Positions 1 to 44,276 of a stretch of DNA of 44,276 nt are shown in pieces. The notes beneath the pieces are model-generated. The model saw nothing but the letters and a program-made list of their open reading frames with translations. It was not told the DNA's origin and ran no database searches. The position numbers and the translations under genes were made by a program. The number at the start of each line of letters is the position of its first letter. The first letter of the stretch is position 1. Source of the stretch: Thermogemmatispora onikobensis (GTDB lineage Bacteria > Chloroflexota > Ktedonobacteria > Ktedonobacterales > Ktedonobacteraceae); the NCBI RefSeq assembly GCF_001748285.1, contig NZ_BDGT01000041.1:1-44276 (forward strand), written 5' to 3'.

Positions 1-462
1 TGCCAACCCTGGGGCGCCATCCTGCCGCTCCTGAGCGCGCGGGGCATTCGTCTGGAGGAGGCGGAGGCCCCCGAGCGTGTCGCTGATGCCCCGGCTGGCC
101 TTTCTTGCGCCGCCCTGGCCATCGCCGAGACCGGCTCGGTCTTTCTGGCCGATAATGCCCTGGCGGCGCGCATCGTGGGGATGCTGACACTGACCCACTT
201 CGTCCTCGTCTCCGCCGGGCAGCTGGTTCCCCTCCTCGACGAGGCGGCCACGCTGCTTCAGACCTTCACTCGCCCGGGTCCCCAGCAGCAACACTATATC
301 TCGTTGGTCACTGGCCCCAGCCGGACCGCCGATATCGAGCGTACGTTGACGATCGGCGTGCAGGGGCCGCGTGCGCTCTGCGTGATTGTGGTCGCCAGCC
401 CCGCGCCCGGTGATCGTTCTCTTTCTACTCAGGAGGCAAAGGACAAGTCCGATGAGCCATAA
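1..462 (+). CDS. lutC: LutC-like LUD-domain protein (5' truncated by window edge)
   Basis: The reading frame is open from base 1, so the start lies upstream of the window. The visible 153 residues match the C-terminal half of the LutC/YkgG family. There is an AETG segment near residues 42-45 and the family signature GPSRTADIE followed by GVQGP near the end. LutC works with LutA and LutB in oxidation of L-lactate to pyruvate and is probably cytoplasmic. Its stop codon overlaps the start of the next gene by 11 bases, which implies translational coupling in a lut operon. The function is family knowledge; the overlap and motifs are seen directly. Confidence 0.85.
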   Translation, partial: CQPWGAILPLLSARGIRLEEAEAPERVADAPAGLSCAALAIAETGSVFLADNALAARIVGMLTLTHFVLVSAGQLVPLLDEAATLLQTFTRPGPQQQHYISLVTGPSRTADIERTLTIGVQGPRALCVIVVASPAPGDRSLSTQEAKDKSDEP

Positions 463-2776
463 AGAGCAGTCTGCACATCTCCAGCTTCTCGCCACTCAGA
501 GGAGCACTACGGAACCTGCCTCGGCAGTCCACGATGCTCATGCTCTGCCCCCGTTCGCGGAGCGCCTGCAGCGTGGCCTGGAGGATGAGCATATGCATCG
601 CGCTCTGGAACGCTTTGCCCCGAGCTGGCGCCAGTCGCGTCAGGCGCTCTTTGAGGTGGCGGAGGCAGAGTACGGTTCCGACTACAGCTTTGCCAACCTG
701 CGCCAGCGCCTGCGCTCCGCCAAGGACGAGGCCATCGCCCATCAGGAGGAGCTGGTGGCCCGCTTCAAGGAGCGGGCAACAGCCGCCGGCGCCGTGGTCT
801 ACGAGGCCCGCAGCGCCGAGGATGCCAACCGCTATATTTACGAACTGTGCCGCCGCAAGGGCATCACCCTGGTCGTTAAGTCAAAGACGATGGTCAGCGA
901 GGAGATCGAGCTGAATCACTATCTGGAGGAGCGCGGCATCAAGGCTGTCGAGACCGACCTGGGTGAGTGGGTGGCCCAGCTCGACCATGAACGCCCCTCG
1001 CATATGGTGATGCCCATCATTCACAAGACCCGCCAACAGGTGGGTGAGGTCCTCAGTCGCGCTACCGGACGCGAGATCTCGCGCGAGAATGTGGCCGAGC
1101 AGGTAGCAGTCATTCGCCGCGAGCATCGCCAGGCGTTCTTGACCGCTGGCATGGGCATCAGCGGCGCCAATGCCCTTATCGCCGAGAGCGGCACAGTGAT
1201 GCTCAATACCAACGAGGGCAACGGGCGCATGGTCACCTCGCTCCCACCAGTGCATGTGGTGCTGGCCGGCTACGATAAGCTCCTGCCGACTTTCGCCGAC
1301 GCCATTACGCAGATTCGCTTGCTGGCCCGTAGCGCCACGGGCCAGCCCATGACTAGCTATACGACCTTTATTACGGGACCAGACAGGCCCGGCAAAGAGG
1401 TCCATATCGTCCTGTTGGACAACGGACGCAGCGCCATGCGCGCCGACCCGCGCTTCAGCGAGGCCCTGCACTGCATTCGCTGTGCGGCCTGCGCCAACAT
1501 CTGCCCGCCCTATCAGCAGGTGGGCGGCCATGCCTTCGGCTATATCTACAGCGGCGCCATCGGGCTGGTGGTGACGCCCTTCCATCATGGCCTGGAGGCC
1601 GCCAGCGGCCCGCAGAGCCTTTGCGTGAGCTGCAACGCCTGTGAGACTGTCTGTCCTGTGGAAATCCCTCTGCCATCCCTCATTTTAGACGTGCGCAGCC
1701 GCGTGGTGGCCAGCGAGGGTCTGCCCTGGCTCAAACGCCTCATCTTCGGAACCCTGGCCCGTCCACGCCTCTTCGGCCTCCTTACGCGCCTGGCCGCCCT
1801 CGGCCAGTGGCCGGCTACCCTGGGTACGCCTTACGTGCGCTACCGCTATCTGCGCCTCTTTGAGCGCCTGCCTGGCGTGCGCCCGCTGGCACGGCTGACG
1901 CGCTGGCGCAGTCTGCCCGCCTTTGCGCTCCGCCCCCTGCGCGACCGCGTTGGGTCTCGCGCCAATCTGGCAGCAGCCGGCCAACAGTGGCACCGCCCCG
2001 AGGAGATGACGGTCTGCTACTTCGCCGGCTGTATGACCGATCGCCTCTATCCTGAGATGGGCGAGGCCGTCATCCAGATCCTGGAGCGCTGCGGTCTGCG
2101 CGTGGTCTTCCCACGCGCTCAGCACTGCTGCGGCCTGCCAGCCCTCAACTCGGGCGATCGCCAGCACGGCCTGGCAATGGCCAGGCAGACTGTGCGCATG
2201 CTGGAGCACGCCCTCGACGAGAGTGGGGCTGACTATATCGTCTGCGCCTCAACCAGCTGCGTTGTGACCCTCATCCAGGATTACTTGCGCCTCTTTGAGG
2301 ACCTCCAGCTCCAGAGCTGGCTCAACCGCACCCGCGCACTGGCCGGGCGCATCATGGATTTCACCAGCTTCCTGCTGCGGGTGCTGGTGGCCCAGCAGCG
2401 ACTGCCAGCCCTGCGCCGTCCCGCCCCTGGAACGGCCCCCGTTGTGACCTACCACGATTCTTGCCAGTCGTGCAACTGCCTGGGCCTGCGCACAGAGGCC
2501 CGGCAGATTATTCGCGATGTGCTCGGCCTGGAGCTGCGTGAGATGACGGACTCCGACGTCTGCTGCGGCTTCGGCGGCTCGACTTCGATCGAGCATCCAG
2601 AGATCGCCGAGCGCCTGCTCTCAAACAAGCTGAGACACGCCGAAGAGACTGGAGCCACGCTGCTGGTCTCCGACAATCCAGGCTGCCTGATGCATCTGCG
2701 GGGCGGGGTTGACGCCAATGGCCGCCCCCTGCGCGTGCTGCACCTGGCCCAACTGGTGGCTGAGTACCTCCCCTAG
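452..2776 (+). CDS. Fused LutB-LutA iron-sulfur lactate oxidation protein
   Basis: This 774-residue protein joins two normally separate Lut subunits. Residues 1-320 are a LUD domain (LutB/LldF N-terminus). Two 4Fe-4S clusters follow: CxxCxxCxxxC at 341-351 and 391-401. After a linker come two CCG (cysteine-rich) domains typical of LutA/LldE, with cysteines near 522 and DVCCGFGG at about 703-708. LutB alone is usually about 470 residues and LutA about 240, so the length equals their sum. The start chosen is the ATG at 452, with GGA-rich sequence just upstream and an 11-base overlap with lutC; an upstream in-frame start would overlap lutC much further. The predicted role is electron transfer and oxidation of L-lactate with LutC. 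The domain content is clear; the substrate could be another 2-hydroxyacid. Confidence 0.9.
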   Translation: MSHKEQSAHLQLLATQRSTTEPASAVHDAHALPPFAERLQRGLEDEHMHRALERFAPSWRQSRQALFEVAEAEYGSDYSFANLRQRLRSAKDEAIAHQEELVARFKERATAAGAVVYEARSAEDANRYIYELCRRKGITLVVKSKTMVSEEIELNHYLEERGIKAVETDLGEWVAQLDHERPSHMVMPIIHKTRQQVGEVLSRATGREISRENVAEQVAVIRREHRQAFLTAGMGISGANALIAESGTVMLNTNEGNGRMVTSLPPVHVVLAGYDKLLPTFADAITQIRLLARSATGQPMTSYTTFITGPDRPGKEVHIVLLDNGRSAMRADPRFSEALHCIRCAACANICPPYQQVGGHAFGYIYSGAIGLVVTPFHHGLEAASGPQSLCVSCNACETVCPVEIPLPSLILDVRSRVVASEGLPWLKRLIFGTLARPRLFGLLTRLAALGQWPATLGTPYVRYRYLRLFERLPGVRPLARLTRWRSLPAFALRPLRDRVGSRANLAAAGQQWHRPEEMTVCYFAGCMTDRLYPEMGEAVIQILERCGLRVVFPRAQHCCGLPALNSGDRQHGLAMARQTVRMLEHALDESGADYIVCASTSCVVTLIQDYLRLFEDLQLQSWLNRTRALAGRIMDFTSFLLRVLVAQQRLPALRRPAPGTAPVVTYHDSCQSCNCLGLRTEARQIIRDVLGLELREMTDSDVCCGFGGSTSIEHPEIAERLLSNKLRHAEETGATLLVSDNPGCLMHLRGGVDANGRPLRVLHLAQLVAEYLP

Positions 2777-2876
2777 CCGCTTCTGCCAGGATGAAAAAGA
2801 GCACCCAGGCCGTTCTCCTGGTGAGCAAGGGCTTGCCGGCGGGAACGGCCTTGCTGGTCTTGGGCCGCGCGCGCAA

Positions 2877-2905
2877 TTGCATTACAACGACCTGCAGAGT
2901 ATACT
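2877..2905 (+). promoter_or_regulatory. Strong sigma-70-type promoter upstream of the HIT gene
   Basis: TTGCAT at 2877-2882 and TATACT at 2900-2905 are separated by exactly 17 bases. Transcription would start near 2912, giving a leader of about 128 bases before the HIT gene. A looser hairpin (8-bp arms 2808-2815 and 2843-2850) lies just upstream and may end the lut transcript. Confidence 0.6.
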
Positions 2906-2921
2906 GTTAATGCAGTGAAGC

Positions 2922-2955
2922 GAGAGCGGGCATACTTCTTCTCAAGCCCGCTCTC
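2922..2955 (+). terminator. Perfect 10-bp hairpin directly after the promoter start site
   Basis: Arms 2922-2931 and 2946-2955 are perfectly complementary with a 14-base loop. The hairpin begins about 10 bases after the predicted start site of the promoter at 2877-2905. A T-rich run occurs some 20 bases further on, at about 2976-2982. It could be an attenuator or leader hairpin of the HIT transcript, or a terminator for read-through from the lut operon. A T-run directly after the stem is lacking, so the class is uncertain. Confidence 0.4.
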
Positions 2956-3039
2956 TCCTCTCAGAAGCAGTCACTATTTTTTAGCGAAATTGGAACGCAA
3001 CGCCTGGCCAGACCGGCGTTGTGGGAAAGGCGGTCAGCC

Positions 3040-3480
3040 GTGAGCTGCATCTTCTGTGAGATGATCAGTGGGAAAATGGAGGCCAACTTTGTCTACCAGA
3101 GCGATGAGGTAGTGGCCTTTTTGAGTGAAGAGCAGCCAAATCCCTACAAAGTGGTGGTCGCTCCGCGCAAGCATGTTGAGACCATCTACGACCTGGACGA
3201 CCAGCTTGCCGCTCGCATCTTTCAGGCCACCGTGCACGTGGCTCGCGCCATCCGTCGTGCCAGCAACTGCCCCGGCTTGAGCCTGGTTCAGGCGAATGGC
3301 CAGGTTGCTCAGCAGCGCGTGCGCCATTTCCACCTTCACCTGCTCCCTCGCTTCCCTCACGATATGGCCCTGGGGCGCGTCTTCCTGCGCTGGGAGGGCT
3401 GCCCGGCTGAGCGCAGCGAGCTGGAGCGGCTGGCGGCAGATCTCCATGCCCAGCTCTCTCAGCAGGGTCATCCCTGCTAA
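3040..3480 (+). CDS. HIT-family nucleotide hydrolase or transferase
   Basis: With a GTG start at 3040 the protein is 146 residues, normal for the histidine triad family. The HIT signature HxHxH lies at H96-H98-H100 near the C-terminus, the middle histidine being the usual nucleophile. CxxC at residues 3-6, with H45 and H96, fits the zinc-binding subset. HIT proteins split or transfer nucleoside monophosphates from substrates such as AMP-lysine or dinucleoside polyphosphates. GTG is preferred over a TTG at 3019 because GAAAGG lies about 9 bases upstream and homologues begin near the CIFC motif. It is monocistronic, under its own promoter at 2877. Confidence 0.85.
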   Translation: MSCIFCEMISGKMEANFVYQSDEVVAFLSEEQPNPYKVVVAPRKHVETIYDLDDQLAARIFQATVHVARAIRRASNCPGLSLVQANGQVAQQRVRHFHLHLLPRFPHDMALGRVFLRWEGCPAERSELERLAADLHAQLSQQGHPC

Positions 3481-3763
3481 GTTTCACTGAGCCAGGAAGG
3501 AGGCCGCGCTCCTGAGCACCGTTCTACCCTGCCCGGTCTCCATTCCGCTGGAGCTGGGCAGGCCCCATCAAAGCCTGGTCTGCCCCTCAGTTTTCCCTCT
3601 CGTCAGACAGCTGCCATTTTCTCTCTCCTTGCTGTCTCTTCCACATAATAGATCGTGGTTTGCCAGCAAATGGCCAGTGCCGTAAATAACCCGATCAGTT
3701 GTTCCTCTGTTGGCGCAATGTTCCTCATCCTTTTCGAAAAAATGCGCCACTTAAATTTATCTA

Positions 3764-3772
3764 TGATATACT
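3764..3772 (+). promoter_or_regulatory. Extended -10 promoter for the histidine kinase
   Basis: TGATATACT is an extended -10 element (TG, one base, then TATACT at 3767-3772) with no good -35. It lies about 165 bases upstream of the kinase start. The rest of the 458-base gap between 3480 and 3939 shows no gene; its only distinctive part is the A+T-rich stretch around this promoter. Confidence 0.45.
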
Positions 3773-3938
3773 ATGTTCATCCCTACTCTCTACCCTGGCC
3801 TGCCACGCGCAAGCTGAAGCCTGTCACGGTCAATCTCCTGACCGGCCTTAGCCTTGTCGGCTCGTCGACAGGCGAGCGAGCATGTGGGCTGGCAAGATTC
3901 GGAAGAGAACTAGCAAGCCAGGATGGCAGGGACAAGCG

Positions 3939-6900
3939 ATGAGAACGGTTGTCACGAAGCGTCTAACGCCCAGCTACCTTCGGCAGCTCTACCGCGAAAG
4001 CAGCCTGGAAGCGGGAGCAGCAGCCCTCACTGTTCTCTTGAGCCTCCTCTGGATGGCGCTGCGCCTGGGAGGCAGCCAGGTTACCGCCCTTTTCGCCGAT
4101 GCCATGTACAGCTTCTGCGCCCTGGGCGCCGCTGCCCAGGCCGCCCTTACCGTCTGGCGTAGCCGCTATGGTCCTTTGCGCCTGACCGTTCGCTACCAGC
4201 TTGCCTGGTCGCTCGTCAGTATCGCCCTGCTGCTCGACGCCCTGGGTGGCCTGCTCTACTTCTATCGTGATTGGACAGGACAGGCCAACACTGTGCCATC
4301 AGTGGCCGATGTTGCATTCCTGCTCAATTATCTGCTCGTGGCCAGCAGTCAGCTTTTCATCTTGAGCGGCTTCAAGCTGAGGCGCGCTATTCTCTTGATT
4401 CTGCTGGATTCCTTGATTACGACCCTCTGCCTGCTGGGTATCATCTGGTTCTTTCTGGTTGGTCCCTCCTACACGATGCTGCGCCACAGTGGCATCGACT
4501 TAGCTACGCTGACGATCAGCCTTAGCTATCCCTTCCTCGACCTGCTGCTCGTGCTCACTGGAGCGATGCTGCTGACACTGACTCAAGTGGAGCGGCCCCT
4601 GCGCCCTTCGCGGCTGCTCCTGACTGTCGGCGCCGGCTCCTTACTGTGGGCCGATAGCTGGTACTGCTATCTAGTGCTGCACCAGGCTTACGTCTCTGGG
4701 ACGCCTTACGTCGATACCGGCTGGCTCATCTTCTTTGCGTTGCTGGGCCTGAACGCCTCCTGGCAATATACCATGCTCGCCCAGCACGCCTACCACCACC
4801 AGGCCCCAGTCTGGGATCTCAGCCAGGCCCGGGGAGCGGCCAGGCACGCCAGAGCCGAAGAGGAATCTCCGGCGAACGACTACCCTGCTGACCATGTGCT
4901 GCTCTTCCAGAGTCTGTTGATCTACCTGCCGTTCACGATCGAGATTGTCCTGACGCTCTATTCCAGTCTCATCCATGATGGCGTTCGGGCCGCCTTCCTC
5001 GATACGTTGACGGCAGCGGTGGCCATCTGCCTTTTTCTACGCTATCTGCTGACCGATCGCCAGAACAGTGCGCTATTGCGCGAGCGCGAGGGGCGACGGC
5101 AGGAGGCTGAGCGCCTGCGCTTGCTGACAGCCCAGCTCAACGAGATTCTGGAGCTGAATCCCTTGCTGGAGCGCACCGTGAGCCTGGCCCCCGCAGCCCT
5201 GGGCTGTGAGGCGGCGCTGCTTCTCATTCAGGAGCAGGCTCCCTTTCCTGAGATGCCAGCGAGTGTGAAGGTCTATGTGGCCGCTCGACCTGCCGGGCAG
5301 GTGATTCTCTGGCGCTTTGAAGGACAGCGCCTCGATGTCTGTACGCTTCTCCAGCCAGGCGAGCTGGAAGTAGGCTGGCCCGTCATAACACCCGAGCACC
5401 TGCCCGAGGAGCTGCTGGCCTGGTATACTCACATGGGTATTCGCCAGAGCCTGGTGATGCCCCTGCTCTACCAAGAGAAACACCTGGCGAATTTGATCTT
5501 CTGCAGCCGCTCCGATCACTCGTTCTCACGAACGCAGAAGACAACGGCGCGCGCTTTCGCCGAACAGGCCGCTACCGCGCTCGAACATGCCTTTCTGTAT
5601 CAGGAGGCCCGCGAGCAGGAGGCTTTCGCCCAGGCGCTGGCTAATATTGCAACCCGCCTCAATTCGGCCATTGTCGAGCCAACGGAGATTCATCAGATTA
5701 TCTGCCGTGAGGGCGCCAACGCTCTCGATGCCGACTATGTCTTGCTCTATACTCCCGACCAGCACGGCTGCCTGCTCCCCCAGGCCATTGCGGCCAGCGC
5801 CGGCGAGCCATCAAGCGAGCTGAGCGAGTGGCCGGTGATCTACGAACACGAGTACGAGGCCCAGGCCCTGGCCTCGCCCCAGCCTATGCTGATGCCGCTG
5901 ACCCACTTCTACCAGCTTGATCCACCGCAGCCGCCTGTCTCGCTGGCGCTCCAGGCCCGGGCCGCTGCCGTGGGGGCAACGGCCTGGCCACCACACCCAC
6001 CACGGCGGCAACGCATGCATCGCGCCCTCTCGTTGCGCGAGATGCTCGCCAGACGCTACGTGCCAACGGCGATCCTGGCCCCTCTTTTCTCACGCAACGT
6101 CGCTGTCGGCCTGCTGGTCCTGGCCCGCTCTCTGCGTCCAGGCACCCAGGAACGCCAGCCCCTGGGCCTTCCTGATCTGCCGCGGGCTCAGGGCTTCGCC
6201 GAGCAGGCAGCCGTCGCCTATACCAATGCCACACTCTACCAGCAGCTCCGCACCACTCACCAGCAGCTGCAGGAACTAGACCAGCTCAAGGACCAGTTCA
6301 TGATCACAGCTTCCCATGAGCTGCGTACCCCCTTGACTGCCGTTCAGGGCTATCTGGAGCTGCTGGCCCAGTATGATGAGGTCCTCTCTCCTGAGCAGCG
6401 CCACGAGTTCTTGCATAAGACGCGCCTGGCCTGCGATGAGCTGGTGCTCTTGCTCAATAACGTCATGGATGCCAGCCGTCTAGAGGTCGATGCCGGCATT
6501 CGCCCGGCCCATATCGAAACAGTGGCCGTTGAGGATATCGTGCAGAGCGTCGTCGATATGATGGAGCCGCAGCTTACCCAGGAGGAGCGGATCGTCTATC
6601 TGGATATTCCTCCCGATCTGGCAGTACAGGCCGACCCGGTACGTTTGCGCCAGATCTTGCGCAACCTGGCTATGAATGCGATCAAATATTCGCCACCTGG
6701 GACGCCAATCACCTTCCGCGCTCGCGCCTCGCTGGATAGCGCTTCGCTACGACCCTGCGCCTTGATTAGTGTCAGCGACCGCGGCAAGGGTATCCGTCCT
6801 GAAGATCAGCCGAAATTGTTCCAGCGCTTTGTACGCCTGGAGAGCGACGTCAATAGCCCGGTTCGTGGCTCTGGTCTTGGTCTCTACATCTCGCGCCGCC

Positions 6901-7028
6901 TGGTAGAGGCGATGAGGGGGAAAATCTGGGTGGAGAGCAGCGGCGTGCCCGGGGAGGGAGCAACTTTCACTATCGAGCTACCCCTGATGGGTAACGGCCT
7001 TAGCCAGCCAGCTCAGCATCTGGAGTAG
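3939..7028 (+). CDS. Multi-TM sensor histidine kinase with two GAF-like domains
   Basis: The start chosen is the ATG at 3939, with AGGGA eight bases upstream; an earlier ATG at 3882 has no clear site. The 1029-residue protein has about nine hydrophobic segments over the first 370 residues, then a short coiled coil. Two GAF-like domains follow (about 400-570 and 590-760). The transmitter then has the H-box HELRTPL with phospho-acceptor His793, an N-box (NLAMNAIKYS), a G1 box (DRGKGI) and a G2 box (GSGLGLYIS). It should autophosphorylate in response to an unknown membrane or cytoplasmic signal. No response regulator is adjacent, so it is an orphan kinase. Its membrane part resembles that of the protein at 37689-39419. 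Confidence 0.92.
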   Translation: MRTVVTKRLTPSYLRQLYRESSLEAGAAALTVLLSLLWMALRLGGSQVTALFADAMYSFCALGAAAQAALTVWRSRYGPLRLTVRYQLAWSLVSIALLLDALGGLLYFYRDWTGQANTVPSVADVAFLLNYLLVASSQLFILSGFKLRRAILLILLDSLITTLCLLGIIWFFLVGPSYTMLRHSGIDLATLTISLSYPFLDLLLVLTGAMLLTLTQVERPLRPSRLLLTVGAGSLLWADSWYCYLVLHQAYVSGTPYVDTGWLIFFALLGLNASWQYTMLAQHAYHHQAPVWDLSQARGAARHARAEEESPANDYPADHVLLFQSLLIYLPFTIEIVLTLYSSLIHDGVRAAFLDTLTAAVAICLFLRYLLTDRQNSALLREREGRRQEAERLRLLTAQLNEILELNPLLERTVSLAPAALGCEAALLLIQEQAPFPEMPASVKVYVAARPAGQVILWRFEGQRLDVCTLLQPGELEVGWPVITPEHLPEELLAWYTHMGIRQSLVMPLLYQEKHLANLIFCSRSDHSFSRTQKTTARAFAEQAATALEHAFLYQEAREQEAFAQALANIATRLNSAIVEPTEIHQIICREGANALDADYVLLYTPDQHGCLLPQAIAASAGEPSSELSEWPVIYEHEYEAQALASPQPMLMPLTHFYQLDPPQPPVSLALQARAAAVGATAWPPHPPRRQRMHRALSLREMLARRYVPTAILAPLFSRNVAVGLLVLARSLRPGTQERQPLGLPDLPRAQGFAEQAAVAYTNATLYQQLRTTHQQLQELDQLKDQFMITASHELRTPLTAVQGYLELLAQYDEVLSPEQRHEFLHKTRLACDELVLLLNNVMDASRLEVDAGIRPAHIETVAVEDIVQSVVDMMEPQLTQEERIVYLDIPPDLAVQADPVRLRQILRNLAMNAIKYSPPGTPITFRARASLDSASLRPCALISVSDRGKGIRPEDQPKLFQRFVRLESDVNSPVRGSGLGLYISRRLVEAMRGKIWVESSGVPGEGATFTIELPLMGNGLSQPAQHLE

Positions 7029-7079
7029 CCGCCAGGCCACATCATCGCCAGGATCACAGTAGCACTACCGCCGGGTGCC

Positions 7080-7144
7080 CCCCTCTCTCTCCTACGGATG
7101 GGCTATAGCACCCGTCTCGCTTGTAGGGCGTCGAGGGAGAGGGG
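7080..7144 (+). terminator. Nested hairpin downstream of the histidine kinase
   Basis: An outer stem pairs 7080-7091 with 7133-7144 (11 of 12 pairs). An inner CCTAC/GTAGG pairing and a GATGGG/CCCGTC hairpin lie within it. It starts about 50 bases after the kinase stop, which fits transcript termination, but no T-run follows. The remaining sequence to 7332 has no gene; it contains a tandem copy of GCCCCACTCACT near 7279-7306. Confidence 0.4.
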
Positions 7145-7332
7145 AACGAGAGAGCAGGCTCCTCTTCAGGCGCGCTGAGGGAGGCATGGGCAGGGAGCAG
7201 AGAAGGGCACAACAAGCTCTCCCCAGGCCCTTCCCTCTTTTCTTTTCTGAGATCATCCAATCCGCCAGGTTGACCGCTCTGCCCCACTCACTTTGCCCCA
7301 CTCACTCGCCCGCACCAGCCTCGCGCACTCGC

Positions 7333-7503
7333 TTACTTTTTCTGCTCTTCCCTGGCAGCAGTTGCTTCTGCCTGCTTCTTCACCAGAGGCGGCACATGCT
7401 GCTCGCAGAAGCGGAAGGTCCGCCCACCGGAGAGTAGCTGAGCATAGGCTGCCGGCTCGCCGCAGGTATCGCAGCGGCCCACATGTGTTTTCACTGCTTT
7501 CAT
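7333..7503 (-). CDS. Small zinc-finger protein, 56 residues
   Basis: Read on the minus strand from the ATG at 7503-7501 to the TAA at 7335-7333. The peptide begins MKAVKTHVGRC and carries C11-x2-C14 and C33-x2-H36, spaced like a one-metal zinc ribbon. A charged Lys/Glu/Ala helix follows to the end. AAGGAGG at 7519-7525 is a strong ribosome binding site, though 15 bases from the start is long. Third-position G/C bias and the motif spacing support a real gene. It is too short for usual ORF cut-offs. The function is unknown; treble-clef or ribbon microproteins often bind nucleic acid or act as protein adaptors, which is only a suggestion here. Confidence 0.7.
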   Translation of the reverse strand: MKAVKTHVGRCDTCGEPAAYAQLLSGGRTFRFCEQHVPPLVKKQAEATAAREEQKK

Positions 7504-7892
7504 GATAAAAAAAGAGAACCTCCTTACCGCGGTCTATAGGCAGGTACCGGCACCACTCGCCGCGCACTCTGAGCGTGAGCGAGGAGGGCCAACATGTACC
7601 GATCTTCGAGAGGATTGCCATCCTATATGATACCACACCAGCGCGGCCTCCGCCTCTCCCCTCTCTCAGGGCAGAAAGCTCAGCCAGAATCTTGTCTTAT
7701 GTAAGAGCGCCCCAATCTTCTCTAGCCGGGCCTCTCGGCGAGCAGTTTCCTGGTGAGGAGCAGAGAGCGACAATGCGAGCAGCTTGCGCAACAGCACACA
7801 GTAAAAAGCGGGAGAACGTGCCTGGAGAAGGATCTTCCGGGCAAGCGGGCGGCAAGTGAGAGGAAAGTGAGCATGAAGTGGGAGGGAGTAAA

Positions 7893-8208
7893 CTAAAGAT
7901 AGTGGTGTCGGGTCACCAGTGGTGATCGTCTGGGTGCCAGCGTGCTCGTTGAGCCGGGCGCCTTCAGGCCAGCATGCCCGTGTGTTCCGAACCGGAGGCC
8001 GTTGAGCCGCGCCGCGCCGCGGCGCCCGGGGAGCCCAGGACAGGCTCCGGTGGTGTTCTGCTGCGTGCCACAGCAGAAAGCCCGTCGAGCCTGACCCTGC
8101 GCGAGGCTGCAGCGCAGAGTTCCGGCCCTGGCTCGTTGAGTCGGGCGCAGCCCTGCAGGCCAAGCCGACTGGCTCCGAGCCGTGAGACGATCACCACACC
8201 ACTCTTAG
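7893..8208. ncRNA. Candidate structured RNA closed by a long interrupted helix
   Basis: The ends pair over a long distance. 7921-7931 is perfectly complementary to 8185-8195 (11 bp), and 7901-7908 to 8196-8203 (8 bp), with a 12-base bulge on the left arm only. CTAA/TTAG pairing adds four more pairs outside. The roughly 250-base interior is very G+C rich and has a perfect 8-bp hairpin (8056-8063 with 8071-8078). A degenerate motif CGTTGAGcCGgGC recurs four times, at about 7947, 8000, 8083 and 8134. Open frames across it look unlike protein. It does not match RNase P, tmRNA, SRP or riboswitch cores that I know. The strand is undecided; a TATATA box just outside 8208 favours minus. An inverted-repeat mobile element is the main alternative. 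Confidence 0.45.
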
Positions 8209-8231
8209 CTACCGCCCCTGGTCAGCTGTGC

Positions 8232-8261
8232 TATATATCTGCCTCTTCTGGCCGGGCTGAA
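8232..8261 (-). promoter_or_regulatory. Weak promoter-like site for a minus-strand structured RNA
   Basis: On the minus strand TTCAGC (8256-8261) and TATATA (8232-8237) are 18 bases apart. Transcription would begin near 8225, about 17 bases before the closing helix at 8208. The -35 matches only three of six positions, so support is modest. Confidence 0.3.
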
Positions 8262-8396
8262 CTTGCCCCGCTCCGTGCTGAATCGCTGCGATGCTCAGCC
8301 TTCGCGATGAGTGTCGGCTCACTCCTCTACTGCTTTTGCTTTTTTCCCTGCAGCCCCTGTAGCTCTCTCTCATGCGTTCCCAACCTGGCCCGCTCC

Positions 8397-11300
8397 TCAA
8401 GGGTCAGGGCAGGGGGTAGCATCGGCCTCGATAGCCATCTCTTCTGACGTCGAGGCGGTGGGCGTCGGCGTTGGGGCCAGCGTCGGCTCCTCCCCCGGTT
8501 CGCGCACACTGATCTCCAGGCGGCCATCGACTGCTGTCACATGCACGACGCCTGGCTTAGGAATATTGCCCATCAAAATGCGCAAACTGAGCGGTACGGT
8601 CAGCAAGCGCTCGATGGCCCGACGCAGCGGACGCGCTCCCTGGGTACGGCTAAAGCCCTCTTTACAGAGCAGATCGATGGCGCTCTCATCGGCCTGTAAC
8701 GTCAATCCCTGCTCCAGCAGGCGCGAGGCCAGCTCGTTCATCTGCAGGCGCGTAATCGCCCGCGCATGCTCCTGCGTCAAGGGGTGGAAGATGACCACCT
8801 CGTCGATGCGGCTCAGAAACTCCGGACGGAAGGTCTGGCGCAGGCGCTCCATTAGCTGCTCGCGCTGCATCTCCTCCAGAGAGGTCTTACTGGCGGCGCG
8901 GAAGCCGCTTGGGAGCGAGCGCCCCAGCATATCGGTGCCGACGTTGGAGGTCATAATCCAGATAGCATGCTGGGCGTCGACCGTGTGTCCCTGAGCGTCA
9001 GTCAGGCGTCCGGCGTCGAAGACCTGCAGGAAGAGATCAAAGACCTCGGGATGAGCCTTCTCCAGTTCGTCCAGGAGGACAACGCAGTGCGGACGGCGGC
9101 GCAGCTTGCCAGTGAGCTGCCCCTCCTGATCGTAGCCGATGTAGCCTGGTGGGGCGCCGACCATGCGTGAGACGGCATGCTTCTCCATGTACTCCGACAT
9201 ATCCACACGGATCAGATATTCATCGGAGCCAAAGACCTCGGCAGCCAAAGCCCGCGCCAGCTCGGTCTTACCAACACCCGTCGGTCCCAGGAAGAGGAAA
9301 ACCCCTGCGGGACGATTGCGCGGCTTCAAGCCGGCCCGCGCCACTTGAATCGCCTGGGTCACGCGCCGAATGGCCTCGTCCTGACCGATCACGCGGGCTT
9401 TCAGCCGGCTCTCCAGATTGAGCAGGCGATCGCGCTCCTCGCGGCCCGGCGCATTCACCGGGATACCGGTGCGCGCCGAGATCACTTCGGCCACCGTGGC
9501 CGCCGTGATCACCGGCTCCTCGCCCAGCTCATCGCGGTTGTCCTGCTCGATCGATTCATCCTCCACCCAGAAGACCCGCGCCTGCGAGCAAGCCTCGTCC
9601 AGGACACTGCAGGCCTTGTCGGGCAGGCGCAAGTTGGGCAGATACTGGACCGAGAGATGGACGGCGGCCTGGAGGGCCTCCTCGGTGATGCTGACATGGT
9701 GATGCTGCTCGTAGAGTTCACGCATCCCCCGCAGGACCTGCAGCGCCTCCTCCGGAGACGGCTCTTCGATCATGATTGGACGCAGGCGACGCTCCATCGC
9801 TGCATCCTTCTCGATCATGCGGTACTCTTGCGGGGTGGTGGCCCCAATACAACGCAGACGGCCCCCGGCCAGGGCCGGCTTGAGGATGCCGGCGGCGTCG
9901 ATGCTGCCATCGGCGGCGCGTCCGGTGCCGATCAGCAGATGCATTTCATCAATAAAGAGGATGATGTTGCCGCTGTTCTCCGCCTCCTCCAGCACCTTGA
10001 GCAGCCGCTCCTCAAATTCGCCGCGGTACTTGGTGCCGGCTACCAGTGAGCTGGCGGACAGCTCGATGAGGCGCTTGCCGCGCAGCTCCGGTGGCACCCG
10101 GCCCTCGACGATGCGCTGGGCCAGGCCCCCGACAATGGTCGTCTTCCCCACGCCCGAGTCGCCAATCAGGATCGGGTTGTTGCGATCCTTGAGCATCATG
10201 GTCTGCATCAGCAGGCGCAGCTCTTTCTCGCGTCCAATGAGCGGAGGCAGCTGCTTCAGGCTGGCCTGGCGCGTCAGATCGCGGCCCAGGCGCTCCAGGA
10301 GCGAGTTGCCGGCCCGTGGCGCTGGTTCGGCCAGGCTGAAGCCCGCTGGCATCTCCACCGCCGGCGGCTGATGCGGCTCCGCAGAAGGAGCCAGCTCTAG
10401 CAGGGCATGGGCCTCGCTCGCCATGATCAACTCAATCAGTTGCTCGGGATTGATGCCGATCTGAGTCAGCAGGTTGTGAGTCACGCCATCACCCTCGCTG
10501 AGCACAGCGCGCGCAATGGCGCGTTCGTCGATCATGGTGGCACCGGCACTGATGGCATTGCGCTCGGCAGTCAGCAGGATCTCTTTACAGCGCCGCGTTG
10601 GCAGGATCGGCGTGTCGCTGGTGGCCTTGCCGCTGCCCAGGGCGCTACGAATGACATCGCGCACCTGCTTGGGCGAGAAATTGAGGCTCCGCAGGGCATC
10701 CTGGGTACAGCCTCCATCAAGCTTGGTCAGAGCGATGAAGAGATGGGGCGTCCCCAGATAGTCCTTGCGCATGCGCCGCGCTTCCGCCAGGGCGATGCTG
10801 AGCACCTCCTCGAGGAAGCGCCGGTCAAGGGCGTGTGACGAAGATGGCAGCGAGGGGATCAGTGGCTCTTCCTCCTCTTCAAAGATATCGACGTAGTCGG
10901 CGGGATTGCGCTCGGGCAGACCAAAGCTCAAACGCAACAGCGGGTCACCGTAGAGCTGGAAGGAAATCCAGGCTGCTTGCTCAGGCCGACGCTGGGCCAG
11001 CACGGCACGACTGCGCCTGACCGCCTCGCCAATCGCTACCCCATCACTCAACTCCTGATAGAGGAGCACGGCAAACTCTCGAATGCGCGCGGTCGGCAGA
11101 GGCCAGCGCAGGACGACGACCGCCCCCGCCCCGGCTTCGATCAGGCGCCGGGCCAGGCGCTGCAGTAGCTCCTCACGCTCTGGCTGGCTGGCTGGCCCCA
11201 CTCCCACGCCCGGCGCAGGCAGCCCACTCCCCCCACGCCCTCCCGAGCGCTCGCCTTCGTAGTGACTGATAAAAACCAGGGGACGCCGCGGCAAGAGCTG

Positions 11301-12083
11301 AAAGAGCTGGGCCGCCGCTTCGCCGTCGAGCCGCGAGCTGCCTGCCAGAGCCAGCATCGGCTCGCCCGCTACCAGTAACGGCCCCACACCAGCATAGTGA
11401 ATGACCTGCGGCGGCTCGCTGCTGATACGCATGCGCATGTCAAGCTGGTTGGCTTGCTGACGATAGAGGATCGTGCGCCCGATCGCTTCGGGCAGGGCAG
11501 TGCACAACGCGGCTACCTCCTCTTCCGCCACGCTGCGCTCACCCGTCGGATTGACAAGGAAGAGGATGGAGAGACCCGCCTGGTCGCGCCTCCCCATTTT
11601 GCGCTGCACCCGCTCCGTTAGCGGCGCCAGCCGCTCTGGCCGCGCCTCGCCCACCAGGCGGCTCACGCTCAGCCGCTGACAGAGAAAGGAGCTTGGGCGC
11701 ATGCTCCCATCAAAGCAAAGCTCCCAGGGGATCTCGGGGGTGTTGGTGTCAAGCACGAGGGGGAGATCAAGATGCCGCAGCGCCTCCTGCAACGGCAATG
11801 GCAGCAACTGCTCAAAGAGAAAGCGCCCCAGAGCCTGTACCGAATCGTTGACCGCGCCCAGCTTCATTGTCTGGCGCTTGCTCTCGGCCAGAGCCTGCGT
11901 CTGCATGTATTGAGTCACGGCCTGCAAACTGCGCCTGAGCCGCTCTTTCAGCTCAGGGGTGATCTCCGTGACGTAGTCGCGCCCTTCCTTGCTACCTTCC
12001 CTGGCAGAATACTCAGGCAGGTCAAGCCGGAAACGATAGACGCTTTCAGTGCGTATGATACTCAAGAGCGCCGGCAATTCCAT
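8397..12083 (-). CDS. CHAT-like domain fused to Clp/AAA+ unfoldase
   Basis: This 1228-residue protein has three parts. Residues about 90-390 match the CHAT caspase-like fold: PEIPWELC, a GLSILFLVNPTG strand, HYAGVG, then SHYEGE, and a C-terminal GAGAVVVLRWPLP strand with YGDPLLRL. The positions of the catalytic dyad are changed: Val233 stands where CHAT proteases have His in AGHG, and Tyr275 where they have Cys. Residues about 412-555 are a Clp N-domain. Two AAA+ modules follow, with Walker A at 641-648 (GDSGVGKT) and 933-940 (GPTGVGKT), Walker B in each (LFIDEMH, LLDELEK) and FRPEFLSRIDE in the second. There is no long ClpB-type middle domain. SGF occupies roughly the place of the ClpP-docking tripeptide. 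It is probably an ATP-driven unfoldase whose dead CHAT domain binds clients. The start at 12083 has only a weak purine-rich site. Confidence 0.88.
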   Translation of the reverse strand: MELPALLSIIRTESVYRFRLDLPEYSAREGSKEGRDYVTEITPELKERLRRSLQAVTQYMQTQALAESKRQTMKLGAVNDSVQALGRFLFEQLLPLPLQEALRHLDLPLVLDTNTPEIPWELCFDGSMRPSSFLCQRLSVSRLVGEARPERLAPLTERVQRKMGRRDQAGLSILFLVNPTGERSVAEEEVAALCTALPEAIGRTILYRQQANQLDMRMRISSEPPQVIHYAGVGPLLVAGEPMLALAGSSRLDGEAAAQLFQLLPRRPLVFISHYEGERSGGRGGSGLPAPGVGVGPASQPEREELLQRLARRLIEAGAGAVVVLRWPLPTARIREFAVLLYQELSDGVAIGEAVRRSRAVLAQRRPEQAAWISFQLYGDPLLRLSFGLPERNPADYVDIFEEEEEPLIPSLPSSSHALDRRFLEEVLSIALAEARRMRKDYLGTPHLFIALTKLDGGCTQDALRSLNFSPKQVRDVIRSALGSGKATSDTPILPTRRCKEILLTAERNAISAGATMIDERAIARAVLSEGDGVTHNLLTQIGINPEQLIELIMASEAHALLELAPSAEPHQPPAVEMPAGFSLAEPAPRAGNSLLERLGRDLTRQASLKQLPPLIGREKELRLLMQTMMLKDRNNPILIGDSGVGKTTIVGGLAQRIVEGRVPPELRGKRLIELSASSLVAGTKYRGEFEERLLKVLEEAENSGNIILFIDEMHLLIGTGRAADGSIDAAGILKPALAGGRLRCIGATTPQEYRMIEKDAAMERRLRPIMIEEPSPEEALQVLRGMRELYEQHHHVSITEEALQAAVHLSVQYLPNLRLPDKACSVLDEACSQARVFWVEDESIEQDNRDELGEEPVITAATVAEVISARTGIPVNAPGREERDRLLNLESRLKARVIGQDEAIRRVTQAIQVARAGLKPRNRPAGVFLFLGPTGVGKTELARALAAEVFGSDEYLIRVDMSEYMEKHAVSRMVGAPPGYIGYDQEGQLTGKLRRRPHCVVLLDELEKAHPEVFDLFLQVFDAGRLTDAQGHTVDAQHAIWIMTSNVGTDMLGRSLPSGFRAASKTSLEEMQREQLMERLRQTFRPEFLSRIDEVVIFHPLTQEHARAITRLQMNELASRLLEQGLTLQADESAIDLLCKEGFSRTQGARPLRRAIERLLTVPLSLRILMGNIPKPGVVHVTAVDGRLEISVREPGEEPTLAPTPTPTASTSEEMAIEADATPCPDP

Positions 12084-12148
12084 GAGTTCTTCTCTTCTAC
12101 TATCTTCCCAGATTAGCTAGCCCTGAGAATACAACCTACTGCAAGAGC

Positions 12149-12177
12149 AGTATATCCCAAGCATGAGCCGCTGGCAA
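12149..12177 (-). promoter_or_regulatory. Promoter for the CHAT-Clp gene
   Basis: On the minus strand TTGCCA (12172-12177) and TATACT (12149-12154) are exactly 17 bases apart. The leader before the ATG at 12083 would be about 60 bases. Apart from this site and the hairpin at 12302-12377, the 319-base gap from 12084 to 12402 shows nothing else. Confidence 0.65.
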
Positions 12178-12301
12178 CAGGAGCTTTCTTCGTCTTCTCG
12201 CCACTCCAATACAGGCTCTCTGCCCTGTCTGTAGAACGAGCATACTACATACTGCATGATTGGTCAAGTTTTTCAGCACTTTAGAGACGTTACGGTGATC
12301 A

Positions 12302-12377
12302 AGGCTTACTCACCGGCAGGGGCGCCTCAGTCGTGGAGAGGAAGCGCCTGCTGTGCCGGTCGCCGGTGAGCAAGCCT
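12302..12377 (-). terminator. 16-bp hairpin downstream of the DUF4012 gene
   Basis: Arms 12302-12317 and 12362-12377 are complementary at 15 of 16 positions, with a 44-base loop that contains a further GGCGCC/GGCGC-type pairing. It sits 25 bases past the stop of the minus-strand gene at 12403. No T-run follows, so Rho-independent termination is uncertain; it may instead protect the 3' end of the transcript. Confidence 0.45.
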
Positions 12378-12402
12378 GGAGTTGAAGTAAAGTGGGCAGC
12401 GG

Positions 12403-15246
12403 CTATACGCCGAGGCGTGGGTAGCAGCTGCTCTGGGTATCTGCCGCTTGCCCGTGGCCCTGGCTGCCGCCAGCTGACAGGCTGCGCGGTGTGACGAGCA
12501 GGTCGCTGGTCAAGAGAGTATCGACGTGGGTCCCGGCCAGCTTGAGCTGGCTGCAAGGATCAGGCGGCAGAATGGTGACATCCAGCTCCGGGTAGGTGCC
12601 CGCCTGACGCTGGACCAGCAGGGAATAGTGTCCCTTATTGAGAGGAGGCACATACCAGGAGAGGGTGACGGTCATGGTGCAGTTCTTGGGCACCACGACC
12701 CAGCCACCAAACATGGCCCGCCCCGGCACGTCGCTGACGGTGTTGGTCGGTGGCCCCACCTTGTCCAGCGGGTGCCAGTCGCCCGGGTTCTCGTCGCTCA
12801 GGGTCGGCGAGGCTGCCCCCGGCTGATATTGCCCCGCTGGACACATCAGCTCGTCGTGCGGATAGACGACGGTCGCGTTGCAGGCCGGCAGTGGCCCCCC
12901 GCAGAGAGGAATGCCGCTGTCGAAGCCGTCGCCGTTCAAGAATTTGCTGTTGGGCGGGACGTAGATGCGTACGTAGTCGCGATAGGTGTCGTAGCCATAC
13001 ACTGGCCCGGTATCGGTGTAGGCCAGGCGGAGCTGGAGATAGTGGGTGGCTCCGCCATTGGCGTCCAGCGTTACAACATCGTGAATGAGGGTCCGCACAT
13101 ACTGCGAGGCTTTGGTGGCGTTCAGGTTGGCCTGCACAATAGAGAGGCCATCGTGACTGGTCGAGCGGTCCATCTGCGCTCCGTAGCCGTACTGGATGAG
13201 CAGCTGCTCGACGTGCGGATCGGTGACATAGATTTCGATGTCTCTGGTCGTGAGGTCGTAGAGGGCCTCATGGGCAATGGCCAGGATCTCATCAGGAGGG
13301 GCATGACGTACATGGTCGAGCAGGGTCTGAGCCAGGCGCGAGGTGAAGAGCTTGCGCGCCTGACCGGAATCGTCGACATGCTGGACGATTTGCTGCTTGC
13401 GCACCCCCTCGCTGTCGAGCTGGTAGAAGTGGAGGCGATCTTCGAGGTTGAGAGCAGTGATGGTCTCGTTGTAGCCCGGCACGGTGATCGGGCCAATGAT
13501 CTGCAAGACGTGCTCGATGAAGAAGGGGGTCAGGGCAATGACTCCGTCGACGTGCCGCCCTACCTCACGCTGATAGGTCTCAATGGCCAGCTGCCCTGTG
13601 GTGGGGAAGTCCGCCGAGAGATTGGAGTCGCGTAGCCCCCAGTTGGCAAAGGGCCACCAGGAGCGATACGGCTCGGGGGCTAGCTGACCCAGGGTCGGAC
13701 TGCCAGAGGTGTATTCGACGAAGGAGATGTCTTTGAGCGAGAAGGGCGCAATGCGGCCCGCGTTGATGGTCAGCTCACCATACTGGCCGGTGAAGCCGCC
13801 GGATGGCCGTAGCTCAGAGCGATCCATTGTCTGCACCAGATAGGTGCGCGGCTTGTCTACTCCCAATAACCAGCCAGCGGCGTCGAGCAGCTGGCGCGCC
13901 TGGCCGAGGCTCTGCTGGAGGATGGGTAGCATTTGCAGGAGCTGCTGCACCTGCTGCCGTTGACTGCTGCTGAGGGGCAGGGCCTCCAGCGAGAGGCCCT
14001 GACTCTGGGTCCCGATGTCTCGCAATGAGGGCATGATGTCGTCTATGGTTCGTCCAAGGAGAGTGAGCATGTCCTGGGTCACCAGTGGTTTGCTCGAATC
14101 GCTGAGGAGCGGCCCCTGAAAGTGCGGGGCCAGGCTCCTGACCGCTGGGATGAGCTTGAGGCCAATGACGCTGACGTCTACGCCGATCTGAGCCGCAGCT
14201 CGGGCCGAGCTGACCTGCAGCTGATAGTGCGGAAAGAGCGAAATAACAGTGTGGATGAGGGCAGAGTGGTCAATGGTGTCGCGTGCTCTGGTAAAGGATT
14301 GCTGGGCCTGCTGCAGCTCTTGGGCAGCCTGGTTCAGTTTGCTGGCCTCGAAGAGACTGGATGGATGGGATTTAGCCCCGTTGAAGATGGTCTTGAGGGC
14401 CAGCAGGTGCTCAACGCCCGCGGAGGCCTCTCCACGAAGGGTGCTATAGGTCAGATAGGCTTGCAGTCCTACGGCCAGCCCACTGACAATGGGCAGAGCG
14501 ATACCGAGCAAAAGGATCACAAGGAGCACAAGGGCCTTGAGGCGTTGCTTCCCTGTCCCATAGTGCGCCTGCTTCCAGAGGCGTCCTGGCCACTGGGGAG
14601 GGCGCAGACCACGGGCGGAACGGCGCCGTCTCCCCATCGCTTCGTGAACCACCCTTCCCTCTTGTGGTGGCTGATCCTGGGGAACTGGCTCCTGTGCTCC
14701 CAGCTGGGTGGCCTGCCGCCCTTCCTGCAGTGTAGCTATGTCTGGAGTCGCCAGAGGGAGCGTTTCGGCCTCGGCCAGTGGAGAGGCCGCCGGGGTCACC
14801 GCCGCGGGAGCGCTGGCCAACGGCAGGGTCTCGGCTTCGCTGAGGGCGGCCTGGCGCCTTTCCTCTCTACGCTCGACGGCTCTGCTCTCAGGCGCTGCTG
14901 ACTCTGGCCCTGGCTTGTCAGTACTGTCTGGGAGCGCTCCGGGAAAGGCAACCGGGGCCGGCCCGGCCCGCAGCAGGGAGGACCAGGCTGCAGCCGCTCG
15001 CTCGATGGCAGCCCGCGCCTCATCGCTGGCACGCTGCTCCACGGCCCTGGCCTCCGCCATACTCTGCATTTTGATCGTGTCTTCGTCCGCCAGACTGCTC
15101 ACCTCTGTCGCTGGCCGCGCCCCTTCTCCTTCCTCCGTCCCCGGGGAGGCAAGAGGGCCACTCAGGACAGGCTTCTCCTGCGGATTGAGCTGATCCGCTG
15201 TTTCCTCGCGCTTTGGATGATCGCTATTGATAAGCATATCAGACAT
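12403..15246 (-). CDS. DUF4012-domain membrane protein
   Basis: The protein has 947 residues. The first 200 or so are low-complexity and rich in Ala, Glu and Pro, with the segment EAETLPLA repeated twice, suggesting a disordered cytoplasmic tail. One transmembrane helix lies near 233-262, and the rest should be outside the membrane. The DUF4012 signature is at about 478-490 (ELRPSGGFTGQYG). DUF4012 proteins occur widely in Actinobacteria and Chloroflexota, often near polysaccharide or cell-envelope genes; none has a proven activity that I can name. The start at 15246 has TGAGGTAA five bases upstream. It is co-directional with the genes at 8397 and 15453, but the gaps and its downstream hairpin argue for a separate transcript. 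Confidence 0.85.
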   Translation of the reverse strand: MSDMLINSDHPKREETADQLNPQEKPVLSGPLASPGTEEGEGARPATEVSSLADEDTIKMQSMAEARAVEQRASDEARAAIERAAAAWSSLLRAGPAPVAFPGALPDSTDKPGPESAAPESRAVERREERRQAALSEAETLPLASAPAAVTPAASPLAEAETLPLATPDIATLQEGRQATQLGAQEPVPQDQPPQEGRVVHEAMGRRRRSARGLRPPQWPGRLWKQAHYGTGKQRLKALVLLVILLLGIALPIVSGLAVGLQAYLTYSTLRGEASAGVEHLLALKTIFNGAKSHPSSLFEASKLNQAAQELQQAQQSFTRARDTIDHSALIHTVISLFPHYQLQVSSARAAAQIGVDVSVIGLKLIPAVRSLAPHFQGPLLSDSSKPLVTQDMLTLLGRTIDDIMPSLRDIGTQSQGLSLEALPLSSSQRQQVQQLLQMLPILQQSLGQARQLLDAAGWLLGVDKPRTYLVQTMDRSELRPSGGFTGQYGELTINAGRIAPFSLKDISFVEYTSGSPTLGQLAPEPYRSWWPFANWGLRDSNLSADFPTTGQLAIETYQREVGRHVDGVIALTPFFIEHVLQIIGPITVPGYNETITALNLEDRLHFYQLDSEGVRKQQIVQHVDDSGQARKLFTSRLAQTLLDHVRHAPPDEILAIAHEALYDLTTRDIEIYVTDPHVEQLLIQYGYGAQMDRSTSHDGLSIVQANLNATKASQYVRTLIHDVVTLDANGGATHYLQLRLAYTDTGPVYGYDTYRDYVRIYVPPNSKFLNGDGFDSGIPLCGGPLPACNATVVYPHDELMCPAGQYQPGAASPTLSDENPGDWHPLDKVGPPTNTVSDVPGRAMFGGWVVVPKNCTMTVTLSWYVPPLNKGHYSLLVQRQAGTYPELDVTILPPDPCSQLKLAGTHVDTLLTSDLLVTPRSLSAGGSQGHGQAADTQSSCYPRLGV

Positions 15247-15452
15247 GGATTACCTCAGAAGAACCCTGGGGAGCTTGATCTCAATATATACGAGTCTATT
15301 ATCAGATACTGGTGATAGGCTTTTTGGACAGCGTGGTCAGAAGGATCAGAGAGCTTCCTCTCTCCCTGAGTATAACGTATGGCGCACAGGCGGTGTTGCT
15401 TTTTCCATCAGGGGTCCTGTTCTGCCGGGAACCAGTCACCCAAAGCGGCGGG

Positions 15453-16904
15453 TCAACCCTGGCGCTCGCCATTGAGTCTACGTGTGCTCAGATCCAGGCG
15501 CCGCGTTGGTCTGCCGCGGGCGCGGGCGGCGGGCGGATAGTAAGGGGTGGCAGCAGTGATGATGTCACCGATGCGCGCGAGGACCTGCAAGTAGCGCGTC
15601 CCAGAGCGATGGTAATGGGCGAAGAGCATCAGCAAATGATGGATGAGAATATCTGCTTCATCGGTATGACGCTCCAGGGTGATCTGTCCACCGATGGCTC
15701 CCTCGCCCTCGTGCAGCATGGCCTCCTCGCCTTGTTCGTCTAAGAGCAGATGGCGCGTATCTCGGCGGGGACGAGCCGGCCAGAGGAGCAGGGCCACTAC
15801 CCGCCCTTTGAGGCGCTGCTCGCGCAGACGTCCGGCCAGATAGCCGCCCAGTTTGTGGATCGCCGCACAGGTTTCGTCGGCATCGGCGGCGTGCTGGAAG
15901 CGAATGCGCGCATTCTGGCTCAGTGGCGGCGCATCGGGGATCACCAGGCTGTAGTCTTCACCCCGAGCCAGCTGGTGAAGCCAGCGCCCCAGACGGCCCA
16001 GGCGCCGTTCCAGTCCTTCGGGAGAGAGGGGGGCCACCTGCGCAAAGGTCGTGATGCCGAAGTCGCGCAGGTGAGCAACCAGCTCGGCCAGCGCTTCAAG
16101 ATCAAGGCGCTCGCCCCGGCCTTCCAACTCGGAGCTGCCCGCACGTAGGCCCGTTCCTTCGCTCTCGCCCTCGCGCCCACCCAGGGGACCAGGCTCGCTG
16201 CCATGCAGCTGGAGCAGCAGCGAGAGGGGCAGCGATTGCACAAAGGAGGCCTCACGACCCGGTGGAATATAGAGGATGCCCTGACGCCCGTCTTTGCGAC
16301 TCATAAGCGCGGCCAGCTCGGCAATGGTTTTGCCGTTGGCGATGCCGATGAGGGCCGTCAGGCCAAGGGCGGCAATCTCGCTGCTGAGCTGCTGCGCCAG
16401 GAGAATTGGCGAGGTGACGGGCTGAGGGCTGCCGCTCAGGTCGATAAAGGCATCGGCCAGAGGGACAGACTCAACGATGTGCGAACAGGCTCGATAGCGC
16501 TCGCGTAAGCGCTGCAAAACCGGCTGGTAGCGTTCGTAGGAGGCCGGCAGGAAGAGCGTGCGCGGGGCCAGACGATAGGCCCGACGCAAGGGCATGCCAG
16601 GGACAATGCCCAGGCGCACCGCGGCAGGGGAGGCGTCGATGACGCGGCCCGGCTCGTTCGGGCGCCCTGTGCCGGTGCCTACGACGAAAGGCAGGCCGCG
16701 CAGCGAGGGATTGGCCATTTCCTCCAGCGTACAATAGAAGTGCCGAATGCGGACATGCATGATCCCTTGACGCAGGCGGGCCTGCTCCGAGACTGCCCCT
16801 TTCTCTGTCGACGAGGCCGCCCCCAGTGGCCCACGCGCCGGGCGCTGCGCTGCCGCGTCACCAAGGATTGACGGATTCAACGTCCCTGACTGATCGTGCT
16901 CCAT
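15453..16904 (-). CDS. Catalytically dead Y-family DNA polymerase homologue (ImuB/DinB-like)
   Basis: The 483-residue protein aligns along DinB: HFYCTLEE after the first strand, LRGLPFVVG, then an ASPAAVRLGIVPGMP segment, a SYERYQP helix, FIDLSG, and a C-terminal little-finger region. The metal-binding acidic residues are replaced. The usual DxD of the first strand is R52-x-R54, and the usual DE pair is A150-D151. This is the pattern seen in ImuB-type proteins, which act as adaptors in translesion synthesis rather than as polymerases. No imuA, dnaE2 or lexA is present nearby. The first 45 residues are an extra N-terminal tail. The start at 16904 has AGAAGG at suitable distance. Expected partners are the beta clamp and another polymerase, which is inference. 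Confidence 0.82.
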   Translation of the reverse strand: MEHDQSGTLNPSILGDAAAQRPARGPLGAASSTEKGAVSEQARLRQGIMHVRIRHFYCTLEEMANPSLRGLPFVVGTGTGRPNEPGRVIDASPAAVRLGIVPGMPLRRAYRLAPRTLFLPASYERYQPVLQRLRERYRACSHIVESVPLADAFIDLSGSPQPVTSPILLAQQLSSEIAALGLTALIGIANGKTIAELAALMSRKDGRQGILYIPPGREASFVQSLPLSLLLQLHGSEPGPLGGREGESEGTGLRAGSSELEGRGERLDLEALAELVAHLRDFGITTFAQVAPLSPEGLERRLGRLGRWLHQLARGEDYSLVIPDAPPLSQNARIRFQHAADADETCAAIHKLGGYLAGRLREQRLKGRVVALLLWPARPRRDTRHLLLDEQGEEAMLHEGEGAIGGQITLERHTDEADILIHHLLMLFAHYHRSGTRYLQVLARIGDIITAATPYYPPAARARGRPTRRLDLSTRRLNGERQG

Positions 16905-16941
16905 AGTAGCCTTCTGCTCAAACTAACCTCTCCCAGTTTAG

Positions 16942-16970
16942 ATTATACGCTACAAATGGGTTGTTGCCAG
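16942..16970 (-). promoter_or_regulatory. Promoter for the ImuB-like gene
   Basis: On the minus strand CTGGCA (16965-16970) and a perfect TATAAT (16942-16947) are 17 bases apart, giving a leader of about 30 bases. The rest of the 350-base divergent gap up to mscL at 17255 shows no gene and no clear promoter for mscL. Confidence 0.6.
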
Positions 16971-17254
16971 CCCGTCTCTCCAGCCGGGCTGATCTGCCCT
17001 GGCTTCTTGACGGGCCTTAGCTCCGGGAAGCTCTTCTGTGGGACCGGGTTCCTCACCTCGCAGCATGCGGCTGGTGCCCTGCGAAAGCTGTCCCCTCACC
17101 CCGTTCAGCTCCGCCAGAAAATATGGTAAGCTGTTCGTGAGGCGGATGCGCCTGCACCAGGCAGCTTCCCTGTCTCCTGCCCTAGCGGCAGCGAGCGCTG
17201 GCAGCTTGACAGATGCGGTAGATTGCGCACGCTCAGATTGGAGGGTAAGACACG

Positions 17255-17731
17255 ATGTCTATGCTTCAGAACGAGACCTTCAGCAAAGTGGGCAAAGGGG
17301 CAAGAGAAACCTTGGGCGGCTTCAAAGCCTTTATTCTGCGCGGCAATGTGGTTGATCTGGCCGTTGGTATCGTCATCGGCGCCGCTTTCACTAACCTGGT
17401 CAACGCCATCGTCAGCGGCCTGATTACCCCCTTGATCGGCCTCTTCGGCGGCTTCGATTTTTCAGGTCTGAACGCCGGTCGTTTTGCTTTCGGGACCGTC
17501 ATCAACAGCGCGGTCAGCTTCCTTATTGTGGCGGCAGTGCTCTATTTCTTGATCGTTTTACCAGTCAGCAAGCTGATGGCTCGCCACAAGAAGGGTGTGC
17601 CGGAGGAGAGCGCCACCCGCGAGTGTCCCTATTGCTTGAGCAGCATCCCGGTGGGGGCCCGTCGCTGCGCTTACTGCACCTCAGAGCTGGGCCACAGTGA
17701 GCCTTCTTCAGCCTCGGTGGCTGGCTCCTGA
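17255..17731 (+). CDS. mscL: Large-conductance mechanosensitive channel with C-terminal zinc ribbon
   Basis: The protein has 158 residues. FKAFILRGNVVDLAVGIVIG near residues 23-42 is the MscL N-terminal helix and first transmembrane pore helix, and a second transmembrane helix spans about 82-105. MscL forms a pentameric pore that opens under membrane tension to release solutes during hypo-osmotic shock. Instead of only the usual charged C-terminal bundle, it ends in a CxxC-x10-CxxC zinc ribbon (C124, C127, C138, C141). The ATG at 17255 has GGAGGG about nine bases upstream. A hairpin terminator follows at 17779. Confidence 0.93.
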   Translation: MSMLQNETFSKVGKGARETLGGFKAFILRGNVVDLAVGIVIGAAFTNLVNAIVSGLITPLIGLFGGFDFSGLNAGRFAFGTVINSAVSFLIVAAVLYFLIVLPVSKLMARHKKGVPEESATRECPYCLSSIPVGARRCAYCTSELGHSEPSSASVAGS

Positions 17732-17778
17732 CACACGCTCTTTCCTGCTCGCCAGCTCAGCCAGTGAACATGAGCAAG

Positions 17779-17818
17779 CAAGCAGGGAACTGAGCCGAAT
17801 CTCTTTCTGCCCTGCTTG
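17779..17818 (+). terminator. Hairpin terminator of mscL
   Basis: Perfect 9-bp arms, 17779-17787 and 17810-17818, with a 22-base loop. A TATTTT tract follows about ten bases later. It sits between mscL and the next promoter at 17865. Confidence 0.5.
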
Positions 17819-17864
17819 AGAAGGGAGTATTTTCTGCCTCCTTCCTCGCCTGGCAGGAGATTCG

Positions 17865-17873
17865 TGCTATACT
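17865..17873 (+). promoter_or_regulatory. Extended -10 promoter for apt
   Basis: TGCTATACT is an extended -10 element (TATACT at 17868-17873). No convincing -35 is seen. The predicted transcript starts near 17880 and runs about 284 bases before apt. Confidence 0.5.
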
Positions 17874-17879
17874 AATCTA

Positions 17880-18163
17880 CGGAATCCGAGGGCAATGCTA
17901 AGCGTGTGATCAGGCAAACGCCAGGTCAGAGGAGGGCCAAAGCTGGGACAGAAGCGCCTGTCTGGGTCAGGCCAACCCAGTGGCGGCCTGGCCGCGAGCA
18001 GAGCGGGTTACTCTCTCTGCTGGCCCGCGAAGGGAACGGCGCAGTAGACCGGCGTGGCCTGGTCACTTCTGTGCTAGGCCAGTTGTGGATTCGCTAGGCC
18101 CGCAAGCCCTGGAGAGGCGGCCTGACTTAGTTCTTTGTTGAGGAAGGAAACGGAGCGCTTAGG
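17880..18163 (+). other. Long G+C-rich structured leader of apt
   Basis: About 284 bases without a gene lie between the predicted start site and the apt ATG. Local hairpins are visible: GACAG/CTGTC with a 6-base loop near 17947-17962, CAGGCC/GGCCTG near 17971-17993, and GCAGAG/CTCTGC near 17999-18022. I do not recognise a known riboswitch core. Such length is unusual for a purine salvage gene and could host RNA-level control. Confidence 0.35.
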
Positions 18164-18703
18164 ATGTCATCGTCATCTGCGTCGGGGCCACTACGGCTGG
18201 AAGACTGGATTAGAGATATTCCCGATTTCCCTCAGAAGGGCGTGCTCTTTCGCGATATTACCCCCCTTCTGCAAAATCCCGAGGCTTTCCGCGCCGCCAT
18301 CGATCGCCTGGCAGCCCATTACTCCGGTGCGGGCATTCAGACCGTCGTTGGCGTCGAATCCCGAGGCTTTATTTTCGCCGCCCCCCTGGCCTACTTGCTC
18401 GGCTGCGGCTTCGTTCCAGTGCGTAAGTTCGGCAAGCTGCCAGCGAAGACGGTCAGCGTGGAGTACGCTCTGGAGTACGGGACCAATATTGTCGAGATGC
18501 ATACCGACGCCATTAAGCCAGGCGAGCGGGTGCTGATCGTCGATGACCTGCTGGCCACCGGCGGGACCGTCTCAGCGGCAATGGAGCTGGTCGAGAAGCT
18601 GGGCGGCCATATCGCCGGCATAGCTTTTCTGGTCGAGCTGACCTATCTGAAGGGCCGTGAGCGCCTCAAGGGCTACGATGTCTTTGCCCTGATCAAGTAT
18701 TAG
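18164..18703 (+). CDS. apt: Adenine phosphoribosyltransferase
   Basis: The 179-residue length is normal for the family. It catalyses adenine plus PRPP to AMP plus pyrophosphate in purine salvage, in the cytoplasm. The PRPP-binding signature VLIVDDLLATGGT is at residues 123-135, and IPDFPQKGVLFRDITPLL near 19-36 and VGVESRGFIF at 62-71 are typical Apt blocks. The ATG at 18164 is preceded by GGAAGGAAACGGAG, which gives a usable binding site. It appears monocistronic, with the extended -10 promoter far upstream. The gene looks intact. Confidence 0.96.
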   Translation: MSSSSASGPLRLEDWIRDIPDFPQKGVLFRDITPLLQNPEAFRAAIDRLAAHYSGAGIQTVVGVESRGFIFAAPLAYLLGCGFVPVRKFGKLPAKTVSVEYALEYGTNIVEMHTDAIKPGERVLIVDDLLATGGTVSAAMELVEKLGGHIAGIAFLVELTYLKGRERLKGYDVFALIKY

Positions 18704-19020
18704 GGAGAGAGGGGAACGAGCCAGCCGGGCCGGGCCGGGCCGGAGCGGAGAGGAGCACCCAGGACTGTGAGATGCGGAGCCAGGGACCCCTGCCTACGCT
18801 CTTCTTCTCTCCGCTCACCCTGCTTCAAGGTCACCGGACGAGTGGAGTGGGGAGCCCGGGCGCTTCCCAGCCGCCTCCGCTCCCACTCCTGGAGGATCGC
18901 TGTGCCTCTTCCCTACGCGCCTTGCCTTGCGTCTCTCAGCCCACTCCCCCGCGTCCTCTCCTGCCTGGCTCTCTGAGCAGGCGCAACTGCTAACGACTAC
19001 GCTCGCCGCGCTCTTCGCTA
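18704..19020. other. Convergent gap with four tandem GCCGG copies
   Basis: This 317-base gap separates apt (plus) from the minus-strand membrane protein at 19021, so the genes converge. It begins with a G+C-rich stretch containing GCCGG four times in tandem at 18724-18743. No gene, promoter or clear bidirectional terminator is visible in the rest. Confidence 0.5.
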
Positions 19021-19332
19021 TCAGATGGAGCGTCTCCCGCCAGCGATGAGTTCAACGAGGAGCAAGAGCAGGGAGGCCCCAAGAAAAGCGACCAGCGTCG
19101 TCCCCAGAAAGTGAAAGGTCTCGTTGATGCCTAGCAGGCTCATCAAAAAGCCGCCGATGACAGCCCCTACCAACCCAACACAGATGTCGAGCAGACACCC
19201 CATTCCTTGCCCACGTACCAGCTTTGCCGCCAGGAAGCCAGCTATCAGTCCGACCAACAACCAGGCGAGCAGCTCGCCCGGATAGAGGTGAACGTGTCCC
19301 AGACCTGGGTGAAAGCTAATTCCATCCATCAT
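19021..19332 (-). CDS. GlsB/YeaQ/YmgE-type small membrane protein
   Basis: The 103-residue protein has three hydrophobic helices. Its middle holds the family pattern: GLIAGFLAAKLVRGQGMG, then a short Asp-containing turn and GLVGAVIGGFL. This family (sometimes called transglycosylase-associated) is found as small stress-linked membrane proteins; no enzymatic role is established. The N-terminus is about 20 residues longer than usual. The ATG at 19332 (or the next codon, also ATG) has AGGAGAGA about nine bases upstream. Confidence 0.85.
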   Translation of the reverse strand: MMDGISFHPGLGHVHLYPGELLAWLLVGLIAGFLAAKLVRGQGMGCLLDICVGLVGAVIGGFLMSLLGINETFHFLGTTLVAFLGASLLLLLVELIAGGRRSI

Positions 19333-19570
19333 GAAAGGCCTTTCTCTCCTTCTGCCAATGTCTTGCGCTGCCGGGTACCGCAGGCCGGCGCAGGCTCACT
19401 CACAACCGGCCAGAATGCCCTGCCTGCTCCGCGGGCTGGTGCACTTCACTGGCCCCAGGCAACGGTTGCCACGCCTCTCGCGGATATGATACCCTACGAA
19501 GGCATGGCTCTTTCCTTTGCTTTTCTTCTCCATTCCGCTCTACGTATGAGAACGACAGGAGTCGCAGACG

Positions 19571-20932
19571 ATGTCTTCCAGGCCCGATCTCTCTCAGGAT
19601 ACCGCTCACTCTGCCGATAGCATGGGAGATGGGCCAGCAGACAACCCGCAGGGGAACCAGAGCGGCAGGCCGCAGCTCTTGACCTGGTTGCAGCTTCCCC
19701 GCGATGTCTATCTACTGCTGTTCTACACCCTCGGCAAGGGCTTTCAGCTGACCATTGGGACGCTCGATATCAATTACTATGCCCATAGTCTGGGCTACCA
19801 ACCGGACTTTATTGGACTGCTGAGCGCCATGCCAGCTCTCGGCTCACTGGTCAGTGCGGTCCCTAGCGGGATGTTGGCCGATCGGCTGGGCTATAAGCCT
19901 GTCCTCCTGGCTTCGGCTTTGTTGACACCCCTCTTTCTGGCGCTGATCGGCCTGACTTCCGCGGCCCCTCTCCTGCTGCTGGCCGCTTTTCTCCAGGGAG
20001 TGGTCTCAACCGCTTTTTGGGTGACGAACATTCCTTTGCTGATCGAGAAGACCAGCGAGGAGCGGCGCGTGGGAGTGCTGGCCCTCAATAGCTTTCTGCT
20101 CCTGGGCGTTGGCTCCCTGGGCAATCTGCTCGGCGGCGCTATTCCCGAGCTGGCAGCCAGCCTGCTGCAGGTGAGCGCAAACAGTGTTCTGGCTCTGCGC
20201 TGGGGTGTGCTGAGCGCTTCATTGGTGAGCGTGCTCTTCGGCTTGCCTCTCTGGTTGCTACAACCTACGCCGCCGCGAGCCTCTCGCCGCACCACAGCCC
20301 CGGCAACCGGTGCCCCGGCCCCACCACCTTCCAACAAGTCTGCCCCTGCAGAGCAGAGGGAGCGCTTCCCTCTGGCGGTCTTTGCCCAGCTCCTGGTGCC
20401 CGACCTGATCTTCAATATGGGCGAGGGGGCTGTCGTTGCCCTGATCCAGCTCTTCTTTGTGCTGCGCTTCTCTTTGCTGCCAGGACCACTCGGGCTGATT
20501 TTTACGATCTCTGGCCTGGCCGGCGGCCTCTTTTCGCTGACGGCCCCGCTCTTCGTGCATCGCTGGAGCAAGATCGGCATTATCACAACAGTGATGTATA
20601 TCAGCGCCCCGCTAATGCTCTTGATTGGATATTCTCCCATCATGTTGATCGCTGTACTCGGCGAGTACATACGTTCGTTTCTACGCCAATTGATCGAGCC
20701 GGTCTATACAGCTTTTGCAATGGAGCAAGTCTCTGCACGCTATCGCGGCACGCTGAGCGGCTTCTATTCGGTAACCTGGAGTATTGGCTATAGCCTGGGG
20801 CCAACTCTGGCCGGTTGGTTACAGACCTCCGTCAATCTCTCCGCCGCCTTTCTCTTTGCGGCTATTTGTCTGGTGATCGCTGCCAGTCTGCTCCTGGCGG
20901 CCTTTGGACGGCGGTCTGCGCGCCTGAGCTAA
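19571..20932 (+). CDS. MFS transporter
   Basis: The 453-residue protein has about 12 hydrophobic helices in two halves, split by a polar loop rich in Pro, Ala and Thr near residues 232-260. A typical MFS loop between helices 2 and 3 is visible (GMLADRLGYKPVLL, close to the family G-x3-D-RxGRR pattern). The N-terminal 40 residues are polar and probably cytoplasmic. The substrate cannot be predicted from sequence alone. The ATG at 19571 has AGGAG 11 bases upstream. The gene stands alone, with no regulator beside it. Confidence 0.88.
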   Translation: MSSRPDLSQDTAHSADSMGDGPADNPQGNQSGRPQLLTWLQLPRDVYLLLFYTLGKGFQLTIGTLDINYYAHSLGYQPDFIGLLSAMPALGSLVSAVPSGMLADRLGYKPVLLASALLTPLFLALIGLTSAAPLLLLAAFLQGVVSTAFWVTNIPLLIEKTSEERRVGVLALNSFLLLGVGSLGNLLGGAIPELAASLLQVSANSVLALRWGVLSASLVSVLFGLPLWLLQPTPPRASRRTTAPATGAPAPPPSNKSAPAEQRERFPLAVFAQLLVPDLIFNMGEGAVVALIQLFFVLRFSLLPGPLGLIFTISGLAGGLFSLTAPLFVHRWSKIGIITTVMYISAPLMLLIGYSPIMLIAVLGEYIRSFLRQLIEPVYTAFAMEQVSARYRGTLSGFYSVTWSIGYSLGPTLAGWLQTSVNLSAAFLFAAICLVIAASLLLAAFGRRSARLS

Positions 20933-21062
20933 GGCAAGGGCCAGCCGGGCAGGCAAGGAGCTACAGAAATTCGCCGCCGCTCTCGGGACCCGGGACAGGC
21001 TGGCGCACCGCTCGGAGGCGGTCGGCCAGAGAGAGTTTCTTCCTGTTGCTCTGCGGCCAACG

Positions 21063-21092
21063 GTGACAGGAACACCAATTTTAGGGTATCAT
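21063..21092 (+). promoter_or_regulatory. Promoter for the TgpA-type gene cluster
   Basis: GTGACA at 21063-21068 and TATCAT at 21087-21092 are 18 bases apart, each matching five of six consensus positions. The leader to the chosen ATG at 21312 would be about 210 bases; apart from this promoter the 379-base gap from 20933 to 21311 shows nothing else distinct. Confidence 0.5.
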
Positions 21093-21311
21093 TAGGAAAG
21101 GTTCATCGAGGGAAAGGAGCCTGTAACAGGCAGATGCCTTTCTCTTCTCTTGCTGCTCGCAAGAGCAGTACTTTCTCGTTCCTCTGGCTCGGGTAGAGGA
21201 CGGGAGAGAGAACGGAGTCATTTAGGGCACGAAGGTTCTACCATTGGCATCCATCGAGGCCGTTGCCGATCGAGCCGGGATAGCGTTCGTTGGATCAGGA
21301 GCCATTTTGTC

Positions 21312-23768
21312 ATGAAACCAGGTCAGGCCGCTTCTTCTCCTCCTGCAGAGGCTGCTCACGAGCGAGAGCACTGGGCGGTGGGGACAGAGGCGAGGAGGGG
21401 GGCCAGCGTCAATGGCTTCCGTCCAACGCTGGCGAACACACCCACGGTCTCCAGGTCTGCTGCCCCTGCCACACCACTGCCAGTTCGCTCCTCCAGGCTC
21501 GCACTGGTACCCGCAGAAGGCTGGTGGCCATTGGGGCTGGTGGCCATTGCGCTCTTTGCTCTGGTGCTGGCGGTTCTCTCGGCCAATTGGGTGGCCGGAA
21601 CCTGGATTCTGCTCTGGAGCGCCCCTTTGGGCCTGCTGGCCGGCTTCCTGGTGGCCAAGAGCCGCTCATTGCCTCAGCCGCTGCTGCATCTTGCAGCTTT
21701 TTTCTTCGGCTACTGGCTGGCTTTTGCCCTCACGGCGGGCGCCGCCCTGCATACTTCCTGGACCATGCTGCTCAACGACCTCCAGGCAGTGCTGAGCAGC
21801 GGCAGCGGGCCTGGCCTGGCAGTGGTTTCCAGTGAGCATATTTTTCTGCTGTACCTCTGCTTCCTCAGCTTCTTTTTAGGTTACCTGGGAAGCTGGCTGA
21901 CCTATCGCGCACGTCTGCCCTGGTTGGTAGCCTTGACCTATTGCTCGATTATGCTGGTCAATCTCCAGTATAGCCGCCAGGCTTCTCCCCTGCTGTTGCC
22001 AGTCATGCTCGGCGCGCTCTTGCTTCTGATCAGTCGCCTGCATCTGGCGACGCTGCTCGACGACTGGCATAGCCTGGGCCTCACCGCCGATCGTTCCTGG
22101 CTGCGCTCCTTGTTGAGACGTAATCTGGCGCTGACCTCCCTGTTCATGCTTGTGTCCCTGCTGCCTGCGCTGCTTCTCCCTCCGCTCATGCAACCAGGCT
22201 GGGGAAGCCACTTGTGGCAAAATGTCGACGCTCTGGTTGGCAAGCTCCTTCATCAGCGCCTGATTGGCTCAGGGCCATCCCCCCAGGTGCCCTCGCTAGA
22301 TGCCACTGTTTTCTTCGGCGATCGCCTGACGGTCAGCGGCTCGGTCTCTTTGCCAGTGGGGAGTGTGCTGGAATATAGTGGCAGCGCTGCCCCGGCCTAT
22401 CTGGAGGCGGTGACCTATAACCAGTTCGATGGGCACAGCTGGACGTCGAGCACGCAGACCTCGGCCACTCGCTTCGCTGCGGGTCAACCGCTACCGGCTG
22501 ATACGGCTTCCGGCCACTACCGGCAGGTCAGTGCGCAGATCCACCTGCTCCAGGTTCCTCAGAGCAAGCATCACTATCTGTTCGCCCCGCCGCAGCCGGC
22601 TCGCTTCAGCGTCCCAGTCGTGATCTACGGCAAAGGTCTGGTGAGCGCCTGGGCTCAGCAGGCGCCCCTCTATCCCGATGAGCGCTACACGGTGCTGGTG
22701 CGCGTGCCGCAGATCGATGCAGCGGCCCTGGCGCGCGTTCCTTTGCTCTCGGCAGATCCGGGCTACTGGCAGAGCGATCCGGCCCTGTCTGTTCTGGAAC
22801 GCGACTATCTGCAGCTGCCAGCCAGCCTGCCCCACAAGCTGATGCAGACGGCCCTGGAGTGGACGCGAGGGACAAGCAATGCCTTTGAGGCGATGCAACA
22901 GCTGGAGAGCCACCTGAGCGATCCACGCCAGTTTAGCTATTCGATCAATAATCCGCCGATCCCCGCGCATACCGATGTGGTGAGCTGGCTGCTCCAGACA
23001 CATACAGGCTATTGCACCTACTATGCCAGCGCGATGGTGGTGCTGGCACGCTTGCTGGGCATGCCAGCACGCATCGTGGTGGGCTTTAGCCAGGGCCATT
23101 TCGATGCCGGGCGCCAGGTCTGGGTGGTGAATGGCAGCGACGCCCACAGCTGGGTCCAGGTCTACTTTGCAGGCCAGGGCTGGATCGACTTCGATCCGAC
23201 GCCCGGCTTCGCTCTCGGTCCGGCCTTCTCGGGAACCCCAACCCCTTCGTCGTCGCCTTCTGCATCCAACGGCACCCCTACTACAGCGGGCAGCCAGCCC
23301 AATCAGAAAGGTTCCGTCACGCCTCCAGCAGGCGATCACCGCGCCGAGGCTCCCCGCGGCCCTTTCCAGCAGGTTCTGTCTTTCCCCTGGCTGCTACTGA
23401 CGCTGCTGGCTTCCACGGGCCTGGGCCTGCTGCTCCTGCTGCTCACTGGCATACGTAGCAGGAGACGTCGGCTCGCCGCTCAGCTGAGCCCGGTGGCTCG
23501 ACTCTTCTGGCGCCTGTGCCGCCTGGCGAGCCTGGCCGGCTTCCGACCACGCTCCTGGCAGACACCGTACGAGTATAGCGCCCGCCTGAGCCGCGCTATG
23601 CCGGAAGCCGCCCTCCCGCTGCGTCGATTGACCGAGCTATTCGTACGCGAGCGCTGGGCCCCTCCCTACGAGCCAGTGAGCGCCTCCGACAGGTCCGACG
23701 AGCTGGAACGCCTGTGGCCGCCTCTGCGCCGCGCTCTCTTGCGTCTCTGGCTGCGTCGCTTGGGCTGA
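21312..23768 (+). CDS. TgpA-type transglutaminase-like membrane protein
   Basis: The start chosen is the ATG at 21312, with AGGAG ten bases upstream; an in-frame upstream ATG at 21150 would add an Arg-rich, unlikely N-terminus. The 818-residue protein has a cluster of N-terminal transmembrane helices (DUF3488-like, about 60-270). An extracytoplasmic transglutaminase core follows with catalytic Cys568 (GYCTYYASAMV), His612 (DAHSWVQV) and Asp628 (FDPTPG). Then come a Ser/Thr/Pro linker, another helix near 690-715 and a DUF4129-like cytoplasmic tail. TgpA-like enzymes may cross-link or process envelope proteins. The three catalytic residues are intact. It heads a run of three co-directional genes. 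Confidence 0.92.
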   Translation: MKPGQAASSPPAEAAHEREHWAVGTEARRGASVNGFRPTLANTPTVSRSAAPATPLPVRSSRLALVPAEGWWPLGLVAIALFALVLAVLSANWVAGTWILLWSAPLGLLAGFLVAKSRSLPQPLLHLAAFFFGYWLAFALTAGAALHTSWTMLLNDLQAVLSSGSGPGLAVVSSEHIFLLYLCFLSFFLGYLGSWLTYRARLPWLVALTYCSIMLVNLQYSRQASPLLLPVMLGALLLLISRLHLATLLDDWHSLGLTADRSWLRSLLRRNLALTSLFMLVSLLPALLLPPLMQPGWGSHLWQNVDALVGKLLHQRLIGSGPSPQVPSLDATVFFGDRLTVSGSVSLPVGSVLEYSGSAAPAYLEAVTYNQFDGHSWTSSTQTSATRFAAGQPLPADTASGHYRQVSAQIHLLQVPQSKHHYLFAPPQPARFSVPVVIYGKGLVSAWAQQAPLYPDERYTVLVRVPQIDAAALARVPLLSADPGYWQSDPALSVLERDYLQLPASLPHKLMQTALEWTRGTSNAFEAMQQLESHLSDPRQFSYSINNPPIPAHTDVVSWLLQTHTGYCTYYASAMVVLARLLGMPARIVVGFSQGHFDAGRQVWVVNGSDAHSWVQVYFAGQGWIDFDPTPGFALGPAFSGTPTPSSSPSASNGTPTTAGSQPNQKGSVTPPAGDHRAEAPRGPFQQVLSFPWLLLTLLASTGLGLLLLLLTGIRSRRRRLAAQLSPVARLFWRLCRLASLAGFRPRSWQTPYEYSARLSRAMPEAALPLRRLTELFVRERWAPPYEPVSASDRSDELERLWPPLRRALLRLWLRRLG

Positions 23769-23910
23769 GGTCGCCACCTCCTCTCTCTCTTCTTTGATTA
23801 AGAGAGATAAATTTACCGTCTTATGTTACCAAAGATCGAATAAAACGTTCTCCCAAATAGAAAGTGCGCTGAAAGCAGTAGTAACGAGAACGGTGGTTGA
23901 GGAAGTGGAA

Positions 23911-24972
23911 GTGGAGAGGAGATCTGAGCGAGGCAGAAACCAGGTTGACGTCTCTGAGGATGAGGAACAGGCGCCGCCTGTGCCAATTGTGGAAGGAACC
24001 TGTGGCTGGGGCCGACTCTTTCAGCTCTACCCCGATCATCTGCGGGTGCACGGCGCGGTCTACGAGCTGCGTCACCTGACCGAGATTCGCCCGGTCTATC
24101 GCTCTCTGCTGGGTTTGCCCTCGGCTCGCCTGGAGTTGACCTTTGGTCAGCAACGCGTGATTCTGCGCGGGATTGCGGCAGTGGAGGATGTGCGCAAGAT
24201 GGTGGATTATCTGCAGCGCACCTGCCCGCGGGCGCGCTTGCTGGCAGCCCCTGGCCATGAACCAGGTCCGACCGAGAGCGCAGGCGCGGGCGTGGGCGCG
24301 AATGTTGATCCGGCTGCAGCAGAGACGACTATCCCCCTGGCCGCCAGGGAAACGCCGACTGCCCTCATGCGGGCACTGGCCCCGACAGGCTGGCAGATGG
24401 CTCGCCGCGAGTTGTTGCAGCGCCGCCGGGCCCGCCTCCAGGAGGAGCGCGAGCGGCGCCAGGAGGCCACGCTCTCCCGGCAACCCGGACGGCGCTTCCC
24501 ACTCAAGGACCCGCTACCGCCTGTCCAGGTTCCCATTCGCCTGGCCTACGGAGAGCGCGCTTACTATTGCTGCCAGGCCACCCTCTGCAATGAGCAGCTC
24601 CGTCCTTTTGCCCCCCCAGAAGAGGCTGTACGTGACCACGGCCTGCTGATTCTCACCGATCGCCGCCTGATCTATCTGGGGCGCCGCTGTCAGGTTCTGC
24701 TTGGCTACGACCATTTGCTGCAGGTGAGCCGTCAGCGGAACGGGGTGGCTTTCCTGGCCGATCACTGGCGGCGCCGCGAGCTGTTTACAATGCGCCGCCC
24801 CCTGGAATGCGTGCTGTGCCTGGAGAAGCTGCTATGGCGCTTTCAGCAGGAGCGCCAGCTCTCGACGTTGATGAGCGTTGAGTTAGAAGAGCAGGATGAG
24901 GAAGAGGCCAATCCCCATCATGAGGCCCGCCAGCCAGAGCAGCGCACCGGCAGCGAGCCGGTGACGCGCTAG
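23911..24972 (+). CDS. Unknown protein with two PH-like segments
   Basis: No ATG is suitably placed. The GTG at 23911 has GAGGA about six bases upstream and gives 353 residues. An upstream TTG at 23794 would add A+T-rich codons unlike the rest and has no binding site. Two similar segments look like bacterial PH-type beta-sandwiches ending in a helix: about 25-110 (HLRVHGAVYELRHLTEI to VRKMVDYLQR) and about 240-310 (LLILTDRRLIYLGRRC to LEKLLWRF). Between them is an Arg/Glu-rich coiled segment. There is no signal or transmembrane helix, so it is probably cytoplasmic, perhaps at the membrane. It lies 142 bases after the TgpA-type gene. Confidence 0.7.
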   Translation: MERRSERGRNQVDVSEDEEQAPPVPIVEGTCGWGRLFQLYPDHLRVHGAVYELRHLTEIRPVYRSLLGLPSARLELTFGQQRVILRGIAAVEDVRKMVDYLQRTCPRARLLAAPGHEPGPTESAGAGVGANVDPAAAETTIPLAARETPTALMRALAPTGWQMARRELLQRRRARLQEERERRQEATLSRQPGRRFPLKDPLPPVQVPIRLAYGERAYYCCQATLCNEQLRPFAPPEEAVRDHGLLILTDRRLIYLGRRCQVLLGYDHLLQVSRQRNGVAFLADHWRRRELFTMRRPLECVLCLEKLLWRFQQERQLSTLMSVELEEQDEEEANPHHEARQPEQRTGSEPVTR

Positions 24973-25017
24973 AGTGGCCAGGTAGAGGCAGAGAAGAGGA
25001 GAGGAGCGAGCATCAGC

Positions 25018-25824
25018 ATGCTGGATACGGTGATGGCCCTGTGGAACCGCGGCTGTGCTTTGCGCTTCCTGCTGCTCACGCTGTTAGCGCTAGCAATCCT
25101 GCTAAGCTTTGGTCTGCCGATCTGGCTGGGTAATCAGCAAAGTCGGTCGCTCCCCTCCCAATCTCCAGCAGAGGGAGCACTGGCAGCTCAGACGCAGGGG
25201 CACATTGGCGAAAGCACCATGACGGTGCCCCTCCCACCCAGCATGACGCCGCCGGTCCAGATTGGTTCCACCCAGCCAGAAAGCAAGCTGAATATTCCGC
25301 CGTTTCCTCCCTGCAGCAGTCCCCTAACCATGCCGCAGCCGGGACCAACGGCCCTGCCTGTGGTCACGCCTACGGTCCACCCTCAACCACATCCTACGCC
25401 ACGGCCTCGACCATCTCCATCGCCTTCGCCCCAACCACAGCCCTCGCCGATACCGGCGCCTTCTCCTTCACCAACGCCAGCCCCAACGCCGACCCCCGCA
25501 CCCTCTCCTACGCCCACACCAACGCCGATACCCGCGCCTTCTCCTTCACCCACACCGCCTTCACCCACACCGACACCGACGCCTGCGCCTTCTCCCTCTC
25601 CTTCACCGCCCGCCCCCACAGCCACGCCTTCAGCTGCACCGACTCCATCACCAGACCCTGAGCCGACAGAAGCCCCTTTTCTGCCCACCACTCCCTCTGC
25701 CCACTCCACACTCACTCTCACCACGCGCCAAAAGCCCGCGCCGCTCGGGCACGAGCGCGGAGCAGCGGGTCAGCAAGCCAGCAGAACCGCCGCCCGAGCA
25801 ATGATCACACCAGGATCCAGATAA
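25018..25824 (+). CDS. Membrane-anchored proline/threonine/serine-rich protein
   Basis: The 268-residue protein has one N-terminal hydrophobic helix at about 16-38 and no lipobox. A polar stretch follows, then a long Pro/Thr/Ser-rich segment from about 118 to 218 built on PTP, PSP and PAP units with an imperfect 26-residue period. The C-terminus is basic and Ala-rich. It is likely anchored in the membrane with an extended rod reaching into or through the cell wall. The stop of the upstream gene is 45 bases away, so the two are probably co-transcribed. No enzymatic domain is seen. A surface substrate for the TgpA-type transglutaminase two genes upstream is only a guess. Confidence 0.7.
   Translation: MLDTVMALWNRGCALRFLLLTLLALAILLSFGLPIWLGNQQSRSLPSQSPAEGALAAQTQGHIGESTMTVPLPPSMTPPVQIGSTQPESKLNIPPFPPCSSPLTMPQPGPTALPVVTPTVHPQPHPTPRPRPSPSPSPQPQPSPIPAPSPSPTPAPTPTPAPSPTPTPTPIPAPSPSPTPPSPTPTPTPAPSPSPSPPAPTATPSAAPTPSPDPEPTEAPFLPTTPSAHSTLTLTTRQKPAPLGHERGAAGQQASRTAARAMITPGSR
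25380..25660 (+). repeat. Low-complexity repeats inside the proline-rich gene
   Basis: C-rich codon repeats encode the Pro/Thr/Ser rod. The block GCGCCTTCTCC recurs near 25456, 25534 and 25590, and the first two copies lie in a 78-base (26-codon) unit. Such tracts can change length by slippage. Confidence 0.7.
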
Positions 25825-25830
25825 TTGTCC

Positions 25831-25867
25831 AAAAAAACGCGGGATGAATGGTAGTACCATTCATCCC
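25831..25867 (-). terminator. Intrinsic terminator for the tRNA-Ser genes
   Basis: A perfect 12-bp stem (25841-25852 with 25856-25867) has a 3-base loop. Read on the minus strand it is followed by GCG and a run of seven T (25831-25837), the classical Rho-independent form. It lies 35 bases downstream of the tRNA-Ser(GGA) 3' end and may also stop the proline-rich gene arriving from the other side. Confidence 0.85.
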
Positions 25868-25901
25868 ACAACGATAGACTTTCTTGCTCACCGGGTTAGG
25901 C

Positions 25902-25990
25902 TGGCGGAGGAGGTGGGATTCGAACCCACGGGGGCTGTTAACCCCACACGATTTCCAGTCGTGCTCACTAGGCCACTATGAGACTCCTCC
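25902..25990 (-). tRNA. tRNA-Ser (anticodon GGA)
   Basis: On the minus strand the acceptor stem GGAGGAG (25984-25990) pairs with CTCCTCC (25906-25912). Discriminator G and an encoded CCA follow at 25905-25902. The anticodon loop CTGGAAA gives GGA at 25954-25956, reading UCC and UCU. The T-arm GGTTCGAATCCC-type sequence and a long variable arm are present, as expected for class II tRNA-Ser. Confidence 0.95.
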
Positions 25991-26121
25991 GTGGAGAACC
26001 GCCCCCCATGTCACTCACCTGCCGACGCAGCCTCCTCTTGCTCCCAACAGCGGCGTCAACAGGTAGACCAACATGGGAGTGACCCGCTTCGCCGAAGGGA
26101 GCGCCAGCGAGTCACTGCTTC

Positions 26122-26212
26122 TGGCGGAGAGAGTGGGATTCGAACCCACGAGGGTCTTTCGGACCCTACCGCTTTTCGAGAGCGGCTCAATCAACCACTC
26201 TGACATCTCTCC
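26122..26212 (-). tRNA. tRNA-Ser (anticodon CGA)
   Basis: On the minus strand GGAGAGA (26206-26212) pairs with TCTCTCC (26126-26132). Discriminator G and an encoded CCA occupy 26125-26122. The anticodon loop CTCGAAA gives CGA at 26176-26178, reading UCG. A long variable arm (AGGGTC/GACCCT) marks a serine tRNA. It lies 131 bases upstream of tRNA-Ser(GGA) on the same strand. Confidence 0.95.
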
Positions 26213-26219
26213 GGCGCAT

Positions 26220-26249
26220 AGTATATCACATTCCCCGGGCGGCTGACAA
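26220..26249 (-). promoter_or_regulatory. Strong promoter of the tRNA-Ser genes
   Basis: On the minus strand TTGTCA (26244-26249) and TGATATACT (an extended -10, TATACT at 26220-26225) are 18 bases apart. The start would fall near 26213, practically at the first base of tRNA-Ser(CGA), so its 5' leader would be very short. Confidence 0.7.
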
Positions 26250-26417
26250 GGGGGGAGAACACAACTGCAGCGAACCTTGCCAGCAGTGGGGGCATTTGCG
26301 CTATGCGCTGTCACTGGCCTCTTCAGTCAGGTTGCCAGCGAAAACCTGAGAACGAGAGCAGGAAGAGGCCAGCAGGTAGCAAGGCTTCCCATCCCAAAAG
26401 AAAAACACCACTGACCA

Positions 26418-26464
26418 GGGGGGAGCTTCCGGAAGGAGATCCTCCTGCCGGAGAAGCTCCCCTT
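26418..26464 (-). terminator. Long hairpin between the small unknown gene and the tRNAs
   Basis: GGGGAGCTT (26420-26428) pairs with 26454-26462, CCGG with CCGG inside it across a 2-base bulge, and AGGAG with CTCCT at the tip around an ATC loop. On the minus strand a TTTTTCTTTT tract follows about 15 bases downstream. It lies about 80 bases after the stop of the minus-strand gene at 26547. The other sequence between 26213 and 26546 holds only the tRNA promoter. Confidence 0.5.
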
Positions 26465-26546
26465 CGCCTGTTCTGCCGCGTTCCTGCAGAAGTTAGGGAG
26501 GGAAGGAGGGAGCAAGCATCGACCGTTGAGTGCCGCCCGCCCTGGA

Positions 26547-26861
26547 TCAAGAAGCCTCCTCTGGCGATTCCGAAAATTCGCCGATCGCCCCATGCTCATA
26601 GAGCCAGCGAGCGAACTGCAGATGCGGGTCGCCGCTGAGATAGGGAGGAATCTCCCCGCTGCTCTGTACGCGGTGGCGCAGCTGCAGCAAGCGCTGAATC
26701 TCCTCGGGGAGAAACCCGGCTTCGCGCAGGAGATCGAGAGCCTCCGTCTCCGCCTCTCCGGCCTTCAGAGGCAGCTGCCACTGCTCCAGCGGAGAGCGCT
26801 CCTCGTCGCAGGCAGGCTCTCGCTCATGCTGATACTCAAACTGATACTCTCGTCTATCCAT
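26547..26861 (-). CDS. Small hypothetical protein, 104 residues
   Basis: I do not recognise the family. The protein is acidic and soluble, with a basic/acidic N-terminus, then EALDLLREAGFLPEEI, a Leu/Arg-rich helix and HLQFARWLYEHG near the end, which look like packed helices. There is no signal peptide or transmembrane segment. AGGAG lies ten bases before the ATG, codon use fits the neighbours, and a large hairpin follows the stop. These together support a real gene. It probably forms a single-gene transcript divergent from the sigma factor. Function unknown. Confidence 0.65.
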   Translation of the reverse strand: MDRREYQFEYQHEREPACDEERSPLEQWQLPLKAGEAETEALDLLREAGFLPEEIQRLLQLRHRVQSSGEIPPYLSGDPHLQFARWLYEHGAIGEFSESPEEAS

Positions 26862-27240
26862 AGTGCGCTGTCTCCTCTCAAGTGAGAAAAGCTGCTATCA
26901 GCTCAGCTTGTCTAGCTCCGTTAGGTTGGGGTCCGCCCCACCCCTGGTCTGATCTCCGGTACCGCGCGCCAGCCCAGCCCCAAAAAACCAGTCGCGTCCG
27001 GCTGCTCATTGAGAGCCGGGCGCTCACTCGCTCTTGCGAGGTTCCAGATCTCCCTTGACGTTTCCCTTGCTCTATAGAACATCCATATCGGCAAAAAGTT
27101 GACAGCGATTAGTCCCCCGGCCACCCCTTTTTGCCCGCGAGAGAATTTCAGGACCTTTGGCGCAGCAAGGAAGCGACCTCTGTCAGTAGCTCAACAGCAA
27201 GTACTCTCGTACACTCTAGCTAGACAAGGGAGCAGGGAAA

Positions 27241-27600
27241 CTCAGCGGCCCAGCTGGCAACGTCAGCCAGTCAGGGGACGCAGGAGGAGCAGCGCCACGA
27301 AGCGCCCAGGCACCTGCCAGCCCAGACACTCGCATCCTCCTCCCAGCCGACAGCCAGTCAGTCTGCCAGTCAAGTCAATCAAGCCAGCCATAAATAGCCA
27401 AAGATTCAGGCCAGGCAGGCCCACCCTGCCAGGGGGCGTCAGCAACAGTCAGCAAGGCAGCGCAAGCAAACAAACAAGTAAGCAGGCAAGAGAGCGGAAG
27501 GCTGGATAGGGAAGGAGGGCAGGCAGGCAGTTTAGCCGCAGACCGAGCCACGAGGGCCACCAACAGGAGGAGAGGAGAGCAAGTCAGCAGGGCAAGACCC
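27241..27600 (+). other. T-depleted leader upstream of the sigma factor
   Basis: The 764-base gap from 26862 to 27625 contains no convincing gene. Within it, 27241-27600 has only about 29 T in 360 bases (8 percent). It is built from short CAG, CCAG, CAAG and GTCAG units, several in near-tandem copies. Transcribed toward the sigma gene this would be a U-poor, weakly folding RNA. I saw no convincing sigma-70 promoter in the gap; TACACT near 27210 lacks a -35. Confidence 0.6.
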
Positions 27601-27625
27601 CAGTCAGGCAAGGAGATGTCTATCG

Positions 27626-28495
27626 ATGACCAGTTCCGCGCATCTGCAAGAGATCTGGGCCGAGTTCATGCGCACCCACAGTCAGGCACAGCGCCGCCTG
27701 TTGATCGAAGCCTACGTACCGCTGGTGAAAGTCACCGTCGATCGGTTGGGCATTCCGGCGCGCAGCCTGTTGGAAGCCGACGATTTGATCGGCTACGGCA
27801 TGCTTGGGCTCATCAACGCCATCGATCGCTACGATCCTACGCGCGGGATCAGCTTCGAAGCCTTTGCCAGTGCCCGCATTCGGGGAGCGGTTATCGACCA
27901 GCTGCGCGCTCTCAATTGGTTTTCGCGCTCGGCCATGCAGCGCATCAAACAGGTCGAGCAGACGATGGCCGAGCTAGAGCGTCGGCTGGGGAGACCGGCC
28001 CGCGACGAGGAGATGGCCGCGGCCCTCGGCGTCTCCCTGAGACGCTACCGCCGCATGCTCCAAGAAGTGGGCACAGTCATTCTCTCGCTGGATAGCCCCC
28101 TCCATACGCCCGAGAGCGATGGCGACCATTACTCACTTGGCGAAGCCCTGGAGGACCAGGCCACCCCCGAGCCGGCCAGCACTGTCGAGCGCCGCGAGCT
28201 GCTGCAAGCCCTCAGCCAGGCTATCGAGCACCTCCCTCGCCGTGAGCGCCTCGTGCTCGCCCTCTACTACGTCGAGGGCCTCAGCATGAGCGAAATTGGC
28301 AAGACACTCGGCATCTCGCAGTCGCGCGTGAGCCAGCTCCACGCACAGACGCTGCTCCATCTGCGCATCAGCCTTGGTCTCCATGAACAACAGCACAAGC
28401 GCGGAGGCCGCACAAGTACTCGTTCTACATCAGCACACGAACACGCCCGGCAAATCGATTCGCTCGCCCATCAGCAAGTCCCCACTGTACCATAG
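27626..28495 (+). CDS. FliA/WhiG-family RNA polymerase sigma factor
   Basis: The 289-residue protein has sigma region 2 at about 25-95 (DLIGYGMLGLINAIDRYDP, FEAFASARIRGAVIDQLR), region 3 at about 100-160 and region 4 at about 195-250 (LPRRERLVLALYYVEGLSMSEIGKTLGISQSRVSQLH). The RIRGAVIDQLR motif and the overall form match sigma-28 (FliA, WhiG, SigD), which guides polymerase to a special promoter class for motility or differentiation. It ends in a polar His/Arg/Ser-rich tail. AGGAGA lies nine bases before the ATG at 27626. No flagellar gene or anti-sigma factor is visible. csrA follows 661 bases downstream. A sporulation or mycelial role, as for WhiG, is plausible but inferred. Confidence 0.9.
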   Translation: MTSSAHLQEIWAEFMRTHSQAQRRLLIEAYVPLVKVTVDRLGIPARSLLEADDLIGYGMLGLINAIDRYDPTRGISFEAFASARIRGAVIDQLRALNWFSRSAMQRIKQVEQTMAELERRLGRPARDEEMAAALGVSLRRYRRMLQEVGTVILSLDSPLHTPESDGDHYSLGEALEDQATPEPASTVERRELLQALSQAIEHLPRRERLVLALYYVEGLSMSEIGKTLGISQSRVSQLHAQTLLHLRISLGLHEQQHKRGGRTSTRSTSAHEHARQIDSLAHQQVPTVP

Positions 28496-28498
28496 CCT

Positions 28499-28537
28499 GG
28501 ATCGTATAGTATCATAAACAGAGTATTATTACGATCC
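28499..28537 (+). terminator. Hairpin downstream of the sigma factor
   Basis: Perfect 8-bp arms, 28499-28506 and 28530-28537, extend inward by A/T and G-T pairs. The stem begins four bases after the stop codon. A TTTCCCT tract follows, only weakly T-rich. Confidence 0.4.
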
Positions 28538-29156
28538 CTGGTTTCCCTGTTGATCTTGAGCGACCTGTTGACTACGAGAGGGGAGCAGGCTTCCCTGGCA
28601 GGAAAGCCAGCCCCGGTGTCACACCTTTCAGGGGAGGGTACCCAGGTGCAGATCAGGGCTCCACATCACTCTCAACAACGACGGCAGCTTTGGCCACAGC
28701 AGCAGGGCCGCTCAGCGCTGAGACGGTGGCAAAGGCGCTGCGGCCCGTCAACAGGGACAGGCCCCAACTGCTCGCAATGCCCGGGGAAACAGTGGTTGCT
28801 GAAGCACGGTGTACAATCTACAGAGAGGGTAGTTTTATCGCCAGCGCGAGTGCGCACGGCGGTCTGTGAGATCGAACCTCGCTTGCTTGTGCGGAAAATC
28901 CTGGCGCTGAATCGTCTTTTGACAAAGAGCGTACATTGAGTCTGCACAAGGGACTCACAGACCAGCGTTTTGTTGTGCTCCGTGCCAGTGACAGGAAACG
29001 AGCCTACCCGTTTCCGTCACCAGCAACGTCCAGTGTGAGCAGGAAGCCCACTCGCTGCTCGGCATCTCGTCTGTGTTCGGCTTGAAGAGACGCCTGTAAG
29101 GTGTCATCTGCAGCGCAGGGACGTCTCGGAAATGCTTCTGGGGAAGGGAGCCTTAC
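28538..29156 (+). promoter_or_regulatory. Structured region upstream of csrA
   Basis: No gene is visible in this stretch. A strong hairpin at 28988-29020 pairs GTGAC-GGAAACG with CGTTTCC-GTCAC (12 bp, one bulged A). Nearer the gene, GAGACGCCTG (29087-29096) pairs with CAGG-CGTCTC (29116-29127). GTAAGG (29096-29101) can pair with CCTTAC (29151-29156), which would trap the GGGGAAGGGAG binding site in a loop directly before the csrA ATG. GGA triplets, the core of CsrA binding, occur in these parts, so autoregulation is possible. A perfect TTGACA at 28918 has no -10. Confidence 0.45.
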
Positions 29157-29381
29157 ATGCTTGTTTTGAGACGCAAAGTTGGTGAAAGCATCATTCTCGG
29201 TGGGGTCATTAGCATCTCGGTCCTCGCGGTCGAGGGGGAGCGTGTGAAAATCGGAATCAACGCGCCTCCAGAAGTGACCATTGTGCGCGAGGAGCTGTTA
29301 CGCTCGGGGCAGGATCAGCACCAGCAACCAGCAGCGAATGCTTCGACCGTGACGAATGCTCCAAGCGTACAGCGCTCGTAG
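29157..29381 (+). CDS. csrA: CsrA translational regulator
   Basis: The first 50 residues are the CsrA fold: MLVLRRKVGESIILG, then ISVLAVEGERVKIGINAPPEVTIVREEL. CsrA is a homodimer that binds GGA motifs in mRNA leaders and usually blocks ribosome access. The protein is 74 residues, within the family range, with a polar Gln/Ala/Ser tail after residue 50. AAGGGAG lies six bases before the ATG. The leader can fold over the binding site, which fits self-repression. Its neighbour upstream is the FliA/WhiG-type sigma factor, the arrangement often seen in flagellar loci, although no flagellar genes are in the window. Confidence 0.95.
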   Translation: MLVLRRKVGESIILGGVISISVLAVEGERVKIGINAPPEVTIVREELLRSGQDQHQQPAANASTVTNAPSVQRS

Positions 29382-29591
29382 CGGTTCATCTATCCATCTA
29401 GCGCATCTCTCGTTGAAAGCAAGGCCAGGTCCTCGCCAGGCAGTGCCAGCGCCTGCCCGGGGACCTGGCTTGCTCCTCGAAATCGGCAGCGAGTGTGGTG
29501 CCGGCGTCCTTCAGGCTCGACAGCCCACCGTCAGCACCAGCGCTTTGCTCCTCCGCTCTTGTTCGCCAGCCATTTCCTGCTGCTGCTGCTG

Positions 29592-30746
29592 CTATTCGCT
29601 GGGGGCCTCAACCTTGTAGCCGTTGCTCGGCTCCACGGCCTCCGTCCGAGCAGGGGCGGCTTCCGGCTCCTCGCCACGGATAAAAGCCTCGGTCATGGCA
29701 CGCGCGACGTCATCAGGGTACTGCACTGGCGGCGACTTCATGAGGTAGGCGCTCGGTCCGAGCAGGGTGCCGCTGAGGCCACGGTCCAGCGCCAGCTTGG
29801 CCAGGCGCACCGCGTCGATGACGACGCCGGCAGAGTTGGGCGAGTCCCAGACCTCTAGCTTCAGCTCCAGGTTGAGCGGCACATCACCAAAGGTGCGCCC
29901 CTCCAGACGGATGTAGGCCCACTTGCGATCTTGCAGCCAGGCCACGTAGTCCGACGGCCCAATGTGGACGTTCTCCGGCGGCAGCTCGTAGTCAAGCTGG
30001 CTGGTGACAGCGTTGGTCTTGCTGATCTTTTTGGACTCCAGCCGCTCGCGCTCGAGCATGTTGTAAAAGTCGGTGTTGCCACCAACGTTGAGCTGCATGG
30101 TGCGCTCTAGCCGCACGCCGCGATCGCGGAAGAGCTTGGCCAGCACACGGTGGACAATCGTGGCCCCCACCTGGCTCTTGATGTCGTCACCAATCATCGG
30201 CAGTCCAGCCTCTTTAAAACGCTCTTGCCAGTACTGCTCGCGCGCGATGAAGACCGGAATGCAGTTGACGAAGGCGACACCAGCTTGCAGCACCTGCTCA
30301 ACGTACCACTTGGTGGCCGTCTCCGAGCCAACCGGCAGATAGTTGACAAGGACGTCGGTTCCGGTGTCTTTGAGGATGCGGACAACGTCGTCGGTCTTGC
30401 CCGGCGCCTTGGTGACAACTTGCGAGAGGTATTTGCCTAGCCCGTCGTGGGTCATGCCACGATAGACTTTGACTCCCAGCGGCGGGACGTCGGCAAAACG
30501 GTAGGTGTTGTTGGGAGCCGCGTAGATGGCCTCGGCCAGATCCTTGCCAACTTTGTTCTGGTCAATATCGAAAGCTGCCGAGAATTCGATGTCGCTGATA
30601 TGATAGCCCCCCAGGGTGACATGCATGAGCCCCGGGACAAAGTCCTCTGGCTTGGCGTTGCGATAATAGTAGACACCTTGCACAAGCGAGCTGGCACAGT
30701 TGCCAACGCCAACAATGGCTACACGTACTTTCTTCGATCCTGGCAT
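29592..30746 (-). CDS. ino1: Inositol-3-phosphate synthase (myo-inositol-1-phosphate synthase)
   Basis: The 384-residue protein matches the short, actinobacterial-type inositol phosphate synthase. The N-terminal NAD-binding Rossmann motif is [14 protein letters not shown] (about 10-23). Family blocks include [46 protein letters not shown] and [20 protein letters not shown]. It converts glucose-6-phosphate to inositol-3-phosphate with NAD, giving precursors for inositol lipids, mycothiol-like thiols or compatible solutes. The ATG at 30746 has AGGAAGGGA six bases upstream. The C-terminus carries about 20 extra acidic/Ala residues. The gene seems monocistronic and divergent from the ADP-ribosylglycohydrolase. 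Confidence 0.95.
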
Positions 30747-30784
30747 GATCGTTCCCTTCCTCCTACGAATTGAGCTAGCTGATT

Positions 30785-30790
30785 ACTATA
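30785..30790 (-). promoter_or_regulatory. Possible -10 box of ino1
   Basis: TATAGT on the minus strand lies about 40 bases upstream of the ino1 ATG. No good -35 is present at the right distance. A second candidate, TTGCTC (31086-31091) with a perfect TATAAT (31061-31066) 19 bases apart on the same strand, would give a leader of about 310 bases. Confidence 0.35.
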
Positions 30791-31505
30791 GTGGCATTCG
30801 CCGCGTGACTCCTGCGCTGCGCAAAATACGCAAAGATATCCACTTCCACCCTTCAAATGATCCAGACTACGCTGGTGTTGATCCAATTCGTCTGCTCGCT
30901 GAATGCAACTCTGACCCTGGCAGTCGACGACGCTGTTGCCGCCAGAAAAAAAGATGGTGCGGAGAAGAGTGCGAGGATTCCTTTCTCTGGAGGTAGGACT
31001 GCTTCCGATTCCCTCTCTGCCAGATGCATGCACCTCCTCACAAATTAGCAGGCTGTCAATATTATACTATTATCTCTGGGCAGGAGAGCAAGCAGCTAGC
31101 TCTGCCTTGCGGATCGCTCTCACTGTTGCTGGTCAGCCGCCGCCTCAGCTTCCGGCCCTCGCTCGCACTCTCCTCCGCCCCTTCCTCCCTCCGCTCGCTG
31201 TCCTTCGCCCCTCCTCATCCAGCACAGCGCCGCCCGCGGCAGAGGCCTCCCTCGGATCGCGCTCCGCATGGCGTACCGATCGGAGGGAGCCTTCTTTGAG
31301 GTTTCTGAGGTAAACGGGTTTTCCCATGTTTTTAAACAGTGCAGGCAGGCTGTCTATTCCCGCAGATTCGAGGCACCAAATTCCTGGCAGCCAGACGTTT
31401 TATCGGCGTAAATCTACTCGCCAGAGCTTGTCGACACTCAATAGCGGCAAAAAAGACGCCAGATCGCTTGATCAATTGATCTGAACCCTGGAGAGGTGCA
31501 GAAAA
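30791..31505. other. Divergent intergenic region between ino1 and the ADP-ribosylglycohydrolase
   Basis: No gene is supported. An A+T-rich core at 31055-31073 has back-to-back -10 boxes: TATACT at 31063 on plus and TATAAT at 31061-31066 on minus. The plus strand from 31139 to 31230 is mostly C and T. A hairpin pairs 31244-31259 with 31277-31291 (14 pairs with one bulge and one mismatch), followed by a T-rich stretch, and could be an attenuator or the end of a short RNA. Confidence 0.4.
31470..31481. promoter_or_regulatory. Perfect 12-base palindrome GATCAATTGATC
   Basis: The palindrome sits 25 bases upstream of the ADP-ribosylglycohydrolase ATG. It is a possible operator, for instance for the WYL regulator encoded by the next gene; this is positional inference. 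Confidence 0.3.
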
Positions 31506-32447
31506 ATGGAAAGACGGTCGCGCTATCGTGGCAGCCTCCTGGGCCTGGCCTGCGGCGACGCTGTGGGCACAACGTTGGAGTTTCGATCGCCGGGCTCGTT
31601 TGCACCCTTGACGGATATGGTCGGTGGGGGACCCTTTGGGCTGCAGGCCGGCCAGTGGACCGATGATACGTCGATGGCGCTCTGCCTGGCGACCAGTTTG
31701 GTGGAGCGCCAGGGTTTTGATGTACGCGATCAGATGGAGCGCTATGTGCGCTGGCGCAATGAGGGCTATCTGTCGAGTACGGGCTATTGCTTCGATATCG
31801 GGGGTACGGTGGCCAGCGCTTTGCGCCGCTTTGACGAGACCGGGGAGCCGCTGGCCGGCTCCCCTGATCCGCACTACGCAGGCAATGGCTCCCTGATGCG
31901 CCTGGCTCCTGTGCCGCTCTGTTATGCGCGTCATCCGCGGGTCGCGTTGGAGAAGGCCGCCCTCAGCTCATGTACGACGCACGCGACGGCGACAGCGGTG
32001 GATGCCTGCCGCTATATGGCCGGGCTGATCGTCGGGGCTTTGGAAGGCGCCAGTAAGGAGGAATTGCTGGCCCCCTTCTATACGCCGGTGCCCGGCTCCT
32101 GGGAGGAGCAGCCGCTGACGCCGGAGATCGCCGAGGTGGCGGCTGGCTCGTTTAAGGTGCGTCAGCCGCCGGAGATCCGCGGTCTTGGCTATGTGGTGAA
32201 GACGCTGGAGGCGGCGCTCTGGGCTTTCTACCATAGCACTTCGTTCCGCGAGGGCTGCCTGCTGGTAGTAAACCTGGGCGACGACGCCGATTCGACCGGG
32301 GCGGTCTATGGTCAGCTGGCAGGCGCTTTCTATGGTGAGGAGGCTATCCCCGCTGAGTGGCGCGCCAAGCTGGCGAAGCGCGAGCTGATCGAGTCGCTGG
32401 CCGATGCCCTCTATGAGCTGGCCGAGCGTATCCTACCGGAATCCTGA
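31506..32447 (+). CDS. ADP-ribosylglycohydrolase (DraG/ARH family)
   Basis: The 313-residue protein shows the all-helical DraG fold signatures. Metal-binding TDDT is at residues 52-55 ([11 protein letters not shown]) and the second metal site is GDDADSTGA at 258-266. [11 protein letters not shown] near 123-133 is also typical. The family removes ADP-ribose from proteins, nucleic acids or small molecules using two magnesium ions. The binding residues are intact. GGAGAGG lies about ten bases before the ATG. The WYL regulator 97 bases downstream on the same strand is probably linked in expression. Confidence 0.92.
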
Positions 32448-32544
32448 AGCCTGCAGAGAAAAGGAGAGAGGAAAGGTCGGAGCATGATCACCCAGGACCG
32501 GGACGGACAGGAGGCTCGGTTGACACTCGCCAGAGGGTAGACTG

Positions 32545-33495
32545 ATGCACCGCATGGATCGCTTGACTGCCATTGTGCTGCTCTTGCAGCGCGGTAAATG
32601 GACCGCCGCCTCTCTCGCGCGGCATTTCGAGGTTTCACGCCGCACGATTCTGCGCGATATCGAGGCCCTGTGTGAGATGGGCATGCCGGTAGTGGCCGAG
32701 CCGGGACCAGGCGGCGGTTATAGCTTGCCAGCGGATTATGCCCTGGCCCCCCTGCCGCTGTCGCTGCACGAGGCCCTGCTGCTGCGTTTGGCACTGAGCA
32801 GCCTCTTGCAGTTGCGCTCAGTTCCTTTCAAGGAGGCACGGGCCTCGCTGTGGGCTAAGATTACGGCGCTGCTGCCATCGCGTGAGGAGATCGAGCCAGG
32901 CCTGGAACAGATGCTGAGTTCCTCATCCGCGGCGCGCTCCAGAGGGGCAGAGTTCCCAGTGCCCTTCTTTAGCGATTTGCTGCAGGCGCTGGCGGCAGGC
33001 CGCTGGGTTCGGGTAACCTATCGCTCGGAGCGGCGCCAGTCGGAGCAGACCCTGCTGCCCCAGCGCCTGTTTACCAACGCTGGCCTCTGGTACTGCTATG
33101 CCTACTCGCTGGAACACGACTGTGTGCGCCTCTATCGCGTCGATCGCCTGCTCCGCCTGGAGATACTGACCGAGCCTCCCAGCGCGAAGCCACCGGAGAT
33201 CAGGAACCGGTGGGAAGATCCAGCCTTCCCAGAGATCTGCATCCGCCTGACCGAGCGCGGGGCGCTACGTCTTGAGCGCTGCATCCCGCTGGCAGCTCGC
33301 CTGCAACGCGAGGCCGATGGCAGTGGTTGGCTGCGCCTGCATTGGAATCCAGATGACTATGACTGGCTGGCGCGCCAGCTCTTGAGCTTAGGCCCGGAAG
33401 CCCGGGTTTTGACGCCGACGGCCCTGCGCCAGTGTCTCCAAAGGCTCGCCAGCCAGATTCTGGCATGCTCCGAGGAGGAGAAAATGGTGACATAG
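32545..33495 (+). CDS. HTH and WYL-domain transcriptional regulator
   Basis: Residues 1-60 form a DeoR/HTH_11-type winged helix (LARHFEVSRRTILRDIEAL). Residues about 150-230 are the WYL domain (WVRVTYRSERR, then LWYCYAYS and YRVDRLLRLE), followed by a WCX-like C-terminal extension. WYL domains sense nucleotides or nucleic acid, and such regulators often control DNA repair or defence genes. The length of 316 residues is standard. It starts at ATG 32545; an ATG three codons later is an alternative. GAGGG precedes it by about eight bases. It follows the ADP-ribosylglycohydrolase gene, whose upstream palindrome is a candidate target. Confidence 0.9.
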   Translation: MHRMDRLTAIVLLLQRGKWTAASLARHFEVSRRTILRDIEALCEMGMPVVAEPGPGGGYSLPADYALAPLPLSLHEALLLRLALSSLLQLRSVPFKEARASLWAKITALLPSREEIEPGLEQMLSSSSAARSRGAEFPVPFFSDLLQALAAGRWVRVTYRSERRQSEQTLLPQRLFTNAGLWYCYAYSLEHDCVRLYRVDRLLRLEILTEPPSAKPPEIRNRWEDPAFPEICIRLTERGALRLERCIPLAARLQREADGSGWLRLHWNPDDYDWLARQLLSLGPEARVLTPTALRQCLQRLASQILACSEEEKMVT

Positions 33496-33638
33496 TGTTG
33501 TCACCAGGTCAGGGGTAGACTGGTCCTTGTCCTGGCCGACCTGACCGATGCGGGCAGCGATCTTGACAGCCGGTCCAGTCAGGTTGCAGACCAGAATGCG
33601 CATGAGTTGCTGCTCAGGAGCATAGAAAGGAGTCTCTC

Positions 33639-34013
33639 ATGGCCCAACGGAGTATTATCCACCTTGAGTTGCCAACACGCGACCGCGACGCCAGTGCCGT
33701 CTTTTACCAGGCTGTGTTCGGCTGGCAAATGAGACATAACAGCAGATACGACTATTTGTACTTTGAGACCCAAGACGGGATACACGGGGGCTTTCCCGGC
33801 CCCGACGGCCAGAGCCAACGCGAGGGGGAGCCGCTGATCTATCTGGCCAGCGAGGATATCGAGGCCACGCTGGCCGCGATCGAGGCCCACGGCGGGCGCT
33901 GCCTGATTCCGAAGACGGAGATCCCCGGCCTCGGCTGGTGGGCCCTTTTCCGCGATCCCGCCGGCAATCGCCTCGGCCTCTTTACTCCTGCGCCGTCTAC
34001 GTCGGGCGAGTGA
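33639..34013 (+). CDS. VOC-family (glyoxalase/bleomycin-resistance-like) protein
   Basis: This 124-residue protein is a single vicinal-oxygen-chelate unit with two beta-alpha-beta-beta-beta repeats: IIHLELPTRDRDASAVFYQAVFGW at the start and FRDPAGNRLGLF at the end. His8 fits the usual first metal ligand, but the terminal glutamate ligand of dioxygenase types is not obvious. It resembles the predicted-lactoylglutathione-lyase subgroup, whose activity is mostly unknown. AGGAG lies seven bases before the ATG. It converges with the epimerase gene at 34054, with only about 40 bases between them. Confidence 0.88.
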   Translation: MAQRSIIHLELPTRDRDASAVFYQAVFGWQMRHNSRYDYLYFETQDGIHGGFPGPDGQSQREGEPLIYLASEDIEATLAAIEAHGGRCLIPKTEIPGLGWWALFRDPAGNRLGLFTPAPSTSGE

Positions 34014-34053
34014 GCCGCACTGACGTTGCTTTCCCCTCCGCCCGAGTCCGGCC

Positions 34054-34992
34054 CTAGCCGCGGGCCTGGCTCTGGCGGAAAAATTCGACCGTTTGGCGAA
34101 TGCCCTCTTCCAGCGTGACCTGCGGCTGCCAGCCGAGGAAGCGCGCTGCTTTGCCACAGTCGAAGTAGGCAAGCCGGATGTCGCCCGGTCGCTTGGGAGC
34201 GCGCTGGATGGGGGCCTCGAAGCCAGTGAGATTGACAAGCTGACGGTAGATCTCGTTGACCGAGGTAGGCCGCCCGGTGGCAATGCAGAAGACGTCGTTA
34301 TCACCTCGCTCCAGCGCCAGCAGGTTGGCCCGAGCGACATCGCTGACAAAAACATAATCCTTGGCCTGCTCGCCGTCCCAGTCGATGCGCACGCTCTCCC
34401 CGGTGAGGAAGCGACGGGCAAAAATGGCGATGACTCCCGCTTCGCCGTTGGGGTCTTGACGTGGCCCGTAGACGTTGCCGTAGCGCAAGATAGTGTAGGT
34501 CAGACCGTGGGCCTCATGCCAGTAGCGCAGATAGTGCTCGCCAACCATCTTGGTAATGCCGTAGGGCGATTCGGGCCGCTGGGGTGTCTCTTCGGTGACG
34601 GGCAGTTGCGGCGGCGTGCCATAGGTCGCCGCCGACGAAGCGAAGATGATTTTGCGCACGCCGGCCTGGGTACAGTTCTGCAGGATGGTGAGCAGGCCGA
34701 GGACGTTGACGCGAGCATCGAGGAGAGGATCACGCGCCGAGACGGCGACGCTATGCTGGGCGGCGTGATGGCTGACGACATCGGGCCGCACCTCGGCGAA
34801 GAGAGCGCGCATAGCCTCGGCATCGGTAATATCAGCCTGGAAGAAATGGGCCTGGGCGGCAAGATTGGCCGGGTCACCGCCTCCCTCGCTCCAGAGGTTG
34901 TCAACGACGAAGACCTCATGACCAGCCGCCAGATAGGCGTCGACCAGATGGGAGCCGATGAAGCCTGCGCCTCCTGTGACAAGAATCTTCAT
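34054..34992 (-). CDS. NAD-dependent nucleotide-sugar epimerase (GalE-like)
   Basis: The 312-residue protein is an extended short-chain dehydrogenase. GGAGFIG at residues 7-13 binds NAD, Ser119-Ser120 and Y144-x3-K148 form the catalytic set, and LRYGNVYGPRQDP is the typical mid-domain block. It most likely interconverts UDP-glucose and UDP-galactose or a related pair (UDP-glucuronate also possible) for cell-surface polysaccharide. The stop codon lies in a GGCCC/GGGCC hairpin that may end transcription from both sides. No other sugar genes are adjacent. Confidence 0.9.
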   Translation of the reverse strand: MKILVTGGAGFIGSHLVDAYLAAGHEVFVVDNLWSEGGGDPANLAAQAHFFQADITDAEAMRALFAEVRPDVVSHHAAQHSVAVSARDPLLDARVNVLGLLTILQNCTQAGVRKIIFASSAATYGTPPQLPVTEETPQRPESPYGITKMVGEHYLRYWHEAHGLTYTILRYGNVYGPRQDPNGEAGVIAIFARRFLTGESVRIDWDGEQAKDYVFVSDVARANLLALERGDNDVFCIATGRPTSVNEIYRQLVNLTGFEAPIQRAPKRPGDIRLAYFDCGKAARFLGWQPQVTLEEGIRQTVEFFRQSQARG

Positions 34993-35417
34993 GCTGAGCC
35001 AGATACAGGCGCCGCGCCCTCTCTTGTCCTGGCCAGCCAGATGACAGGCAAAGAACCAGGAACCAGGCTGGCGCCTTTCCTCCTTCTGTAATCACGCATG
35101 CAGAGCTAAAGCTCAACTGCTGCACCGACTCGCTCATTGCCGGTTCGGCCAGCGGGCGGGGCAGAGCGCTGACCACTCGCAGAGCTGAGAGGGCAGCAGG
35201 CGAGGCTTTCCCAATCAGCGAGAGAAGATCGCCGTGGTGGTCAGTTTCCAGTCCCCAGCCATCCGTCCGGTCGTGGATAGCAGTGGCAGCAGTTTTTCTC
35301 TATCTTAGCAAGAGTGAGACAGGGCGTCAAACGCGGCCAGGCGGTCGATCCTCCTCGTTATCTCGCGAGGCAAGCGCAACCCATGGACGCCGGGTACAGG
35401 AGGTTGGCCCGCCGCCG
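34993..35417. other. Gap upstream of the epimerase gene
   Basis: I see no gene, RNA or clear promoter in this 425-base stretch. It must hold the epimerase promoter (minus strand) and the 3' end of the gene stopping at 35418, but neither stands out. Confidence 0.4.
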
Positions 35418-36362
35418 CTAGCGCCTTTTCTGCGTGGAGGAGGTCGTGCCCAGGCGTTCCAGGGCCTGTTGGAGTTCGTGGGGAAGGGTCAGGACCGGGA
35501 AGATCTGGAGGCCCGTTTCACGTTTCAGGCGCTCCAGGACGGCCTGATGATTGCTGCCATCGGCCAGGGCCACGGTCAGCGTCTTCCGGGCGCGCCCGAT
35601 AGGACAGCAGTGGAGTTCATGGGCGAGATGGGGACTGATTGCCTGGCGGACGCTGGCAGGAACACGTCTTGGCAGCGGAGCGAGATAGGGGATGCCCAAC
35701 CGACGTGCCTCAGCTAGCAGTTCCTCTGTAGGTGCTGAGGAGAGCGAGAACTGCACGCCCGGAGCGAGCGGCTGACCTTGCTTTGATGGCAGCGCCTGAG
35801 CTGGCAGCCCTTCCCTGTCGATCTCATTGCCGGAGACAGGCTCGGTAGCCTCTCCTAGAGGAGCGGTCAGCACCCGTCGCGGGCGCGCCGCCTCACGGAG
35901 GACGCTCAGCAGGTTCTGGCTTTCAGCGCGCTCCAGCGTTCGCCCTCCCACTGCCAGGGCTGTGAGGTCCGCCAGTTCATAGGTCTGGAGCGAGCGGACT
36001 CGCGAGCAGAGCGCCCACCAGAGGCGTTCCTCGACCGCCACCCGGCCAGGCTCATCGCAATCGGGCAGAACAACATAGCCCCGATTGCCCAGAACAAAGA
36101 CACGGTCCGTTCTACGCACCAGCGAGCGGAGCGCCGCTAGCAGACGACAGGTGGCCTGGGCACGCCTCTCCCCCAGAGAGGCCGCAGGCGCGCGCTGACC
36201 CACAAACGTCAGGGTGATCACCACAACTCCCAGTCGGCCCTCCCCAGCGTTCAATAGCTGCTTCAGTTCAGCAGCGAGGATACGCAGGCTATCGACCTGC
36301 ACATAGGTCGCTCCACTGCTTGCCGCTCCCTGCCAGACCGGTAAAACCACACGGGTGCTCAT
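35418..36362 (-). CDS. Degenerate GGDEF domain joined to a GspE N-terminal-like domain
   Basis: The ATG at 36362 is chosen because AGGAG lies nine bases upstream; it gives 314 residues. Residues about 25-130 resemble a GGDEF fold, but where the GG(D/E)EF signature belongs the sequence reads LGNRGYVVL, so diguanylate cyclase activity is not expected. Residues about 215-305 match the type II secretion ATPase N-terminal domain: LGIPYLAPL, then LAHELHCCPIGRARKTLTVALADG and a final helix. In GspE or MshE this domain contacts partner proteins, and a subset binds c-di-GMP. No ATPase domain follows. It may be a nucleotide-sensing adaptor; this is inferred. Expression seems separate from the genes at 36695 and 37689. 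Confidence 0.7.
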   Translation of the reverse strand: MSTRVVLPVWQGAASSGATYVQVDSLRILAAELKQLLNAGEGRLGVVVITLTFVGQRAPAASLGERRAQATCRLLAALRSLVRRTDRVFVLGNRGYVVLPDCDEPGRVAVEERLWWALCSRVRSLQTYELADLTALAVGGRTLERAESQNLLSVLREAARPRRVLTAPLGEATEPVSGNEIDREGLPAQALPSKQGQPLAPGVQFSLSSAPTEELLAEARRLGIPYLAPLPRRVPASVRQAISPHLAHELHCCPIGRARKTLTVALADGSNHQAVLERLKRETGLQIFPVLTLPHELQQALERLGTTSSTQKRR

Positions 36363-36655
36363 CTCTCTCAGCTCCTCTGCCTGCCAGGCCCTACAGGCAA
36401 CCGGCACAGCAGGCTCCTCTCGGCTCTTACTCTTGCACTGCCGTCGGGTCGCAAGGCCGGCCAGCCTGAATGGAACTCAGACCGGTTCTCGCTTGCGCTC
36501 CTCTCAATCGAGCGCTATGGATGCTCTGGCTATTACTGTACTCTGTATTCAGCAGAAACGAGACATCGATCCGGTTGCGTTCCTGTTAAGACTGCGCCCC
36601 TACGGTTAAGATCAGTATTCTGCCCCCTTGCTGATGCTGGCCACCAGGAGAAAGA

Positions 36656-36682
36656 GGGCCAGCGGATCAGAAGGGCTGGCCC
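36656..36682 (-). terminator. Terminator of the gene at 36695
   Basis: Perfect 8-bp arms (36656-36663 and 36675-36682) with an 11-base loop. On the minus strand the stem is followed at once by a U-rich tract (TCTTTCTCC). It is 12 bases past the stop codon. The rest of the gap to 36362 shows only a GTTAAGA direct repeat near 36577-36611. Confidence 0.55.
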
Positions 36683-36694
36683 CCTCATCGGCCC

Positions 36695-37624
36695 TCACTT
36701 CGCACCCGCCTCGCTGGAGCCACGGACGCTTTTTCGCTGCTCGTTCTCCTTCGCCTGGGGGGGAGAGAGCAGCGCTTCGACGCCAAAGGCCTCGCAGATG
36801 GCGCTGAGCGGCTCCCAGAGGCCATCAAGCGTCAGCAGCATCTGCTCTCCATGCTGAGTAATGTCTATCAGAAAGAGGGCCAGCTCTGGCGCTGTGCACT
36901 CCTTCTGCTGCGTCAGTCCTGGCAGCAGCTCGCCAAAAATAGCCCCTGCCTCTTCGAGCAGCAAGGCAAAGGCCCGATCGAGCCGGGTCGAACCTGCCAG
37001 AGCGACCGCCCCAGGCAGCGAGCCAGGACGACCAAACTGGAGGGCAAAGGGCGGCAGATGTTGATAGCCCTCTTGCCAGTTTGCCAGCAGCTGCCTGAGC
37101 CACAGCGGGCAGCAGCCGGCAGGAGGGACAGAGGCAATGCTCGGCAGAGGGGGTAGAGCAGAAGTCAGCGTAGTGGGATCAGAGGCGGAGCCGCGATCGA
37201 GCAGGTCCAGCAGGGTGCCGCTGGCGCTCGTGAGCAGCCGGCAGGAGAGATCACACTGCAACAGACTGTCATTGACCTCGCGCAAGGCCAGCCAGATGGC
37301 GTGGCGCGTCGGCAGGTAGTCAGGGGGTACAAGTCCATCCATGAGCGGGCGTGTGGCTGCACCAAGGGCAGGCAAGCGCCGTTGATACAGGGTGGCGAGC
37401 TGGTGGAAAAGATGGCGCAGGCCAAAAAGCAGCAGCTCCAGGGAGCTGGTCCCTGGCATGCCCCGCTCTAGACGAGCGCTCAGGGCCGCGAGGAGGCCAG
37501 ACAGCCCCCTCTCTCGCTCTTCGTCTTCCGGCTCCTCGCCCCACTGGTGGCATGCAGCAGTCGGCCAGGGTGTAGCCGCCAGTAGCTCTTTTTCCCGCTT
37601 GAGCCTGGCCTGGTGACCTCCCAT
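36695..37624 (-). CDS. Unknown helical protein coupled to a membrane sensor gene
   Basis: I do not recognise a family. The start chosen is the ATG at 37624, with GGGAGGA about ten bases upstream, giving 309 residues; a longer frame begins inside the previous gene and is implausible. The protein is rich in Leu and Ala, with segments such as LLLFGLRHLFHQLATLYQRR that suggest helical packing. It has no clear signal or transmembrane helix. The upstream gene stops 64 bases before it, so the two are probably one transcript and may act together. A role as cytoplasmic partner of that sensor is a guess. Confidence 0.65.
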   Translation of the reverse strand: MGGHQARLKREKELLAATPWPTAACHQWGEEPEDEERERGLSGLLAALSARLERGMPGTSSLELLLFGLRHLFHQLATLYQRRLPALGAATRPLMDGLVPPDYLPTRHAIWLALREVNDSLLQCDLSCRLLTSASGTLLDLLDRGSASDPTTLTSALPPLPSIASVPPAGCCPLWLRQLLANWQEGYQHLPPFALQFGRPGSLPGAVALAGSTRLDRAFALLLEEAGAIFGELLPGLTQQKECTAPELALFLIDITQHGEQMLLTLDGLWEPLSAICEAFGVEALLSPPQAKENEQRKSVRGSSEAGAK

Positions 37625-37688
37625 CGTTCCCAGGTCCTCCCTCGCAGTAAAATGGCGCACGCTCCCATATATATTGTATGATTCGCTG

Positions 37689-39419
37689 CTACAGCCAGAG
37701 TTGACCTTCTTCCGGCCAGGGCGGCTCAATGGGCAGAGACAGGCTCTCAGCAGGCAACTTTTCGGTGGAGACGCCTCTCTGTGGCTCGCCTGTTGCCGGC
37801 AAGCCCGGGGGAACAAGCGGCGGGAGAGCAACGCTCTGGCCTCTCCCAGGAGTGGCTGATTGGCGCGGCTGCTCGGCAAACTGACGAAGCCCCGTTACGG
37901 CCAGGAGCCGCTCAATCGGTGGCACCCCTTCGCAAGAAGCAGGGATGATGAGCGGCTCTCCAGCCGGACAGCGCTCCAAGGCGGCGCAGAGGTCTTCCAG
38001 CGCTCTGCGTACAAGCTGGTTGTGCTCATTCCACAGCTCCAGACGCATCTCGCGATCGGCAAGCTGGTTCAGGCTGAGCGCCAGGGGTCTCAGCTCCTCT
38101 TCCACCGGCTCCAGACGCGCGGCCAGATCGCCAGCAGCCAGGCGCGCCAGAACCTCCCTGAGACGGGCTAGTTGCGCTTCCAACCCATTGCTGCGTCGGC
38201 TGGCGCTGTACAGCTGCGTCTCCAGCTGCTGGAGTTCCTCCTGATAGCTCCTCAAGAGGAGACGACGCAGCCGGCCCTGCTCGCCCACTGTCAGCAGGAG
38301 GCGCAGGCAGGCTACCAGGACGGCCAGGCCGAGGATGAGCAGCCCCGTGAAGAGAGGCGGCTGAGCGCTTTGCCAGGCTTGCCAGACCACAACAGCACAG
38401 CAGGCAATGAGCAGAAGCGAGGGGAGACAGAGAGGAAGATGCCAAAGCGTGCTGCTGCGGCTGCCCTCCCCGACCGGGCGCGCGCTGAGCTGAGTCAGCA
38501 GGGCCTCGTCACCGGGGAGACGCGCACTTTTGATGGCATCGGCAGGACGACTGGTGACAACGCGCCTGAGATAGGCCGCCAGACCACAGAGGAGCAGACC
38601 CACCGCTAACAGTGTCGCCAGCTCTTTCTGACGCCACGCCTCTGGTCCAGGCCAGGAACCGCCCAAGACGCGATGGAGGAGCAGATCGGCGAGGGCGTAG
38701 AGGAGGAGGCCAGCAACAAGACAGAGCAGGCTGACGCGGCGGGGAGGCTGGCGATAGGTTGTGTCGCTGGCTGTTGCCAGGCGGAGCAATAGCAAGACGC
38801 CAGCCCCCATGAGGAGGAGATCAGCCAGAGGGTCGATCAGTGTTTCCCAGGGAAAAGAATTGAAGGTGAGAGGCCAGCTGAGCGAGGCAAAGATCCCTAG
38901 ATTCCAGGCCAGTCCCACCATCGCCAGGAGAGCCAGCAGAACGTCAAGGGCCAGGAGTAGACGCCCCCGCCCGGCACTGGCTGCCGGCCACAGGAAGAGC
39001 GAGAAGCAGAGCAGCAGAGGAAAGAACAGAAGGCTCACCTGTGGAATGAGCTGTAACACTTGTAGCACTGACGTCGGTAAGGCCCTGACCAGGGTGCCTG
39101 GAGCGGAGGAGGACACCTCACCTATCAGCTGCCAGCCGACGCCAACGGCCCGGAGAAGTAGCCCACCCCCAACGCACAGCCAGGCCGCACGTTCCTGCCC
39201 GCTCCAGGGCTGAAAACTCGTTGCTGAAAGGGCCCTCTCAGGAACAGGAACAAGGGCCGCTCCCAGGCCGAACAGGCCAGCGAGCAGGGCCACTGCTAGC
39301 TCCATAGCGGAGGCCGAGATGGCGAAGGGCCAGAAAGACGGCGGCAGCCAGACTGCCGCCATCACGATCAGGCTCAGACCGACTAGCACTGCTGTGCCAA
39401 TGCGCCCTGGAGGACTCAT
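37689..39419 (-). CDS. Multi-TM sensor-like protein with HAMP-like segment and no output domain
   Basis: The 576-residue protein has about nine or ten hydrophobic helices over residues 1-390. Then come a coiled coil and a HAMP-like segment near 425-480 (LARLAAGDLAARLEPVEEELRPLALSLNQLADRE region). The last 90 residues are Pro-rich and unstructured. No kinase, cyclase or methyl-accepting domain follows. The membrane part looks related to that of the histidine kinase at 3939: both have an acidic PLADLLL or FLDLLLV helix followed by LLLYALAD or LLWADSW. GGTGAG lies upstream of the ATG at 39419. It probably receives a membrane signal and passes it to a separate protein, perhaps the product of the next gene. 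Confidence 0.75.
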   Translation of the reverse strand: MSPPGRIGTAVLVGLSLIVMAAVWLPPSFWPFAISASAMELAVALLAGLFGLGAALVPVPERALSATSFQPWSGQERAAWLCVGGGLLLRAVGVGWQLIGEVSSSAPGTLVRALPTSVLQVLQLIPQVSLLFFPLLLCFSLFLWPAASAGRGRLLLALDVLLALLAMVGLAWNLGIFASLSWPLTFNSFPWETLIDPLADLLLMGAGVLLLLRLATASDTTYRQPPRRVSLLCLVAGLLLYALADLLLHRVLGGSWPGPEAWRQKELATLLAVGLLLCGLAAYLRRVVTSRPADAIKSARLPGDEALLTQLSARPVGEGSRSSTLWHLPLCLPSLLLIACCAVVVWQAWQSAQPPLFTGLLILGLAVLVACLRLLLTVGEQGRLRRLLLRSYQEELQQLETQLYSASRRSNGLEAQLARLREVLARLAAGDLAARLEPVEEELRPLALSLNQLADREMRLELWNEHNQLVRRALEDLCAALERCPAGEPLIIPASCEGVPPIERLLAVTGLRQFAEQPRQSATPGRGQSVALPPLVPPGLPATGEPQRGVSTEKLPAESLSLPIEPPWPEEGQLWL

Positions 39420-39553
39420 AGCTCACCACCTGTCTCAAAGAGCAGAAAGAAAGCTCGCCTGCCTCTATGTGATCACTCTCTCTATTCTGCTTGATTGTAG
39501 CATGGCAAAAGCGACGCCTCCGTGAGGGATAGCCTTTTTGCCTTAGCCAGGAA

Positions 39554-39580
39554 GGGGGGGGAGAGAGAGAGAGAGAGAGA
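39554..39580. repeat. G-run and (GA)10 microsatellite
   Basis: Eight G (39554-39561) run into ten GA units (39561-39580) in the gap between the membrane sensor and the Fur-family gene. Such tracts are prone to slippage; no gene lies over it, and the rest of the 289-base gap (39420-39708) is featureless apart from a small hairpin. Confidence 0.9.
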
Positions 39581-39647
39581 CGAAGGGTCAATGCCGGCGC
39601 AGAGGCAAGCCAGTGAGCAGCCATGTGCCCGTGATGCGAGCCGGGAG

Positions 39648-39670
39648 GAGAGGCGCTCGCGCGCCTTCTC
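39648..39670 (-). terminator. Hairpin downstream of the Fur-family gene
   Basis: GAGAGGCGC (39648-39656) pairs with GCGCCTTCTC (39661-39670) around a 4-base loop, with one bulged base. It begins 38 bases past the stop. No U-run follows, so it is a weak candidate. Confidence 0.35.
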
Positions 39671-39708
39671 AGCTTGCGCCTGAGCTTGGAGGGAGAGAAG
39701 CGAGAAGG

Positions 39709-40143
39709 CTAGTGATGGGTCGTGCAGCGCGCACAGCGCCCAAAGAGGGTAATTGAGTGGCCTTCGATGGCAAAACCCGTCTGCTGCCCAATCGCCTTGA
39801 ATTGTTCTGCTGGCAGACAGATATCGACCTCGACTACGCGATGGCATTGGGTACAGGTCAGATGATGGTGGTGACGCTCGCCGCAGATTCGGTAATGATG
39901 GCTGCCATCGGCAAATTCAATGCGATCCAGCAGGCCGGCATTGACCAGAATCTCCACCAAACGATAAACTGTGGCCCGCCCCAGGCGCGGCTCCTTCTTG
40001 CGCAGCGACTGCCAGAGATCGTCGACCGTAAAGTCAGCCCCCGCGGTTGCAAGCTCGATCAAGCGCTCTTCTACGAGACGAAGAGGCGCCGTCCGCCGTT
40101 GACGTGCCTCGTTAAATGCAGCGCGGATCTTCTCAGCTAACAA
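39709..40143 (-). CDS. Fur-family metal or peroxide-responsive regulator
   Basis: The start is a TTG at 40143-40141: GGAGG lies seven bases upstream (40151-40156 region) and no ATG is placed well. The 144-residue protein has a winged helix at about 36-72 (LGRATVYRLVEILVNAGLL). The HHHH run at 91-94 lies next to zinc-binding C97-x2-C100, and a second pair is C137-x2-C140. This is the Fur/Zur/PerR layout. Which metal is sensed cannot be told from sequence. The protein should repress target genes when metal-bound. Its own promoter overlaps a near-palindrome (40163-40176), fitting self-control. It is divergent from the GlcD-GlcE fusion gene. Confidence 0.92.
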   Translation of the reverse strand: MLAEKIRAAFNEARQRRTAPLRLVEERLIELATAGADFTVDDLWQSLRKKEPRLGRATVYRLVEILVNAGLLDRIEFADGSHHYRICGERHHHHLTCTQCHRVVEVDICLPAEQFKAIGQQTGFAIEGHSITLFGRCARCTTHH

Positions 40144-40162
40144 AAAGCTTCCTCCTCAACGT

Positions 40163-40203
40163 CTACTAGCATGTAGTGTATCACCTCCGTCGGCTTTTAT
40201 CCA
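40163..40203 (-). promoter_or_regulatory. Promoter and possible operator of the Fur-family gene
   Basis: On the minus strand TGGATA (40198-40203) and an extended -10 TGATACACT (TACACT at 40175-40180) are 17 bases apart. The start site falls within an imperfect 14-base palindrome, CTACTAGCATGTAG (40163-40176), which could bind the regulator itself. Confidence 0.45.
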
Positions 40204-40337
40204 GTCTCCAGAGGCTCAGCTACCAGGCTGCGATAGGGGGAAGAGCGGCTCCCCTCGATGAGGAGGCACGAGTAAACGAAACGGCTGTCTCCCTTGCATT
40301 GCTCGCGTCAGCAGGCGGGCAATGCTTCCGGGCGTGC

Positions 40338-40366
40338 TTGCGAAGGGCTTTGCAAGCTGCTACAAT
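40338..40366 (+). promoter_or_regulatory. Promoter of the GlcD-GlcE fusion gene
   Basis: TTGCGA at 40338-40343 and TACAAT at 40361-40366 are exactly 17 bases apart. The leader to the ATG at 40494 would be about 120 bases. Confidence 0.6.
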
Positions 40367-40493
40367 GTGAGCTATTGCAGCAGATGCCTATTGGCCAGGC
40401 TTTTCATCAGCCTGACCAGAGGAGCCGAAGGAGACGGCACGAATACAGGACTGATCAAGCAGGCAGAGGAAACAGGAAGGGGATGCCAGAGCC

Positions 40494-43193
40494 ATGCTAG
40501 AGGAGCGAGCGCTTGCTGCCCTCAGAACCCTTCTCTCGCCAGATCAAGTCTTCACCGACGCCACGGCCCTCATCGCCTATGAAGGAGACGGCGGCCTTGA
40601 TCGTGGGCGACCCGACGCCGTTGTCTTCCCTCGCAGCGCTGAGGAGGTTGTGCGCCTGGTCCACTGGGCCAACGAGTACAGCGTGCCGCTGATAGCGCGT
40701 GGAGCCGGCACGGGTCTCTCGGGCGGGGCCGTGGCCGATCGCGGGGGAGTCCAGGTAGCCTTCTCGCAGATGCAAGCGATCCTGGAGGTCGACCCGCTCG
40801 GGCGCCGGGCCCTGGTGCAGCCGGCGGTGATCAATCTGGCCCTCGATGAGCAAGTCAAAGCCTACGATCTCTATTTTCCACCCGATCCCTCCAGCCAGCG
40901 CGTCTCAACCCTGGGCGGCAATGTGGCCGAAAACTCTGGTGGGCCGCACTGCTTCAAGTACGGTGTCATGACCAACTACCTGACAAGTCTGGAGGTCGTG
41001 CTTGCCGACGGGCGTCGGCAGCTCCTCGGTGGTCCGGCATGTGACTATCCGCTCAGCGATCTCTGCGGCCTGCTGTGCGGGAGCGAAGGCACGCTGGCCT
41101 TGATCACGACCATTGGGGTGCGCCTGGTGCGCCGTCCGCCCGGTGTCCAGACGCTGCTGGCAACCTTTGATTCGGTGGAGCAGGCGGGTCAGGCGGTCTC
41201 GGCGATCATCGCCGCTGGTCTGATCCCGGCCACAATGGAGATGATGGATCAGCAGATCATCCAGATGATTGAGCCGTTTGCTCATGCTGGCCTGCCGCTT
41301 GAAGCGGGTGCCGCCCTGATCGTCGAGGTTGATGGCTATCCGGCGAGCCTGGCCGGACAGATGGAGGAGATCAGCCGCCTTCTGCTGGCCTACGGTGGGC
41401 ACGATCTGCGTCTCGCACGCGATGAGGAGGAGCGGGCCCGCATCTGGCTGGCCCGCAAGAGCGCCGCCGGCGCGGCTACTCGCCTGGCTCCGGCCTACTA
41501 TACCGTCGACATCACGGTACCGCGCAGCCGCCTGGCAGAAATGCTGCAGCGCGTGAACGCCATCTGCCAGCGCTATGGCCTGCGCACCGGCCACGTCTTT
41601 CACGCCGGCGACGGCAATCTACACCCGATGCTCTTGATCCCCAATCCCGATGACGCCTCGCTGTTGGAGCGCGTACGCGAAGCGGGACGCGAGATTGTGC
41701 GCGCCTGCGTGGCCTTCAACGGCAGCTTGACCGGTGAGCATGGCGTAGGGATCGAGAAACGTGAGTTTATGTCGCTCATGCACTCGCCCGCCGAGCTAAG
41801 CGCAATGTGGGACGTCAAGCAGGTCTTCGACCCTCACAATCTGTTGAATCCTGGCAAGATCTTCCCGCAGCACGAGGTCCAGCCCTGGGCAGAGCACCCA
41901 GCGCCGGCAGAGGGACCAGCGGTCGCGGACCTCACGCCGCTCCTCCAGCCAGGCGAGCCGCAGGCTCCCGCCAGCGACGAAGAGGCGGCCCAGCTGCTGG
42001 CTCGATGCACAGCCTGCAACTGGCCAGTACTGCTCATGGGAGGAGAGGAGCCGGCCCAGGCCCCTTTCTCTGTGCCCGCTGGCACCGCTTTCTTGCTGAG
42101 TACGACGCGCCTGCGCGGCCTTCGCGAAGATGCTCCAGATGATCTGTTCATTACGGTCGGGGCTGGGACGCCACTGGTGGAGGTTCAAGACTGGCTGGGA
42201 CGGCGTCGGCAGCAGGTGGCTTTGATCTCGCCCTGGCCGGAGGCAACCCTGGGTGGGCTGGTAGCAGCAAACGTCAATGGGCCGCGCCGCCTGCGCTACG
42301 GCTCTCTGCGCGAGCAGGTCCTCTCACTAACGGTGGCTCTGGCCGACGGGCGCCTGATCCGCACAGGGCGCCCGCTGACCAAGAATGTGGCCGGCTACGA
42401 TCTGACCAAGGCCTTCATCGGCTCCTACGGAACACTGGGCCTGCTGACGAGCGTAACGCTGAAGTGCTGGCCTCGGCCTCGCTTGCGCCGCAGCTTGCTG
42501 GTGCCAGTCGAGGATCTGCGTCAGGGCCTGATCTGGGCCCGCCAGCTGCTACCGCTGACACTGGTAGCCTCAGCCCTCCTGCTCTGCCGTGGCAGCCAGC
42601 TCGCTCAGCGCTATAGCCCGCAGCTGCACGCTGCCCCCTACCTGCTCGTCTACACCGCCGAAGGACTGACCGGCGATGTAGAGAGCGAGCTGGAGGAAGT
42701 GACCTCTGCGCTGCAGCGCGCCCAGGCTCCAGCGCCAGTGACCTGCGAAGAGCTGAGCGGCGATGACCTCTGGTGCGAGCTGTTACGCGGCGAGGGCGAG
42801 AACGGTCTTAGAGCACGGGAGAGATCCACCGCTCGCGCGGCCACACCGGTGGTGGTGCGCCTCGGCTTGACCACTCGTGACTTGCCACGCTGGCTCATCG
42901 ATCAGCAGCAGCTCCTGGAAGGCTGCGATCTGGTGGCCGATGTGGCAGCGGGCCTGCTCTATGTCGTGACTCCGTGGGCAGAAGCCCGGACTACGACCTT
43001 GCTGGAGCAGCTGCGGGCGGCAGTGCCGGCGGACGAGGGCTATCTGACAGTTATGGATCAGCCCCACCCCTCCTCTCCTTTCGCTTTCTTCGGCCCAGCG
43101 TCGCCATCGCTGGAGCTGATGCTCCGCCTCAAGCAGCGCTGGGACCCACAGGGGATCTTGAACCGCGGCCTTCTGCTCCCGTCTCCCAGCTAA
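40494..43193 (+). CDS. Fused GlcD-GlcE FAD-linked 2-hydroxyacid oxidase
   Basis: The 899-residue protein holds two FAD-oxidase modules. Residues 1-460 match GlcD: GAGTGLSGGA near 66-75, STLGGNVAENSGGPHC, HAGDGNLHP near 369-377, GEHGVGIEK and DPHNLLNPGKIFP. After a Pro/Ala-rich linker (about 460-500), residues 500-899 match GlcE: ITVGAGTPLVEVQDWL, ATLGGLVAANVNGPRRLRYG near 584-603, NVAGYDLTKAFIGSYGTLG and a C-terminal DPQGILNRG. In most bacteria these are separate subunits of glycolate oxidase, acting with the iron-sulfur subunit GlcF. No glcF follows; the Lut iron-sulfur fusion at 452 is the nearest similar partner. Glycolate or D-lactate is the likely substrate. Confidence 0.92.
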   Translation: MLEERALAALRTLLSPDQVFTDATALIAYEGDGGLDRGRPDAVVFPRSAEEVVRLVHWANEYSVPLIARGAGTGLSGGAVADRGGVQVAFSQMQAILEVDPLGRRALVQPAVINLALDEQVKAYDLYFPPDPSSQRVSTLGGNVAENSGGPHCFKYGVMTNYLTSLEVVLADGRRQLLGGPACDYPLSDLCGLLCGSEGTLALITTIGVRLVRRPPGVQTLLATFDSVEQAGQAVSAIIAAGLIPATMEMMDQQIIQMIEPFAHAGLPLEAGAALIVEVDGYPASLAGQMEEISRLLLAYGGHDLRLARDEEERARIWLARKSAAGAATRLAPAYYTVDITVPRSRLAEMLQRVNAICQRYGLRTGHVFHAGDGNLHPMLLIPNPDDASLLERVREAGREIVRACVAFNGSLTGEHGVGIEKREFMSLMHSPAELSAMWDVKQVFDPHNLLNPGKIFPQHEVQPWAEHPAPAEGPAVADLTPLLQPGEPQAPASDEEAAQLLARCTACNWPVLLMGGEEPAQAPFSVPAGTAFLLSTTRLRGLREDAPDDLFITVGAGTPLVEVQDWLGRRRQQVALISPWPEATLGGLVAANVNGPRRLRYGSLREQVLSLTVALADGRLIRTGRPLTKNVAGYDLTKAFIGSYGTLGLLTSVTLKCWPRPRLRRSLLVPVEDLRQGLIWARQLLPLTLVASALLLCRGSQLAQRYSPQLHAAPYLLVYTAEGLTGDVESELEEVTSALQRAQAPAPVTCEELSGDDLWCELLRGEGENGLRARERSTARAATPVVVRLGLTTRDLPRWLIDQQQLLEGCDLVADVAAGLLYVVTPWAEARTTTLLEQLRAAVPADEGYLTVMDQPHPSSPFAFFGPASPSLELMLRLKQRWDPQGILNRGLLLPSPS

Positions 43194-43260
43194 GTCGATA
43201 GAATATCACCCGCCCAGGCGCAATTCGATGTACTTGGAACACAGGTCGTGAAAAGTAGCC

Positions 43261-43312
43261 AGAGGAGAAGAAGGAAGAGTTGGCGCCAACGCCGCCTTCT
43301 TTCTTCTCCTCT
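43261..43312 (+). terminator. 17-bp purine/pyrimidine hairpin after the GlcD-GlcE fusion
   Basis: The purine arm 43261-43277 pairs with 43296-43312, with one G-T pair. The loop contains the palindrome TTGGCGCCAA (43280-43289). It lies 68 bases past the stop. There is no T-run after it, so it may end or merely protect the transcript. Confidence 0.45.
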
Positions 43313-43368
43313 CACTGACGTGCGTTATGAAGGCAGATGCCGATAGTCCTTTGCTTTTTGGGACTGAC

Positions 43369-43397
43369 TTGACAAGGCAAATATGTAACAGTATCGG
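43369..43397 (+). promoter_or_regulatory. Possible promoter of the final membrane gene
   Basis: A perfect TTGACA (43369-43374) is followed 17 bases later by TATCGG (43392-43397), a weak -10. The start would lie about 120 bases before the ATG at 43525. Apart from this and the hairpin above, the gap 43194-43524 is empty. Confidence 0.35.
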
Positions 43398-43524
43398 CAG
43401 CGAGTTCGAAGATAGCATTGTACCATCAGAGGATGCAGATTTGGGATGGAGGATAAGACCATTGCCATAAGTAAGCAGCACTTGCGAGCCTGAAGTGAAG
43501 AGAATCGGGAGGAAACCAACCCTT

Positions 43525-44276
43525 ATGGTGAAACCGCCATTGTCTGTCGCAGATTTAGCCGAAGCTGAGACCACCCCAGCCCACCGGCCTGTCGCACCCT
43601 GGTGGAAACAGGCCGGGCTGTATGTGCTGGCCGGGTTGCGCATTTGCCGGCGCGATATCGCTGGGATCATTACCCTGGTGGGACTCTTCTCGCTGCCCTC
43701 GCTGGCCGCAGTCGTGGTCGGCAGCTATCCAGGCACCCTGGCCTACTGGCTCGGCAGCGCGCTGCCCTGGATCACGATTACGCTGGGGAATATCTCTATG
43801 GTGCTGGCAATCGAGGCCCTGGACGCCGGCCAGCCGATTATTCCCGCCCAGATTCTCCCCGCTGCTATCCGCTGGTTTCCGCGCTACATCGTGACGAACG
43901 GCATCACAACCTTTCTGTTTTGGGGGATCTTTACCCCACTGCAGTGGCTGATCGGACAAGAGACTACTCGTCTGCATTGGCCTCCTTATGCCCCTCTAAT
44001 CCTTTTGTTGATTCCCATGCTCATCTGGCACGTCCACTTGGTTTTTGCCACCTACGCTGCAATTGTCGATAATCATCCCGGCTTGCGCTCGGTGCTCATC
44101 AGCATCTCGATGACGCGACAGCGCTGGTTGATGGTGGCTACCGCGTTCGTCGGCTCAGTGCTGATCGAGGCGCCCATCGTGGGGCCGCTCTACTTACTGA
44201 TTATGCACGTAGCCAATCCAGTTGTGGCTACCGGTTTTACCTGGATGCTCGTCATGTCTATGCGTCCCCTGTTCAT
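43525..44276 (+). CDS. Multi-TM membrane protein, 3' truncated by window edge
   Basis: The frame opens at the ATG at 43525 (GGGAGGA about 11 bases upstream) and has no stop before the window ends, so at least 250 residues are visible. A polar N-terminus of about 40 residues is followed by five or so hydrophobic helices, such as DIAGIITLVGLFSLPSLAAV and LILLLIPMLIWHVHLVFA. Charged loops include a conserved-looking RDIAG and MTRQRW. I do not recognise a family; the pattern resembles the uncharacterised DUF-type membrane proteins of Gram-positive bacteria. Confidence 0.75.
   Translation, partial: MVKPPLSVADLAEAETTPAHRPVAPWWKQAGLYVLAGLRICRRDIAGIITLVGLFSLPSLAAVVVGSYPGTLAYWLGSALPWITITLGNISMVLAIEALDAGQPIIPAQILPAAIRWFPRYIVTNGITTFLFWGIFTPLQWLIGQETTRLHWPPYAPLILLLIPMLIWHVHLVFATYAAIVDNHPGLRSVLISISMTRQRWLMVATAFVGSVLIEAPIVGPLYLLIMHVANPVVATGFTWMLVMSMRPLF

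What the first reader, a model, noticed from the sequence alone, without database searches (positions are those of the whole stretch)
7893..8208. Long interrupted helix enclosing a 250-base G+C-rich structured element
Two perfect blocks of 11 and 8 bp, plus a four-pair extension, pair across about 250 bases, with an asymmetric 12-base bulge. Inside are a perfect 8-bp hairpin and four degenerate copies of a CGTTGAG-type motif. A -10 box lies just outside on the minus strand. It sits downstream of the CHAT-Clp gene and matches no RNA class I can recognise, so it may be a new non-coding RNA or a small inverted-repeat element.
Basis: partly seen in the sequence, partly recalled or inferred. Interest (0 to 1): 0.65.

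Follow-up and report, generated by a model that had tools for sequence, protein, structure and literature searches.

The report
New regulatory RNA gene in Ktedonobacteraceae
The folded stretch is a gene for a previously unclassified structured RNA that almost a whole family of spore-forming soil and hot-spring bacteria has kept as a single copy, with its own unusual, activator-type promoter; what the RNA does is not yet known.

Summary
The helix is real and belongs to a stand-alone non-coding RNA gene that reads on the PLUS strand, not from a minus-strand -10 box. It is single copy and present in 6/6 genus genomes (Thermogemmatispora) and 25/29 family genomes; all 19 covariance-model hits among 400 Chloroflexota genomes lie in this family. 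Structure: closing helix P1, an invariant GGGUGCCA, then helix P2 with a UU bulge. P1 and P2 covary strongly (17 of 23 pairs change on both sides; 0/500 shuffles), and swapping arms between species destroys pairing (0/20,000 permutations). The interior carries degenerate ~26-nt repeats (GUYGAG 38 observed, 3.2 expected). The promoter is strikingly conserved: AAG triplets at exact 11-bp steps upstream of a TATACT -10 box, the geometry reported for SARP activators. A terminator-like hairpin follows in 16 of 19 homologues outside the genus. Rfam has no match; CsrB-like, 6S, leader, peptide-coding and mobile-element readings fail or are weak. Best mechanism (inferred): a trans-acting RNA switched on by a SARP-type activator, presenting repeated bulged stems to a protein partner. 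RNA gene ~0.95; SARP control ~0.55; protein sequestration ~0.35. No transcript data were available.

The parts
7854..7878 (+). Three direct AAG triplets (7854-7856, 7865-7867, 7876-7878) at 11-bp steps; proposed binding site of an activator, SARP/OmpR-type geometry
   Evidence: AAG at the two proximal positions in 18 of 18 distinct family promoters; the third position A 18/18, A 17/18, G 14/18
7889..7894 (+). -10 hexamer TAAACT (TATACT in most relatives); no recognisable -35 hexamer
7901..8203 (+). Structured non-coding RNA from inferred start (7901) to the end of the closing helix; the true 3' end lies downstream and is unknown in this genus
   Evidence: Homologues; covariation:
7901..7931 (+). 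P1 5' strand (7901-7906 and 7919-7931, with 12-nt bulge 7907-7918)
   Evidence: P1 covariation in relatives
8185..8203 (+). P1 3' strand
7932..7939 (+). GGGTGCCA, present in every homologue aligned
7945..7954 (+). P2 5' strand CUCG-UU-GAGC (UU bulge 7949-7950)
   Evidence: 8 of 8 pairs with 8172-8179; three pairs changed on both sides relative to the family's UCUG-UU-GAGC/GCUC-CAGA
8172..8179 (+). P2 3' strand GCUC-CGAG
7947..8146 (+). Four degenerate CGTTGAG-type copies at 7947, 8000, 8083, 8134: degenerate repeats of the interior
7333..7503 (-). Divergent neighbour: conserved 56-aa protein, weakly like DUF7455; synteny anchor, not part of the RNA

Best explanation
7901-8203 (plus strand) is the core of a stand-alone, trans-acting non-coding RNA gene of the family Ktedonobacteraceae. 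SHOWN by comparative evidence: conserved promoter; a folded RNA with closing helix P1, an invariant GGGUGCCA, helix P2 with a UU bulge, and an interior of degenerate ~26-nt repeats; in most relatives outside the genus a terminator-like hairpin follows. INFERRED, likely (~0.55): transcription is switched on by an activator that binds the 11-bp-spaced AAG repeats next to the -10 box, as SARP-family activators do. INFERRED, less certain (~0.35): the RNA works by multivalent binding. The repeated CUG-UU-GAG/CUC-CAG bulged stems bind and sequester an RNA-binding protein, so that making the RNA releases that protein's targets (in logic like CsrB/RsmZ, but with another motif and another protein). The GGGUGCCA loop would be a second contact site.
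For: Distribution: 6/6 genus genomes, one place each, 90-95% identical; conserved block ~7880-8202 at 78-100% identity per 40-nt bin, against 0-75% in 8200-8400. The covariance model from 14 non-genus homologues finds 19 non-genus family genomes at E<=1e-20, five of them not in the training set (G011, G014, G015, G018, G023). Structure: 16 of 23 pairs change on both sides, 0/500 shuffles, sliding the partner by 1-3 columns ruins pairing; 17 of 23 with 19 sequences; own arms -25.3 kcal/mol against -16.5 for swapped arms, 0/20,000 permutations; window P2 8/8 pairs with three double changes. Strand: arm duplex stronger on plus in 15 of 18, conserved plus-strand promoter, plus-strand terminator-like hairpins in 16 of 19 non-genus loci. 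Promoter: AAG steps of exactly 11 bp; pattern search gives 21 matches in 29 genomes, 14 at this RNA, 1 for the reversed-pattern control. SARP geometry from passages of PMC10936776. One of the 7 other pattern matches starts 11 nt after the stop of a BTAD-domain (SARP) gene and precedes a Frankia_peptide-like RiPP gene; two others precede orthologous secreted proteins in two genera, one scoring as Phi_1. Repeats: GUYGAG 38 against 3.2 shuffled, YUCCRG 35 against 3.8. Trans action: the sense downstream gene differs or is absent.
Against: No transcript data. In the window itself the minus strand folds better (-180.3 against -165.9), and one genus member (L010) has a P1 change that pairs only on the minus strand. 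No convincing terminator in the genus: 1 of 6. The window's -10 (TAAACT) is weaker than the relatives'. Four of 29 family genomes gave no hit (G006, G016, G017, G027). In one homologue (L059, G025) P2 does not form as aligned, 2 of 8 pairs. R1 scores the genus itself only weakly (E 0.008-0.76) and R2 misses it at 0.001, because its interior is ~100 nt longer; its membership rests on promoter, P1, GGGUGCCA, P2 and synteny. No protein partner is known and interior pairing is not resolved by covariation. SARP binding is geometry only: the repeat borders, hence the '8 bp from -10', are not determined, and OmpR-type response regulators use similar repeats (recalled).
Confidence: 0.6

Rival explanations
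1. Structural or catalytic RNA: it acts through its own fold (an RNA-only assembly as in OLE, GOLLD or ROOL, a ribozyme, or a scaffold), and the repeats are architectural rather than protein sites.
For: Strongly constrained fold, invariant GGGUGCCA, long rod-like predicted fold with repeated bulges. OLE/GOLLD/ROOL form homo-oligomers (PMC12286853, abstract start seen).
Against: At ~200-300 nt it is smaller than those RNAs (recalled); no Rfam match; no conserved sequence core other than GGGUGCCA and the repeats.
Confidence: 0.2
2. Base-pairing small RNA: the invariant GGGUGCCA and the UGUUGAG segments pair with target mRNAs.
For: GGGUGCCA is invariant and lies between P1 and P2 as unpaired or weakly paired sequence.
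Against: Targets were not searched for; UGGCACCC is no typical ribosome-binding site (inference); repeats inside stems fit protein binding better than antisense (inference).
Confidence: 0.18
3. CsrB/RsmZ-type sponge for the CsrA encoded 21 kb away in the same window.
For: CsrA is encoded in 26 of 29 family genomes, at 29157 in this window; same logic of activator-driven promoter, repeats and terminator.
Against: GGA, the CsrA core motif (recalled), is not enriched but low: 42 against 51.2 (dinucleotide) or 59.7 (mononucleotide) shuffled; ANGGANG 3 against 2.7. Genus g13 has no CsrA hit in 3 genomes, yet 2 of them keep the RNA.
Confidence: 0.05
4. cis-acting leader or attenuator of the downstream gene (photolyase-like where it lies in sense).
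For: A photolyase-like gene (name from memory, not from a call) follows in sense in 7 of 25 loci, with a terminator-like hairpin in between.
Against: In 14 of 25 loci, the window included, the next gene is CHAT-Clp on the opposite strand; in 4 neither is there. The RNA keeps structure and promoter regardless.
Confidence: 0.07
5. Minus-strand RNA: 3' UTR of CHAT-Clp or leader of the small protein at 7503-7333.
For: Lower minus-strand energy in the window; same strand as both genes; one minus-only change in L010.
Against: Promoter and terminators face plus; P1 duplex stronger on plus in 15 of 18 and whole fold in 15 of 18; the RNA lies on another contig than the small gene in G015 and G018.
Confidence: 0.04
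6. Small-protein gene or mobile inverted-repeat element rather than RNA.
For: An open GTG frame of 52-55 codons in 6 of 18 homologues.
Against: The same frame stops within 3-6 codons in 5 of 18; repeats of ~26 nt shift frame; single copy at useful scores in every genome searched and largely syntenic.
Confidence: 0.03

Closest known systems
CsrB/RsmZ family sponge RNAs
   Same: Stand-alone RNA, activator-type promoter, repeated short motif in hairpins, terminator (family features recalled)
   Different: No GGA enrichment; present in genomes without a CsrA hit; long-range closing helix
OLE, GOLLD, ROOL (large ornate bacterial RNAs)
   Same: Highly structured, lineage-restricted, function not evident from neighbours
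   Different: About 200-300 nt; no Rfam match
6S RNA (RF00013)
   Same: Roughly 200 nt, long closing helix with an internal loop
   Different: RF00013 rings in 0 of 29 family genomes and does not match the element
SARP-activated promoters (AfsR/afsS of Streptomyces)
   Same: 11-bp direct repeats over the -35 position next to the -10 box; in the reported afs box the repeats span -40..-30 and -29..-19, whose centres (-35, -24) are the centres of two AAG triplets here if the start is 7 nt after the -10 hexamer
   Different: Sequence is AAG-based, not CGTT(T/C)ATCG; three or more repeats; drives an RNA gene; activator unidentified

Membership tests
Conserved structured non-coding RNA gene | Compensatory base changes in the proposed helices | tested here: met
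Conserved structured non-coding RNA gene | Conserved promoter and terminator | tested here: met
   Promoter 18 of 18 distinct promoters; terminator-like hairpin 16 of 19 outside the genus, but only 1 of 6 inside it
Conserved structured non-coding RNA gene | Transcript detected | not testable with these tools
   No reads available
Any Rfam 15 family | Score above gathering cut-off | tested here: not met
CsrB/RsmZ sponge | Repeated GGA motifs | tested here: not met
   42 observed, 51.2 expected
CsrB/RsmZ sponge | CsrA encoded in every genome with the RNA | tested here: not met
   G026 and G028 have the RNA, no CsrA hit (drafts, 84-87% complete)
6S RNA | Match to RF00013 | tested here: not met
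SARP-activated promoter | Direct repeats with 11-bp period reaching over the -35 position | tested here: met
   geometry from PMC10936776
SARP-activated promoter | 3' repeat 8 bp from the -10 element | tested here: inconclusive
   AAG ends 10 bp before the hexamer; repeat borders unknown
SARP-activated promoter | SARP (BTAD) proteins encoded | tested here: met
   29 of 29 genomes; not specific, the control also rings in 6 of 14 named genomes
SARP-activated promoter | Binding and activation by a SARP | not testable with these tools
   Needs EMSA or deletion
Mobile inverted-repeat element | Several copies per genome | tested here: not met

The most novel reading that the evidence does not exclude
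A new RNA class in which a SARP-type activator, known for switching on antibiotic clusters, drives a multivalent sponge RNA whose bulged-stem repeats titrate an unknown RNA-binding protein. The same promoter type also stands before secreted-protein and RiPP genes, so the RNA would be the post-transcriptional arm of a developmental or secondary-metabolism regulon in Ktedonobacteraceae.
Probability: 0.25. Interest if true: 0.85.

Novelty: new variant of a known kind. Interest (0 to 1): 0.7.

Why it matters
It is an RNA family absent from Rfam 15 by these searches, kept in nearly all sampled members of a large-genome, mycelial, spore-forming lineage of Chloroflexota in which my paper searches found no described regulatory RNA. 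The promoter gives a handle on its activator, and the covariance model lets others find and test it. If the activator is a SARP, it would be an RNA target for a regulator family known for protein-coding antibiotic clusters.

Tried and rejected
BLASTN outside the genus found nothing (6 of 29 genomes, all in the genus); the homologues came from synteny with the small protein plus a profile, and only then from covariance models. I first favoured the minus strand because of its folding z-score; promoter, terminators and family-wide energies reversed that. Rfam at loose thresholds gave only chance matches. Non-family hits were rejected: G046 (E 0.04 with R1, 0.015 with R2; partial), L092 and L097 (pattern hits in a Phycisphaerales bin and bacterium F082 that the model does not support). 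G017:C136, a promoter-pattern match, has no RNA downstream. Viral contigs: no pattern match. Peptide reading: frame not conserved. CsrA sponge: motif test negative. Papers: searches with Ktedonobacter + noncoding RNA, + sRNA + transcriptome, + riboswitch, Thermogemmatispora + RNA-seq, and RNA motif/covariation listed no paper on this RNA by title or abstract start; only listings were read for these. PMC10936776 and PMC10972967 were read as found passages. The library holds no bioRxiv-only work and few subscription papers. RNase P, tmRNA and SRP models were not run genome-wide; the element itself was scanned against all of Rfam.

Rows dropped before counts: of 21 non-genus loci with the small protein, 14 went into A5; 7 (L024, L026-L028, L038-L040) showed no motif next to the gene, and 5 of those genomes later gave the RNA elsewhere. 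In one search the 7 near-duplicate promoters (5 genus, L023, L032) were left out of the column counts, 18 of 25 kept; 18 representatives were likewise used, and 17 (genus left out) for the spacing count. The ~26-nt spacing count (47 of 83 distances within 2 of a multiple of 26) is inflated by common descent. An earlier count gave 15 pattern matches at the RNA and the small protein beside it in 21 of 25 loci; the recount here (14 of 21; 20 of 25) replaces it.

Full report
WHAT IS THERE. The window lies in a Thermogemmatispora-type genome: contigs of the sister genomes have the same lengths as named Thermogemmatispora records found by pattern, and the window is contig 41 of G000. It is the only perfect inverted repeat of this size and span in the window, 0.2 expected in block-shuffled copies. 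The inner hairpin and four CGTTGAG-type copies are present.

CONSERVATION. BLASTN finds one copy per genome in 6 of 6 genus genomes and none in the other 23 family genomes. In the genus the block from about 7880 to 8202 is more conserved than its non-coding surroundings, with a sharp edge at 8203, exactly where the outer helix ends. A conserved 56-aa protein gene upstream (7503-7333, minus; found in 27 of 29 family genomes) gave the syntenic place in other genera, and a profile of the element matched there in the same orientation. Those matches revealed GTATACT and GGGTGCCA on the window's plus strand.

AN RNA FAMILY. Fourteen non-genus homologues were aligned (A5) and a two-helix model was built (R1). 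It finds 19 non-genus genomes of the family at E<=1e-20, five of which had not been used for training and do not lie directly next to the small gene. With the genus this makes 25 of 29 family genomes. G006, G016, G017 and G027 gave nothing convincing, also with laxer filters. A second model (R2) found 19 of 400 Chloroflexota genomes, all in this family; the genus members are below threshold there because their interior is about 100 nt longer. Named carriers include Ktedonobacter, Dictyobacter, Ktedonospora and Ktedonosporobacter.

STRUCTURE. P1 closes the RNA, an invariant GGGUGCCA follows, then P2 (UCUG-UU-GAGC with GCUC-CAGA) encloses a variable interior. On A5, 16 of 23 pairs show changes on both sides, 86.6% of cells pair, and no shuffle of 500 reaches any of the five measures; sliding by 1-3 columns drops pairing to 38-57%. 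On 19 sequences, 17 of 23 (aligned with the model, so leaning to it). An alignment-free control: 5' arms pair with their own 3' arms at -25.3 kcal/mol on average and with other species' arms at -16.5; 0 of 20,000 permutations reach the observed mean. The window, never used in training, has P2 as CUCG-UU-GAGC/GCUC-CGAG, 8 of 8 pairs, three of them double changes against the family form; one homologue, L059, does not form P2 as aligned, 2 of 8.

STRAND. Plus: the arm duplex is stronger on plus in 15 of 18 and the whole fold in 15 of 18; the conserved promoter and most terminator-like hairpins face plus. Against: in the window the minus strand is predicted more stable, and L010 has one P1 change tolerated only on minus.

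PROMOTER. Aligned on the -10 box, 18 distinct promoters share AAG at -24..-22 and -13..-11 without exception, and nearly so at -35..-33 (A 18, A 17, G 14), counted from the first base of the hexamer: an exact 11-bp period, with a partial fourth copy. In the window these are 7854, 7865 and 7876, with TAAACT at 7889-7894. Searching this pattern alone in 29 genomes gave 21 matches, 14 of them this RNA; the reversed-pattern control gave 1. [quoted passage not shown] The AAG triplets sit at the centres of those positions if transcription starts 7 nt after the hexamer, which is an assumption. BTAD proteins are encoded in 29 of 29 genomes. One other pattern match (G020, L082) begins 11 nt after the stop of a BTAD gene and precedes a Frankia_peptide-like RiPP (the RiPP match is below Pfam's cut-off). 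Two others precede secreted proteins that are 55% identical between two genera, one scoring as Phi_1. SARP control is therefore a well-motivated inference, not a result; OmpR-type response regulators remain possible.

INTERIOR AND MECHANISM. GUYGAG occurs 38 times in 18 RNAs against 3.2 in shuffles, and its partner YUCCRG 35 against 3.8. Within single RNAs they recur at about 26 nt, most clearly in L025 with five units. Each unit can form CUG-UU-GAG/CUC-CAG, the same bulged stem as P2 (inference from sequence). Repeated identical motifs in a stand-alone RNA with an activator-type promoter suggest multivalent protein binding; this is inference. CsrA is the obvious candidate because it is encoded in this window (29157) and in 26 of 29 genomes, but GGA is depleted rather than enriched and the RNA is kept where no CsrA was found. 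The partner is therefore unknown. A leader role is unlikely, since the downstream neighbour is convergent CHAT-Clp in 14, a sense photolyase-like gene in 7 and neither in 4 of 25 loci ('photolyase' is a recalled name, no family scan was run on it).

VERDICT. A real, previously unclassified RNA gene (no Rfam match; no paper on it in the listings). I file it as a new variant of a known kind: a new family among stand-alone structured bacterial RNAs, with an unusual promoter and repeat architecture. What it binds, when it is made and what it does remain open and are directly testable.

Noticed in passing
window 29157-29381 (+): CsrA gene; CsrA also lies within roughly 13-40 kb of the RNA in many relatives, so the larger neighbourhood is syntenic. 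CsrA hits are missing in all three genomes of genus g13.
   Followed up: partly
window 8397-12083 (-): Single gene fusing a CHAT (caspase-like) domain to a ClpB/ClpA-type double AAA+ chaperone, convergent to the RNA and conserved in much of the family.
   Followed up: no
L082 1-1842 (G020): SARP (BTAD) gene followed within 11 nt by the AAG-repeat promoter and a Frankia_peptide-like RiPP precursor: a likely small SARP-RiPP unit.
   Followed up: partly
L073, L089, L071, L091: The same AAG-repeat/TATACT promoter stands before genes of proteins with signal-peptide-like starts (orthologous, one Phi_1-like, in two genera; others without Pfam match): a probable regulon beyond the RNA.
   Followed up: partly
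window 7333-7503 (-): 56-aa cysteine-containing protein, 96-100% identical within the genus and found in 27 of 29 family genomes, only weakly like DUF7455.
   Followed up: no

Follow-up and report, generated by a model that had tools for sequence, protein, structure and literature searches.

In Thermogemmatispora onikobensis, an unfoldase of the Clp/Hsp100 type was found to carry ahead of its motor a CHAT domain, a caspase-clan protease fold in which both residues of the catalytic dyad have been replaced, and this protein, called here CHAT-Clp, adds a new kind of N-terminal domain to the Hsp100 architecture. Because neither catalytic residue survives in any of the species that were compared, the dead protease probably now serves to hold partner proteins for the motor. 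Throughout the family, a caspase-fold protease unable to cut has been retained where proteins enter an unfolding motor, and if clients are bound there, this would represent a further route for Clp machines to gain specificity and would show the CHAT fold being used, outside conflict systems, for something other than proteolysis. We tentatively regard it as possible that CHAT-Clp is a family-wide core machine, a ring unfoldase whose substrate receptor is a caspase-type protease that has lost its activity for good, constituting a new Hsp100 class with its own client set that is tied to a mycelial, spore-forming lineage of Chloroflexota. No published description of the CHAT-Clp fusion was found in literature searches, and since cultured type strains carry the gene, the protein is directly testable.

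Domain organization and the Clp motor

The window, i.e. the whole stretch of DNA that was analysed, comprises 44,276 nucleotides, and within it the CHAT-Clp gene occupies positions 8397..12083 of the minus strand, starting with ATG at 12083 and encoding 1228 amino acids. These coordinates agree with the original prediction, from which the strand was absent. Full-length comparisons are based on an alignment of 26 sequences (the window protein and 25 orthologues), and those of the N-terminal region on 24 (the window protein and 23 orthologues). Pfam matches give the domain order CHAT, two Clp_N repeats and two AAA+ modules, all features being on the minus strand. The pseudo-CHAT region as delimited by Pfam, AlphaFold and Foldseek covers residues 1-386 (10926..12083), with the Pfam CHAT match itself (PF12770) spanning residues 83-380 (10944-11837). 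It is followed by the Clp_N double repeat at approximately residues 424-575 (10359..10814), where Pfam PF02861 matches in two stretches at 431-483 and the extent was obtained from the alignment with other Clps. The remainder of the protein is covered by the Pfam domains AAA, AAA_lid_9, AAA_2 and ClpB_D2-small. The first module, D1, encompasses residues 595-837 (9573..10301), with Walker A GDSGVGKT at 641-648, Walker B FIDE at 710-713 and the pore loop KYRG, and the second module, D2, together with ClpB_D2-small spans residues 857-1190 (8514..9515), with Walker A GPTGVGKT at 933-940, Walker B LLDE and the pore loop GYIG. As had been read originally, Walker A and Walker B are thus intact in both modules, and so are the arginine and sensor motifs and the pore loops; two AAA+ modules, Walker A/B motifs, pore loops and a D2-small domain are the sequence criteria of class I Clp/Hsp100 proteins.

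D1 and D2 are joined by a short variable linker without an M-domain, unlike in ClpC, the ClpE-like protein and ClpB of the same genome. The best sequence matches in PDB are to Bacillus ClpC. The ClpB model gives 752 bits against a cutoff of 1232, and the NCBIfam models of ClpG and ClpK give 567 and 611 bits, far under the cutoff of 1900. The D2 tree places the CHAT-Clps in a clade of their own (98/99), separate from the ClpC, ClpB and ClpE proteins of Chloroflexota; long branches in this part of the tree leave the exact sister of the clade without a firm position. Its sequence features assign CHAT-Clp to the Clp/Hsp100 proteins of the ClpA/ClpC type, as a lineage-specific member that is present in single copy and lacks the M-domain. 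Two candidates for relatives were rejected: a Clp of 748 amino acids without CHAT (genome G056), considered as an unfused relative, has an unreliable place in the tree on a very long branch, and Clps of approximately 1015-1035 amino acids from sister families, considered as bearing a further-decayed CHAT, have their extra domain at the C-terminus, where it is of the release-factor PCRF type.

A caspase-clan fold that has lost its catalytic dyad

The CHAT fold proposed originally for the N-terminal region is borne out by sequence and by structure comparison. The Pfam match covers positions 1-289 of 289 of the CHAT model (E=2.9e-14, 53.6 bits with a cutoff of 24), and all 24 N-terminal regions match CHAT when scanned alone, with a best E of 3.4e-25. 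An AlphaFold model of residues 1-401, built on the 24-sequence alignment, reached a pLDDT of 71.5 and a pTM of 0.76, and its top Foldseek matches in PDB are caspase-clan structures, namely Csx29/TPR-CHAT, separase, SAVED-CHAT and gingipain (E 7e-8 to 4e-5), so that the alternative of a region without the caspase fold did not hold. As the model is of medium confidence and the TM score to its best PDB matches is ~0.5, no groove can be drawn on the pseudo-CHAT. The top matches further included chains from the central apparatus of cilia, and also DdvA, an anti-sigma factor. When solved structures were searched by sequence with the N-terminal 401 residues, no match was obtained. Sequence profiles and the predicted structure together support a caspase-clan fold in this region.

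The original assignment of the catalytic His to Val233 (codon 11385..11387, minus strand) and of the catalytic Cys to Tyr275 (codon 11259..11261, minus strand) was reproduced by profile-profile alignment. With hhalign against two intact CHAT domains from other Chloroflexota (probability 99.8, E=3.9e-28), IHYAGVGPL is paired with IHYSGHAFF at the position of the His in AG[H]G, and VFISHYEGE with VFLNACESA at that of the Cys. Across the 26 aligned sequences, residue 233 is Pro in 17, Ala in six and Val in three and is never His, while residue 275 is Tyr in 19, His in six and Thr in one and is never Cys. A Cys is present at the neighbouring position 274 in three scattered sequences, none of which has His at 233, and no dyad restored at other positions was found among the 26. 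Since the dyad is absent from every one of them, its loss is most likely ancestral to Ktedonobacteraceae, as judged from the alignment.

Distribution, genomic neighbourhood and promoter

CHAT-Clp was found in 28 of 29 Ktedonobacteraceae genomes, with one copy in each, the carriers including Thermogemmatispora, Ktedonobacter, Dictyobacter, Ktedonosporobacter, Ktedonospora, Thermosporothrix and Tengunoibacter. The sole genome without it is 76% complete, and in Dictyobacter vulcani (G022) the orthologue is broken by frameshifts, which are either real or an assembly error. In a survey in which four candidates were scored per genome, none of 371 other sampled Chloroflexota, including other families of the same order, had the fusion at E<=1e-18. 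Beyond Chloroflexota, GTDB genomes were scanned with two conserved peptide patterns, a search that leaves room for an independent fusion elsewhere.

The locus is partly syntenic across orthologues. Upstream of CHAT-Clp and co-directional with it lies a gene for a DUF4012 protein (12403..15246, minus strand), which adjoins CHAT-Clp or is near it, with the same orientation, in most of the orthologous loci that extend to this distance, and further upstream, beyond DUF4012, a gene for a Y-family (ImpB/MucB/SamB) polymerase-like protein (15453..16904, minus strand), which is present in 13 orthologous loci; both were assigned by Pfam. In many orthologous loci a histidine kinase is located on the far side. 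A sigma70-like promoter is predicted from the upstream sequences at 12149..12177 of the minus strand, comprising TTGCCA, a 17-base spacer and TATACT, and many orthologues have TTGACAC/TATACT at a similar location. Directly before the ATG, at 12089..12109 (minus strand), is the leader motif GGGAAGATAGTAGAAGAGAAG, which is conserved in most orthologues; in a search of eight genomes it was the sole match in genome G000, and just one match overall was located away from a CHAT-Clp gene. No CIRCE-like elements were found upstream of CHAT-Clp, and the predicted leader RNA structure is no more stable than that of shuffled sequences (z +0.83). Over the window, Rfam detects two tRNAs and nothing else. 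In distribution and conservation, CHAT-Clp looks like a housekeeping or core gene and not like part of a defence island.

A proposed role of the pseudo-CHAT as a receptor for the unfoldase

Comparisons among Thermogemmatispora species gave dN/dS values of 0.03-0.11 for the folded CHAT segments, ~0.01 for the D1-D2 motor and, where measurable, 0.2-0.5 for the linker at residues 276-300. The folded pseudo-CHAT is hence under purifying selection, which indicates that the domain, though dead, is still in use. Counted per 50 residues, ~8-36% of the alignment columns are invariant in the CHAT region and 36-88% in D1-D2. The strongest constraint on CHAT falls on residues 187-219, EEE.A.LC..LPE...R.ILYRQQANQLEMRMR, rather than on the old catalytic site, and the most conserved stretch in the alignments, ILYRQQANQLDMRMR (residues 205-219; 11427..11471, minus strand), is a candidate interaction surface.

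Pseudo-enzymes frequently turn into binding modules, and the loss of the dyad with retention of the fold suggests that here, too, a protease has turned binder. Clp N-domains are located at the entrance of Hsp100 rings, and therefore pseudo-CHATs ahead of them would be placed to capture proteins and feed the pore. Six such domains may sit at the ring entrance on flexible linkers, where each could bind a peptide or a partner protein without cutting it; the bound client would then move on via Clp_N to the pore loops, with ATP powering its unfolding, after which either release and refolding or degradation by ClpP could follow. We give about an even chance to this working of a lineage-specific Clp/Hsp100 unfoldase, in which a dead CHAT at the ring entrance binds a peptide or partner and passes it to the pore, on the strength of sequence, structure prediction and analogy. 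A function of the dead CHAT as receptor for clients or triggers, as put forward in the original prediction, is consistent with the purifying selection and with the almost frozen ILYRQQANQLEMRMR stretch.

Counted against a receptor is the much faster divergence of CHAT than of the motor, and a mainly structural or oligomerising role would fit as well. CHAT could accordingly be a scaffold for ring assembly, autoinhibition or localisation that binds no client and replaces the M-domain, the controller of ClpC and ClpB that CHAT-Clp lacks, and the retention of the fold while much of the sequence varies speaks for it. However, the almost invariant ILYRQQANQLEMRMR and EEE.A.LC suggest a specific contact over general upkeep of the fold, a point that is not decisive, and we consider the scaffold unlikely, if still a serious contender. 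Distinctly unlikely is that the dead CHAT acts as a decoy or inhibitor of active CHAT proteases or their substrates, capturing clients or heterodimerising so that the Clp motor could disassemble the product. The T. onikobensis genome has five other CHAT matches, of which two, C60 and C24, were aligned and have an intact His/Cys dyad, and for inactive enzyme domains of bacterial conflict systems it has been proposed that they act as decoys or in a dominant-negative way (PMC7159879), but the orthologous loci gave no sign that CHAT-Clp is regularly paired with a second CHAT gene, and other Chloroflexota have CHAT proteins without the Clp fusion.

The original prediction had further connected CHAT-Clp with immunity and cell death, and while its caspase-clan fold, dead dyad and fusion to a motor with intact motifs are confirmed, more strongly than first put, this connection is not supported. 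Under that reading, CHAT-Clp would belong to a system of immunity or regulated cell death in which an infection trigger is sensed by CHAT and the response executed by the Clp ring; Ktedonobacteria are mycelial, and both CHAT and inactive caspase domains are recurrent in conflict systems of multicellular bacteria (PMC7159879). Against it stand the near-universal, single-copy and partly syntenic occurrence within one family, the dN/dS of the motor and the conserved DUF4012 and Y-family polymerase neighbours, which are not defence genes. Neither a defence neighbourhood nor a defence model was found: PADLOC matches are confined to the generic AAA+ regions of CHAT-Clp and were for this reason rejected as defence evidence. 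We accordingly deem the immune function very unlikely and favour a conserved cell-biological or proteostasis role. Highly improbable is a CHAT that is still a protease by means of a displaced nucleophile such as Cys274, Cys135 or Cys194, for although Cys194 is invariant and Cys135 almost invariant among the orthologues, Cys274 is sporadic (3/26), His at 233 occurs in 0/26, and the predicted secondary structure puts Cys194 in a helix rather than at the ends of strands, where the active site of clan CD is formed.

The ClpP-docking loop

At the position of the ClpP-docking loop, the SGF tripeptide noted originally is indeed present (residues 1059-1061; 8901..8909, minus strand; placed by alignment with other Clps). 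Of the motif xGFR, GF is invariant, while the first residue is Ser in 21 of the 26 sequences, Val, Leu or Met in four and Gly in one. The docking loop of ClpP-partner ATPases carries a hydrophobic-Gly-hydrophobic tripeptide. IGF is found at this position in ClpX and also in ClpC and the ClpE-like protein of the same genome, which encodes two ClpPs. In ClpX, the I268L substitution alone impairs ClpP binding, and small changes in loop length are also harmful (PMC7112951). As ClpX tolerates so little change in the first place of the motif or in the length of the loop, weak ClpP docking is plausible in the species with SGF, by sequence and by analogy with ClpX. At the same time, the invariant GF and the canonical loop of some species argue that the docking site has not simply been lost.

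Relation to known Clp and caspase-like proteins

CHAT-Clp resembles ClpC and ClpA in the order Clp_N, D1 and D2, in its Walker motifs and pore loops and in having a GF-containing loop at the ClpP-docking site, and differs from them in the 400-residue pseudo-CHAT in front. ClpC has an M-domain and a UVR motif, whereas CHAT-Clp has neither, its docking loop is shorter with Ser mostly in first place, and in D2 it belongs to a clade apart from ClpC of its own genome. From ClpB it is distinguished by the absence of the long coiled-coil M-domain and the presence of the ClpP-type loop. With the stand-alone disaggregases ClpG, ClpK and ClpL it shares an extra domain ahead of the motor, but the N1 domain of ClpG is a small zinc-binding domain, in contrast to the caspase-clan fold of CHAT-Clp. 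The extra N-terminal domain of ClpG directs this protein to aggregates and is functional when transplanted (PMC10641755), which makes it a precedent for the receptor model.

On the caspase side, the likeness to TPR-CHAT/Csx29 (Craspase) and separase lies in the fold that gave the best Foldseek matches. Csx29 is active with the His/Cys dyad H615/C658 (PMC10028731), and separase is active as well, whereas CHAT-Clp has lost both dyad residues and has an unfoldase as its partner domain. A further precedent for the receptor model is the proposal that the inactive caspase domains seen in bacterial systems bind peptides (PMC7159879). In MoxR-vWA conflict systems a dead caspase-like domain likewise works alongside an AAA+ protein, but these systems have varied effector parts, whereas in CHAT-Clp the dead domain is fused to a Clp with two rings and is conserved within a single family as part of a core gene.

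Conservation around the CHAT-Clp start codon

Comparison among Thermogemmatispora species revealed frozen DNA around the start codon of CHAT-Clp, the Clp unfoldase with an N-terminal pseudo-CHAT domain (window 11964-12173, minus strand), with near-identity in the 60 bases 5' of the start codon. Across the family, most orthologues carry GGGAAGATTGTGGAAGAGAAG shortly before the ATG. Within codons 1-40, four-fold synonymous changes amounted to 0/18 or 0/17 per comparison in five Thermogemmatispora comparisons, whereas beyond codon 40 such change was roughly 0.1-0.5. The stability of the RNA fold around the start was not unusual (z +0.83). Dictyobacter vulcani (L066/L126) carries the sole broken CHAT-Clp among the orthologues seen, with the reading frame broken into several frames and D1, the first AAA+ module, just 33% alike within the aligned piece; it represents either a pseudogene or an assembly error.

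Other unusual Clp and CHAT proteins

A divergent fourth Clp paralogue of 902 aa in T. onikobensis (G000 C2:213006-215033, corresponding to L120:4926-7634, minus strand) contains FEGIEKAH as the D2 Walker B sequence and PSGFGSGF at the docking loop, and its D2 ATPase is probably impaired. A second unusual Clp type was found in sister families of the same order (L157:6681-9722, minus; L158:8115-11222, plus; L159:5940-9029, minus), with a D1-D2 layout that lacks both M-domain and Clp_N but is fused at the C-terminus to a release-factor PCRF domain, supported by Pfam E values of 5e-15 and 3e-11 in the two proteins scanned and assigned in L159 by sequence resemblance. Fusion of an unfoldase with a release-factor-like domain suggests a connection with stalled ribosomes. 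In genome G056, CHAT is part of a single 1627-aa reading frame (L122:2992-7875, minus strand) that also contains nucleotide-cyclase and AAA_16 ATPase domains, together with a stretch of TPRs and a solute-binding protein of family 5. In the window, a 268-aa ORF (25018-25824, plus strand) has a hydrophobic N-terminus followed mostly by Pro/Thr/Ser repeats (PSPSPTP...), and looks like a surface-exposed linker protein.
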